In this document: positions 1 to 47,091 of the stretch, piece by piece
Layout of the letters: every line of letters starts with the position of its first letter
How positions within the stretch are numbered: the stretch's first letter is position 1
Assembly: GCF_000240225.1 (NCBI RefSeq)
Contig: NZ_AGUD01000051.1
Span: 1 to 47,091 of the forward strand
From: Patulibacter medicamentivorans
Lineage (GTDB): Bacteria > Actinomycetota > Thermoleophilia > Solirubrobacterales > Solirubrobacteraceae
Reading direction: 5' to 3'
Length of the DNA: 47,091 nt
Translations under genes and position numbers: made by a program
The notes under the pieces: generated by a model
What the model was told of the DNA's origin: nothing
What the model saw: the letters and a program-made list of their open reading frames with translations, nothing else
Databases searched by the model: none

Positions 1-919
1 GCTCGGCGGGCCGCAGCGAGCGGCGCCCCCAGCCCGGCGTGACCAGCAGCCGACCGGCGTCGGCGTCCGCGACCGCGATCCAGAGCCCCAGCCCGCCCCA
101 CAGCTCGTGGGGCCGGACCGCGACCCCGCAGGCGACGGCCGCACCTGGCCGCCGCAGCGCCGCCGCCAGCGCCTCGCGATCGAGCGCGCGCTCGTCGGGT
201 GCCTCGAGCGCGACCGTGCCGTCGATCACGACCCGCGTGCGGCGCGCCGCCAGGCTGCCACGCAGCGGCATGAACGCGCAGTCGCTGATCGACCGGCTCT
301 CGAGTCCGCCGTCGCCGTCGGCGACCAGGGCCACCGATCGCTGGACCGCCCGCAGCGCAAGCGGCAGCACCAGCCGTCCGCCCGGGGCCAGCTGCTCGCG
401 CCAGGCGGGCGCGAGGTCGTCGGCCGCGACGGTCAGCTCGATCCGGTCGTAGGGCGCCCCGACCGCCCAGCCGTCGGCCCCGTCGCCGCGGACCACCTCG
501 ACCGGGCCGATCCCGGCCGCCGCCAGGTGATCGCGCGCGGCGCGGACCAGATCCTCGTCGATGTCGACCGTGGTCACCCGCCCCGCCGGGCCGGCCAGGA
601 TCGCCAGCAGGGCCGCGTTGTAGCCGGTGCCGGCACCGATCTCGAGCACCCGGTGGCCGGGATCGACCGCCAGCTGCTGGAGCATCAGCGCCATCATCCC
701 CGGCTGCGACGAGGAGCTGATCGCCTGGCCGTCGGCGTCCCACTTGGTCGCGATCACCGCGTCGCGGTAGGCGGCGGCCGGGGCGCCCGGCACGAACAGG
801 TGCCGCGGCACGCGAGCGATCGCCGCGGCGACGGCGTCGTCGGACAGGACCCCCTGGCTCCGCAGCCGCTCCACCAGGCCCCGCCGGAGCGTCGCGAGCT
901 CGTCGCCCGCTGGGTGCAT
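1..919 (-). CDS. PIMT-like SAM-dependent methyltransferase (3' end outside window)
   Basis: About 306 residues are visible; the C-terminus lies off the left edge. An N-terminal helical region contains VPRHLFVP (about 37-44), typical of protein-L-isoaspartate O-methyltransferases. SAM motif I is VLEIGAGTGYN at about 91-101, followed by the acidic TTVDID (116-121). A region ending in FMPLRG then leads into an extra C-terminal domain that a plain PIMT of about 215 residues would not have. The length and the FMPLRG stretch recall the PIMT-like methyltransferases annotated with FxLD-type peptide systems, but no precursor peptide is visible, so this is only an alternative. ATG at 919 is taken as start; an in-frame ATG at 934 is possible and would lie inside the palindrome at 922-941. 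Divergent from the MFS gene. Confidence 0.8.
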   Translation of the reverse strand, partial: MHPAGDELATLRRGLVERLRSQGVLSDDAVAAAIARVPRHLFVPGAPAAAYRDAVIATKWDADGQAISSSSQPGMMALMLQQLAVDPGHRVLEIGAGTGYNAALLAILAGPAGRVTTVDIDEDLVRAARDHLAAAGIGPVEVVRGDGADGWAVGAPYDRIELTVAADDLAPAWREQLAPGGRLVLPLALRAVQRSVALVADGDGGLESRSISDCAFMPLRGSLAARRTRVVIDGTVALEAPDERALDREALAAALRRPGAAVACGVAVRPHELWGGLGLWIAVADADAGRLLVTPGWGRRSLRPAE

Positions 920-921
920 CG

Positions 922-941
922 ATCCAGTGTGCATACTGGAT
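922..941. promoter_or_regulatory. Palindromic operator candidate between divergent genes
   Basis: ATCCAGT, a six-base spacer (GTGCAT), then ACTGGAT: perfect 7-bp inverted arms in the gap between the PIMT-like gene and the divergent MFS exporter. On the minus strand the spacer region reads TATGCA, a possible -10. The size suits a MarR or TetR dimer, but no regulator gene is adjacent in the visible part. Confidence 0.4.
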
Positions 942-999
942 GGCCCCCGCGCGAGCCCCCTCGTCGCACCCCCGCGCCCCCGAAGCATTTGCCTGGCCC

Positions 1000-2439
1000 A
1001 TGAAGTCATCTACTCGTCGCTCCTCGCCCAACGTCACCCTCGCCGTCCTGGTCCTGGCCGGGATCGTGTTCGCGCTCCTGCAGTCGCTGGTGGCGCCAGC
1101 CCTGCCGGACATCCAACGCGAGACCGGCGCGTCGGAGAGCACGGTCAGCTGGATGCTCACCGGCTACCTGCTCAGCGCCTCGGTGCTGACGCCGATCCTC
1201 GGGCGACTCGGCGACATCCACGGCAAGGAGCGGGTGCTGCTCGGCGTGCTGATCGCGTTCGGCGTCGGAGCCCTGATCTCGGCGGTCGCCAACTCGATCG
1301 GCCTGCTGATCGTCGGGCGGGTCGTCCAGGGGGCCGGCGGCGGGATCTTCCCGCTCGCGTTCGCGATCATCCGCGACGAGTTCCCGCGCCACAAGGTCGC
1401 CGCCAGCATCGGCCTGGTCTCCTCGCTGCTGGGCGTCGGCGGCGGGCTCGGCGTCGTGCTCGCCGGCGTGATCGTCGAGCACCTCTCCTACCACTGGCTG
1501 TTCTGGATCCCGCTGGTGATGATCGTCGTCGCCGCCTGGGCGACCTGGCGCTACGTCCCGGAGTCGCCCGTGACCGCCCCGGGCAAGATCAGCTGGGTCG
1601 GAGCCGGGCTGCTGTCCGCCGGCCTGGCGCTGGTGCTGGTGTCCGTCAGCCAGGCGTCCAGCTGGGGCTGGGGCTCGCCGCGGACGCTCGGGCTGATCGC
1701 GCTCGGCCTGGCGGCGCTCGGCCTCTGGATCCGCAGCGAGCTGCGCGTGCGCTATCCGCTCGTCGACATGCGGGTGATGCGGATCCGCGGCGTCTGGACG
1801 ACCAACGTCGTCGCGCTGCTGGTCGGCGTCGGGATGTACTCCTCGTTCATCCTGATCCCGCAGCTGGTCCAGGAGCCGCGCAGCACCGGCTACGGCTTCG
1901 GCGCGTCGGTCACGGCGGCCGGCCTGTTCCTGCTGCCGGCGACGATGGCCCAGCTGGCGATCGGCCCGATGGCCGGCTGGATCGAGCGGCGGTTCGGGTC
2001 GAAGTCGGCGCTGCTGGCGGGCACGGTCTTCGGGACCGCCGCTTACCTGATGCTCTGGGTCGCCCACGCCGAGCAGTGGCAGATCTACGTCGCCAGCGGC
2101 CTGATGGGCGCCGGCATCGGGCTCGCCTTCGCCGCGATGGCGAACCTGATCGTGACCTCGGTGCCCCAGGACCAGACCGGGATCGCGACCGGCATGAACA
2201 CGGTCACGCGGACGGTCGGCGGCGCGCTCGGGGCGCAGCTGGCCGGCACCTTCCTGGCCGGCCAGGTGGTCGCGACGACCGGCCTTCCCGCCGAGGACGG
2301 CTTCCGGCTCGGATTCGCGATGTGCACCGCCGCGCTGCTCGTGGCGATCGCGATCGGCTCGCTGATCCCGAGCCGGCGCCGCGACGGCGGCGACGCGACG
2401 ACCGTCCCGGCCGCCGCCCTCGTCGAGACGCGGGCCTGA
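1000..2439 (+). CDS. MFS drug/proton antiporter, DHA2 (14-TMS) type
   Basis: A 479-residue polytopic membrane protein starting MKSSTRRSS. An upstream in-frame ATG at 940 would add 20 residues of Pro/Ala-rich, non-conserved sequence and overlap the operator candidate, so 1000 is preferred. Motif A appears as GRLGDIHGKE after the second membrane segment, and a glycine-rich GVGGGLGVVLAG resembles motif C of antiporters. Length and hydrophobic pattern fit the 14-helix DHA2 family (EmrB/QacA-like), which exports drugs or metabolites using the proton gradient. The substrate cannot be told from sequence. No Shine-Dalgarno or clear TAnnnT precedes the chosen start. Its stop codon lies inside the 2431-2456 palindrome. 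Confidence 0.85.
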   Translation: MKSSTRRSSPNVTLAVLVLAGIVFALLQSLVAPALPDIQRETGASESTVSWMLTGYLLSASVLTPILGRLGDIHGKERVLLGVLIAFGVGALISAVANSIGLLIVGRVVQGAGGGIFPLAFAIIRDEFPRHKVAASIGLVSSLLGVGGGLGVVLAGVIVEHLSYHWLFWIPLVMIVVAAWATWRYVPESPVTAPGKISWVGAGLLSAGLALVLVSVSQASSWGWGSPRTLGLIALGLAALGLWIRSELRVRYPLVDMRVMRIRGVWTTNVVALLVGVGMYSSFILIPQLVQEPRSTGYGFGASVTAAGLFLLPATMAQLAIGPMAGWIERRFGSKSALLAGTVFGTAAYLMLWVAHAEQWQIYVASGLMGAGIGLAFAAMANLIVTSVPQDQTGIATGMNTVTRTVGGALGAQLAGTFLAGQVVATTGLPAEDGFRLGFAMCTAALLVAIAIGSLIPSRRRDGGDATTVPAAALVETRA

Positions 2440-2456
2440 GCCCGGGCTCAGGCCCG
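2431..2456. terminator. Perfect 26-bp palindrome holding both convergent stop codons
   Basis: CGGGCCTGAGCCC followed directly by its reverse complement. TGA at 2437-2439 ends the MFS gene and TCA at 2448-2450 is the stop of the convergent aldo/keto reductase, both inside the arms. A very stable hairpin in either transcript, without a T tract; it probably acts as a bidirectional terminator. Confidence 0.65.
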
Positions 2457-3404
2457 GTCGCCGCCGGCGACCGGCGCCGAGACCTCGTCGAGCCGTCGCA
2501 GCTCGTCGTCGGCCAGCCGCAGGCGCGCGCCGTCCAGCAGCGCGTCGAGCTGCTCGACGGTGCGGGCGCTGGCGATCGGCGCGACCACCGTCGGCTGGGC
2601 GGCGAGCCAGGCGATCGAGACCGCGGTCACCGAGGTCGCGTGGTTCGCGGCCACCTCGTCGAGCGCGGCCAGCACCGCCCGCCCGCGGTCGTCCAGGTAC
2701 TCCAGCGCCGACGCCGACCGCGGGCTCTCCCCCGGCGCCGCCGGATCGCGGTACTTGCCGGTCAGGAAGCCCTTGGCGAGCGCCCAGTACGGCAGCACGC
2801 CGAGCCCCTCCCGCTCGGCGATCTCGCGCTTGCCCTGCTCGAACTCGGCCCGCTCGACCAGGTTGTAGTGCGGCTGCAGGGCGACCCACTTCGCCAGCCC
2901 CTCCCGCTCCTGGATCGCCAGCGCCTCGGCCAGCCGCTCGGCGCTGTAGTTGGAGCCGGCGATGTAGCGCACCTTGCCCTCGCGGACCAGCTGGTCGAAC
3001 GCCCGCAGCGTCTCCACCAGCGGCGCGGACTCGTCGTCGAAGTGGGCGTAGTAGAGGTCGATGTGGTCGGTGCCCAGCCGCCGCAGGGAGTCCTCGGCGG
3101 CCGCGAGCACGTTGTCGCGGCCGAGGCCCGGACGACCCGGGTGCTGCGAGACCTTGGTCGCGATCACGACCTCGTCCCGCGACCGCCCACGCAGCCAGCG
3201 GCCGATGATCGCCTCGGACTCGCCGCCCTCGTGCCCCGGCACCCAGGCCGAGTAGGAGTCGGCGGTGTCGACGAAGTTGCCGCCGGCCGCCGCGAAGGCG
3301 TCGAGGACCGCGTGCGACTGCCGTTCGTCGGCCGTCCATCCGAACACGTTGCCGCCCAGGTTGAGCGGGAAGACGTCGAGGTCGGTGGTCGCGATCCGGG
3401 GCAT
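2448..3404 (-). CDS. Aldo/keto reductase
   Basis: 318 residues, a normal length for an AKR (TIM barrel, NADPH-dependent carbonyl reduction). The catalytic tetrad can be placed: Asp in FVDTADSY with its Tyr, Lys in VVIATK, and His in IDLYYAHFDD. A C-terminal cofactor-binding stretch, VVAPIASARTVEQLDALL, resembles the GAR/S-rich segment of AKR subfamilies close to YajO/Tas. The natural substrate is unknown. ATG at 3404 is preceded on the minus strand by TAGCGT (3411-3416) with a 6-base gap, so the mRNA is probably leaderless. Divergent from the deoxyribosyltransferase-like gene, only 70 bp between starts. Confidence 0.9.
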   Translation of the reverse strand: MPRIATTDLDVFPLNLGGNVFGWTADERQSHAVLDAFAAAGGNFVDTADSYSAWVPGHEGGESEAIIGRWLRGRSRDEVVIATKVSQHPGRPGLGRDNVLAAAEDSLRRLGTDHIDLYYAHFDDESAPLVETLRAFDQLVREGKVRYIAGSNYSAERLAEALAIQEREGLAKWVALQPHYNLVERAEFEQGKREIAEREGLGVLPYWALAKGFLTGKYRDPAAPGESPRSASALEYLDDRGRAVLAALDEVAANHATSVTAVSIAWLAAQPTVVAPIASARTVEQLDALLDGARLRLADDELRRLDEVSAPVAGGDRA

Positions 3405-3410
3405 GCCCCG

Positions 3411-3416
3411 ACGCTA
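3411..3416 (-). promoter_or_regulatory. -10 element (TAGCGT) of the aldo/keto reductase
   Basis: TAGCGT six bases before the ATG, placing transcription start at or next to the start codon. Confidence 0.5.
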
Positions 3417-3460
3417 GCAACGGGCTCCGGGGACCCCGTGGGGCCGGGGGCCGCGCCCGC

Positions 3461-3466
3461 TACCGT
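3461..3466 (+). promoter_or_regulatory. -10 element (TACCGT) of the deoxyribosyltransferase-like gene
   Basis: TACCGT, eight bases, then ATG at 3475; no Shine-Dalgarno fits in the gap. Confidence 0.5.
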
Positions 3467-3474
3467 GCCCGGGC

Positions 3475-3936
3475 ATGGCCCTCCCCCGCTGCTACGTCGC
3501 CAGCCCGCTGGGCTTCTCCGAGACCACCCGCGACTGGTACCGCGACGTGCTGCTGGCGTCGCTGGCCGAGGTGGTGACGCCGGTCGACCCGTGGTCGCTG
3601 AGCAGCGCCGACGAGTTCGCTGCCGCGGCCGCCGCCGGCCGGCAGCGCGCGTGGGCGCTCGAGGTCGGCCGCCGCAACGCGCAGGCGATCCGCTCGAGCG
3701 CGCTGCTGGTGGCGCACCTGGACGGGCAGGAGCCCGACAGCGGGACCGTCGCCGAGGTCGGCTTCGCCTGCGGGCTCGGGCTGCGCTGCTACGGGATCCG
3801 CAGCGACCTGCGGCAGGCCGGCGAGGAGGGCGTGCCACTGAACCTGCAGGTCGCGGCGTTCATCGACGGATCGGGTGGCACGATCGAGCCGTCGACCGCG
3901 ACGCTGGTGCAGCGGCTGCGCGCCGATCTGGGCTGA
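3475..3936 (+). CDS. Nucleoside 2-deoxyribosyltransferase-like protein
   Basis: 153 residues. The segment LDGQEPDSGTVAEVGFA (about 80-96) matches the NDT-family signature D-G-x-x-x-D-S-G-T-x-x-E-x-G, whose Glu is the nucleophile and whose Asp residues bind the sugar. The N-terminal CYVASPLGFSETTRDWY fits the family's first strand and substrate loop. Members transfer deoxyribose between purine and pyrimidine bases (salvage); related DUF4406/RCL-like proteins hydrolyse nucleotides. Which activity applies here is not decidable from sequence. No pathway neighbours. Confidence 0.75.
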   Translation: MALPRCYVASPLGFSETTRDWYRDVLLASLAEVVTPVDPWSLSSADEFAAAAAAGRQRAWALEVGRRNAQAIRSSALLVAHLDGQEPDSGTVAEVGFACGLGLRCYGIRSDLRQAGEEGVPLNLQVAAFIDGSGGTIEPSTATLVQRLRADLG

Positions 3937-3991
3937 CCGGGGGCGGCGGGCCGGGGATCGCGCTCAGCGCGACCGCGACCGCGCGCCGCGG

Positions 3992-4078
3992 TCAGATCGC
4001 CGAGGTGGCGAGGTTGATCCCGTAGGCGAGGGTGACCAGGCCCAGAAGGACCCCGACGAAGAGCGACCAGTCGTCCAT
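3992..4078 (-). CDS. 28-residue single-span membrane peptide (putative)
   Basis: A short frame from ATG at 4078 to TGA encodes 28 residues. The first four are polar and acidic (MDDW), and the remainder forms one hydrophobic, glycine-containing helix with only a tyrosine and an asparagine inside. It lies 13 bp after the stop of the J-domain gene on the same strand. A TAGGAT hexamer (4089-4094, overlapping that stop) sits 10 bases before the ATG, the spacing seen at other genes here. Such peptides often bind membrane partners. It could be a chance frame, but the composition and spacing favour a gene. No homologue is recognised. Confidence 0.45.
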   Translation of the reverse strand: MDDWSLFVGVLLGLVTLAYGINLATSAI

Positions 4079-4091
4079 AGCGCGGAGGATC

Positions 4092-4715
4092 CTAGACCGC
4101 CGGGCGGTCGTGCGTCGGCCGGGCACCGAGATCGGCCCGCCGGACGATCGCCGCGGCCGTCTCCGGCGCCAGCTCGCCGAAGCTCGTGCGCCGCCCGCGA
4201 CGGTCCTCCAGGACCACCTGCGCCCGTCGCCGCCACGGCCGCGGCCGGCGCACGGCGGCCTGGCGCAGCTCGCCGAAGCGCAGCTCGCGGACGCGGTGGA
4301 CTGGCGCGTCGTCGAGCAGCCACAGCAGCCGTCGATCGGTCACCGCGAGGATCGTCTGCGGGCTCGCCCAGGTCGCCGCCGGCACCACCAGGCGGACCGC
4401 CTCGCCGGGCTCGAGCGCGCGCCGCAGCTCGTGCCCGAGGGCGCGGCGGACGGCGGGCGCGAGCCCCTCGCCGGCAGCGGGAGCGGTCGCGCCCCCGGGC
4501 CGCCCGCGCTCGTCCGACGGCGGCGGGCCCGGCACCCGCAGCGCGGCGTAGGCGGCGTTGATCAGGGCCATCCGATCGGCGGCGGCCCGGTCGCCGACGG
4601 TGTCGGGGTGCCACTGCTTGGCCAGTCGCCGGAAGGCCGCCGTGACCTCGTCGACGTCCGCCCCCGGGGCGACGCCGAGCACCTCTCGGGGATCGACGCC
4701 GGGTCGGCCGTCCAC
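4092..4715 (-). CDS. J-domain protein with C-terminal PH-like region
   Basis: 207 residues from a GTG at 4715. The N-terminal 55 residues form a J-domain: DPREVLGVAPGADVDEV for helix I, the HPD tripeptide in AKQWHPDT, then an alanine-rich helix IV. J-domains stimulate Hsp70 (DnaK) ATPase, but the G/F and zinc-finger regions of DnaJ are absent. After a proline/glycine linker, residues about 100-200 (starting LEPGEAVRLVVPA, then ILAVTDRRLLWLLDD) look like a bacterial PH-like beta domain. The start is set by where J-domain homology begins; upstream sequence in this frame is low-complexity. Confidence 0.75.
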   Translation of the reverse strand: MDGRPGVDPREVLGVAPGADVDEVTAAFRRLAKQWHPDTVGDRAAADRMALINAAYAALRVPGPPPSDERGRPGGATAPAAGEGLAPAVRRALGHELRRALEPGEAVRLVVPAATWASPQTILAVTDRRLLWLLDDAPVHRVRELRFGELRQAAVRRPRPWRRRAQVVLEDRRGRRTSFGELAPETAAAIVRRADLGARPTHDRPAV

Positions 4716-4898
4716 CCGGCAATCGTGGCAGGTCGCGCCCGATCGGTGACCGGACGAAGGGAACGCCGTACGCAGAGCGAAGAGGCGCCCGAGCGGGACG
4801 TGCCCGTGTCCGAGCCGTCGCGCCCCGTCGGGGCCGATCGCGGCGGGCGGGGCCGGCGGTCCGCTCGATCCTGCCTCCCACCCACACCCACACATCAC

Positions 4899-5264
4899 AT
4901 GCTCAAAGAGCTGAAGGACTTCCTGTTCAAGGGCAACCTCGTCGACATCGCGGTCGCCTTCATCCTCGCGACGGCCTTCGGGCTGGTCGTCAAGTCGCTG
5001 GTCGACGACATCCTGATGCCGATCATCGCGGCGATCGTCGGCAAGCCGAGCTTCAACGACATCGTCATCGACATCGGTGACGCCAAGATCATGATCGGGA
5101 CGTTCATCACGCTGGTGATCAACTTCCTGATCATCGGCACGGTGCTGTTCTTCATCGTCAAGGCGATCACCAAGGTGATGAAGAAGGAGGAGGCCGAGGA
5201 GGGCCCGTCCGACGAGGTCGCGCTCCTGACCGAGATCCGCGACGCGCTGGCCCACCGCGGCTAG
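4899..5264 (+). CDS. mscL: Large-conductance mechanosensitive channel MscL
   Basis: 121 residues, a little shorter than E. coli MscL (136). The N-terminal MLKELKDFLFKGNLVDIAVAF is the amphipathic S1 helix and pore-lining TM1 of the family. A short periplasmic loop with FNDIVIDIGDAKIMIG precedes TM2 (TFITLVINFLIIGTVLFFIVKA), followed by a charged tail MKKEEAEE and a cytoplasmic helix. It opens under membrane tension to release solutes on osmotic downshock. The bases before the ATG are CA-rich and show neither a Shine-Dalgarno nor a close TAnnnT, so its translation start signal is unclear. The osmoprotectant importer lies 8 kb downstream, not in an operon with it. Confidence 0.95.
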   Translation: MLKELKDFLFKGNLVDIAVAFILATAFGLVVKSLVDDILMPIIAAIVGKPSFNDIVIDIGDAKIMIGTFITLVINFLIIGTVLFFIVKAITKVMKKEEAEEGPSDEVALLTEIRDALAHRG

Positions 5265-5303
5265 CGCGCTCCGGTCGGGCGATCCGCCGCGGATCGACCG
5301 ACC

Positions 5304-5349
5304 GCGACGGCGCGCGGCCGGCGGACCACCGTCCGCCGGCCCGCGTCGC
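5304..5349. terminator. Bidirectional terminator hairpin
   Basis: GGCCGGCGGAC (5316-5326), loop CACC, and its exact complement (5331-5341): an 11-bp stem. An outer GCGACG/CGTCGC pair (5304-5309 with 5344-5349) extends it. It lies between the convergent mscL and metallophosphoesterase genes, with no U-tract. Confidence 0.65.
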
Positions 5350-5351
5350 CG

Positions 5352-6533
5352 TCAGGCCGTCGTTTCGTCGTCCCCGAGCAGCTCGGCCTCGGCGTCGACG
5401 TCGTAGAGGTCGGGGTCGTCCCCGCCGCCGTCGGCGGCCGGCTGCTCGGCCTGCTCGCCCCCGGCGACCGCGCGCGGCTGGCGCACGTAGCGCTCCGGCG
5501 GCACGTCCCCGAGCAGCCGCAGCACCTGCGGCGTCCGCTCGTCCTCCAGCAGCAGCGCGCCGCCCGGCCAGTACGGCGCCTGGACGTCGGCCGGCGACAC
5601 CAGCAGCGGCTCGTAGACCCAGCTGCCGCTGTTCCACAGCCACGGCCCGTCCGGGTCCGGGTGCCACGGGCCCAGCGCCTCCTCGGCCGTCAGCGGGCCG
5701 AGCCGGTGGACGTGGCCGAAGAGCACGTGGCGGGCCCGCGGCAGCACCCCGAGGTCGCCGCAGACCCGCCGCAGCGCCTCGAGCCCGCCGGCCTCCAGCC
5801 GTCGATCGAGCAGATCGGATCCGAGCGGCGCGATCCGCTCGACCCGGGCGCGGGCCCGGGGGTTGTCGCCGCCGGAGATCAGCGCCTTGCCGAGCGCCCG
5901 GGCGAGGCCGGTGAACCGCTCGATCCCCTCCTCGAAGGCGTCCGGCAGGTCGCGGACGACCAGCGAGGCCGCGGCCACCGACGTCGTCCGCCCCAGCTCG
6001 TAGGCGTCGGCGGGGCCGAGCGCGGACTCGCCGGCCGCGCGCGCGATCCGCGCCAGCGGCGTCGACGCCAGGTGCAGGTCCAGGTAGTGGCCGTGGTGGG
6101 CGTAGACGTGCGGTCCGAGCCAGGCGCCGGGGTACTGGACCCGGACCCGCCCGTCGCGCGGGCGCAGCGCGGCGGTGACCTCGGCGAGCGACTCGGTCGC
6201 GTCCTGCGGGACCCGCGTCGCGGCTCCCAGCGGCTGCTGGTCCGCCCGCCGCTGGCGCAGCCAGGCCCGCACCAGCAGGTGGTCGTGGTTGCCGGGGACG
6301 ACGACGATCTCGCCGCCCTCCATCGCCCGCCCGAGCGCGGACAGCACCGGCTCGGCCTCGGCCAGGGCCCCCGCGACGCGCCCCTCCAGCAGCTCGACGA
6401 CGTCGCCCAGCAGCACCAGCCGGTCGACCCGGCGGACCGCCGCGACGAGCGCCTCGAGCGCCGGCGGCTGCCGCAGCACGTCCCGCAGCCCCCGCGAGCC
6501 GAGGTGCAGGTCGGAGATGACCAGCGTGCGCAT
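5352..6533 (-). CDS. Calcineurin-like metallophosphoesterase
   Basis: 393 residues from ATG at 6533, where the protein begins MRTLVISDLHLG; an in-frame ATG at 6620 would add a Pro/Arg-rich tail without homology. The blocks of the metallophosphatase fold are present: SDLHLGSRG (D, H), VLLGDVVELLEG (GD), VPGNHDHLL (GNHD), AHHGHYLD (H) and LFGHVHRLG (GHxH). Together these ligate a two-metal centre. The acidic C-terminus (DDPDLYDVDAEAELLGDDE) is disordered-looking. The substrate is unknown; UDP-diacylglucosamine hydrolase LpxH is unlikely in an actinobacterium. The gene stands alone, convergent with mscL and 218 bp from the divergent membrane protein gene. That gap shows nothing but the -10 at 6736. 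Confidence 0.88.
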   Translation of the reverse strand: MRTLVISDLHLGSRGLRDVLRQPPALEALVAAVRRVDRLVLLGDVVELLEGRVAGALAEAEPVLSALGRAMEGGEIVVVPGNHDHLLVRAWLRQRRADQQPLGAATRVPQDATESLAEVTAALRPRDGRVRVQYPGAWLGPHVYAHHGHYLDLHLASTPLARIARAAGESALGPADAYELGRTTSVAAASLVVRDLPDAFEEGIERFTGLARALGKALISGGDNPRARARVERIAPLGSDLLDRRLEAGGLEALRRVCGDLGVLPRARHVLFGHVHRLGPLTAEEALGPWHPDPDGPWLWNSGSWVYEPLLVSPADVQAPYWPGGALLLEDERTPQVLRLLGDVPPERYVRQPRAVAGGEQAEQPAADGGGDDPDLYDVDAEAELLGDDETTA

Positions 6534-6735
6534 CCGCGGCGAACCATGCCCGAAACCGACCCGCGCCGCACCCGGCCCGCGCGGCTTCGTCGCGGTGCCC
6601 GGGGCCGGCCGCGCCGCCAACCTGACCGATCCGGAGCCGGTCGATCCGCCGCTGCGCGCGTTCCCCCGACCCGCTGCGGGCCGGCGGCGCCTGGTCCTGA
6701 TCGGCCCTGAGGCCGCCGGAGCCGGCGGCAGGAGG

Positions 6736-6741
6736 TAGCAT
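6736..6741 (+). promoter_or_regulatory. -10 element (TAGCAT)
   Basis: TAGCAT ten bases before the ATG at 6752. The GGAGG just upstream of it is too far from the start to serve as a ribosome site. Confidence 0.45.
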
Positions 6742-6751
6742 CGCCAACCCG

Positions 6752-7408
6752 ATGGCCAAGCAGCAGCAGCGTCAGATCCGGATCGAGCAGCGCGGCGCGT
6801 TGGCGGCCATGCAGCAGATGGAGCAGCGCTCCGACGACGACCTCGCGCGGGAGACGAAGAACCGCGCAGCGGCGATGGCGATCCTCGGCAGCCGCGCCGC
6901 CGAGCGCTACGACGCCCCGGCCGCGCGCCGCTACTTCCAGCAGGCGCTGGCCGCCGCTCGCCCGCAGGAGCGCCCGCAGATCCGGCGGATGGCCGAGGCC
7001 GCCCTGGCGCTCGCCGAGCGACGCTCCGGGGACCTCGCCGCGGCCGCCCAGCGGCTCGGCCAGGAGGCGCCCTCCGGCCGCCAGCTGCTGCTGCTGCGGC
7101 TCTCCGGCCTGCTGATCCCGCCGGCCGGGGCCGGCGGACTGGCCCGGGCCCGCGGGATCTTCCTGATCGTCCTGCTGCTGGTGCTGCTCGGCGCGGTCGG
7201 CACCGGCCTGGTGGCCCTCGTGGCGCTCCCGTTCGGCGGCCTCGACACCGCTTCGACGATCGTCCTCGGCGTGCTCGTGCTGGTCGCGGTGCTCGTCGGC
7301 CTGGTGATGTGGGGCCGGCGGCGACAGCGGGCCGCGCAGGCCAAGCGGGCCGAGCAGGCCCAGCAGACGCGTGAGCCGGTCAACCGCGCCGCGCGCCGCC
7401 GCGGCTGA
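6752..7408 (+). CDS. Membrane protein with N-terminal helical repeats, unknown function
   Basis: 218 residues, not recognised. The N-terminus is Gln-rich and charged (MAKQQQRQIRIEQR), followed by alanine-rich helices at about 45-110 (YDAPAARRYFQQALAAA, MAEAALALAERRSGD) that look like one or two TPR-like repeats. Two membrane helices follow at about 130-155 and 163-185, then a strongly basic cytoplasmic tail (WGRRRQRAAQAKRAEQ) ending RRRG. The topology predicts both ends in the cytoplasm. No operon partner on either side. Confidence 0.7.
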   Translation: MAKQQQRQIRIEQRGALAAMQQMEQRSDDDLARETKNRAAAMAILGSRAAERYDAPAARRYFQQALAAARPQERPQIRRMAEAALALAERRSGDLAAAAQRLGQEAPSGRQLLLLRLSGLLIPPAGAGGLARARGIFLIVLLLVLLGAVGTGLVALVALPFGGLDTASTIVLGVLVLVAVLVGLVMWGRRRQRAAQAKRAEQAQQTREPVNRAARRRG

Positions 7409-7516
7409 TCCCGAGCGGCCGTACGCCAGCTCGCCAGGCCGCGTCCGCGGCCGCGACGGCGGGGCTCGAACCGGCCCGCGCCCCGATTCCTTCCCCCGCT
7501 GCGGCCGCCGGCCCGG

Positions 7517-7522
7517 TAGCCT
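7517..7522 (+). promoter_or_regulatory. -10 element (TAGCCT) of the GNAT gene
   Basis: TAGCCT, six bases, then GTG at 7529. Confidence 0.5.
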
Positions 7523-7528
7523 CGGGTC

Positions 7529-8083
7529 GTGACGGATCCGCATGGGACTCTCCGGACCGCGCGTCTGATCGTGCGGCCGATGGACGACGCCGACTTCGAC
7601 GCCCTGCTCCAGGGCCTCCAGGATCCGGACCGTCCGTGGGCCGACGGCTACCCCCTCGACGAGAGCCTCGTCGCCGCCGCCATGGTGCAGGAGCGCCGCC
7701 GCGACTCCAGCCCGGGCCGCGATGTCGGTCCCTGGACGCAGTACCAGCTGATCCTCGCCGACGAGGGGGTCGTGGTCGGCGACTTCACGTTCCTCGAGCG
7801 GCCCGGCGCCCTCGACCGCGTGGCGCTGATCACCTTCTCGATCGCGCCCCAGCGGCGCGGCAACAAGTACGCCACCGAGGCCGTCCGCGAGATCGTCGCC
7901 TGGGCCAAGGGCCGCAGCGACATCCGCGGGCTGCGGGCCGACACCGACCTGGTCAACCCGGCCAGCCACCAGGTGCTGCGCAGCGCCGGCCTGTCGGTCG
8001 TCCAGGACGACGGCGACCGCCAGGTCTACGAGCTGCGCTGGGAGCGGCCCGAGCGGATCTCGCGCACGCCGGTCGCGCGCTGA
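7529..8083 (+). CDS. GNAT-family N-acetyltransferase (RimJ/RimL type)
   Basis: 184 residues beginning with a GTG. It opens with the LRTARLIVRPMDDADFDALL pattern of RimJ/RimL-like GNATs. The acetyl-CoA pyrophosphate loop reads QRRGNKYATEA (about 110-120), a variant of Q/RxxGxG/A. NPASHQVLRSAGL (about 146-158) is the C-terminal helix that closes the fold. The acceptor is unknown: protein N-termini, antibiotics or small amines are all possible. It is convergent with the cyclophilin gene. The TAGCCT box six bases before the GTG implies a leaderless mRNA. Confidence 0.85.
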   Translation: MTDPHGTLRTARLIVRPMDDADFDALLQGLQDPDRPWADGYPLDESLVAAAMVQERRRDSSPGRDVGPWTQYQLILADEGVVVGDFTFLERPGALDRVALITFSIAPQRRGNKYATEAVREIVAWAKGRSDIRGLRADTDLVNPASHQVLRSAGLSVVQDDGDRQVYELRWERPERISRTPVAR

Positions 8084-8106
8084 GCCGTCGGGCCGGCGGC
8101 CTCAGC
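8079..8106. terminator. Weak convergent hairpin over both stop codons
   Basis: GCTGAG (8079-8084) pairs with CTCAGC (8101-8106) around a GC-rich loop that can fold further. The stop codons of the GNAT and cyclophilin genes lie in the arms, as at 2431-2456 but less perfectly. Confidence 0.35.
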
Positions 8107-8857
8107 CGCGCTTCAGCGTCGCCTTCTCGATCACGACGGTCTGCACCGGCGCGCCGTCGCCGCTCGGGTCGGCCGTGCCGAGCCCGTTGATCCGCTCGGC
8201 GACGTCGATGCCCTTGGTCACCTTGCCGGCGATCGCGTAGTCCGGCGGCAGCTGGGCGTCCTCGCCGGTGACGACGAAGAACTGGCTGCCGGAGGTACCG
8301 GCCGGCTCCTGCCCGGTCTTGGCCATCGCCACGATCCCGCGGGTGTAGGCCGCGTCCTTCGGGGGCGTCTCCTCAACGCTGTAGCCCGGCCCGCCGCTGC
8401 CGTCGCCGGTCGGGTCGCCGCCCTGGATGATCGGCGGCGCCGGCGAGATCCGGTGGAAGGTCAGCCCGTCGTAGAACCTGGCCCGCACCAGCGACGCGAC
8501 CGAGGCCGCCGTCTTCGGCTGGCGGGCGGTGTCGAGCCGGAAGCTGAAGCTGCCGCAGCTGGTGACGAAGGTGACGGTCCACGTGCCGCTGAGCCGGGCC
8601 GGACGCGGCTCGGGCAGGTCCGGCTCCCCGGTCCGCGGCTTCGGGGCCGAGACCTCCTTGCAGCCGGTGTCCGCGTTGACGTCGGACCCGGTCGACGCGG
8701 TCGTGTCGGTGGTCGCGGTCGTGGCCGGCTCGGTCGTGCTGCTCGACGACCCCTCGTCGTCGCTGCCGCAGGCGGCGAGACCGGTCGAGAGCGCCATCGC
8801 TGCCAGCAGCAGCGGCAGGCGCCCGGCGGTGGACGGGACGATCGTTCGGCGAGCCAC
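8102..8857 (-). CDS. Lipoprotein cyclophilin-type peptidyl-prolyl isomerase
   Basis: 251 residues from GTG at 8857. A signal peptide ends in the lipobox LAAC (about Cys30), so the mature protein is lipid-anchored outside the membrane. A Ser/Thr-rich linker (residues 35-60) precedes the cyclophilin domain. Active-site residues are visible: the Arg of LTFHRIS, the Gln of IIQGGDPTGDG, and the Phe of GSQFFVV. It probably isomerises X-Pro bonds in secreted or cell-wall proteins. TATCCT (8865-8870) stands 7 bases before the GTG. Confidence 0.9.
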   Translation of the reverse strand: MARRTIVPSTAGRLPLLLAAMALSTGLAACGSDDEGSSSSTTEPATTATTDTTASTGSDVNADTGCKEVSAPKPRTGEPDLPEPRPARLSGTWTVTFVTSCGSFSFRLDTARQPKTAASVASLVRARFYDGLTFHRISPAPPIIQGGDPTGDGSGGPGYSVEETPPKDAAYTRGIVAMAKTGQEPAGTSGSQFFVVTGEDAQLPPDYAIAGKVTKGIDVAERINGLGTADPSGDGAPVQTVVIEKATLKRG

Positions 8858-8864
8858 GCCGGCG

Positions 8865-8870
8865 AGGATA
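8865..8870 (-). promoter_or_regulatory. -10 element (TATCCT) of the cyclophilin gene
   Basis: TATCCT on the minus strand, seven bases before the GTG at 8857. Confidence 0.45.
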
Positions 8871-8944
8871 GCCGCGCCGACCCCGGTCGGGGCCCGCGCG
8901 CCCGTCCGTGGCCGGTCGCACGACGAGCCGCCTCCGGCTCCGGG

Positions 8945-9952
8945 ATGATCGGCGGCGTCGTGTCATCGCGCACCGCCACGCCCGTCCGGTCGCTCGCCCT
9001 GCTGGCCAACCCCGCCGCCGGAGGCGGCCGCGCCGGTGACGTCCTGCGGGCCCTGCAGCGGGCGCTGGCCACCCGCGACGCCCCCTTCCGCGCCGTCCTG
9101 ACGCGCGACGCCGAGCACGTCGCCACGGCCGCGCACGAGGCCGTCGACCGCGGCGACGTCGCGGTCGCGATCGGCGGCGACGGGATGCTCGGCCTGGTCG
9201 CCGACGCGCTCTCCGACCGTCCCGGCGCGACCATCGGGATCGTCCCCGGGGGCCGCGGCAACGACTTCGCCCGCTTCCTCGGGCTGCCGGCGGCGGCGGA
9301 CGCGGCCGCGGCGGTCCTGACCGACGGCGAGCCGGTCGCGATCGACGCCGGCGTGGCGACCCACGCCGACGGCCGCGCCCGGACCTTCCTCTCGATCGCC
9401 TCGTGCGGCTTCGACTCCGAGGCCAACCGGATCGCCAACGGCCTGCCGGCCCGGCTCGGCTCGGCCGCCTACGTCTGGGGCCTCGTCGGCGCCCTGGCGC
9501 ACCTGCGACCGACCCGCTACCGACTGACCCTCGACGGCGAGACGCTGCTCCACGACGGCCTCAGCGTCGCCATCGCCAACGGCGGGACCTACGGCGGCGG
9601 GATGCGCCTGGCGCCCGGCGCCTCGATCGCCGACGGGCGCTTCGACGTCGTCCTGATCGGCCACCCCGGCCGCGACCCGGGCCGCTGCGACCGCCGCGAC
9701 CGGCTGCGGCTGCTGCGGCTGCTGCCGCGGGTCTTCCGGGGCACGCACGTCGACCTGCCGCAGATCCAGGTCCACCGCGCGAGCACGGTCCGGGTCGAGG
9801 CCGACCACCCGTACGAGGTCTACGCCGACGGCGACCCGATCGGCGCGCTGCCGATCTCGTTCGAGACCCGCCCGGCGGCGCTGCGGGTGCTGGTCCCGGT
9901 CGGTCACCGCTCCCCCGCGCTCGCCCCGTCGCCGACCGGGAGCGTGGCGTGA
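8945..9952 (+). CDS. Diacylglycerol kinase-like lipid kinase (YegS/DgkB family)
   Basis: About 335 residues; GTG at 8960 is an alternative start that begins just before the conserved LALLANPAAGGGRA. The kinase catalytic-domain blocks are present: NPAAGGG for the phosphate loop, VAIGGDGML (the GGDG signature) and VPGGRGNDFAR. A C-terminal beta domain follows (about 170-310). Members phosphorylate diacylglycerol or related lipids with ATP at the inner membrane face; recycling undecaprenol is another role suggested for some relatives. Its TGA overlaps the GTG of murT, so the gene leads a cell-wall operon. A function in recycling lipid carrier or teichoic-acid by-products is inference. Confidence 0.88.
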   Translation: MIGGVVSSRTATPVRSLALLANPAAGGGRAGDVLRALQRALATRDAPFRAVLTRDAEHVATAAHEAVDRGDVAVAIGGDGMLGLVADALSDRPGATIGIVPGGRGNDFARFLGLPAAADAAAAVLTDGEPVAIDAGVATHADGRARTFLSIASCGFDSEANRIANGLPARLGSAAYVWGLVGALAHLRPTRYRLTLDGETLLHDGLSVAIANGGTYGGGMRLAPGASIADGRFDVVLIGHPGRDPGRCDRRDRLRLLRLLPRVFRGTHVDLPQIQVHRASTVRVEADHPYEVYADGDPIGALPISFETRPAALRVLVPVGHRSPALAPSPTGSVA

Positions 9953-11340
9953 GCGGCGTCCCGCTCGCGGCCGCGATCGCCGCCGCCCGCTCCGCCGGCC
10001 GGGCCGCCCGCGCCTCGGGCCGCGGCGGCACCAGCCTGCCCGGCAAGGTCCTCACGCGCCTGCGCCCGGACGCGATCGCGCGGATGGCGGCGCGGCTGGA
10101 GCACGGATCGGCGGTCCTCAGCGCGACCAACGGCAAGACCACCACCGCGGCGCTGGCGGCGTCGATCCTCGAGCGGCACGGCGAGACGCTCGTCCACAAC
10201 CGCCAGGGCGCCAACATGGCCGGCGGGATCGCCGCGACGCTGCTGGACTCCTGGCGCCGCGGCCGTCCGACCGGCGACCTCGGCCTGTTCGAGGTCGACG
10301 AGTTCTGGCTCGGCGGGCTGGTCGAGCAACTGCGCCCGCGCGTGCTGCTGCTCGCCAACCTCTTCCGCGACCAGCTCGACCGCTACGGCGAGCTCGAGGC
10401 GATCGCCGACCGCTGGCACGAGCTGGTCGAGGCCTCGGCCGGGCAACCGGACGCGCCGCGGCTGGTGCTCGGCGCCGACGATCCGGCGGTCGCCGACCTC
10501 GGTCTCGGCCGCGACGACGTCCTCTACTTCGGCGTCGAGGACACGTCGGTCGCGCTGCCGGCGATCGAGCACGCCGCCGACGCCACGACCTGCCGGGTCT
10601 GCGGCTCCTCCTACGTCTACAGCGCGTCGTTCGTCGGCCACCTCGGCCACTACGCCTGCCCCAACTGCGGTCACGCGCGCCCGACGCCGCAGGTGACCGC
10701 GGAGCGGATCGTGCTCGAGGGCACGACCGGCGCGCGGCTGACGCTGCGGCTGCCGGACGGCACCGTCGAGGTGCGGCTGCGGCTGCCGGGGCTCTACAAC
10801 GTCTACAACGCGCTCGCCGCTGCGGCGATGACGTCGGCGCTCGGCGTCCCGGCGGCCACGATCGCGGCGGGCCTGGAGACCACGGCGGCCGCCTTCGGCC
10901 GCGCCGAGACGATCGCGATCGACGGTCGCGAGCTGCAGCTGCTGCTGGTCAAGAACCCGGCCGGGGCCAACGAGGTCGCGCGGACGCTGGCGCTGGCGCA
11001 GGGCAAGCTGGACCTGCTGGCGATCCTCAACGACCGGATCGCCGACGGACGCGACGTCTCGTGGGTCTGGGACGCCGACCTGGAGCAGCTCGCGCCGCGG
11101 GTCCGGCGGGTCACCTGCGCCGGCACCCGGGCGCCGGAGATGGCCGTCCGCTGGAAGTACGCCGGCGTCGCGCCGGAGCGGATCGCGGTCGTGACCGACG
11201 GCGTCGGGCAGGCGCTCGACGCCGCGCTCGACCGCGCGCCCGACGGTGCGCCGCTCTACGCGATCCCGACCTACACCGCGATGCTGGAGCTGCGCGAGGA
11301 GCTCGTCCGGCGCGGGGCCGCGGAGGGCTCGTTCGCATGA
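9949..11340 (+). CDS. murT: Lipid II isoglutaminyl synthase, Mur ligase subunit MurT
   Basis: 463 residues from the GTG overlapping the upstream stop. The Mur-ligase P-loop is ATNGKTTT at 59-66. The MurT-specific Cys4 zinc ribbon is CRVC (from about 215) and CPNC (from about 236), inserted in the central domain. The C-terminal DUF1727 domain holds LLVKNPAGANEVART and ILNDRIADGRDVSW. MurT uses ATP to activate the alpha-carboxyl of D-Glu in lipid II, and GatD supplies ammonia from glutamine, giving D-isoglutamine. In most genomes murT and gatD are adjacent; here a methyltransferase gene separates them. Confidence 0.95.
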   Translation: MSGVPLAAAIAAARSAGRAARASGRGGTSLPGKVLTRLRPDAIARMAARLEHGSAVLSATNGKTTTAALAASILERHGETLVHNRQGANMAGGIAATLLDSWRRGRPTGDLGLFEVDEFWLGGLVEQLRPRVLLLANLFRDQLDRYGELEAIADRWHELVEASAGQPDAPRLVLGADDPAVADLGLGRDDVLYFGVEDTSVALPAIEHAADATTCRVCGSSYVYSASFVGHLGHYACPNCGHARPTPQVTAERIVLEGTTGARLTLRLPDGTVEVRLRLPGLYNVYNALAAAAMTSALGVPAATIAAGLETTAAAFGRAETIAIDGRELQLLLVKNPAGANEVARTLALAQGKLDLLAILNDRIADGRDVSWVWDADLEQLAPRVRRVTCAGTRAPEMAVRWKYAGVAPERIAVVTDGVGQALDAALDRAPDGAPLYAIPTYTAMLELREELVRRGAAEGSFA

Positions 11341-12119
11341 CCGATCCGACGACCGTGCCGGCGCCTGCGACCCGCGACCGCGATCTCGACCACGTCCGCT
11401 GGCACGACCTGGAGTGCGGCGGCTACGAGGCCGACCGGCTGCTGTGGCGCGAGCTGGCGGCCGAGCGCTGGTCCTCGGGCGCCGGCGGGCGCGTGCTCGA
11501 CCTCGGCAGCGGCACCGGACGGGTCGCGCTCGACCTGGCCGGGGCCGGCCACCCGACGCTCGGCGTCGACATCGATCCGGTCTTCTGCGCCGAGCTGCGC
11601 AGGCGGGCGTCGTTGCGCAGCCTGCCGGCGGGCGCGACGGTCGGCGACGCCCGCGCGCTGTCGCTCGGCGAGCGGTTCGGCCTGGTCCTGGCCCCGATGC
11701 AGACGGTCCAGCTGCTCGGCGGCGCCGACGGCCGCGGCCGCTTCCTCGGCCAGATCGCCGGCCTGCTGCGACCCGGCGGGCGGGCGGCGATCGCGCTGGT
11801 CGAGGAGGTCGAGCCGTTCGATGCCGCCGACGCCGCCGCGATCGCCCCCGACATGCGCGACCACGACGGCACGGTCTACGCCAGCCGCCCGGTCGGCGTC
11901 GACGTCCGCGACGACCGGATCGTCCTCGACCGCGTGCGCGAGATCGTCGAGCCCTCTGGCGAGCGCCACGAGAGCCACGACCGGATCGTCCTCGACCTGC
12001 TGAGCGCCGAGCAGCTGGAGGACGAGGCCCGCGCGCTCGGCCTCCAGGTCCATCCGCGGCGCGAGATCGCCGCCACCGACGAGCACGTCGCCAGCCAGGT
12101 GGTGATCCTCGGTGCCTGA
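11337..12119 (+). CDS. SAM-dependent class I methyltransferase embedded in the murT-gatD operon
   Basis: 260 residues. Its ATG overlaps the murT stop (ATGA) and its own end overlaps the gatD GTG by 8 bases, so all three are probably translationally coupled. SAM motif I is VLDLGSGTG (53-61), followed by LGVDIDP with the ribose-binding Asp. LLRPGGRAAIALVEEVEPF is the post-IV strand region. The remainder is a small beta domain. No signal peptide or membrane helix, so it acts in the cytoplasm, as MurT/GatD does. The target is unknown; a peptidoglycan precursor, its lipid carrier or the complex itself are candidates from context only. Confidence 0.85.
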   Translation: MTDPTTVPAPATRDRDLDHVRWHDLECGGYEADRLLWRELAAERWSSGAGGRVLDLGSGTGRVALDLAGAGHPTLGVDIDPVFCAELRRRASLRSLPAGATVGDARALSLGERFGLVLAPMQTVQLLGGADGRGRFLGQIAGLLRPGGRAAIALVEEVEPFDAADAAAIAPDMRDHDGTVYASRPVGVDVRDDRIVLDRVREIVEPSGERHESHDRIVLDLLSAEQLEDEARALGLQVHPRREIAATDEHVASQVVILGA

Positions 12120-12900
12120 TCTGCCCCCGGTCCCCGAGGCCGTCGCCGCCGGCGAGCGCCCGACCCTGCGGGTGGCGGCGCTCTACCCCGAGCTGCTGAA
12201 CATCTACGCCGACCGCGGCAACCTGCTGATGCTGGAGCGCCGCTGCGCCTGGCGCGGGATCGGCTTCGCCCTGACCCGGACGACGATCGGCGACGAGCTC
12301 GATCCCGACGGCCACGACCTGCTGTACCTGGGCGGCGGCCAGGATCGCGACCAGCGGCTCTGCGCCGAGGACCTCGTGTCGACCAAGCGCGACGCGGTCC
12401 ACGCGCACGCCGCCCGCGGGGGCGCCGTGCTGGCGGTCTGCGGCGGCTACCAGCTGCTCGGCCACCGCTACGCCCTCGACGCCACCACCGCGCTGCCCGG
12501 GGTCGGGTTGCTCGACCTCCACACCGAGCGCGGCGAGGGTCGCCTGATCGGCAACGTCGCGATCGAGGTCGAGCTGCCGGGTGCCGGCGATCCCGGCGAG
12601 CGACGCGTCCTGGCCGGGTTCGAGAACCACGGTGGCCGCACGATCCTCGCCGACGCCCAGCCGCCGTTGGGGCGGGTGCTGTCCGGCCACGGCAACACCG
12701 GCGCCTCGGGCGCCGAGGGCGCCCGCCGGGGCAACGTGATCGGGACCTACCTGCACGGCCCGCTGCTGCCCAAGAACGCCTGGTTCGCCGACTGGCTGAT
12801 CGCGACCGCGCTCGAACTGCCCCCCGGCAGCCTGGCCCCGCTGGACGACGCCCTCGAGGACGCCGCCCACGCCGGAGCCCGGAGAGCGGCCGGGGTCTGA
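12112..12900 (+). CDS. gatD: Lipid II isoglutaminyl synthase, glutamine amidotransferase subunit GatD
   Basis: 262 residues from the GTG inside the end of the methyltransferase gene. A class I (triad) glutaminase of the CobB/CobQ type: AALYPELLNIYADRGN at the N-terminus, LLYLGGGQDRDQ, the nucleophile Cys110 in AVCGGYQLLG, and His215 in GTYLHGPLLPKN. Glutamine hydrolysis delivers ammonia to MurT. A perfect 10-bp hairpin follows the stop at 12917, closing the operon. Confidence 0.95.
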   Translation: MPDLPPVPEAVAAGERPTLRVAALYPELLNIYADRGNLLMLERRCAWRGIGFALTRTTIGDELDPDGHDLLYLGGGQDRDQRLCAEDLVSTKRDAVHAHAARGGAVLAVCGGYQLLGHRYALDATTALPGVGLLDLHTERGEGRLIGNVAIEVELPGAGDPGERRVLAGFENHGGRTILADAQPPLGRVLSGHGNTGASGAEGARRGNVIGTYLHGPLLPKNAWFADWLIATALELPPGSLAPLDDALEDAAHAGARRAAGV

Positions 12901-12916
12901 GCGCACGTCAGACGCC

Positions 12917-12939
12917 CGCGACCGACCGGGTCGGTCGCG
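12917..12939 (+). terminator. Terminator hairpin after gatD
   Basis: CGCGACCGAC, loop CGG, GTCGGTCGCG: a perfect 10-bp stem 17 bp after the gatD stop, without a T-run. Confidence 0.6.
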
Positions 12940-12975
12940 ATCCGATCGGCGCGGGACCGCGAGTCTCACGCAATC

Positions 12976-12994
12976 CGAGACGCCAACCGTCTCG
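12976..12994. promoter_or_regulatory. Inverted repeat upstream of the osmoprotectant operon
   Basis: CGAGACG, five-base spacer, CGTCTCG (perfect 7-bp arms), about 90 bp before the probable -10 of the ABC operon. Operator candidate or a second hairpin; no regulator is linked. Confidence 0.3.
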
Positions 12995-13060
12995 AATCGC
13001 CTCGCCCACCGCCACGATCCGAAACTCCCGAATTCCAGTCAACTTTCATCAGTCGGCGCG

Positions 13061-13119
13061 GTGACGTCCGCACCCGGCTGCTAGGCTCGCGCCTTCGCGG
13101 AGTCGACCACGGCTCCGCG
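13061..13119 (+). promoter_or_regulatory. Probable promoter and leader hairpin of the osmoprotectant ABC operon
   Basis: GTGACG (13061-13066) and TAGGCT (13082-13087) are spaced 15 bp apart as -35/-10. The predicted leader folds as CGCGGAG (13096-13102) with CTCCGCG (13113-13119). An AGGAG ribosome site precedes the ATG at 13138. Unlike most genes here, this one has a normal leader. Confidence 0.45.
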
Positions 13120-13137
13120 TGGCACCAGGAGCCCGGG

Positions 13138-14367
13138 ATGTCGACACCAGACCAGACCCCGTCCGGCGCCGCCGCAGCCGCGTCCCCGGCCTCGGCGGCC
13201 AGCCCCGACCGCGCGCCGGCGCAGCTCGAGTTCGTCGACGTCGTCAAGCGCTACCCGGGAGCGTCCGCCGCCACCATCGAGTCGCTGTCGCTCGACGTGC
13301 CGGCCGGCGAGATCCTCGTCCTGGTCGGCCCGTCCGGCTGCGGCAAGACCACCGTGATGCGGATGGTCAACCGGATGATCGAGCCGAGCGGCGGCCAGAT
13401 CCTGATCGACGGCGAGCCGAACACCACCCGGCCGGCGGCCGAGCTGCGACGCGACATCGGCTACGTGATCCAGCAGACCGGGCTCTTCCCGCACCGGACG
13501 ATCGCCGAGAACGTCGCCACCGTCCCCAAGCTGCTCGGCTGGCCGAAGGCCCGGATCGCCGACCGCACCGCCGAGCTGCTCGAGCTGGTCGGGCTCGACC
13601 CGGAGTTCGCCGGCCGCTACCCGGCGCAGCTCTCCGGCGGCCAGCGGCAGCGGGTCGGGGTCGCCCGCGCGCTCGCGGTCGACCCGCCGCTGATGCTGAT
13701 GGACGAGCCGTTCGGGGCGATCGACCCGATCACCCGCGAGCGGCTCCAGAACGAGTTCCTGCGCCTGCAGGAGACGCTCAAGCGCACGATCGTCTTCGTC
13801 ACCCACGACATCGACGAGGCGATCAAGATGGGCGACCGGATCGCCGTCATGCGCCCCGGCGGCCATCTGGCCCAGTACGCCACCCCGGCCGAGCTGCTGC
13901 TCTCCCCCGCCGACGAGTTCGTCGAGCAGTTCGTCGGCGCCGACCGCGCGCTCAAGCGGCTGGCGCTCGGCCGCGTCCGCGACCTGCGGCTCGAGGAGAC
14001 CGTCCGCGTCCGCTACGGCGATCCGACCGCCTGGGTCCGCGAGCAGCTGCGCACCTCGCAGGTCCCCTACCCGCTGGTGGTCGACGCCGACGGCCGGCCG
14101 CTGGCCTGGCTCGACGACGACGACCTGCGGGGCGAGCGGGTCGTCGAGGGCGTCGGATCGGCGGTCGCCACCGTCGAGCGCGACGACATCCTGCGCGACG
14201 CCTTCAGCGACGTGCTGGCCCACCGCGTCCAGTTCGCCGCGGTCGTCGACGGCCACGGCGCGGTGATCGGCATCCTCTCCAGCGACGCCGTCGCCCGCGA
14301 GCTGGCCCCCGGGCCGGCGCCGGTCGAGCCGGTCGAGGCCGGCGCGGGCCCGGGGACGGGATCGTGA
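13138..14367 (+). CDS. Osmoprotectant (glycine betaine/choline-type) ABC transporter ATPase with CBS domains
   Basis: 409 residues. After an Ala/Pro-rich N-terminus, Walker A is GPSGCGKTT (64-72), the Q-loop is QQTGLFPH, the signature is LSGGQRQRV (about 164) and Walker B is [12 protein letters not shown]. The C-terminal part (about 285-390) has two CBS-like segments ([19 protein letters not shown] and [18 protein letters not shown]), as in OpuCA/ProV, where they sense ionic strength. It drives uptake of compatible solutes. The TGA overlaps the GTG of the next permease. Confidence 0.93.
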
Positions 14368-15101
14368 GCGGCGCCCTCGGTTCGATCCCGCTGCTCGCGC
14401 AGGGCGGCGAGGGGTTCGTCCGCAACCGCGAGAGCGGCTCCGGCGCCTCGTGCGTCTCGGACGACGGCGTCTGCCCAGCCTGGATCGTCGACCACTTCGA
14501 CCGCTACATGGAGCCGCTCGGCCGCCACGTGCTGCTGACCGTGGTCGCGCTGGCGATCGGCTTCTCGATCTCGTTCACGCTCGCGCTGCTGGCCCACCGC
14601 CGCCGCTGGCTGATCGCCCCGGTCGTGCAGCTGACGGGGATCCTCTACACGATCCCGAGCCTGGCGCTGTTCTTCCTGCTGCTGCCGATCACCGGGCGCG
14701 GGTTCCTGACGGCCGAGATCGCGCTCGTCTCCTACACGCTGCTGATCATCTTCCGCAACGTCGTGACCGGGCTCGACGGGGTTCCCTCCGACGTCGTCGA
14801 CGCCGCCCGCGGGATGGGCCTGAACGACCGCCAGGTGCTCTGGCGGGTCGAGATCCCGCTCGCCCTGCCGGAGATCGCCGCCGGCCTGCGGATCGCCGCC
14901 ACGACCACGGTCGGCCTCGCGTCGCTGGCGTTCTTCGCCGGCGCCGGCGGGCTCGGCGACCCGATCTACGCCGACCTCAACTTCAAGAGCAACGTGCTGG
15001 TCGCCGGCGGGCTCTGCGTGCTGCTGGCGATCGCGCTCGACCTGCTGGTGCTGGCCGTCCAACGGCTGCTGACGCCGTGGACCCGGGCGGTGCCGGCATG
15101 A
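14364..15101 (+). CDS. Osmoprotectant ABC transporter permease (OpuCB-like)
   Basis: 245 residues from the GTG in a GTGA overlap. After a hydrophilic N-terminal stretch with two cysteines (SCVSDDGVCPAW) there are about six membrane helices. The coupling-helix EAA motif appears as DAARGMGLNDRQVLWRVEIPLALPEI. With the ATPase and the second permease it forms the membrane channel. The two-cysteine extracytoplasmic start is longer than in most OpuCB proteins and might form a disulfide. Confidence 0.9.
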   Translation: MSGALGSIPLLAQGGEGFVRNRESGSGASCVSDDGVCPAWIVDHFDRYMEPLGRHVLLTVVALAIGFSISFTLALLAHRRRWLIAPVVQLTGILYTIPSLALFFLLLPITGRGFLTAEIALVSYTLLIIFRNVVTGLDGVPSDVVDAARGMGLNDRQVLWRVEIPLALPEIAAGLRIAATTTVGLASLAFFAGAGGLGDPIYADLNFKSNVLVAGGLCVLLAIALDLLVLAVQRLLTPWTRAVPA

Positions 15102-15865
15102 GCACCCCGCTGGCGATCCTGGGCATCTTCGGCGACGCGATCGACTTCATCTTCAACGCCCGCGAGGCGCGGACCGGCGGCGCCGAGGTCGGCGGCCTCG
15201 GCGAGTTCGCCTCGCTGACCGGCAAGCACCTGCTGGTGACCGTCGCGGCCGTCGGGCTGGCGTCGCTGGTCGCGCTGCCGCTCGGGCTGTACCTGGGCCA
15301 CAAGCGCCGCGGCGGCTTCCTCGCCGTGTCGGTCAGCAACGTCGGACGGGCGGTCCCGAGCCTGGTCCTGATCGCGCTCTTCATCGCCTTCCTCGGGGTC
15401 GGCTTCGCCAACGTGGCGCTGGCCCTGGCGCTGCTGGCGATCCCGCCGATCCTGACCAACGCCTACGTCGGGGTCACCCAGGTCGACCGCGACGTGATCG
15501 ACGCCGCCGTCGGCCAGGGCCTGACGGACGGCCAGGTCATGCGCCAGATCGAGCTGCCGCTGGCGCTGCCGCTGATCTTCGGCGGCCTGCGGACCTCGGT
15601 CGTCAACGTGATCGCGACGGCGACGATCGCCCCGATCGCCGGCGTCGTCACGCTCGGCGACCCGATCATCAGCCAGAGCGTCTACGGCGACGCCGGCAAG
15701 CTCGCGGCGGCGATCGTCGTCGCGCTGCTGGCCGTCGTCGCCGAGGTCGGCCTCGGCGCCGCCCAGCGCGCCGTCACCCCTGCGCCCCTGCGCGGCACGC
15801 CCGGGGCCACCCGGCGTGGGCGCTTCTTCGTCAAAACGGCCGGAAAGGGCCTCAGCACCTCATGA
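15098..15865 (+). CDS. Osmoprotectant ABC transporter permease (OpuCD-like)
   Basis: 255 residues; the ATG overlaps the preceding stop (ATGA). It has a hydrophobic N-terminus followed by five to six membrane helices. The EAA loop is DAAVGQGLTDGQVMRQIELPLALPLI, and the family motif GRAVPSLVLIALF is seen. The tail is basic and poorly conserved (RGTPGATRRGRFF). It pairs with the upstream permease as a heterodimer. Confidence 0.92.
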   Translation: MSTPLAILGIFGDAIDFIFNAREARTGGAEVGGLGEFASLTGKHLLVTVAAVGLASLVALPLGLYLGHKRRGGFLAVSVSNVGRAVPSLVLIALFIAFLGVGFANVALALALLAIPPILTNAYVGVTQVDRDVIDAAVGQGLTDGQVMRQIELPLALPLIFGGLRTSVVNVIATATIAPIAGVVTLGDPIISQSVYGDAGKLAAAIVVALLAVVAEVGLGAAQRAVTPAPLRGTPGATRRGRFFVKTAGKGLSTS

Positions 15866-16872
15866 AGCAACGACATCTGCGACTGCTCCTCGTCCTCGCG
15901 CTCGTGGCCCTCGCGGCCGTCGGGCTGACGGCGTGCGGCAGCGACGACAGCAAGAGCGACAGCACCTCCACGGCCGACGGCGCGTCGACCGAGACGACGA
16001 CCACCGCCAGCGACGCCGGCGGCGCGATCGTCAGCAACGCCGCCAACGGCAAGGTCACGCTGACGATCGGCTCGAAGAACTTCACCGAGCAGAAGGTGCT
16101 CGGCGAGATCTACGCCCAGGCGCTGCAGGCGGCCGGCTACACGGTCAAGAAGCAGCTCAACCTCGGCGACGAGCAGACGGCGCTGAAGACCCTCAAGCAG
16201 GGCGACATCGACGCCTACCCGGAGTACACCGGCACCGCGCTGCTGTCGTTCTTCGGCGTCAAGACCGACGCCCTGCCGCACGATCCGGCCGCGGCCTACG
16301 ACGAGGTCAAGGCCGACTTCGCCAAGCAGGACCTGGTCGCGCTGCCGCCGACCCCGTTCACCTCGTCCAACGAGGTCGCCGTCACGCAGGCGACCGCCGC
16401 CAAGTACGGGTTGAAGAACATCTCCGACCTGGCCAAGGTCGCCGACCAGCTGACGCTCTACGGCAGCCCCGAGTGCCGTCAGCGGCTCGACTGCCTGCTC
16501 GGCCTGCAGAAGACCTACGGGCTGAAGTTCAAGAAGTTCGTCCCGGTCGACCTGAGCCAGCGCAGCAAGGTGCTGAGCGGCGGCCAGGCCGACGTGTCGA
16601 TCGTCTTCACGACCGATCCGCAGAACAAGCGCGACAAGTTCGTGCTGCTGAAGGACGACAAGGGCATGTTCCCGCCGTACAACTCGACGCTGGTGGTCCG
16701 CAAGGCCAGCTTCGACAAGGCCGGCCCCGACCTGGCGACGACGATCGAGGCGGTCAACGCCAAGCTCGACGCGGCGGTCGTGCAGGAGCTGAACGCCCGC
16801 ATCGACCTCGACAAGGAGACGCCGGAGCAGGCCGCCGGCGAGTACCTGAAGCAGTTCGGCTTCGTCAAGTAG
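15862..16872 (+). CDS. Osmoprotectant-binding lipoprotein (OpuCC-like)
   Basis: 336 residues; ATG in a 4-base overlap with the permease. The signal peptide ends in lipobox LTAC, then a Ser/Thr/Asp-rich linker. The binding domain opens with LTIGSKNFTEQKVLGEIYAQAL and contains GDIDAYPEYTGTAL, hallmarks of the OpuAC/QAT substrate-binding family for quaternary amines. A CRQRLDCLLGLQ segment has two cysteines. As last gene of the operon it is followed by an 11-bp terminator stem at 16927. Confidence 0.93.
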   Translation: MKQRHLRLLLVLALVALAAVGLTACGSDDSKSDSTSTADGASTETTTTASDAGGAIVSNAANGKVTLTIGSKNFTEQKVLGEIYAQALQAAGYTVKKQLNLGDEQTALKTLKQGDIDAYPEYTGTALLSFFGVKTDALPHDPAAAYDEVKADFAKQDLVALPPTPFTSSNEVAVTQATAAKYGLKNISDLAKVADQLTLYGSPECRQRLDCLLGLQKTYGLKFKKFVPVDLSQRSKVLSGGQADVSIVFTTDPQNKRDKFVLLKDDKGMFPPYNSTLVVRKASFDKAGPDLATTIEAVNAKLDAAVVQELNARIDLDKETPEQAAGEYLKQFGFVK

Positions 16873-16926
16873 CGCCGCCGCGCGCCGGCGGTGATCGCCG
16901 TCGGAGCGAAGCGCGCGCGAACCGTC

Positions 16927-16952
16927 GACGGGCCGCCCACGGGCGGCCCGTC
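16927..16952 (+). terminator. Terminator of the osmoprotectant operon
   Basis: GACGGGCCGCC, loop CACG, GGCGGCCCGTC: a perfect 11-bp stem 54 bp after the stop. Confidence 0.65.
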
Positions 16953-17036
16953 TGCGTCCGCCGCCGCGCCCTCAGGCCGGCGGGCCGGCGGGCCGGCGGT
17001 GGCAGATCGCCGGACGCAGCCCGTCGGGCGCTCCGG

Positions 17037-17154
17037 GGGTGGGAACGTCACCCACCAACCTCGGGAACCGCACCGAGTGACGTTCTCCGCCACTGATGGC
17101 GGCAAGCGGCACCAGGTGGGCCGAGGACCATCGGTGGGTGACGTTTGCCCACCC
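17037..17154. repeat. Palindromic intergenic element, copy A
   Basis: Lies in the 328-bp gap between convergent genes. The outer arms are GGGTGGG-AACGTCACCCACC (17037-17056) and its near-exact complement (17133-17154, 2-base indel). The AACGTCAC octamer at 17044-17051 and GTGACGTT at 17138-17145 delimit a 102-bp core. Exactly at its centre is a CCGCC/GGCGG hairpin (17087-17102). A third octamer, GTGACGTT, is at 17077-17084, and a small CTCGG/CCGAG hairpin at 17060-17077. Same plan as 35971-36093. Confidence 0.75.
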
Positions 17155-17200
17155 GCCGGTCGGCCCGTCAAGCGCCGTACGCAGCGCTGGACCCAGGATC

Positions 17201-17653
17201 TCAGCGCCCGGTCGACCCGAAGCCGCCGTCGCCGCGCGCCGTCTCGCCCAGCTCGTCGACCTCGACGGCGACCGGCAGCGCCACCGGGAGCACCAGCAGC
17301 TGTGCGATCCGCTCCCCGGAGGAGGCGATGAACGGCTGCTCGCGGTCGCTGTTGAGCAGCAGCACCCGCAGCTCGCCGCGGTACCCGGCGTCGATCGTCC
17401 CCGGGGCGTTGACCAGCGAGATCCCGTGGCGCGCGGCGAGCCCCGACCGCGGCACGACCAGGCCCACATGGCCCTCGGGGATCGCCACCGCCAGGCCGGT
17501 CGGCACCATCGCCCGGTCTCCCGGCTCGAGGTGGATCGGCTCCAGGCAGCAGAGGTCGAGGCCCGCGTCGCCGGGATGCTGGCGGAGCGGGATCACCGCC
17601 GCCGGATCGAGGCGGCGGAAGGCGATCGTCGACACGCCGCTGGACTCGCTCAC
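17201..17653 (-). CDS. dut: dUTP diphosphatase
   Basis: 150 residues from GTG at 17653 (an internal GTG at 17635 is possible). The five trimeric-dUTPase motifs are in order: [27 protein letters not shown] (catalytic Asp), GERIAQLLV, and the C-terminal P-loop-like [11 protein letters not shown]. It hydrolyses dUTP to dUMP, keeping uracil out of DNA and feeding thymidylate synthesis. It follows hflX on the same strand after 44 bp. Confidence 0.95.
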
Positions 17654-17697
17654 GGCGCCCAGGATCGCAGACCGCCCGGCGCCGGCCCGCGCCGCGC

Positions 17698-19041
17698 TCA
17701 GGCCTCGGCGCCGGCCGGATGTACCCGGAACTCGTCGTAGCGCGCCACCAGCTGCCGCGGCAGGCGGGCGCGCACCAGCACGCCGTCGGCGCGGTGCTCC
17801 TGCTCGAGGTCCCCGGCCAGCTCGTGCAGCTCGGCGAGCGTCGACCCGGCCGGGTAGGGCACCAGCAGCTCGACCGGGCGCAGGGTCGACTCGAACTCGC
17901 GCTCCATCCGCCCCGCCAGCTGGCCGAGGCCCTCGCCGGCGGCCGCGGCCACCTGCACGGCGTCGGGGAAGCGGACGGCCAGCTCCTCGCGGCGCGCGTC
18001 GTCGATCAGGTCGCACTTGTTGAGCACCACCACCGGCGCGATGCCGCCGCCGACCCCGACGCCGCCGTCGAGGGCGCCGATCTCGGTCAGCACGCCGTTG
18101 ACGGCGGTCATCACCGAGGTGATCTGCTCGTCGGACTGGCTGGCGTCGACGACGTGCAGCAGCAGGTCCGCGATCACCGTCTCCTCGAGCGTCGCGCCGA
18201 ACGCCTCGACGAGGTGGTGCGGGAGCTTGCGGATGAAGCCGACGGTGTCGGTCAGCAGGTAGGTGCGGCCGTTCCAGCGCAGCGTGCGGGTGGTCGGGTC
18301 GAGCGTGTGGAAGAGCCGGTCCTGGACGCCGACCTCGGACCCGGTGAGCGCGTTCAGCAGCGTCGACTTGCCGGCGTTGGTGTAGCCGACCAGGGCCACG
18401 TTGGGGACGTGCGAGGAGCGCGCCCGCTCGGCCCGCATCACCGCGCGGGTGCCCTTGACGTCCTCCAGCCGGCGCCGGAGCTTGGTGATCCGGTCGCGGG
18501 CCAGCCGGCGGTCGGTCTCGATCTGCGTCTCGCCCGGTCCACGGGTGCCGACGCCGCCGACGCCGAGGCGGTCCAGGTGGCTCCAGAGGCCACGCATGCG
18601 CGCCAGGTTGTACTGCAGCTGGGCGAGCTCGACCTGGAGCTTGCCCTCGGCGCTGTGGGCGTGGACCGCGAAGATGTCGAGGATCAGCGCGGTGCGATCC
18701 AGGACCGGGATCCCGAGCTTGCCCTCGAGGTTGCGCTCCTGCCGGGGCGAGAGCTCGTCGTCGGTCACGACCAGGGTCGCGTCGAGCTCGGCGGCGCGGG
18801 CCTTGATCTCCTCGAGCTTGCCCTCGCCGACGTAGGTGTTCGGGTGCGGCTCGTCGCGGTGCTGGACCATCTGGTCGACGACCTCGACCTCGGCCGTCCG
18901 CAGCAGCTCGCGCAGCTCGACCAGGTCGTCGCCCTCGGGCAGCACGCCGACGACCAGCGCCCGCTGGTCTGCCGCGGCCCGCTGCTGGTCCAGGTCGTGC
19001 GGATGGGTGGTCTGGGACTGGCCTCGCTGGCGTTTGGTCAC
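17698..19041 (-). CDS. hflX: Ribosome-associated GTPase HflX
   Basis: 447 residues from GTG at 19041. The N-terminal HflX domain has [15 protein letters not shown] and the [15 protein letters not shown] segment (165-179). A coiled helix (about 180-210) leads to the GTPase domain: G1 GYTNAGKST (219-227), G3 DTVGF, G4 NKCD. HflX splits stalled or heat-damaged 70S ribosomes. TAGACT (19050-19055) stands 8 bases before the GTG; the divergent dapE start is 82 bp away. hflX near dapF and miaA is a common actinobacterial order. Confidence 0.95.
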
Positions 19042-19049
19042 TGCCGTCC

Positions 19050-19055
19050 AGTCTA
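19050..19055 (-). promoter_or_regulatory. -10 element (TAGACT) of hflX
   Basis: TAGACT on the minus strand, eight bases before GTG at 19041. Confidence 0.5.
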
Positions 19056-19111
19056 CGCCTGACCGAGCGGCAGCTCGAACGGCCGTCCGCGGCCGGCCCC
19101 CGGCCCGCCGA

Positions 19112-19117
19112 TAGGCT
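19112..19117 (+). promoter_or_regulatory. -10 element (TAGGCT) of dapE
   Basis: TAGGCT, six bases, GTG at 19124. Confidence 0.5.
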
Positions 19118-19123
19118 CGACCC

Positions 19124-20206
19124 GTGACCTCGCTCGCCGACCGCCTGGCCGCCTCGACCCTGCAGCTCGTCGACTGCCCGTCGGAGTCGCGCCACGAGGA
19201 GCCGGCGATCGCGCTCGCCCAGGCGCTGCTGTTCGAGGCCGGCGTCGAGACCCACGACGCCCACGACACCTGCCTGACCGCCGGCACGACCGTCCGCGGC
19301 GAGCGGCCGCTGATCCTGCTCGCCGGCCACCTCGACACGGTCCCCGAGCAGGGCAACCGGCCCGGCCGGATCGCCGACGGCGTCGTCCACGGGCTCGGCG
19401 CCTGCGACATGAAGGGCGCCTGCGCGGTGATGCTCGAGCTGCTGCGCGACGGCGTCCACCAGCGGCCCGACCGGGCCTGCGACCTGGGCGTGGTGCTCTT
19501 CGGCCGCGAGGAGCTGCCGTTCCGCGAGACCGCCCTGACCCCGCTGCTGGAGCGCGAGCCGGCGCTGCGAGACGCCGACCTGGTGGTCGTGATGGAGCCG
19601 ACCGCGAACGGCGTCCAGGGCGGCTGCCTGGGGAACCTGAACGCGACCTGGAGCTTCCACGGGACCGCGGCCCACAGCGCCCGGCCGTGGCTCGGCTCCA
19701 ACGCGATCCACCGCGCCGCGGCGGGGATCGCGCACCTGGCCCAGGTGCCGGTCCACCGCCACGAGTTCCACGGGCTGACCTACGCCGAGTGCGTGTCGGT
19801 CACGCGGATCGCCGGCGGCGTCGCCGACAACGTCGTCCCCGACCGCGCCGAGGCCCACGTCAACTACCGCTACCCGCCCGGGATCCCGCCGGAGGCCGCC
19901 GAGTCGCAGCTGCGAGCCTGGTGCTCGGCGACCGACAGCGAGCTGACGATCGTCGGCAACGCCCCGTCGGGCGCGGTCACGATCGACGGGCCGCTGGCGC
20001 AGGCGCTGATCGCCCGCAGCGGTCGCGACGTGACCCCCAAGCAGGCGTGGACCCCGGTCGCCGAGTTCGGCCTGGCGGGCACCCCGGCAATCAACTACGG
20101 GCCGGGCGATCCGGCCTTCGCCCACAAGCGCGACGAGCAGGTCGCGGTGGCCGCGCTGGTCGAGAGCTACGAGACGCTGGCCGCGCTCGTCGCCACCGGC
20201 AGCTGA
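19124..20206 (+). CDS. dapE: Succinyl-diaminopimelate desuccinylase
   Basis: 360 residues from a GTG. An M20 zinc metallopeptidase: [12 protein letters not shown] supplies the first metal His and the catalytic Asp, GACDMKGA the bridging Asp, FGREELP the general-base Glu, and [15 protein letters not shown] a further ligand Glu. The dimerisation domain spans about 175-290, and the last ligand is the His of PAFAHKRDE. It releases succinate to give LL-diaminopimelate. dapC and dapD lie 2.4-5 kb downstream on the same strand, but two other genes intervene, so they are not strictly one operon. Confidence 0.92.
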
Positions 20207-20354
20207 GAGTCCGGCCGTCGGCGTTCGTGACGCGTTGCCGCCAACCAGGCGCATAGGCGCTCGCGACGGCCTTGCGCGAGAGTGACGAACTCGGCGAGAG
20301 TGTTCACCGGAGGGCCACATCCGATGGGCAGGAGCAAGCGCAGCATGGGTCACG

Positions 20355-21866
20355 ATGCCTGACGTCCACGATCCCGACGAGGCCGAGCGGCTGGAGGCCG
20401 AGCACCACGACGCCTACCACAGCCGCCGGGAGTTCCTGGAGCGGACGGCCGCCGCGGCCGGGCTCGCCGGGATGGGCCTCGCCCTGAGCCCCGACACGGT
20501 CCTCGCCGAGGCGACCCGGGCAACCACGCGCGCGCTGCCGAGCGCTCGCAACCTGCCGATCGACACCTTCGTCGTGCTGATGATGGAGAACCGGTCGTTC
20601 GACCACTACCTCGGCTGGCTGCCGGGCGCCGACGGCCGCCAGGCCGGCCTGACCTTCCGCGACAAGCAGGGCAAGGTCCACGCGACCCACCGCCTGGCCC
20701 CCGACTTCCAGGGGCTTGCGTACCTCGACCCGGACCACTCCTGGGAGGGCGGTCGCAAGCAGCTCGACGGCGGCCGCAACGACGGCTTCCTGCAGGCCGA
20801 CAGCGACGTCTTCTCGATCGGCTACTACACGAAGGCCGATCTGCCCTTCATCCCCCACGTCGCCCAGGCGTTCACGGCCTACGACCGCTTCTTCTGCTCG
20901 CTGCTGGCGTCGACGTACCCCAATCGGTACTACATGCACAGCGCCCAGTCCTACGGGCGCCGCGACAACGCGTTTCCGTTCCTGAAGGCCGACTCGCCGC
21001 TCGGCCTGCCCGACTCGACGATCTTCAACGCGCTGGCGCAGAAGGGCATCAGCAGCCGCTACTTCTACTCCGACATCCCGGTCGCGGCGCTCTGGGGCGT
21101 CCCCGGCCTGGCCCGCTCGGGAGCGATGCAGGAGTACTACGAGCGCTGCGCCGCGGGGACGCTGCCGGCGGTCTCGTTCGTCGACCCGTCGTTCAACGGC
21201 GAGGAGGCGGGGACCTCGGGCGACGAGCACCCGCACGGCGACGTCCGCGTCGGCCAGGCGTTCATGTCCGACGTCGTCCACGCCTTCCTGAAGTCGCCGC
21301 AGTACAAGCGCGGCGCGCTGTTCATCGTCTACGACGAGTGGGGCGGCTTCTTCGACCACGTCCGCCCGCCGCGCGTGCCCGACGTCCGCGCCAGCCGCGA
21401 CGTCGCCAGCGACTTCGGCCAGATGGGCTTCCGGATCCCGGCCGTCGCCGTCTCGCCCTGGGCCCGCCGCGGCCACGTCGACCACGGGGTCTACGGATTC
21501 GAGTCGATCCTGAAGCTGATCCGCTACCGCTACGGCCTTGCGCCGCTGACCCGCCGCGACCAGTTCGCCCGCAACATCGGGCTCTCGTTCGACTTCGCGC
21601 ACGCGCCGAAGCTCGAGCCGCCGCCGCTTCCGACGCCCCGCCGGATCATGCGCGGGGCTCCGATCGGCGCCCGGCCTGCCGCGACCGACCGCCAGGCCCG
21701 GCTGCGCGACGGCGGCAACGCGCCGCCGGCCCCGGAGCGCGCCAAGCCGCACGACCTGGCCGAGCTCTACACCTCGGGCTACCTCGACCGGCTCGGCTTC
21801 GACTACCGGCCGGCGACGCCGGCGCGGATGTTCAGCCATCCGTCCTCGATGGGGCTGCGGCCGTGA
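20355..21866 (+). CDS. Secreted phosphoesterase (phospholipase C/acid phosphatase family), Tat substrate
   Basis: 503 residues. The Tat signal [22 protein letters not shown] (about 16-37) begins inside an acidic N-terminus. Family PF04185 blocks: [17 protein letters not shown] with the metal-binding Glu-Asn, [15 protein letters not shown], and [16 protein letters not shown] near 320. This resembles bacterial phospholipase C and AcpA-type phosphatases, which fold with metals before export. It probably releases phosphate from lipids or nucleotides outside the cell. No TAnnnT or strong ribosome site is evident before the ATG. The 148-bp leader region has two same-orientation GTGACG motifs of unknown meaning. 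The stop overlaps the next gene (GTGA). Confidence 0.9.
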
Positions 21867-22573
21867 CCGCCCGCTTCGGCTCCGTCCCGGGGCGACGGAC
21901 GCGACCGATCGGTCGCGCCGCGCTGGTCCCCGCGGTCGCGGGCCTGCTGCTCGCCACCGCCGGACCGGCGGCCGCCGACGACTTCGACCCAATCGCGCTC
22001 CGGGTCCAGGCGCCGGCGCTCGCCCGCGCCGATCGGCCGCTGTCGGTGACGGTCACGGTGACCGCCGACCCGGGCAGCCTGACCTCTGCCGACGGGCCGC
22101 TGCGGATGCGGGTCAAGCTCGCGCCCCGCTGCGGCGGCAGCTTCGCCGGGACCGACGGGCCGGTGGCGATCGACCGCCGGCTGGCGCCGCAGCCTGACGC
22201 GACCCGCGCCTACCGCGCCACCGCCAGCGGCGACGTCACCCCGTCCGCGGCCGGCGACCAGTCGGTGTGCGCATTCCTCGAGGCCGAGGCCGACCAGCGG
22301 CAGTACGCCGCCGACGTCGACACCACCGTCGACGTGTCGCAGACCTGCACCAGCGCGGCCCAGAAGCTCGAGCGCGACCGGCGGGCGCTGTCCACGTCGC
22401 GCAAGCAGCTGAAGCGCGTCCGCAAGCAGGCCGCGCACGCCAAGCGCCGGGCGACGAAGCAGCGGCTCCAGCGCCGCGTGCGGGCCACCCGCAGGACGGT
22501 CCTGCGCCGCCAGCGAGCCGTCCGCCGCGACGAGCCCGCCGCCGCCAGGGCCTGCCCCGGTGTGACGCTCTAG
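21863..22573 (+). CDS. Small secreted protein with basic coiled-coil C-terminus, unknown function
   Basis: 236 residues from a GTG overlapping the phosphoesterase stop, so probably co-translated. A signal peptide (VPAVAGLLLATAGPAAA) is followed by a beta-rich domain of about 130 residues containing cysteines at RCGGS, SVCAF and QTCTS. The last 75 residues are a highly Lys/Arg-rich helix (QLKRVRKQAAHAKRRATKQRLQ) ending in ACPGVTL. The basic arm could bind polyanions such as teichoic acid, phospholipid or DNA. The coupling suggests it helps place or feed the phosphoesterase. Not recognised as a known family. Confidence 0.72.
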   Translation: MTARFGSVPGRRTRPIGRAALVPAVAGLLLATAGPAAADDFDPIALRVQAPALARADRPLSVTVTVTADPGSLTSADGPLRMRVKLAPRCGGSFAGTDGPVAIDRRLAPQPDATRAYRATASGDVTPSAAGDQSVCAFLEAEADQRQYAADVDTTVDVSQTCTSAAQKLERDRRALSTSRKQLKRVRKQAAHAKRRATKQRLQRRVRATRRTVLRRQRAVRRDEPAAARACPGVTL

Positions 22574-22620
22574 GAGCAGCGCCGGGGCTCCGCGTGGGCC
22601 GCCGCGCGAGCCGATCGCGG

Positions 22621-22626
22621 TAGCGT
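22621..22626 (+). promoter_or_regulatory. -10 element (TAGCGT) of dapC
   Basis: TAGCGT, nine bases, ATG at 22636. Confidence 0.45.
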
Positions 22627-22635
22627 CCCGGCGCG

Positions 22636-23925
22636 ATGGCCTCCGCCTCCTCGCGCAACCCGCTCCTGCGTCGCTCCGGCACCTATCCGTTCGCGCGCCT
22701 GACCCAGGCGCGGCGTCAGGCGGAGGCCGCCGCCGGGACCACCCTGCCGCTCGTCGACCTGGGGGCCGGCGAGCCGCGCGAGCCGACCCCGGAGCTCATC
22801 CGCCGGGCGCTGATCGAGGCGGTCGAGGCCGAGACCGTGTCGAGCTACCCCCTGGCCGAGGGACTGCCGGAGCTGCGCGCCGCCGTCGCCGGCTGGGTCG
22901 GGCGACGGTTCGGCACGACCCTCGACCCCGACCGGCACGTGCTGCCGACGCTCGGCTCGAAGGAGCTGGTCTTCAGCCTCCCCCAGGTGCTCGTCGACGT
23001 CGCCGGCGGCCGCGACCTGGTCGGCGTGCCGCAGCCCGGCTACCCCGTCTACGAGCGCGGCGCCCGCTTCGCCGGCGCCGAGGTCGTGGAGCTGCCGCTG
23101 CTCGCCGAGCACGGCTTCCTGCCCGATCTCGAGGCGATCAGCGACGAGCAGTGGTCGCGGCTGGCGCTGCTGTGGGTCAACTACCCGAACAACCCGACCG
23201 CCGCCGTGGCCACCCGCGAGTGGTACGCGCTGGCAGCCGCCCGCTGCCGTCGCCACGGCGTCGTCCTGGCCAGCGACGAGGCATACAGCGAGCTGTGGTT
23301 CGAGGGCGACGCTCCCGACTCGGCCGTGCAGATCGCGGCGTCCGGCGACGGCCTCGGCGGCGTGCTGGTCGTCAACACGCTCTCCAAGCGCTCGTCGATG
23401 CCCGGCTACCGCTCGGGCTTCGCGGCCGGCGACGCCGACCTGATCGCCGCGCTCAAGCGCTTCCGCCCGAGCGTCGGCGTCGCGCCCCAGCGGTTCGTCC
23501 AGCAGGCGGCGGTCGCGGCCTGGGGCGACGAGCAGCACGTGATCGAGGTCCGCGAGCGCTACCGGGCGAAGCTCGCCGCCCTCCGTCCCGGGCTCGAGGC
23601 GCTCGGCCTGCGCGACGCGGGCGGCCCCGGCTCGTTCTTCCGCTGGCTGGCGCTGCCGACCGGCTGGGAGCGCGCGTCGTGGGCGCAGGACGCCCTGGCC
23701 GATCCGGAGACCAGCGCCCTGGTCTCCGTCCTGACCGACGGCGACCCCGGGGACCGCGGCAGCGCGGCGTTCGCGGCCGGACTGCTGCGGGCCGGGCTCG
23801 TCGTCGCGCCGGGCGCGTTCTTCGGGCCCGCCGGCGAGGGCTACGTGCGGGTCGCGCTGGTCCCGACGCTCGAGGACTGCGCGATCGCGGCCGAGCGGCT
23901 GATCGCCCTCTCCGACGACATCTGA
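22636..23925 (+). CDS. dapC: Succinyldiaminopimelate transaminase (class I/II aminotransferase)
   Basis: 429 residues. A fold-type I PLP enzyme: [11 protein letters not shown] (substrate/PLP Asn), [12 protein letters not shown] (Asp and Tyr contacting the pyridine ring), [16 protein letters not shown] with the Schiff-base Lys, and the C-terminal Arg in [10 protein letters not shown]. Aminotransferases of this subgroup next to dapD and dapE in Actinobacteria are assigned as DapC, converting N-succinyl-2-amino-6-oxopimelate to N-succinyl-LL-DAP with glutamate. The symbol rests on context as much as on sequence. It starts with ATG and has no ribosome site. Confidence 0.85.
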
Positions 23926-23957
23926 CCCACGCGATCGTCCGCGCCGGCCGTCGCGTC

Positions 23958-24058
23958 CCGGTCGCCGAACGACCGGAACGTCGCAGCGGCCGCGGCGTCT
24001 CGGCGTGCGGCCACCGACGGCCGCCGCCTTTCGGTCGCTGAGCGACCGGAACGTCGCA
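23958..24058. repeat. Paired hairpin repeat in the dapC-dapD gap
   Basis: Two copies, 73 bp apart, of a 7-bp hairpin with five-base loop followed by AACGTCGCA. Copy 1 is CCGGTCG-CCGAA-CGACCGG (23958-23976) plus 23977-23985; copy 2 is TCGGTCG-CTGAG-CGACCGG (24031-24049) plus 24050-24058. The spacer is itself rich in GGCC/GCCG palindromes. The unit sits just before the dapD promoter. Confidence 0.65.
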
Positions 24059-24090
24059 CCCGCCACGCCGCCCGCGCGGCGCCGTTCTTC

Positions 24091-24096
24091 TAGGCT
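24091..24096 (+). promoter_or_regulatory. -10 element (TAGGCT) of dapD
   Basis: TAGGCT, seven bases, GTG at 24104; 33 bp after the second hairpin repeat. Confidence 0.5.
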
Positions 24097-24103
24097 CAGT
24101 CGC

Positions 24104-25117
24104 GTGAGCGATCAGCAGCAGACCGCAGGCGCCTGGGGCATCGGACTGGCCACCGTCGCCGAGGCCGACGGCCGGGTCCTGGACACCTTCTTCCCGTCGC
24201 CGGCGCTGGGGATCGACGCCGAGACCGTCGCCCGCGCCGGCCACGGCGGCGGGACCGGCAGCAGCGAGGTCTCCTTCGCCCGCGCCACCGAGACCGCCGG
24301 TGGCGCCGTGGCCGCCGCGATCGGCAGCGATCCGGGCCGTGGCGTGCGCACGATCGCCGTCGTGACCGTGATCGAGGACCTGGCGGCGGCGCCGGTCGAC
24401 GCCCACGACGTCTACCTGCGCCTGCACCTGCTGTCGCACCGGCTGGTCGCCCCCCACGGGCTCTCGCTCGACGGCCAGTTCGGGCTGCTCTCCAACGTCG
24501 TCTGGACCTCGCAGGGGCCGGTGCCGGTCGAGGGCTTCGAGCAGACCCGGCTGCGGCTGCGGGCCGAGGGCCGTCCGGTCGCCGTGACGTCGATCGACAA
24601 GTTCCCGCGGATGACCGACTACGTCGTGCCGAGCGGCGTCCGGATCGGCGACGCCGACCGCGTCCGGCTCGGGGCCCATCTGGCCGAGGGCACGACCGTC
24701 ATGCACGAGGGCTTCGTCAACTTCAACGCCGGCACGCTCGGCGCCTCGATGGTCGAGGGCCGGATCAGCGCCGGGGTCGTCGTCGGCGACGGGACCGACG
24801 TCGGCGGCGGCGCCTCGATCATGGGCACGCTCTCCGGCGGTGGCAAGGAGGTCATCTCGCTCGGCGAGAAGTGCCTGCTCGGCGCCAACGCCGGGATCGG
24901 GATCTCGCTCGGCGACGGCTGCGTGGTCGAGGCCGGCCTCTACGTCACCGGCGGCACCGTCGTCACGCTGCCCGACGGCCACGTCGTCAAGGCCCGCGAC
25001 CTGTCGGGCCAGGACGGCCTGCTCTTCCGCCGCAACAGCACGACCGGCGCCGTCGAGGCCCGGCCGCGCAGCGGCGACTGGGGCGGCCTCAACGCCAGCC
25101 TGCACGCCAACGACTGA
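24104..25117 (+). CDS. dapD: Tetrahydrodipicolinate N-succinyltransferase (actinobacterial type)
   Basis: 337 residues from GTG. An N-terminal domain (1-150) is followed by a left-handed beta-helix with hexapeptide repeats ([29 protein letters not shown] and onward). [27 protein letters not shown] is typical of the actinobacterial DapD subgroup. It transfers succinyl from succinyl-CoA to tetrahydrodipicolinate, the committed step of the succinylase DAP branch, acting as a trimer. A perfect hairpin follows 5 bp after the stop, before convergent dapF. Confidence 0.93.
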
Positions 25118-25122
25118 CCTTC

Positions 25123-25139
25123 GGGACGTCGTACGTCCC
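25123..25139. terminator. dapD/dapF convergent terminator
   Basis: GGGACGT-CGT-ACGTCCC, a perfect 7-bp stem between the convergent dapD and dapF stop codons. Confidence 0.55.
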
Positions 25140-25155
25140 AGATCGGCGGCGGCGC

Positions 25156-26031
25156 TCAGGCGGCCTCGGCCAGCGCCGCGAGCAGCTCGTCGCTGGCGTC
25201 GGCCACGTAGACCGGCACCGCCCAGCCGGTCAGATCGACATGCAGGTCCTCGGTCACGTCGACAACCAGCTCGCCGCCGTCCAGCTCGACGGTGACGCTC
25301 TCGCGGTCGCTCTGCGATCCGCCCCCGCCGCCCGCCAACACGTAGGCGACCGCGGCGCCCGACGCCCCCGTCCCGGAGGACATCGTCTCGCCGACCCCGC
25401 GCTCGAAGATCCGGGCGCGGATCCGCCCCGGCGCCAGCTCGCTGTACCACGAGACGTTGGTGCGGTTCGGGAACGACGCGTGGCGCTCGATCGCCGGGCC
25501 GATCGCCGGCAGGTCGAGCGCGTCCAGCTCCGCCCGGTCGGCGACCGCGATCGAGCACTGCGGGTTGCCGACCTTGACGTGCTGGAACGACCAGCGCAGG
25601 CCGTCGACCGCCTCGATCGTGCCGCGACCGTCGTCCGGACCCGACGGGAAGTCGTCGCTGACCAGGCGCGCCCGGCCCATGTCGACCCGGCAGGTCGTGT
25701 CGGAGAGGATCGTCGGGCGGATCTCGCCGGCGACCGTGGTGATCGAGAACTGGCTGCGATCGGTCCAGCCGCGGCGGACGAGGTACATGATCGCCTCGCG
25801 CGCGCCGTTGCCGGACAGCTCCGCCTCGGACCCGTCCGGGTTGAGGATCCGCAGGTCGGCGATCGATCCCGGATCGGTCGGCGGGGACAGCTCCAGGACG
25901 CCGTCGCCGCCGGGGCCGACGTGCGGGTCGCAGAGCATCCGGGCGCGGGCGGCGGTCAGCTCGAACGGCAGGCGCTCTCTCTCGACGATCAGGTAGTCGT
26001 TGCCGAGGGCCTGCCACTTCTCGAACCGCAT
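25156..26031 (-). CDS. dapF: Diaminopimelate epimerase homologue with both catalytic cysteines replaced by serine
   Basis: 291 residues, full length, no frame disruption. DapF landmarks are present: FEKWQALGNDYLIVE at the N-terminus, LNPDGSEAEL, VGNPQC and FERGVGETMSSGTGASG. In characterised DapF the two acid/base residues are cysteines in CGNGxR and ACGTG/SGA. Here the first reads LSGNGAR (Ser73) and the second SSGTGA (Ser219). The usual GNPH histidine is Gln158. All other substrate-contact motifs are kept. It should convert LL- to meso-DAP, the last step before cross-link formation, and no other epimerase is visible in the window. Either serine chemistry, a changed substrate or loss of activity is implied. 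TAGACT (26039-26044) lies 7 bases before the ATG. Confidence 0.88.
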   Translation of the reverse strand: MRFEKWQALGNDYLIVERERLPFELTAARARMLCDPHVGPGGDGVLELSPPTDPGSIADLRILNPDGSEAELSGNGAREAIMYLVRRGWTDRSQFSITTVAGEIRPTILSDTTCRVDMGRARLVSDDFPSGPDDGRGTIEAVDGLRWSFQHVKVGNPQCSIAVADRAELDALDLPAIGPAIERHASFPNRTNVSWYSELAPGRIRARIFERGVGETMSSGTGASGAAVAYVLAGGGGGSQSDRESVTVELDGGELVVDVTEDLHVDLTGWAVPVYVADASDELLAALAEAA

Positions 26032-26038
26032 CGGCGGG

Positions 26039-26044
26039 AGTCTA
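26039..26044 (-). promoter_or_regulatory. -10 element (TAGACT) of dapF
   Basis: TAGACT on the minus strand, seven bases before ATG at 26031. Confidence 0.5.
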
Positions 26045-26082
26045 CGCGGGGATATCGGACACCAGCCCGCGCCGCGCCGCCC

Positions 26083-27012
26083 TCAGCCCTCCAGCAGCGG
26101 CGCGACGATCCGCGCGGCGACCAGGTCGAGATCGGGGTCGTCGGTCAGGTCGACCACCTCGACCCCGGGCAGCTTGCGCATCCAGGTCAGCTGGCGCTTG
26201 ACGTAGCGGCGGGTGTCGCGTCGCATCCGGTCCTCGTCGCCGTCGAGCAGGGGCTCGAACCCGTGGGCCTTGCGCGCGGTCGCCGAGACCCCGGCCGCGA
26301 CCGCGGCACGGACCTCGTCGGCGGCCCCGGCCGCGAGCATCGCGTCGATCCGCAGGTCGATCCGGGCGCGCAGCTGGTCGCGGTCGCGGACCAGCCCGAC
26401 CAGTCGGGTCGGGTAACGGACGTCGTCGGTCCAGAGCCGGTTCGGCGCGTCGGGGTCGGGCTCGTGCAGCTCCCCCAGCTCGTGCAGCTCGAGCGTCCGC
26501 ACCAACCGCGAGCGGTCGGCGGGGGCGATCCGCGCGGCCGCCCACGGCGCGACCGCGGCCAGGCGAGCGTGCAGCGCCCGCGGTCCGTCGGCGGCCAGCT
26601 CGGCCTCGAGCCGGGCGCGGATCTCGGGCGGGGCCGGCGGTCGCAGCGCGAGCTCGGTCAGCGCCGCCCGCAGGTAGAGCCCGGTGCCGCCGACCACCAC
26701 CGGCGTCCGCCCGGCCGCCAGGGCGCGGTCGATCTCCTCGTGCGCCATCCCCGCGAAGCGCCCGGCGGAGCACGTCTCCGAGATCGGCAGCACGCTCACC
26801 AGCCGGTGCTCCAGCTCGTCCTGGTCGAGGGCGTCGCGGGCCCCGGTCAGCGTCTCGATCCCGCGGTAGACCTGCATCGCATCGGCCGAGATCGCCAGCG
26901 GATCGTGTCCGGCGGCCCGCAGCGCGCGGCCGACCGCGACCGCGACGGCCGTCTTGCCGACCGCCGTCGGGCCGAACAGCGCGACGATCCGGGGACGAAC
27001 GGGGGCCTCCAT
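26083..27012 (-). CDS. miaA: tRNA dimethylallyltransferase
   Basis: 309 residues. P-loop GPTAVGKT (14-21), then SADAMQVYRG (the DxxQxYxx substrate motif), VVVGGTGLYLRA, and a C-terminal RRYVKRQLTWMRK that contacts tRNA. It adds dimethylallyl to A37 of tRNAs reading UNN codons; MiaB, 3 kb away on the same strand, then methylthiolates it. The start is only 23 bp from the divergent FIST gene start, so the two promoters must overlap. Confidence 0.95.
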   Translation of the reverse strand: MEAPVRPRIVALFGPTAVGKTAVAVAVGRALRAAGHDPLAISADAMQVYRGIETLTGARDALDQDELEHRLVSVLPISETCSAGRFAGMAHEEIDRALAAGRTPVVVGGTGLYLRAALTELALRPPAPPEIRARLEAELAADGPRALHARLAAVAPWAAARIAPADRSRLVRTLELHELGELHEPDPDAPNRLWTDDVRYPTRLVGLVRDRDQLRARIDLRIDAMLAAGAADEVRAAVAAGVSATARKAHGFEPLLDGDEDRMRRDTRRYVKRQLTWMRKLPGVEVVDLTDDPDLDLVAARIVAPLLEG

Positions 27013-27022
27013 CGACCGCGAG

Positions 27023-27028
27023 TATGGT
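27023..27028 (+). promoter_or_regulatory. -10 element (TATGGT) of the FIST gene
   Basis: TATGGT, seven bases, ATG at 27036. It lies within the 23-bp gap to the divergent miaA start. Confidence 0.5.
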
Positions 27029-27035
27029 GAATCGG

Positions 27036-28202
27036 ATGCCCGTCGTCGTCGCCACCGGCTACTCGTCCGCGGTCGATCCCGAGACCGGGGTCGCGCTCGC
27101 GGCCCGCCAGGCGCAGGTCGGTCTCGGCGGCGCGAGCTGCGATCTGGCGATCGTCTTCGTCTCCGGCGACCACGTGACGGAGGTCGACGCCGTGATGGCG
27201 ACGATCCACGAGGTCCTCGCCCCGGACGAGCTGGTCGGCTGCTCGAGCGGCGGGCTGATCGCCGGCGGCCAGGAGCACGAGCACGGCACCGGAGTCGCGA
27301 TCTGGGCGATCTCCGTCGACGAGGGCCGCGCCGACGTCTTCGAGCTGCGGACCCGGCCGGTCGAGGACGGCCTGGCGCTGCTGGGGATGCCCGATCCGGA
27401 CGCCGGCACCAGCTCGGCGATCATCCTGCTCGCCGACGCCTCGCGGCTGCCGCTCGAGGGGACCCTGCGGGCCTTCGAGGAGCACCTGCCCGGCGTGCCG
27501 CTGATCGGCGGGGTGCCGTCGATGGTCCCGCCCGACGGCCGCCCGCTGCTGCACGACCGCGGCGCGACCGACGCGGCCGCGATCGGGATCCGCTTCTCCG
27601 GGGTCGAGGTGCTGCCGTGCGTGTCGCAGGGCGCGCGTCCGATCGGCCCGGAGCTGGCGGTGACCGCCGGCGAGGGCGGCGTGATCCAGGAGCTGGCCGG
27701 GCGTCCGGCGATCGAGGCCCTGCGCGAGACGGTCGACGGCCTCGGCGCCGAGGACCAGGCGCGGATCCGCCACGGGCTGCTGCTCGGCCTGGTCGTGGGA
27801 CCCGGGCGACCGGAGTACGGTGCCGGCGACTTCGTCGTCCGCGGGCTCGCCGGCGCCGATCCGGAGGCAGGCGCGGTCGTGGTCGGCGCCCCGGTCGAGG
27901 TCGGCCAGATCGCCCAGCTGCACGTCCGCGACCCCGAGACGGCGACCCGCGACCTGGAGGACGCCCTGCGCCTGCGCCGCGCCGCGGCCGGCTCCGGTCA
28001 GGTCGCCGGCGCGCTCGCCTTCACCTGCAACGGCCGCGGTCACGACATGTTCGGCCACGACCACCACGACGCCGACGCGATCCAGCGCGAGCTCGGCCCG
28101 CTGCCGCTCGCCGGGATGTTCTCCGCCGGCGAGATCGGCCCGGTCGGCGGCCGCCCGTTCGTGCACGGCTTCACGGCGACCGTCGCGGTCTTCCTCGCCT
28201 AG
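27036..28202 (+). CDS. FIST (N and C) domain sensory protein
   Basis: 388 residues; ATG at 27036 is chosen because the upstream ATG at 27024 lies inside the TATGGT box. The FIST_N domain covers about 30-215 (VGCSSGGLIAGG, AIILLADASRLPLEG, LIGGVPSMVPPDG). FIST_C covers about 225-370 and ends GQVAGALAFTCNGRGHDMFGHDHHDA and LAGMFSAGEIGPVGG. FIST proteins are proposed small-ligand (amino acid) sensors and are often fused to signalling domains. Here the two domains stand alone with no kinase or cyclase nearby, so its output is unknown. The HDHHD cluster might bind metal. Confidence 0.88.
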   Translation: MPVVVATGYSSAVDPETGVALAARQAQVGLGGASCDLAIVFVSGDHVTEVDAVMATIHEVLAPDELVGCSSGGLIAGGQEHEHGTGVAIWAISVDEGRADVFELRTRPVEDGLALLGMPDPDAGTSSAIILLADASRLPLEGTLRAFEEHLPGVPLIGGVPSMVPPDGRPLLHDRGATDAAAIGIRFSGVEVLPCVSQGARPIGPELAVTAGEGGVIQELAGRPAIEALRETVDGLGAEDQARIRHGLLLGLVVGPGRPEYGAGDFVVRGLAGADPEAGAVVVGAPVEVGQIAQLHVRDPETATRDLEDALRLRRAAAGSGQVAGALAFTCNGRGHDMFGHDHHDADAIQRELGPLPLAGMFSAGEIGPVGGRPFVHGFTATVAVFLA

Positions 28203-28207
28203 TCCGC

Positions 28208-28331
28208 GGTGGCGTCATCTCGCCGCGCCGGTTCCGCGGCGGCGTCAGCTCGCTGCGCCGAGCGCCGGCTCCTGACGCCACCTGTCCGGTGCCGCGGTCG
28301 GCTGACGCCACGCGGTCGGTGCCGCGGCATC
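28208..28331. repeat. Four-unit symmetric palindromic element
   Basis: GGCGTCA at 28211-28217 and 28241-28247, and its complement TGACGCC at 28273-28279 and 28303-28309. The units are spaced 30, 32 and 30 bp, exactly symmetric about position 28260. Flanking bases also repeat (TC/GCTCGC-GCGCCG on the left; GGTGCCGCGG on the right). It fills the gap between the FIST gene and the SDR gene. Confidence 0.65.
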
Positions 28332-28341
28332 TACCGGCCAG

Positions 28342-28347
28342 TAGGGT
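28342..28347 (+). promoter_or_regulatory. -10 element (TAGGGT) of the SDR gene
   Basis: TAGGGT, seven bases, ATG at 28355. Confidence 0.5.
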
Positions 28348-28354
28348 TTCGCCC

Positions 28355-29146
28355 ATGCAGCTCGCCGGCCGGACCGTCCTGATCACCGGAGCCACGGGTG
28401 GCCTGGGCCATGCGATCGCCCGGGCGCTGGCGCGCGAGGGCGCGACCCTGGTCCTGACCGGCCGTCGCGCGGAGGTTTTGCAGCCGCTGGCCGACGAGCT
28501 GGGCGCGGTCGCCGTCTCGGCCGACCTGTCCTCGCGCGAGGACGTCGAGCGGCTGGCGGCCGACCACGGCGAGGTCGACGTCGTCGTCCACAACGCCGCG
28601 CTGCCGGGCAGCGGGCCGCTCGACGACTACGCGCTCGAGGACGCCGACCGGGTGCTCGAGGTCAACCTGCGGGCGCCGATCGCGCTGACCCGGCTGCTGC
28701 TGCCGGCGATGAAGCGGCGCGGGTCCGGCCATCACGTCTACGTCTCCTCGATGTCGGCCAAGGTCCCGACCGCCGACGCCTCGCTCTACGCCGGGACCAA
28801 GCTCGGGCTGCGCGGCTTCGCCCAGGCCCTGCGACCGGAGCTGAAGCCGGCCGGGATCGGCGTCAGCGTCGTCTTCCCGGGCTTCATCCGCGACGCCGGC
28901 ATGTTCGCCGACACCAAGGTCGAGCTGCCGCGCGGCGTCGGCACCAACACGCCCGAGGACGTCGCGACCGCGGTCGTGCGAGCGATCGTCCGCAACAAGG
29001 GCGAGGTCGACGTCGCCCCGGTCGGGGTGCGGGCCAGCGGCCTGCTGAACGCGCTCTTCCCCGGCCTGCCCGGACGGCTCTCGGGCAAGCTCGGCGGCGA
29101 GCGGGTCGGGACGGAGATGGCCCAGGCGCAGCGCGTCAAGCGCTGA
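28355..29146 (+). CDS. Short-chain dehydrogenase/reductase
   Basis: 263 residues. A classical SDR: the cofactor loop TGATGGLGHAIA, an Arg at TGRRAEV suggesting NADP, NNAG variant HNAALPGSG, the catalytic Ser in VYVSSMSAK, and Tyr-x3-Lys in YAGTKLGLRG. PGFIRDAGM follows the active site. The C-terminal VGVRASGLLNALFPGLPGRLSGKLG resembles a subgroup acting on lipids or long-chain acyl substrates, but the substrate is not determinable. It is convergent with miaB. Confidence 0.88.
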   Translation: MQLAGRTVLITGATGGLGHAIARALAREGATLVLTGRRAEVLQPLADELGAVAVSADLSSREDVERLAADHGEVDVVVHNAALPGSGPLDDYALEDADRVLEVNLRAPIALTRLLLPAMKRRGSGHHVYVSSMSAKVPTADASLYAGTKLGLRGFAQALRPELKPAGIGVSVVFPGFIRDAGMFADTKVELPRGVGTNTPEDVATAVVRAIVRNKGEVDVAPVGVRASGLLNALFPGLPGRLSGKLGGERVGTEMAQAQRVKR

Positions 29147-29148
29147 GC

Positions 29149-29164
29149 CGCCGGTCAGCCGGCG
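29149..29164. terminator. SDR/miaB convergent hairpin
   Basis: CGCCGG-TCAG-CCGGCG, with the miaB stop codon in the loop. Confidence 0.45.
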
Positions 29165-30561
29165 AGCGTCGCCAGCAGCGACATCTCGCCGCTGAGCGTC
29201 TGCGACGTGGCGCCGGTGATCTGGACCGGGACGGTCTCCCCCGGCTGCCCGAAGCCGACGAAGTTGACGACCTTGTTGTGGCTGGTGCGGCCGCGCAGCT
29301 TGTCGGGGTCGGTCCGCGACTCGCCCTCGATCAGCACCTCGAGGGTCCGGCCGACGAACCGCTGGGTCCGCTCGCGGGCGTGGTGCTGGACCCGCTCGAC
29401 CAGCCGCTCCATCCGCTCGACCTTGACCGGATGCGGCACGAAGTCGTCGACCAACTCGGCCGCCTCGGTCCCCCGGCGCGGCGAGAAGACGAAGGTGAAG
29501 GCGCCATCGAACGCGACCGCGTCGACGACCTCGAGCGTCTCCTCGAACTCCGCCTCGGTCTCGCCCGGGAAGCCGACGATGATGTCGGTCGTGATCGCGA
29601 TGTCCGGGCACTGCTCGCGGATCATCGCCACCCGGTCGAGGTAGCGCTGCTTGTCGTACGTGCGGCGCATCCGCTTGAGGATCCGGCTGGATCCGGCCTG
29701 CAGCGGCAGGTGGATGTGCTGGCAGACCTCGGGCAGCGCGGCGTGGACCGCGACGACGTCCTCGCGGATGTCCTTCGGATGCGGTGAGGTGTAGCGGATC
29801 CGCTCGATGCCGTCGACGGCCGCGACCGCGGTCAGCAGCTCGGCGAAGGTCCGCGGACGGGTGCCGGCGGTCGGGCGCTTGGCCGCCTCGCTGAAGGCCA
29901 GCAGCGCCTCGGGCAGCGGCTCGGTCGTGCGCAGGTCGCGGCCGTAGGCGTTGACGTTCTGCCCCAGCAGCGTGACCTCGCGAACGCCGTCGGCGGCGAG
30001 CGCGCGGACCTCGTCGAGCAGCTGCTCGAACGGCCGCGACGACTCGCGCCCGCGGGTCGAGGGCACGATGCAGTAGGAGCACTTGAGGTTGCAGCCGACG
30101 GCGATCTGGACCCACGCCTGGAAGCTGCGATCGCGCTTGGTCGGCAGGTGGGCGGGGAAGCCCTCGAACTCGAAGTAGCCCTGGGCCGACAGCGAGTCGG
30201 CCGTCAGGAACTCGGCGAGCTTGTTGATCTGGCCCGGCCCGAAGGCGACGTCGACGAACGGGAAGCGCGCGAAGACCTCGTCCTTGACCGACTGCGCCCA
30301 GCAGCCCCCGACGCCGACGACGACGCCGGGCCGCTCCTTCTTCATCCGCTTCGCGTGCCCCAGGTGGGCGAGGAACCGCGAGTCGGCCGACTCGCGGATC
30401 GAGCAGGTGTTGAAGAGGATCAGATCGGCGTCCTCGGCCGTCTCGGCGGCCCCGTAGCCCAGCGATTCGAGCATCCCGCGCATCCGCTCGGAGTCGTGCT
30501 CGTTCATCTGGCACCCGAAGGTGGTGACGTGGTAGCGCTTCGGCGTATCGGAGGAGGCCAT
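29155..30561 (-). CDS. miaB: tRNA-2-methylthio-N6-dimethylallyladenosine synthase
   Basis: 468 residues from ATG at 30561; weaker TTG/GTG codons at 30573 and 30570 would add four or three. The N-terminal UPF0004 domain holds auxiliary-cluster cysteines 17, 53 and 87 (FGCQMNEHDS, NTCSIRE, GGCWAQ). The radical-SAM cluster is CNLKCSYC (157, 161, 164). A C-terminal TRAM domain (about 400-465) binds tRNA. It adds methylthio to i6A37. The linker EAAKRPTAGTRPRTF (about 235) is an insertion relative to typical MiaB. TACCCT lies 11 bases upstream of the ATG (30573-30578). Confidence 0.95.
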   Translation of the reverse strand: MASSDTPKRYHVTTFGCQMNEHDSERMRGMLESLGYGAAETAEDADLILFNTCSIRESADSRFLAHLGHAKRMKKERPGVVVGVGGCWAQSVKDEVFARFPFVDVAFGPGQINKLAEFLTADSLSAQGYFEFEGFPAHLPTKRDRSFQAWVQIAVGCNLKCSYCIVPSTRGRESSRPFEQLLDEVRALAADGVREVTLLGQNVNAYGRDLRTTEPLPEALLAFSEAAKRPTAGTRPRTFAELLTAVAAVDGIERIRYTSPHPKDIREDVVAVHAALPEVCQHIHLPLQAGSSRILKRMRRTYDKQRYLDRVAMIREQCPDIAITTDIIVGFPGETEAEFEETLEVVDAVAFDGAFTFVFSPRRGTEAAELVDDFVPHPVKVERMERLVERVQHHARERTQRFVGRTLEVLIEGESRTDPDKLRGRTSHNKVVNFVGFGQPGETVPVQITGATSQTLSGEMSLLATLAG

Positions 30562-30572
30562 GTCGGACACCA

Positions 30573-30578
30573 AGGGTA
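30573..30578 (-). promoter_or_regulatory. -10 element (TACCCT) of miaB
   Basis: TACCCT on the minus strand, 11 bases before the ATG at 30561. Confidence 0.4.
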
Positions 30579-30607
30579 GACCGCGTCAGGCGATCGCGGC
30601 CGAGCCC

Positions 30608-30613
30608 TAGGAT
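30608..30613 (+). promoter_or_regulatory. -10 element (TAGGAT) of the DUF2200 gene
   Basis: TAGGAT, six bases, ATG at 30620. Confidence 0.5.
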
Positions 30614-30619
30614 CGGGCC

Positions 30620-30973
30620 ATGAGCCGGATCTTCACGACCAGCTTCGCCTCGGTCTATCCCCTCTACCTGGCGAAGGTGGAGCGGAAGGGTCGCTCGAAG
30701 GCCGAGCTGGATCAGGTGATCCTGTGGCTGACCGGCTTCGACGAGGCCGCGTTGCACCGCCACCTCGCGGCCGGCACGACGTTCGAGGACCTCTTCGCCG
30801 ACGCGCGCCTCAACCCGGGCGCCTCGTCGATCACCGGCGTGGTGTGCGGAGTCCGCGTCGAGGACGTCGACGATCCGCTGATGCAGAAGATCCGCTACCT
30901 GGACAAGCTGGTCGACGAGCTCGCCAAGGGAAAGGCGATGGAGAAGATCCTGCGCGGAGCGCCGCAGGGCTAG
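30620..30973 (+). CDS. DUF2200 family protein
   Basis: 117 residues. The opening [33 protein letters not shown] and the later [41 protein letters not shown] match the small bacterial DUF2200 family over its whole length. A soluble, probably all-helical protein of unknown function. It starts 58 bp from divergent miaB. Confidence 0.85.
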
Positions 30974-31006
30974 TCGGCGGCGGCTCCCCCGTCGGCGGCC
31001 GGCGGA

Positions 31007-31034
31007 GGCGGCGTCCCCGCCACCGCACGCCGCC
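31007..31034. terminator. Hairpin between the DUF2200 and HtaA-like genes
   Basis: GGCGGCGT (31007-31014), 12-base loop, ACGCCGCC (31027-31034), in the convergent gap. Confidence 0.45.
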
Positions 31035-31048
31035 AGCCGTCGCCGTCC

Positions 31049-32107
31049 TCAGCGGATCGTGATCCGCGCCGACCGCGCGCCAGTGACCTTGCGGCCGGTG
31101 CGGCGCAGCGTCCAGGTCCCGTTGAGCTTCGTGCCGGACAGGACCTTGACCCGCAGCGTGCGACGACGGATCGTGCCGACGCCGGCGACCTTGCCGGTCC
31201 GTCGCGACCGCAGCTCGACCGCGAGCGTCGCGGCGGAGCCGAACGGCGCGCGCCGCAGCGTGACCGTGCGCAGCTTGGCGCTCTTGCCGGCCTTGCCGTC
31301 CGCGCCCTTCGGACCGGCCGGGCCGGCGGGCCCCATCGCTCCGGCCGGGCCGGCGGGACCCTGCGGGCCGGGCGTGCCGCCGCCGCTGCCCGGCTCCGTC
31401 TGGAGCGTCAGGCTGAAGCTGCCGAAGGTGTTGGGCGTCCGGTCCGGGCCGCTGCCCGGTCCGAAGCCGCCGTAGATGTCGGTCACCACGGTCGGCGCCA
31501 GGTTCCCGATCGTCGTCGTGCCGTCGGCGTTGGTCGTCGTCGTGGCGTTCGCGACGTCGAGCGAGAACAGCGCCGTCGAGCGGTCGTACGGGACCGTCAG
31601 GCCGGCGGTGCCGCCGTACTTGGTGCCCGACGCGTAGAGCTTGGCCGTCGCGCTGCCGTCGAAGACCACGACCGGGTTCTCGATCGAGAGCGTGTAGTCG
31701 AAGCCGATCTGCGGCGCGATGTTCGTCGAGCGGCCCTGCAGGCGGCCGATCAGCCCCACGGTCCCGGTCTTCGTGGCCGCGTCGTAGGTGCCCGCGACCG
31801 CGGGGAAGTTCCACCGCACCGGCGTGCCCTGAGCCAGAGCCGGGTCGACGACGTCGCCCCACGAGGCGCCCGTCGAGATCAAGGTCATGTTCTGCGAGCC
31901 CGGCGTCGCGTTACGGGTCATGTAGCCCGCGAACGTCCGGTCGGTGTTGGCGGGCGCGGCCGTTGAGTAGACCTTGACCGTCGACCAGGCCAGGTTGCCG
32001 CCGAGCACGCGCTCGGGTGCGGCCGTGGCCGAGGTGGCGCCGACCAGGCCGAGGGCGACGATGGCGATCGGCGCGGCGATCCGGCGAGATGGGATGGCGA
32101 GGGGCAT
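31049..32107 (-). CDS. Secreted HtaA-like protein with collagen-like repeats
   Basis: 352 residues; ATG at 32107 follows an AAGGAG ribosome site (gap 9), one of few clear ones in the window. A signal peptide ends ATSATA-AP. Residues 35-215 resemble an HtaA domain (LAWSTVKVYST, FAGYMT, TGTVGLIGRLQGR, LSIENPVVVF). A Gly-Pro-rich collagen-like stretch follows (GPQGPAGPAGAMGPAGPAGPK, about 243-263), then a basic beta domain. HtaA domains bind haem in Corynebacterium using Tyr and His, but this protein contains no histidine at all, so haem binding is doubtful. It probably sits on the cell surface. Two TTAGGG-type boxes upstream suggest iron control. Confidence 0.65.
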   Translation of the reverse strand: MPLAIPSRRIAAPIAIVALGLVGATSATAAPERVLGGNLAWSTVKVYSTAAPANTDRTFAGYMTRNATPGSQNMTLISTGASWGDVVDPALAQGTPVRWNFPAVAGTYDAATKTGTVGLIGRLQGRSTNIAPQIGFDYTLSIENPVVVFDGSATAKLYASGTKYGGTAGLTVPYDRSTALFSLDVANATTTTNADGTTTIGNLAPTVVTDIYGGFGPGSGPDRTPNTFGSFSLTLQTEPGSGGGTPGPQGPAGPAGAMGPAGPAGPKGADGKAGKSAKLRTVTLRRAPFGSAATLAVELRSRRTGKVAGVGTIRRRTLRVKVLSGTKLNGTWTLRRTGRKVTGARSARITIR

Positions 32108-32202
32108 GCGAGTTCTCCTTCGAGCGTGTTGAGCCGTCGGGCGCGCACGGCGAGGCCGCGCGGGCCACGCATCCCGACGACGCCCGGCTGCGAACCGCGC
32201 AC

Positions 32203-32246
32203 CGACGTACGGGCACCCTAACATTCAGGCCGTTCGGCTGCCCTAA
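32203..32246 (-). promoter_or_regulatory. Promoter with two DtxR/IdeR-like half-matching boxes
   Basis: On the minus strand, TTAGGGCAGCC (from 32246) and TTAGGGTGCCC (from 32221) are direct repeats 25 bp apart. The first matches the 19-base iron-repressor consensus TTAGGTTAGSCTAACCTAA at about 12 positions, the second at about 10. TAGGGT at 32215-32220 also serves as -10, giving a leader of about 100 bases to the HtaA-like gene. Confidence 0.35.
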
Positions 32247-32387
32247 TGAACGGCGCTTCGGCTTGCGTCTGCGGCCAGCGACCGCGGTCACGGCCGGCCC
32301 GGGGAGTGGCCCCGCCGGTCGTGGTCGGCCCTGAACAATCCCAGTCCGCCGCCATGAACCATGTCATCACCGCCTACGGCACCCCCC

Positions 32388-32714
32388 ATGTCTCCTGACC
32401 ACGAATCGCCTGACGAAATCGCGGCCTTCGCTGCCGACTACGTCCGCCGCGAGTTCGACAGCCTCCGCGAGTGGTTCGTTCGCGACGGCGTCACGATGCT
32501 CGACGTCCACGCCGAACCGGTCGCCGACCGGGAGTCGTGGGACCTCGTGATCGTCCTCCGACGCGACGGCGTCGACGGCAACCGCCAACTCCGCTTCGAC
32601 CTCGCCCGTCGCCTCGGCAGCGCCTCGGACCCGAGCGAGATCGCGCGCGACGTCATGCAGTGGATGGGCGAATGGTCACCCGTGCGGTTCGAGGCGCTGC
32701 GGCGGGCGCCCTAG
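32388..32714 (+). CDS. Small acidic hypothetical protein
   Basis: 108 residues from ATG at 32388; an in-frame ATG at 32361 would add nine. Soluble, with an N-terminal helix (DEIAAFAADYVRREFDSLREWF), a beta stretch (VTMLDVHAEPVADRESWDLVIVLRRDG) and a C-terminal helix ending in PVRFEALRRAP. Codon use is less GC-biased (several TTC/CAA/GAA choices) than in neighbouring genes, which may point to recent arrival. Not recognised. The 280 bp upstream, shared with the divergent HtaA-like gene, hold the TTAGGG boxes and a CCGTTC/GAACGG inverted repeat (32230-32253). Confidence 0.6.
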   Translation: MSPDHESPDEIAAFAADYVRREFDSLREWFVRDGVTMLDVHAEPVADRESWDLVIVLRRDGVDGNRQLRFDLARRLGSASDPSEIARDVMQWMGEWSPVRFEALRRAP

Positions 32715-32735
32715 CCGCCCCGCGCTCCCCCGCCC

Positions 32736-34145
32736 TCAGCGCGCGAAGTCGCTGGCGCGGGACTCGCGGATCACCGTGACCTTGATCTGGCCCGGGTACT
32801 CCAGCTCGTCCTCGATCTCGCGCGCGATGCTGCGGGCCAGGAGCGTCATCTGGTCGTCGTCGACCGCCTCGGGCAGCACGATGATCCGGACCTCGCGACC
32901 GGCCTGCATCGCGTAGACGCGATCGACGCCCTGGTGGCGGGCCGCGATCGACTCGAGGTCTCGGAGCCGGCGGACGTAGAGCTCGAGCGACTCGCCGCGA
33001 GCGCCCGGGCGCGCCCCGGAGAGCGCGTCGGCGGCCTGCACGATCACCGCCTCGACCGTCTGCGGGTCGACCTCGTTGTGGTGTGCCTCCATCGCGTGCG
33101 CAACCGCCTCGGCCTCGCCGTGACGACGGGCCAGCTGGCCGCCGACGAGCGCGTGCGGGCCCTCGACCTCGTGGCTGACCGCCTTGCCGATGTCGTGCAG
33201 CAGCGCCGCCCGCCGGGCCGTCGCCGCGTCGGCGCCGAGCTCGTGGGCCAGCAGCCCCGCGAGGATCGCGCACTCGACCGAGTGCGCGAGCACGTTCTGA
33301 CCGTAGCTGGTCCGGAACCGCAGCTTGCCGAGCACCTGGACCAGATCCGGGTGGATGCCCTGGACGTCGGCCTCGAGCACGGCCGCCTCGCCCGATTCCT
33401 GGATCGCCTCCTCGAGCTCGGCCTTGGCCGCGAAGTAGGCCTCCTCGATCTTGGCGGGGTGGATCCGCCCGTCCTCCATCAGCGCCTCGAGCGTCCGCCG
33501 GGCGACCTCACGGCGGACCCCGTCGAACGACGACAGGACGACCGCTCCGGGGGTGTCGTCGATGATGAAGTTGACCCCGGTCAGGTGCTCGAGCGCGCGG
33601 ATGTTGCGGCCCTCCCGGCCGATGATCCGCCCCTTCATGTCGTCGCCGGGCAGCTTGACCACGGAGACGGTGGTCTCGGCCGCGTGGCCGGCGGCGTAGC
33701 GCTGCATGGCGGTCGAGAGGATCGAGCGCACCCGGCGCTCGGCCTCACGGCGGGTCTGCTCCTCGACCCGGCGAACGACGCGCGCCTCCTCGTGGCGGGT
33801 CTGCTCCTCGACCCGGCGCAGCAGCTCGGCCTTGGCCGCGCTCGCCGACAGGCCCGAGGTCCGCTCCAGCGCCTGCTCGATCTGGTCCTCGCGTCGTCGC
33901 AGCTCCGAGGTCAATGTCGCCAGATCGGCCGCCTGGTGGTCGATCCGCCGCTCGCGCTCGCCGAGCGCCTCGGCCCGGTCGCTCAGCTCGCGGTCGCGAC
34001 GGTCGAGCTGCCGCTCGCGTCCGGTGAGATCCTGCTCCCGCTGGTCGGCGACCGCCGTCGGCGCGGACGCCGAGCGGCCACGAGCGACGATCGATGCGAT
34101 CACGATCGCTGCGGCCAGCAGCGCTGCGGCGAGGACGAACTCCAT
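32736..34145 (-). CDS. rny: Ribonuclease Y
   Basis: 469 residues, shorter than the usual 510-520. An N-terminal membrane helix (residues 2-22) is followed by a charged coiled coil (about 35-145) containing a tandem 15-residue duplication (RRVEEQTRHEEARVV, RRVEEQTRREAERRV). The KH domain has GRIIGREGRNIRALE. The HD domain has LLHDIGKAV and HHNEVDP. The C-terminus ends GQIKVTVIRESRA as in the family. A membrane-bound endoribonuclease that starts mRNA decay. TAGATT (34154-34159) lies 8 bases before the ATG and its TAG is the recX stop codon. Confidence 0.95.
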   Translation of the reverse strand: MEFVLAAALLAAAIVIASIVARGRSASAPTAVADQREQDLTGRERQLDRRDRELSDRAEALGERERRIDHQAADLATLTSELRRREDQIEQALERTSGLSASAAKAELLRRVEEQTRHEEARVVRRVEEQTRREAERRVRSILSTAMQRYAAGHAAETTVSVVKLPGDDMKGRIIGREGRNIRALEHLTGVNFIIDDTPGAVVLSSFDGVRREVARRTLEALMEDGRIHPAKIEEAYFAAKAELEEAIQESGEAAVLEADVQGIHPDLVQVLGKLRFRTSYGQNVLAHSVECAILAGLLAHELGADAATARRAALLHDIGKAVSHEVEGPHALVGGQLARRHGEAEAVAHAMEAHHNEVDPQTVEAVIVQAADALSGARPGARGESLELYVRRLRDLESIAARHQGVDRVYAMQAGREVRIIVLPEAVDDDQMTLLARSIAREIEDELEYPGQIKVTVIRESRASDFAR

Positions 34146-34153
34146 CTGCCGTG

Positions 34154-34159
34154 AATCTA
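34154..34159 (-). promoter_or_regulatory. -10 element (TAGATT) of rny, overlapping the recX stop
   Basis: TAGATT on the minus strand, eight bases before ATG at 34145. It lets RNase Y be made independently of the SOS-controlled recA-recX mRNA. Confidence 0.45.
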
Positions 34160-34716
34160 CCCGTCGCCGCGCTCGTCGCAGCGACGTTCGTAGGTCCGCA
34201 CGGCATCGTAGGCCGTCTCCAGCGGGAACCCGCGGGTCGCCAGCAGTCGCAGGGCGCGGCCGCGCCCACGGTCGTCGGCGAGCGGCGCTCCGCCGAGGCG
34301 GCGCTCCAGCGTCTCGACCGCGAGGTCCGGCTCGCGTCGCGCATCCGGGTCGCCGGCCAGCGCCGCCTCGACCAGCGGCTCGTCGATCCCCATCCGCCGC
34401 AGGCCGGCGGCGATCCGCAGCCGGCCCCAGCCGTCGACGCGCCGGCGGTCCTCGACGTAGCGCTGGGCGTAGCGGCGGTCGTCGAGGTAGCCGAGGTCGT
34501 GCAGCTCGGCCAGCGCACGCTCGATCGAGGGGCCGCCGACGCTCCGCCGCTCCAGGTGGCGACGGACCTCGGCGACGGTCCGGTCGCGCTTGGCGAGATG
34601 GCGGTAGGCCAGCTCGAGCGCGTGGTGGACTCGCTCCTCGGCACTGCCCGCCGCGGTCAGCGGCGGGCTGGTGGCCGGGTCGGCGGTCGACCCGGCGGGT
34701 GGGGCGTCCGGCTCGC

Positions 34717-34720
<4 letters not shown>
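34157..34720 (-). CDS. recX: RecA regulator RecX
   Basis: 187 residues from a GTG that overlaps the recA stop by 4 bases. Three three-helix RecX repeats: [29 protein letters not shown], then [24 protein letters not shown], then [15 protein letters not shown]. It binds RecA filaments and limits recombination. Translational coupling to recA ties its level to RecA. Confidence 0.92.
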
Positions 34721-35799
<1,079 letters not shown>

Positions 35800-35864
35800 G
35801 TCGAACGTCACCTCATGCTGGGAAGCGGTACTTGATCATCCGCCCTCCGTCGGACGGAACCCAA

Positions 35865-35880
35865 CCGTACGTATGTTCGT
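35865..35880 (-). promoter_or_regulatory. SOS (LexA) box candidate of recA
   Basis: On the minus strand ACGAACATACGTACGG, matching the actinobacterial SOS consensus (CGAAC, four bases, GTTCG) except for one base (GTACG) in the second half-site. Correct strand and distance for recA. Confidence 0.55.
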
Positions 35881-35970
35881 ATGCCACGTGGGTGCCGGAC
35901 CGTGCCGATCCTGCACCGGATTCGCGACGATCCGCCGCCCCCTCCGGGGACGCCGCAGTCGGACCCGGGA

Positions 35971-36093
35971 GGGGGCGAACGTCACTCGGCGACGCCTGCC
36001 GCGCAGGTGGAAGACGTTGACCGCCGATAGCGGCGGACAACGTCACGCACCTCCGTCCCAGGGGACCTGCGAGTGACGTTCACCGCTCGCCCC
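35971..36093. repeat. Palindromic intergenic element, copy B
   Basis: In the 399-bp gap between recA and cinA. AACGTCACTCG (35978-35988) and its complement (36070-36080) bound a 103-bp core. At its centre a 13-bp hairpin with one mismatch runs GACGTTG-A-CCGCCG (36013-36026), loop ATAG, CGGCGG-A-CAACGTC (36031-36044). A further octamer AACGTCAC lies at 36039-36046, and a CCTGC/GCAGG hairpin at 35995-36007. Outer GGGGGCG/CGCCCC flanks complete the palindrome. Same plan and length as 17037-17154. Confidence 0.75.
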
Positions 36094-36174
36094 GTCCTCC
36101 CGACCACGCCCACCGCCGCCGAGCCGCAGGCCACCGCGCCCCGTCCTCCCGACCACGCCCACCGCCGCCGAGCC
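36088..36174. repeat. 38-bp direct repeat, two copies
   Basis: Identical 38-base units at 36088-36125 and 36137-36174 (period 49), beginning CGCCCCGTCCTCCCGACC and ending GCCGAGCC. They abut the right arm of palindromic copy B and lie just after the cinA stop. Probably a local duplication; the repeat is non-coding. Confidence 0.7.
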
Positions 36175-36198
36175 ACCAAGCCCGGCCCACCCCAACCC

Positions 36199-37500
36199 TC
36201 AGCCCGCGTCGGTCTCGCCGCGCAGCAGCCGCCGCAGCAGGTGCAGCGCCGCCGTCGTCGTCCGGTCGCGGATCGCGAACCGGTCGCCGGGGATCCGCAC
36301 GTGGCGCACCAGCGACGCGCCGTCGCGGGCCGCCACCGCCAGGAAGATCGTCCCGACCGGCTTCGCCTCGCTGCCGCCGCCCGGTCCCGCGATCCCGGTC
36401 GTCGCGACCGCCACGTCGGCCCCGATCCGGTCGAGCGCCCCGACCGCCATCGCCTGCGCGACCGGCGCCGAGACCGCGCCGTGCTCGGCCAGCAGCGCGC
36501 CGTCGACCCCGAGCGCCCGCCGCTTGACCTCGTCGGCATAGGCCACGACGCCGCCGGCCATCACCTCGGACGACCCGGCGCGATCGGTCAGCCGTCCCGC
36601 CACCAGCCCGCCGGTGCAGGACTCCGCGGTCGCGACCGTCCAGCCGCGCTCGCGCAGCAGGTCGAAGACCAGCTCGTCGATCGTCCGCCCGTCCTGCGAG
36701 AAGACCAGCTCGCCGTGGCGCTCCGCGACGAAGGCCGCGAACGACTCGGCGACGGCGGCCCGCGCGGGCGCCCAGCGGTTGACGATCTCGAGCTCGCCGC
36801 GGTGGGCGCAGGTCGTGACCTCGATCGCGTCGAGCTCGATCCCCGCCGCGCGGGCCTCGCGCATCGTGTCGGCCAGCTGCGCCTCGGGCAGGCCGTAGAC
36901 GCGCAGGATCTGCTCGCCGCGGACCTCGGCGCCGGGGATCGCCGCCTGGAAGGCGTCGACCGCGATCGCCGTCCGCCACATCGGCTGCAGCTCGCGCGGG
37001 GGGCCCGGCAGCACCAGCACCGTCGGACCGGACGTCCCGTCCGCCGGCGGCACGATCAGGCCCGGCGCGGTCCCGACCGGCTCGAGCACCGTCGCGCCGA
37101 CGGGGACCAGCGCCTGCTTGCGGTTGGCCGCCCGCAGGGCCGCCGGATCGGTGTGGCCCCAGCGCTTGGCGAGCGGCTCGATGATCGCCCAGATCCGGCC
37201 CTCCAGCGCCTCGTCGAGCTCCATCGGCCGGCCGGCGAAGTCGGCGACGACGGCGGCCGTCAGGTCGTCCTCCGTCGGGCCCAGGCCACCCGAGGTCACG
37301 ACCAGGTCGATGCCGCTCGCGCGGGCGTGGTCGAGCGCCGCCCAGAGGTCCTCCGGGCGATCGCCGACGACCGTGGTCGAGACGTGGTCGACCCCGACCG
37401 CTCCCAGCTGCTGGGCCAGCCACGGCCCGTTGCGGTCGCTGACCCAGCCGCCGAGGACCTCGGTGCCCGTGACGACGATGGCTGCGCGCGGGATGCTCAC
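36199..37500 (-). CDS. cinA: CinA family protein (competence/damage-inducible; nicotinamide-nucleotide amidase type)
   Basis: 433 residues from a GTG overlapping the upstream stop. The N-terminal COG1058 (MoaB-like) domain has IVVTGTEVLGGWVSDRNGPWLAQQL and VVTSGGLGPTEDDLT (ADP-ribose pyrophosphatase activity in some members). The C-terminal CinA domain (about 275-430) has TVATAESCTGGLVAGRLTDRAGSS and TTGIAGPGGGSEAKPVGTIFLA, the serine amidase site that deamidates NMN. It is next to recA as in many bacteria; the recA gap carries repeats. Confidence 0.93.
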   Translation of the reverse strand: MSIPRAAIVVTGTEVLGGWVSDRNGPWLAQQLGAVGVDHVSTTVVGDRPEDLWAALDHARASGIDLVVTSGGLGPTEDDLTAAVVADFAGRPMELDEALEGRIWAIIEPLAKRWGHTDPAALRAANRKQALVPVGATVLEPVGTAPGLIVPPADGTSGPTVLVLPGPPRELQPMWRTAIAVDAFQAAIPGAEVRGEQILRVYGLPEAQLADTMREARAAGIELDAIEVTTCAHRGELEIVNRWAPARAAVAESFAAFVAERHGELVFSQDGRTIDELVFDLLRERGWTVATAESCTGGLVAGRLTDRAGSSEVMAGGVVAYADEVKRRALGVDGALLAEHGAVSAPVAQAMAVGALDRIGADVAVATTGIAGPGGGSEAKPVGTIFLAVAARDGASLVRHVRIPGDRFAIRDRTTTAALHLLRRLLRGETDAG

Positions 37501-38297
37501 GCGCAGGAGGGTCGGCTGCCCGCCGCGAGCCGCTTGCTGGACTTGCGCGTGATCTCGTAGGCGACGACGCCGTCGCTGCCGGCCTTGAGGTTGCGGCGCT
37601 TGCCGCCGACCGTCACGCGGGCGTCGGCGCTGCTGAGCGCGACCTTGAAGCGCTTGGAGCGCAGCAGCCCCGTCCGCCGGCCGGCCTGCAGCTGGCGGCC
37701 GTCCACGACCCGCTTGCCCTGGGCGTCGACGACGCAGACGAAGACCGGCGAGCCGGGCCCGGCCTCGATCCGCAGCGGCACGACCAGTCGCGCCGCGGCC
37801 CGCTGCTCGCGCTGCTTGCGACGCTGCTCCTGCTGCTTCTTCCTGCTGGCCGCCGCCGCGGCGTCGGTCGTGGTCGCATCGGTGGTCGTCGTCGCGGACG
37901 GCTTGCCCTCGTCCTTCGAGAACTGGAAGACCGCGAACAGCGCGACGCCGACGAACACGAGCAGGAGCAGGAGCGGCACCCAGTTGGTCCGCTTCGGCGG
38001 TCCGAAGGCCCCGCCACCGCCGCGGCGGCTCGCGCGGCGAACGCCGACGCCGGAGCCCTCGAACGGCTCGTGCCGGAACTTGTACTCCTCGACCAGCAGC
38101 TTGGCGTCGAGTCCGAGCGCCTCCGCGTAGGTGCGCAGGAAGCTCTTCACGAAGGTCGAGCCTGGGAGCAGGCTCCACTCCTCGTTCTCGAGCGCGCGCA
38201 GGTACTTGGCCCGGATCTTCGTCCGAGCCTCGACCTCGGCGATGTCGATCCCGGCGCGCATCCGGGCCTCGCGCAGGGTGGCACCGATCTCCGCCAT
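37497..38297 (-). CDS. RodZ-like helix-turn-helix membrane protein
   Basis: 266 residues. A RodZ-type HTH (1-70: IGATLREARMRAGIDIAEVEARTKIRAKYLRALENEEW) and one membrane helix (106-126, NWVPLLLLLVFVGVALFAVFQF). A Thr/Ala-rich then Gln/Arg-rich linker leads to a DUF4115-like periplasmic beta domain ending PSCA. RodZ links MreB to the elongation machinery; rod shape is not certain in this lineage, so the role is inferred. TAGCCT (38307-38312) lies 9 bases before the ATG. Its stop overlaps the cinA GTG, so the two are co-translated. pgsA, often between them in other Actinobacteria, is absent here. Confidence 0.88.
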   Translation of the reverse strand: MAEIGATLREARMRAGIDIAEVEARTKIRAKYLRALENEEWSLLPGSTFVKSFLRTYAEALGLDAKLLVEEYKFRHEPFEGSGVGVRRASRRGGGGAFGPPKRTNWVPLLLLLVFVGVALFAVFQFSKDEGKPSATTTTDATTTDAAAAASRKKQQEQRRKQREQRAAARLVVPLRIEAGPGSPVFVCVVDAQGKRVVDGRQLQAGRRTGLLRSKRFKVALSSADARVTVGGKRRNLKAGSDGVVAYEITRKSSKRLAAGSRPSCA

Positions 38298-38306
38298 TCG
38301 ACCGGA

Positions 38307-38312
38307 AGGCTA
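38307..38312 (-). promoter_or_regulatory. -10 element (TAGCCT) of the rodZ-like gene
   Basis: TAGCCT on the minus strand, nine bases before ATG at 38297, in the 109-bp gap after ftsK. Confidence 0.45.
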
Positions 38313-38406
38313 CTGGCCAGGGCCCGCGGAGCTGGGTGCGGCCCTGCAGCGACCGGTGCGCCGACGCGGCTGGACGCCGCACACCAGCGCCGCCGCGGCC
38401 CGTCGG

Positions 38407-41196
38407 TCAGCGACCGGGCGTCAGCGCCGTGTGCTCGCCGGTGCGGTCGTCCGCGGTGTCCTCGCCGGTCGGCGGCGGGTGCGGCCCGTCCAGGTCGCCG
38501 CCGCCGTCGGAGGCGACGGCGTCCCCGCCGCCACCGCGCAGCTGCGCGAGGATCTTCGGCAGGTCCATCGGCGAGACCAGGACCTGGCGCGCCTTCGAGC
38601 CCTCGAAGCCGGACACGATCCCGCGCCGCTCCATCATGTCGACCAGCCGGCCGGCGCGGGTGTAGCCGACGCGCAGCCGGCGCTGCAGGCCCGAGGTCGA
38701 CGCGGCGCCCATCTCGACCACCAGCTCGATCGCGTCGGCCAGCAGCGGATCGGTGTCGGCGTCGAGGTCGTCCTCGCCGCCGTCGGTCGCGTCGACGTCC
38801 TCGGCGGCCTCGAGCAGGTCCTCCCGCATCTCGGCCTCGCCCTGCTGCGCCCAGTGGGCGGTCAGCTCGGCGATCTCGGCCTCGTCGATGTAGGCGCCCT
38901 GGATCCGGGTCAGGCGCGAGCTGCCGACCGGGTTGAAGAGCATGTCGCCGCGGCCGAGCAGCGACTCGGCGCCGTTCTGGTCGAGGATCACGCGCGAGTC
39001 GGTCTGCGAGGAGACCGAGAAGGCGATCCGCGACGGGACGTTGGCCTTGATCATGCCGGTGATGACGTCCACGCGCGGGGACTGCGTGGCCAGCACCAGG
39101 TGGATGCCGACGGCACGCGCCTTCTGGGCGATCCGGATGATCGCGTCCTCGACGTCGGCCGGCGCGACCATCATCAGGTCGGCCAGCTCGTCGATCACGC
39201 AGAGGATGTACGGCAGCGGCTCGTCGCCCTCCTCGACCCGGACCTTGTTGAGCTCGATCAGGTTGCGGGTCTTCTTGACGCTCATCACGCCGTAGCGCCA
39301 CTCCATCTCGCGCACGAGGTTCTGGAGCGCGTTGGCGGCCATCTTCGGGCTCGTGATCACCGGCGTCAGCAGGTGCGGGACCGCCTCGTAGTGGTTCAGC
39401 TCGACCTGCTTGGGGTCGACCAGCACCAGCCGCACGTCGTCGGGCGTGGCGTGCAGCAGGATCGAGCTGAGCATCGCGTTGACGCAGCCCGACTTGCCGG
39501 CGCCGGTGGTGCCGGCGACCAGCATGTGCGGCATCTTGGCCAGGTCGGCGTAGACCGGCGCGCCCGAGACGTCCTTGCCGAGCCAGACCGTCAGCGGGCT
39601 CGCGTCGCCGGGCGGGTCGCCGTAGACGTCGCCGAGGTGGACGATCCGGCGGCGCTTGTTCGGGACCTCGACGCCGACCGCGGTCTTCCCGGGGACCGGG
39701 GCCAGGATCCGGATGTCGGTGGCCGCCAGCGCGTACGCCAGGTCGTCCTTCAGCTGGGCGACCTTCGACATCTTGATCCCGGGCGCGAGCCGCAGCTCGT
39801 AGCGGGTGATGTGCGGGCCGGCGACGGTGTTGATCACCTTCGCGTCGACCTTGAAGTGCGCCAGCGCCTCGACCAGGGCGTCGGCCGTCTCCGCCTGGCC
39901 GGCGGTGTCGGGGCGCAGCTGGTCGGCGGCGGAGACCTTCAGCAGCCCGGGGTCCGGCAGCACGTAGCCGTCCTCCGGAGCATCGTGGTCGCCGCCCATC
40001 GGCTGGCGCTCGCGCAGCTCCTGGAGGGTCGGGCGCTCGCCGTCCGCGGTCGCGGGCTCGTCGGCGGCGGGACGGACGCGGGCGACCCGCGTCGGCGGCT
40101 CGACCGGGGGCGGGACGACGACCGTGAAGTCCTCCTCGTGCTCGGGCTCCTCGACCGGCTCCGGAGCCTCGTCGACGGGCTCGGCGACCGGCAGGTCGAG
40201 GCGCGTCTCGCCCTCCTCGCCGAAGAGGTCGGGGTAGCGGCGGGCGCCGTCCAGCTCGGTCCGGCCGCCCCCGCGCGAGGCGGTGATCTCCTCGCCGGTC
40301 GCGGGCTCGGCGGCCCCCCGGCGGCGGCGCACGCGCGGCGCGCTCTCGTCCTCGGGAGCCAGGTCGGCCTCGGCGACGCGCTTCGGGCGCGGCGGGACCG
40401 GGCCCTCGCCGGTCCTCGGCTCCGGCGGCGCGGCCCGCCGGCGGGGCGTGACCGGGATCTCCAGCTCCTCGTCGTCGGCGTCGCGACGGCCGACCGCCCG
40501 GCTCTCGCCGGTCATGCCGCTCGGCACGCGCCGCAGGGCGGTGGTCGTCTGCCGCAGCCCCTCGCCCGTGCGGGACACCATCGACGCGATCGAGGCGCCG
40601 GTCAGCAGCAGGACGCCGGCCAGCAGCGCCGTCACGCCGATCACGTGGGCGCCGATGCTGCCGAGCAGGCTGCTGATCCCCCAGTAGAGCGCGTCGCCGA
40701 TCACGCCGCCGCGGGGGCGGACGATCTCGGCGCTCCACAGCTCGCTGCCGTGGCGCGCGCCGCCGCCGAGCCCGAAGGTCCCGCTGGCGAACAGCAGCAT
40801 CAGCGCCAGCAGCAGCAGGACGGCGCCGGAGCGGAACGGGCGCAGCGCGGGCAGCAGCGGTCGCAGGATCAGCAGCAGGCCGGTGGCCGCGACCGCCGGC
40901 GGCGCCAGGTACGCGACCTGGCCGAAGACGCTCCGCAGGCCGCCGACGAGGCCGTCGCCGATCGCGCCGCCCCACGAGCCCAGGTACATCAGGAAGACGA
41001 GGAAGACCGAGAGCGCCAGCAGGCCGAGCCCGATCTGGTCGAACTGGCGCTGCTCGAGCGAGCGCCAGGCCGGCAGCGAGCCGCCCTTGCCCGCGCGCGG
41101 GCGTGCGGCCGCCTTGGAGCGCCCGCCGGCTGCGGCGCGCTTCTTCGGCTTGGCCGCCTTCGACGCGGTCCGGGCAGGGGTACGGGTGCGGCTCAT
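38407..41196 (-). CDS. ftsK: DNA translocase FtsK/SpoIIIE
   Basis: 929 residues; ATG at 41196 (GTG at 41202 is also possible). A basic N-terminal tail, then about four membrane helices (50-220), a long Glu/Pro/Arg-rich linker (about 230-430), and the RecA-like motor: Walker A GTTGAGKSGCVN (about 558) and Walker B LCVIDELADLM (about 665), with QSPRVDVITGMIKANVPSRIAF after it. The C-terminal gamma winged helix (LVVEMGAASTSGLQRRLRVGYTRAGRLVDMMERRGIVS) reads KOPS-like sequences. A hydrophilic tail of about 45 residues follows. It pumps chromosome DNA through the septum and activates XerCD at dif. Confidence 0.95.
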   Translation of the reverse strand: MSRTRTPARTASKAAKPKKRAAAGGRSKAAARPRAGKGGSLPAWRSLEQRQFDQIGLGLLALSVFLVFLMYLGSWGGAIGDGLVGGLRSVFGQVAYLAPPAVAATGLLLILRPLLPALRPFRSGAVLLLLALMLLFASGTFGLGGGARHGSELWSAEIVRPRGGVIGDALYWGISSLLGSIGAHVIGVTALLAGVLLLTGASIASMVSRTGEGLRQTTTALRRVPSGMTGESRAVGRRDADDEELEIPVTPRRRAAPPEPRTGEGPVPPRPKRVAEADLAPEDESAPRVRRRRGAAEPATGEEITASRGGGRTELDGARRYPDLFGEEGETRLDLPVAEPVDEAPEPVEEPEHEEDFTVVVPPPVEPPTRVARVRPAADEPATADGERPTLQELRERQPMGGDHDAPEDGYVLPDPGLLKVSAADQLRPDTAGQAETADALVEALAHFKVDAKVINTVAGPHITRYELRLAPGIKMSKVAQLKDDLAYALAATDIRILAPVPGKTAVGVEVPNKRRRIVHLGDVYGDPPGDASPLTVWLGKDVSGAPVYADLAKMPHMLVAGTTGAGKSGCVNAMLSSILLHATPDDVRLVLVDPKQVELNHYEAVPHLLTPVITSPKMAANALQNLVREMEWRYGVMSVKKTRNLIELNKVRVEEGDEPLPYILCVIDELADLMMVAPADVEDAIIRIAQKARAVGIHLVLATQSPRVDVITGMIKANVPSRIAFSVSSQTDSRVILDQNGAESLLGRGDMLFNPVGSSRLTRIQGAYIDEAEIAELTAHWAQQGEAEMREDLLEAAEDVDATDGGEDDLDADTDPLLADAIELVVEMGAASTSGLQRRLRVGYTRAGRLVDMMERRGIVSGFEGSKARQVLVSPMDLPKILAQLRGGGGDAVASDGGGDLDGPHPPPTGEDTADDRTGEHTALTPGR

Positions 41197-41367
41197 GCTC
41201 ACCCGCTCGATTCACCGCTGGGCGGAGCGTTCCTCCCTGGCCCCGCGTCGGCGCTGCCGCAGGGCCGCGAACCCACCAAGGACCAACCATCCGTCCATCG
41301 ACTGGACGGCGTACGGCGGACACTCGGCGGCTCCCGTCGATCCACCGAAGGTCGAGTACCGATTCCG

Positions 41368-41955
41368 ATGACGTCGCTCCCCCACCGCCTGCTCCTGCTC
41401 CTCGCCACCGCCGCGATCGCGCTGGTGGCCGCGACGGGCGCCAGCGCCGACGCCCGGCAGACGCTCAAGCGGGTCGCCAACCAGGAGTGTCCCGGCGCCA
41501 ACCTGGTGCCGGACGCGTCGAACCTGTCGGTGGTCCTCGACGCCACCAGCTGCCTGATCGATCGCGAGCGGGCCCGCTCCGGCGTCGCCGGGCTCAGCCG
41601 TCGGTCGGTGCTGCGGCGGATGGCCTCGGGCTACGCGCGGCAGATGGTCCAGGAGGGCTTCTTCGGGCACGTCACGCCCGCCGGCGCCAGCTTCGGCCAG
41701 CGGATCGCCGTGTCCGGCTACCCGCCCCGCCGGGGGGCGTGGCGGGCCGGCGAGAACCTGGCGTGGGGCACGGGCCCGATGGCGACGCCGCGCGACGTCG
41801 TGCGGCGCTGGCTGGCCTCGCCGCCGCACCGCCGCAACCTGCTCGACCGGCGCTTCCGCGAGACCGGGATCGGGATCGCGCTCGGCACCCCCGGCACCGA
41901 TTCGCGCGGCCGGCCGAGCGCCACCTACGTCCAGGAGCTCGGCGCCCGCGGCTGA
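41368..41955 (+). CDS. Secreted CAP/SCP-domain protein (YkwD-like)
   Basis: 195 residues. A signal peptide (LLLLLATAAIALVAATGASA) is followed by a bacterial CAP domain: CLIDRERARSGVAGL, a GFFGHVTPAG segment with the first conserved His, GENLAWG, and WLASPPHRRNLLDRRFRETGIGIA with the second His. Cysteines in NQECPGANL and TSCLID may form a disulfide. CAP proteins are extracellular; suggested roles include peptidoglycan or lipid binding. It stands alone, divergent from ftsK. Confidence 0.9.
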   Translation: MTSLPHRLLLLLATAAIALVAATGASADARQTLKRVANQECPGANLVPDASNLSVVLDATSCLIDRERARSGVAGLSRRSVLRRMASGYARQMVQEGFFGHVTPAGASFGQRIAVSGYPPRRGAWRAGENLAWGTGPMATPRDVVRRWLASPPHRRNLLDRRFRETGIGIALGTPGTDSRGRPSATYVQELGARG

Positions 41956-41973
41956 CGCCCGCCGGCCCGCGGC

Positions 41974-44088
41974 TCAGCGGGGGTAGGCGGCCGGCACCCC
42001 GCCGTCGACGTTGAGGACGTTGCCGGTCGACTTGCCCGACCGCGCCGGGCTGGCGAAGTGGAGGGTCGCGGCGGCGATGTCCTCGGGCAGGATCAGGACC
42101 TTGAGCGTGTTGCGCTGGCGGTAGTGCTCCTCCAGCTGGTCGGGATCGAGGCCGTAGCTGGCGGCTCGCTCCTGGCGCCAGCTGCCCTGCCAGATCTTCG
42201 ATCCGCGCAGGACCGCGTCCGGGTTGACGGTGTTGACGCGGATCCCGTCTCCCCCGCCCTCCTCGGCCAGGCACCGCGCCAGGTGCAGCTCCGCCGCCTT
42301 GGCCGAGCTGTAGGCCGACGCGTTCTTGCCCGCCACCAGCGCGTTCTTCGACGCCACGAAGACGATCGAGCCGCCGAGGCCCTGCTCGCGCAGGACCCGG
42401 AACGCCTCGCGCGCGACCAGGAAGTAGCCGGTCCCGAGGATCCGGTGGTTGCGCTCCCACTCCTCCAGCGTCGTCTCCTCGATCGACGAGCTGGACGCGA
42501 TCCCGGCGTTCGAGACCACGACGTCGACCCCGCCGAAGCGGCGGACCGCGTCGCGGTAGGCGGCCGCGACGGCATCCTCGCTGGTGACGTCGCCGCCGAC
42601 CCCCAGGCCGTCGCCGCCGACCGCCTGCTGGGCGCCCTCGGCGTCGAGGTCGAAGCCGACGACGACCGCTCCCGCCTCGGCCAGCGTCGCGCTGATCGCG
42701 CGGCCGATGCCGCCGGCGGCGCCGGTCACGAACGCGACCTTGCCCTGCAGCTCGCCCGGCGCCGGCGCCAGCGACAGCTTGTACAGCTCGAGCGGCCAGT
42801 ACTCGACGGCGAAGCTCTCGGCGTCGCTCAGCGAGACGAACCCGCCGAGCGCGTCGGCCCCGGCCATCACCTCGATCGCCCGGTGATACAGGTCGCGCGA
42901 GAGCGCCGCGTGCTTGGCCGTCGGTCCGACGCCGACCAGGCCGACGTGCTGGATCAGCACCACCCGCGGGTCGGGGTCGGACGGCTGGACCGGTCCCTCC
43001 TGGCCCGGCATCCGCACCAGCGGGTCGTCGCCGAACCGCTCGACGTAGGCCAGGTAGTCGGCGCGGTAGGCCGCCGCCCGCTCGCGGACCCGGCCGGCCA
43101 GCACCGACGCGTCCTCGACGGCGGGGTCGAACGGGACCCACAGCGGCAGCCGCTTGGTGTGGACCAGGTGGTCGGGGCAGGCGGCGCCGACCGTCACCAG
43201 CTCGGGCGCGCGGGCCGACGACACCAGCTCCAGGGCCGCCGGCGAGTCGTCGACCAGCAGCAGCTTCGCCCGCTCGCTGGAGACCGCGCCCCGCAGCGCC
43301 GGCAGCACCGCGTCGAGGACCGCGGTCCGGCCCTCCTCGTCGAGCACGGCCGCGCTGGCCGCCGGCCCGCCGAAGCGCGGACCGGCCGCCCGCCCGTTGA
43401 CGAACGCGACTGCCTCGTTGATGACCGAGATCGTCCGCCGGTACGCCTCCTCAGCGCTGTCGCCCCAGACGACGAGGCCGTGCTTGGCCAGCACCACCAG
43501 CTCCGCCTCGGGGTGCTCGCGAACCGCGTCGCCGACCTGCTTGGCCAGCGCGAACCCCGGCCGGACGTAGGGGATCCAGAGCGCGCGGTCGCCGAACAGC
43601 TCGCCGATCAGCCGCTCGCCGTCGGCCGCCCCGGCCAGCACGTTGATCCCGTCCGGGTGGGTGTGGTGGACGTGGTCGGCGGGGATGAACGCGTGCAGCA
43701 GCGTCTCGATCGACCCGCGCGGCATCGCCGGGTCGAGCATCGAGCGGCCAACGTGGTCGACCATCTGCTCGTCGCTCATCCCGTCGCGCTCGACCAGCGG
43801 CGTCAGCTCGTCGAGCCGCAGGCCGGTGAACGACGCCTCGGTCATCGTCGCCAGGTCGGAGCCGGAGCCCTTGACCCACATCGCGCGGACCTCGCGGCCG
43901 GTGTGGTCGCGGACCGTGCCCTTGGCGGACGTGTTGCCGCCGCCGACGTTGGCGACCGCCCGGTTGGCGCCCAGCAGGTGCGACGCCAGCAGGACCTGGC
44001 CGAGCGGCGTGTCCGCGCCGGCGACGTCGGCGATGGACGCGGGCCAGAGGTCCTCGGCCGGGTGGACCAGGGGGACGGTGGTGCTCAT
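41974..44088 (-). CDS. Bifunctional rhamnulose-1-phosphate aldolase / L-lactaldehyde dehydrogenase (RhaEW-type fusion)
   Basis: 704 residues. Residues 1 to about 430 are a class II (zinc) aldolase/AraD domain: NVGGGNTSAKGT, WVKGSGSD, HVHHTHPDGINVL (zinc His) and LAKHGLVVWG. Residues about 450-704 are an SDR: TGAAGGIGRAIS, SNAGIASSSSIEE, the active-site Tyr-Lys in YSSAKAAELHLAR, and NVDGGVPAAYPR. The fusion splits L-rhamnulose-1-P into DHAP and L-lactaldehyde and oxidises the latter to L-lactate. GAGGA precedes the ATG, which also overlaps the rhamnulokinase stop. Convergent with the CAP-protein gene, only 18 bp away. Confidence 0.9.
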   Translation of the reverse strand: MSTTVPLVHPAEDLWPASIADVAGADTPLGQVLLASHLLGANRAVANVGGGNTSAKGTVRDHTGREVRAMWVKGSGSDLATMTEASFTGLRLDELTPLVERDGMSDEQMVDHVGRSMLDPAMPRGSIETLLHAFIPADHVHHTHPDGINVLAGAADGERLIGELFGDRALWIPYVRPGFALAKQVGDAVREHPEAELVVLAKHGLVVWGDSAEEAYRRTISVINEAVAFVNGRAAGPRFGGPAASAAVLDEEGRTAVLDAVLPALRGAVSSERAKLLLVDDSPAALELVSSARAPELVTVGAACPDHLVHTKRLPLWVPFDPAVEDASVLAGRVRERAAAYRADYLAYVERFGDDPLVRMPGQEGPVQPSDPDPRVVLIQHVGLVGVGPTAKHAALSRDLYHRAIEVMAGADALGGFVSLSDAESFAVEYWPLELYKLSLAPAPGELQGKVAFVTGAAGGIGRAISATLAEAGAVVVGFDLDAEGAQQAVGGDGLGVGGDVTSEDAVAAAYRDAVRRFGGVDVVVSNAGIASSSSIEETTLEEWERNHRILGTGYFLVAREAFRVLREQGLGGSIVFVASKNALVAGKNASAYSSAKAAELHLARCLAEEGGGDGIRVNTVNPDAVLRGSKIWQGSWRQERAASYGLDPDQLEEHYRQRNTLKVLILPEDIAAATLHFASPARSGKSTGNVLNVDGGVPAAYPR

Positions 44089-45599
44089 CGGGGATCCTCG
44101 TGCCGGGACGGGCGGGTCGTGGTGGTGCTCGGGACCGTCGGGTCGACCGAGCCGGTGATGCGCAGGAAGCGGCCGTAGAGGTCGTCGGCGGCGGCCCGGT
44201 CGCGACCGGGCTCGTGGACGACCGGCGCCGCGGAGGCGCGCGCCAGCGCGCGCAGCTCGGCCGCGGACGACAGCTCGCCGGCGGCCCGCAGCTGGACGAG
44301 CACGTTGCCGGTGGCGGTCGCCTCGACCGGCCCGGCGAGCACGGTGCGGCCGGTCAGCTCGGCGGTCAGCCGGCAGAGCAACTCGTTGCGGACGCCGCCG
44401 CCGACGACGTGGACGGTGCGGATCTCGCGCCCGGTCGCCGCCTCCAGCTCGCCGAGCACCCAGCGGTAGCGCAGCGCCAGCGAGACGTAGACGCTCCGCG
44501 CCAGCTCGGCGCGACCGACCGGCGGCGCCTGCCCGCCGCGGCGGCAGGCCGCGGCGATCCGCTCCGGCAGGTCGCCGTCGGGCGCCAGGAACGACGGGTC
44601 GTCGGGGTCGATCAGCGGAACGCCGGGCTCGGCGGTCTCGGCCAGCGCCTGGATCTCGGGCGCGCTCAGGCCCCAGGCGCGGCCCAGCTCCTGCTCCAGC
44701 CACAGGCCCATGACGTTGCGCAGCAGCCGGATCGTGCCCTCGACCCCGCGCTCGTTGGTCAGGTTCGCGTCGCGGGCGGCGTCGCTCAGGACCGGCGCGT
44801 CCAGCTCGACGCCGAGCAGCGACCAGGTGCCGCTGGAGAGGATCGCCGCGTGCTCGTCGGCGACCGGCGCCGCGACGAACGCGGACGCGGTGTCGTGCGA
44901 TCCGACCGCGTGGACGGCGCCGTCGCCGAGCCCGAGCGCGGGCCGCAGGCGCCCGATCGTGGTGCCCGGCTCGACGACCGGGCCGAACAGCCGCTCCGGC
45001 AGCTCGAGCCCCTCCAGCAGCGTCCGGGACCAGCGGCCGCTGCGCGCGTCGAGCAGCCCGGTCGAGGACGCGTTGGTCGCCTCGTTGACCAGCTCGCCGC
45101 CGAGCCAGTGCGCGAGCAGGTCGGGGATCATCGCCAGCCGGCTGGCGTGCTCGAAGGCGACGGAGCCGCGCTCGGCCTCGAGCTGGAAGACGGTGTTGAT
45201 CGGCAGCGTCTGGATGCCGCTGATCGCGTACTGCGCCTCGCGGCCGACGCGCGCGAACGAGCGCTCGACCATCCCGGCGGTGCGCTGGTCGCGGTAGTGG
45301 AACGGCAGCCCGAGCAGCCGCCCGGCGCCGTCCAGCAGCCCGTAGTCGACCGCCCAGGTGTCGACGCCGACGCCGGCCAGGGTGCCCGCCCGCGCCAGCC
45401 CGTCGAGCGCGCGGCCGAACAGGTGCAGCAGGTCCCAGTGGCGCCCGTCGGGCAGGTCGACCGGCCGGTTGGCGAATCGCGCCGTCTCGCTCAGCGTCAG
45501 CCGCTCGCCGTCGAAGCGGCCGGCCAGGACGCGGCCGGACGAGGCGCCGAAGTCGATCGCCCCGTAGGTCGGCAGCCGGCGATCGCTCGCCCGACTCAC
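44085..45599 (-). CDS. rhaB: Rhamnulokinase
   Basis: 504 residues from a GTG overlapping the DeoR-gene stop. A FGGY sugar kinase: phosphate-1 motif AIDFGASSGRVLAG, GVDTWAVDYGLLD (sugar/catalytic Asp), VGSHDTASAF, SSGTWSLLG, and the adenosine motif VHVVGGGVRNELLCRLTAELTG. The FGASSGR start and the DTWAVDYGLLD block are diagnostic for RhaB over xylulose or glycerol kinases. It phosphorylates L-rhamnulose with ATP for the downstream aldolase. Confidence 0.93.
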   Translation of the reverse strand: MSRASDRRLPTYGAIDFGASSGRVLAGRFDGERLTLSETARFANRPVDLPDGRHWDLLHLFGRALDGLARAGTLAGVGVDTWAVDYGLLDGAGRLLGLPFHYRDQRTAGMVERSFARVGREAQYAISGIQTLPINTVFQLEAERGSVAFEHASRLAMIPDLLAHWLGGELVNEATNASSTGLLDARSGRWSRTLLEGLELPERLFGPVVEPGTTIGRLRPALGLGDGAVHAVGSHDTASAFVAAPVADEHAAILSSGTWSLLGVELDAPVLSDAARDANLTNERGVEGTIRLLRNVMGLWLEQELGRAWGLSAPEIQALAETAEPGVPLIDPDDPSFLAPDGDLPERIAAACRRGGQAPPVGRAELARSVYVSLALRYRWVLGELEAATGREIRTVHVVGGGVRNELLCRLTAELTGRTVLAGPVEATATGNVLVQLRAAGELSSAAELRALARASAAPVVHEPGRDRAAADDLYGRFLRITGSVDPTVPSTTTTRPSRHEDPR

Positions 45600-46417
45600 G
45601 ACGCCGCTCCACCGACGAGGTGGACGGCGACGCCGTGGCTCTCCAGCTCGGCGACGCGGTCGTCGGCGTCGCCGGCCAGGAAGAGGTCGCTCGTTGCGCC
45701 CAGGGGAGCGATCACGCTGAGGCCGCGGCGGTCGAGCTTGGCCGCCTCGACCATCACCGCGGCGCGGGTGGCGCGCTCGATCATCGCGTGCTTGACCTCG
45801 GCCTCCAGCGGGTCGGCGTCGGTCAGGGCGCCGTCCGGCGCGATCCCCTTGACCGAGAGGAAGGCGCGGTCGGTCCAGTGCCGGCGCAGCGCGTCGACGG
45901 CCAGCGGTCCGACCATCGAGTGGGCGATCCGGCGCAGCTGGCCGCCGGCGACGACCAGGTCGATCGTCCCGCGGCCGCTGGAGGCGATCAGCTCGGCGAT
46001 CGGCAGGGCGTTGGTGACGACGGTGATCGTGCGACCGCCGCGCACCAGCTCCTGCGCCAGGTGGTAGGCGGTCGTCGAGGAGTCGAGGAACAGCGACTCG
46101 CCGTCCTCGATCGTGGCCGCGGCCGCCCTCGCGAGGGCGCGCTTGGCGCCGGTCGCCGTGGCCAGCCGGGTCGAGAACGAGTCCTCGTGGCCGCTGGCGC
46201 CGGGCAGCACGGCGCCGCCGTGCGTGCGGCGGGCGAGGCCCTGGCGCTCCAGCTCGCCGAGGTCGCGCCGAGCGGTCATCGGCGAGACGCCGAACCGCTC
46301 CTCGATCTCGCCGATCGTCACGGCGCGCGCCGTCTGCAGCAGCTCCGCGATCTCCTCGCGCCGGCCCTCGGCCAGCCGCGGCCGCGGCGATGCGCCGGTC
46401 GATCCGTCTGGGGTCAT
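45596..46417 (-). CDS. DeoR-family transcriptional regulator of the rhamnose/lactate operon
   Basis: 273 residues. N-terminal winged HTH (VTIGEIEERFGVSPMTARRDLGELERQGLARRTHGGAVL, about 33-70) and a C-terminal DeoR sensor domain (about 90-255: DGESLFLDSSTTAYHLA, VVTNALPIAELI, FLSVKGIAPDGALTDADPLEAEVKHAM) that binds phosphorylated sugars. It is encoded inside the operon, with 4-base overlaps to lutC before and rhaB after, so it is probably autoregulated. The likely inducer is a rhamnose-pathway phosphate intermediate (inference). Confidence 0.92.
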   Translation of the reverse strand: MTPDGSTGASPRPRLAEGRREEIAELLQTARAVTIGEIEERFGVSPMTARRDLGELERQGLARRTHGGAVLPGASGHEDSFSTRLATATGAKRALARAAAATIEDGESLFLDSSTTAYHLAQELVRGGRTITVVTNALPIAELIASSGRGTIDLVVAGGQLRRIAHSMVGPLAVDALRRHWTDRAFLSVKGIAPDGALTDADPLEAEVKHAMIERATRAAVMVEAAKLDRRGLSVIAPLGATSDLFLAGDADDRVAELESHGVAVHLVGGAAS

Positions 46418-47067
46418 CGCTGGCTGCCTCCTCGATCGATGTCGTCCACGAGCACCACCACCAGCGTCCGCGGGCCGTGGACGCCCTCGACCCGCTGCAG
46501 CTCGATGTCGCTGGTCGCCGACGGGCCGGACACGAGGGTCAGCGGCCCGGCGGATCGCGCGGGCGGCGGGATCGCCGCGAAGGCGTCGGCGACGTCGGCG
46601 ACGACGTCGGCGGCCCGGACGACGCAGAGGTGCCGGTCGGGCACCAGCGTCAGCCGCCGCGGGCCCTGGTCGGCCGCGTGGTCGAGGACGATCGTCCCCG
46701 TGCGGGCGATCGCCAGCCGCGACCCGGTCACGACGGCGTCGAGCGCGTCCAGCGCGTCCAGGTCGAGCGCGTTGCCGGCGACCGCCGGACGCGACGGCCG
46801 CCAGCGCTCGGCCAGCCCGTCGGCGATCGCGACCCGGTCCGCGCCGAGCCGGTCGAGGGCGGCGTCGAGCGCCGCCGCGACCTCGTCGTCGGCGACGCGC
46901 AGGACCTCGGCGCGGTAGTCGGCGACCGTGGCGGCGAAGCGATCGGCCGCCGCGATCCCGCGATCGGCCGGTGCGACGGCGGCCTCCGCGATCGGCGGAC
47001 CGCTCGCGGGCTCGGCCTCCAGCGCCCGCCGGATCCGGCTCAGGATCAGCTCGCGCGCGGCGCTCAC
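46414..47067 (-). CDS. lutC: LutC/YkgG-type lactate utilisation protein (LUD domain)
   Basis: 217 residues from a GTG at 47067. LUD-domain marks: DAVVTGSRLAIARTGTIVLDHAADQGPRRLTLVPDRHLCVV and the C-terminal GPSATSDIELQRVEGVHGPRTLVVVLVDD. LutC works with the Fe-S proteins LutA and LutB to oxidise L-lactate to pyruvate. Its start overlaps the stop of an upstream gene cut by the window edge, expected to be lutB. The lactate formed by the rhamnose aldolase/dehydrogenase would be its substrate. Confidence 0.9.
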   Translation of the reverse strand: MSAARELILSRIRRALEAEPASGPPIAEAAVAPADRGIAAADRFAATVADYRAEVLRVADDEVAAALDAALDRLGADRVAIADGLAERWRPSRPAVAGNALDLDALDALDAVVTGSRLAIARTGTIVLDHAADQGPRRLTLVPDRHLCVVRAADVVADVADAFAAIPPPARSAGPLTLVSGPSATSDIELQRVEGVHGPRTLVVVLVDDIDRGGSQR

Positions 47068-47091
47068 GGGGCGCCCCCGGGCCGCGACGGC
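47064..47091 (-). CDS. C-terminal end of an upstream gene, probably lutB (partial)
   Basis: Only the last eight codons (PSRPGGAP) and TGA are in the window, in a 4-base overlap with the lutC GTG. The identity as the LutB iron-sulfur protein is inferred from the usual lutABC order alone. Confidence 0.3.

Follow-up and report, generated by a model that had tools for sequence, protein, structure and literature searches.

In bacteria of the order Solirubrobacterales, the diaminopimelate epimerase (DapF) homologue carries serine at both places of the catalytic cysteines of DapF and glutamine in place of the GNPH histidine. We analysed a stretch of 47,091 nucleotides of Patulibacter medicamentivorans (contig NZ_AGUD01000051.1, here called the window) and related genomes. 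Judged from sequences and a structure model, the window protein is predicted to be the working LL-to-meso-DAP epimerase of the order, and the only one known, with its two serines in a catalytic role (probability roughly 0.58). This reading is preferred because the gene is a positional orthologue of Cys/Cys DapF and single copy, and because its product is confidently modelled with the DapF fold, retains the DAP-holding residues and has a serine at both helix N-termini. The swap is order-wide, and single and double Cys–Ser swaps recur through the phylum, which goes beyond what the initial annotation of this DNA saw. The features of the window that bear on the argument are the following.

19124..20206, plus strand: dapE, gram-positive type (335 bits, above cut-off)
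22636..23925, plus strand: dapC-like aminotransferase (best match TIGR03537 at 346 bits, below the cut-off of 453.6)
24005..25117, plus strand: dapD (DapD_actino, 476 bits, above cut-off)
25156..26031, minus strand: dapF homologue, 291 aa, the sole DapF-domain gene found in its genome
25375..25377, minus strand: Ser219 (TCC, in SSGTGA) at the place of the second catalytic Cys of DapF, from translation and alignment
25399..25404, minus strand: Glu210-Arg211 of the ERG motif, present in all 216 compared sequences
25558..25560, minus strand: Gln158 (CAG), GNPQ versus GNPH, from translation and alignment
25813..25815, minus strand: Ser73 (TCC, in LSGNGAR) at the place of the first catalytic Cys of DapF, from translation and alignment
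26083..27012, minus strand: miaA, 5' of dapF (151.6 bits against a cut-off of 148.65)
29155..30573, minus strand: miaB, 5' of miaA

The initial annotation had read Ser73, Gln158 and Ser219 in an intact frame, and this is borne out: the translation has 0 internal stops and matches the NCBIfam equivalog model TIGR00652 over its whole length at 174.2 bits (cut-off 114.65). PF01678 (DAP_epimerase) was the only Pfam family matched at E values up to 1, with no match to the proline racemase family PF05544 at that limit. Three solved DapF proteins aligned to the window protein have Cys, His and Cys at the three places. The window protein has neither the two catalytic cysteines nor the GNPH motif that serve as DapF criteria, and it misses the PROSITE signature of DapF, in which Cys is obligatory (as quoted in PMC8225329). 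What it shares with DapF (TIGR00652, PF01678), besides the whole-length match, is the fold with two alike domains, which was modelled confidently, the DAP-binding residues (N11, N64, N75, N156, N192, E210 and R211, all kept) and the place behind miaA. In the structure model, Ser73 lies directly ahead of helix 74-86 and Ser219 directly ahead of helix 220-232; these helices flank the alpha carbon of the substrate, and each has serine rather than cysteine at its N-terminus. The further claim that every other DapF landmark is conserved held for the larger part. Sixty-five positions are fixed to 90% or more in 22 Cys/His/Cys sequences of the class Thermoleophilia; Solirubrobacterales retain 51 of them at that level and fall short of it at 14, with alterations beyond positions 73, 158 and 219 such as G8A, E194S, V208I, W209F, A218S and A225G.

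Alignment with DapF of Thermoleophilia and other Actinobacteria, which the initial annotation had proposed, shows the serine pair to be order-wide. Ser/Gln/Ser was read in 112 of 112 Solirubrobacterales loci, these being the best matches to the window protein (the best 80 of 319 in one collection, the best 30 in another and two from the search of the window genome). Three of the loci (L001-L003) represent the window gene itself, and several loci in L004-L032 come from genomes that recur from L033 on. The remaining 80, L033-L112, lie on contigs with names of their own, among which Patulibacter, Conexibacter, Paraconexibacter, Svornostia and Solirubrobacter are represented. Many loci are drafts titled just 'Actinomycetota' or 'bacterium'. 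Two others, L044 (titled Bifidobacterium breve) and L095 (titled Chlamydiae), encode a typical Solirubrobacterales DapF (71% and 59% identical) and were assigned to the order by that protein; their titles look wrong. The three residues stay fixed while identity to the window protein drops to about 55%. Across the 80 contigs Ser73 is encoded by TCN in 79 and by AGY in one, and Ser219 by TCN in 70 and by AGY in ten. A switch between these codon classes takes two steps, possibly via Cys or Thr, which suggests that serine has been held or regained. The window's assembly, in 353 contigs, might raise the suspicion of a sequencing, assembly or base-call artefact; with the same residues in all 112 loci, from many assemblies and including single-contig genomes, the chance of this is practically negligible.

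The wider class was compared in a set of 81 rows, which includes one stray sequence from genome G395 (labels such as f5-f12, f23 and f26 are family numbers of the genome collection). Solirubrobacterales had Ser/Gln/Ser in 34/34, families f7 (19/19) and f11 (5/5) had Ser/His/Ser (24/24 together), and families f5, f6, f8, f9, f10 and f12 had Cys/His/Cys in 22/22; Glu210 was present in all 81 rows. Seven further class sequences (L200-L206), counted separately from the 216-sequence comparison, comprised six with Cys/His/Cys and one, from G012 of f9, with Ser/His/Cys, so that the six cysteine families have Cys/His/Cys in 28 of 29. In a class tree built without the three catalytic columns each family is a clade and the serine state takes three changes. 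We do not claim three origins of Ser/Ser in Thermoleophilia, since the AU test did not reject a single Ser/Ser clade (p-AU 0.234); f11 with Solirubrobacterales gave 0.437.

Copy number and the position behind miaA contradict the suggestion that the window protein is a non-catalytic paralogue of a true DapF encoded at another place. The window genome (assembly 93% complete) has one PF01678 gene, and a whole-genome search for a second, Cys/Cys DapF found none. In 18 of 18 chosen order genomes, which include the window's own and of which ten are single-contig, PF01678 gave exactly two domain hits, both in one gene, and a second Cys/Cys DapF was rejected on this ground. TIGR00652 matched in 192 of 201 order genomes, and in 111 of the 112 with a completeness of 90% or more and a contamination of no more than 5%. 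Two matches were obtained in seven of the 201 (G307, G332, G361, G363, G374, G382 and G395); catalytic residues were read in both G395 copies and in one G361 copy, which is Ser/Gln/Ser, and other second matches may be split genes. G395 has a Ser/Gln/Ser copy (C359) and a Cys/His/Cys copy (C79; L169, 300-3300) that is 34% identical. The latter forms a long branch beside f12, comes from a 75% complete draft and is probably a stray contig or contamination.

Gene order behind miaA makes the window dapF a positional orthologue of Cys/Cys DapF. Same-strand miaA lies upstream of dapF in all 16 Solirubrobacterales loci tested, accompanied by miaB in 12. The Ser/His/Ser f11 loci L172 and L173 have both genes upstream of dapF too, as do Cys/Cys loci L174 and L175; Cys/Cys locus L176 has miaA-dapF. 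The gene 3' of dapF matches NF006756, an LL-DAP aminotransferase subfamily model, in L040 and L050 (the two Solirubrobacterales loci compared with it), L172 (f11) and L176 (526-584 bits, cut-off 507); the same genes fall short of the equivalog TIGR03540 (503-570 bits, cut-off 593.25). In the window itself dapD, not an LL-DAP aminotransferase match, comes next after dapF, and dapD, the dapC-like gene and dapE are close to dapF on the opposite strand. Other genes of the window are a FIST N and FIST C domain protein divergent from miaA (27024-28202, plus strand), with a FIST protein match near miaA in 6 of the 16 loci; a PF04185 phosphoesterase family protein between dapE and dapC (20355-21866, plus strand), which weakly resembles phosphocholine-specific phospholipase C (162 bits, cut-off 580); a DUF2200 protein (30620-30973, plus strand); and an OpuAC-type substrate-binding protein of a glycine betaine transport system (15862-16872, plus strand).

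LysA acts on meso-DAP. Conexibacter woesei (G196) has LysA, and its DapF (L010), the product of its sole PF01678 gene, is Ser/Gln/Ser. Meso-DAP is described as the diagnostic diamino acid of all Solirubrobacterales members (PMC3035278) and was reported in a new Solirubrobacter species (PMC10722151), contradicting for the order and for that species the idea that the wall uses LL-DAP. The published meso-DAP wall of C. woesei, its LysA and its Ser/Gln/Ser DapF as the only one indicate that cells of the order need meso-DAP. Against a serine epimerase, the LysA search gave no match in the window genome or in three further order genomes (G222, G282, G284). Five of five other genomes of the genus were positive, and since the assembly is 93% complete in 353 contigs the lack in the window genome is probably an assembly gap.

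Meso-DAP might be made by an unrelated enzyme, the window protein being inactive as an epimerase and kept for DAP binding or complex formation. This is favoured by the near-total loss of activity in relatives with engineered Cys-to-Ser changes (PMC8225329, PMC11602996), and by the diverged Ser/Ser paralogues in families f26 and f40. However, the 18 order genomes have no second DapF-domain gene and no Ddh above cut-off; the Ddh search returned five weak matches (21-24 bits, 3 of 18 genomes, covering the first 136 of 324 positions), and a Ddh bypass was rejected on this ground. Proline-racemase family proteins were above cut-off in 4 of the 18, which lends the inactive protein some support, but the family was rejected as a stand-in epimerase with the other 14, including the window genome (G000), G081 and C. 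woesei, giving no above-cut-off match. As the catalytic positions are moreover invariantly serine down to 55% identity, we consider an inactive protein quite unlikely.

Outside the class, Cys–Ser exchange at the two sites recurs. Of 159 genomes drawn over Actinomycetota, 147 gave DapF matches, 133 of them outside Thermoleophilia, and 136 DapF were read from 130 of these (G445, G450 and G541 being left unread). The 73/219 pair was Cys/Cys in 89, Cys/Ser in 20, Ser/Cys in 17 and Ser/Ser in 10. Some families are uniform: f23 is Cys/Ser in 13/13, f50 Cys/Ser in 4/4 and f33 Ser/Cys in 7/7. Among the ten Ser/Ser proteins four are sole matches (one in f46, three in f49) and six are second, diverged copies beside a Cys-bearing copy (five in f26, one in f40). 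An in-frame TGA flagged in two f49 genes looks like an ordinary stop, both catalytic serines lying upstream of it. Position 158 is His in 136/136 of these sequences, and among sequences read Gln158 occurs in Solirubrobacterales only. Class and phylum sets together, with the stray L169 left out, amount to 216 sequences, and in all 216 both sites are exclusively Cys or Ser, with no third residue. A 194-row phylum tree, which likewise leaves out L169, needs 11 changes at site 73 and 7 at site 219; it is a quick tree, with 61 of 191 forks open and two thirds of the Solirubrobacterales rows thinned out. Serine codon classes differ from group to group. An exchange so recurrent, and exclusive in the sample, points to a working equivalence of the two residues in vivo rather than to decay.

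The six second copies of f26 and f40 (L214, L258, L259, L260, L278 and L299) are Ser/His/Ser paralogues, several of which have NPDAS, GTPH or GSPH, SATG or SAAG. They count against a serine epimerase, as Ser/Ser can also mark a copy that has lost its job.

A general loss of thiols from two-cysteine racemases was rejected, since glutamate racemase is Cys/Cys in 8 of 10 sequences read by alignment, two weak second matches having been left out. The other two are Cys/Ser: L189 (G017) and L190 (C. woesei) have LGSTHYP for LGCTHYP, with serine for the second catalytic Cys. The glutamate racemase model TIGR00067 gave no match in 5 of 15 genomes (G000, G081, G139, G103 and G007); of these, G000 is the window genome and G081 a single-contig genome of the same genus.

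A changed substrate, such as another diamino acid or precursor-bound DAP, had also been proposed; it is not favoured. In the Thermoleophilia set the DAP-contacting residues N64, N75, N156, N192 and R211 are kept in 80/80 and position 221 holds T (67 sequences) or S (13), DAP-pathway genes lie nearby, and the match to NF038284 (bifunctional DapF/glutamate racemase) reaches 46.8 bits against a cut-off of 350. With the meso-DAP walls reported for the order, we regard this explanation as very improbable.

The known DapF mechanism relies on a thiolate and a thiol, and hydroxyl groups are much less acidic than thiols. Of the three readings offered in the initial annotation, a serine-based epimerase fits the sequences best: the Ser/Ser protein is the sole DapF, and catalysis by it is predicted. 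One serine would take the alpha proton, either as an alkoxide or through a proton relay from a neighbour or a trapped water, and the other would return a proton from the opposite face. The helix dipoles and backbone amides that lower the thiol pKa in cysteine enzymes could assist the serine pair, and the loss of the GNPH histidine together with the order-specific changes around Ser73 and Ser219 may represent compensation. Mutants of relatives count against serine catalysis: in PddB a Cys-to-Ser change at either site leaves <0.1% activity, a like loss being noted there for M. tuberculosis DapF (PMC8225329), and the activity of HisR C67S and C209S is greatly reduced (PMC11602996). Cys-to-Ala changes in C. 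glutamicum DapF abolish nearly all activity (PMC5296763). Given the PddB mutants, either the serine pair must be helped or another group moves the proton.

On the second of these possibilities the protein would still be a DAP epimerase, its serines merely holding water, hydroxide or substrate, and the proton would be carried by the invariant Glu210, the order-specific Glu79 or Ser218, or the substrate itself. Serine is a poor base, order-specific changes adjoin both sites, and Glu210 is present in 216/216 sequences; yet being in every compared DapF, Glu210 is nothing new. H. influenzae DapF has a water near Glu208 in complex with D,L-aziDAP, but none in complex with L,L-aziDAP (PMC12039745). 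If space or water sufficed, Ala or Gly would sometimes be expected at sites that hold only Cys or Ser. We consider another proton carrier unlikely, though worth keeping in view.

The Cys–Ser swap was perhaps selected. The two catalytic cysteines of C. glutamicum DapF form an inactivating disulfide (PMC5296763). Any serine in the pair blocks it, so that oxidation is a possible reason; this is a guess, which would also fit the Cys/Ser and Ser/Cys forms.

No description of natural serine forms of DapF was found in the open literature, subscription journals being mostly outside the search. The H. influenzae DapF variants C73S (2q9h) and C217S (2q9j) are laboratory mutants with a single Cys changed in each, whereas both serines of the window protein are natural and in a sole DapF gene. 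The Asp/Glu racemases EcL-DER and MMP0739, which belong to a protein family other than DapF, resemble the window protein in the natural loss of a catalytic Cys from a cofactor-independent racemase with two, and differ in keeping one. The lost Cys is replaced by Thr, and a one-way reaction is reported or predicted (PMC8142540). Closer in fold class is the proline racemase superfamily, in which a natural Ser/Cys 4HypE (Ser93) still epimerises and the t3HypD B9K4G4 (Ser90/Thr256) is a dehydratase (PMC4113996, which names that 4HypE B9JQV3, with Cys236, in a figure legend and B9K4G4, with Cys255, in the running text). Both have a natural serine at the first catalytic position like the window protein; unlike it, 4HypE keeps one Cys, t3HypD has Ser/Thr, their substrate is hydroxyproline, and neither belongs to DapF. 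That the natural serine precedents keep one Cys, or in the Ser/Thr case are dehydratases (PMC4113996), speaks against a serine epimerase. We propose tentatively, at slightly less than even odds, that this is a natural cofactor-free two-serine amino acid epimerase which moves the alpha proton without any thiol, that the exchange evolved many times in Actinomycetota, at one catalytic position or at both, and that the thiol-thiolate pair is optional for the fold.

DapF is a textbook example of a thiolate base removing a proton of very low acidity. It is also a drug target, with covalent inhibitors directed at the two cysteines. The order-wide serine pair and the repeated swap in related bacteria mean that the two-cysteine mechanism may not be universal. 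Should serine pairs work across entire lineages, the mechanism would have to accommodate a much weaker acid, and inhibitors aimed at cysteine would spare these bacteria. Should the proteins be inactive instead, an unknown route to meso-DAP in common soil bacteria awaits discovery. The sister families offer a ready series for the pKa problem, from Cys/Cys through Cys/Ser and Ser/Cys to Ser/Ser with His and Ser/Ser with Gln.
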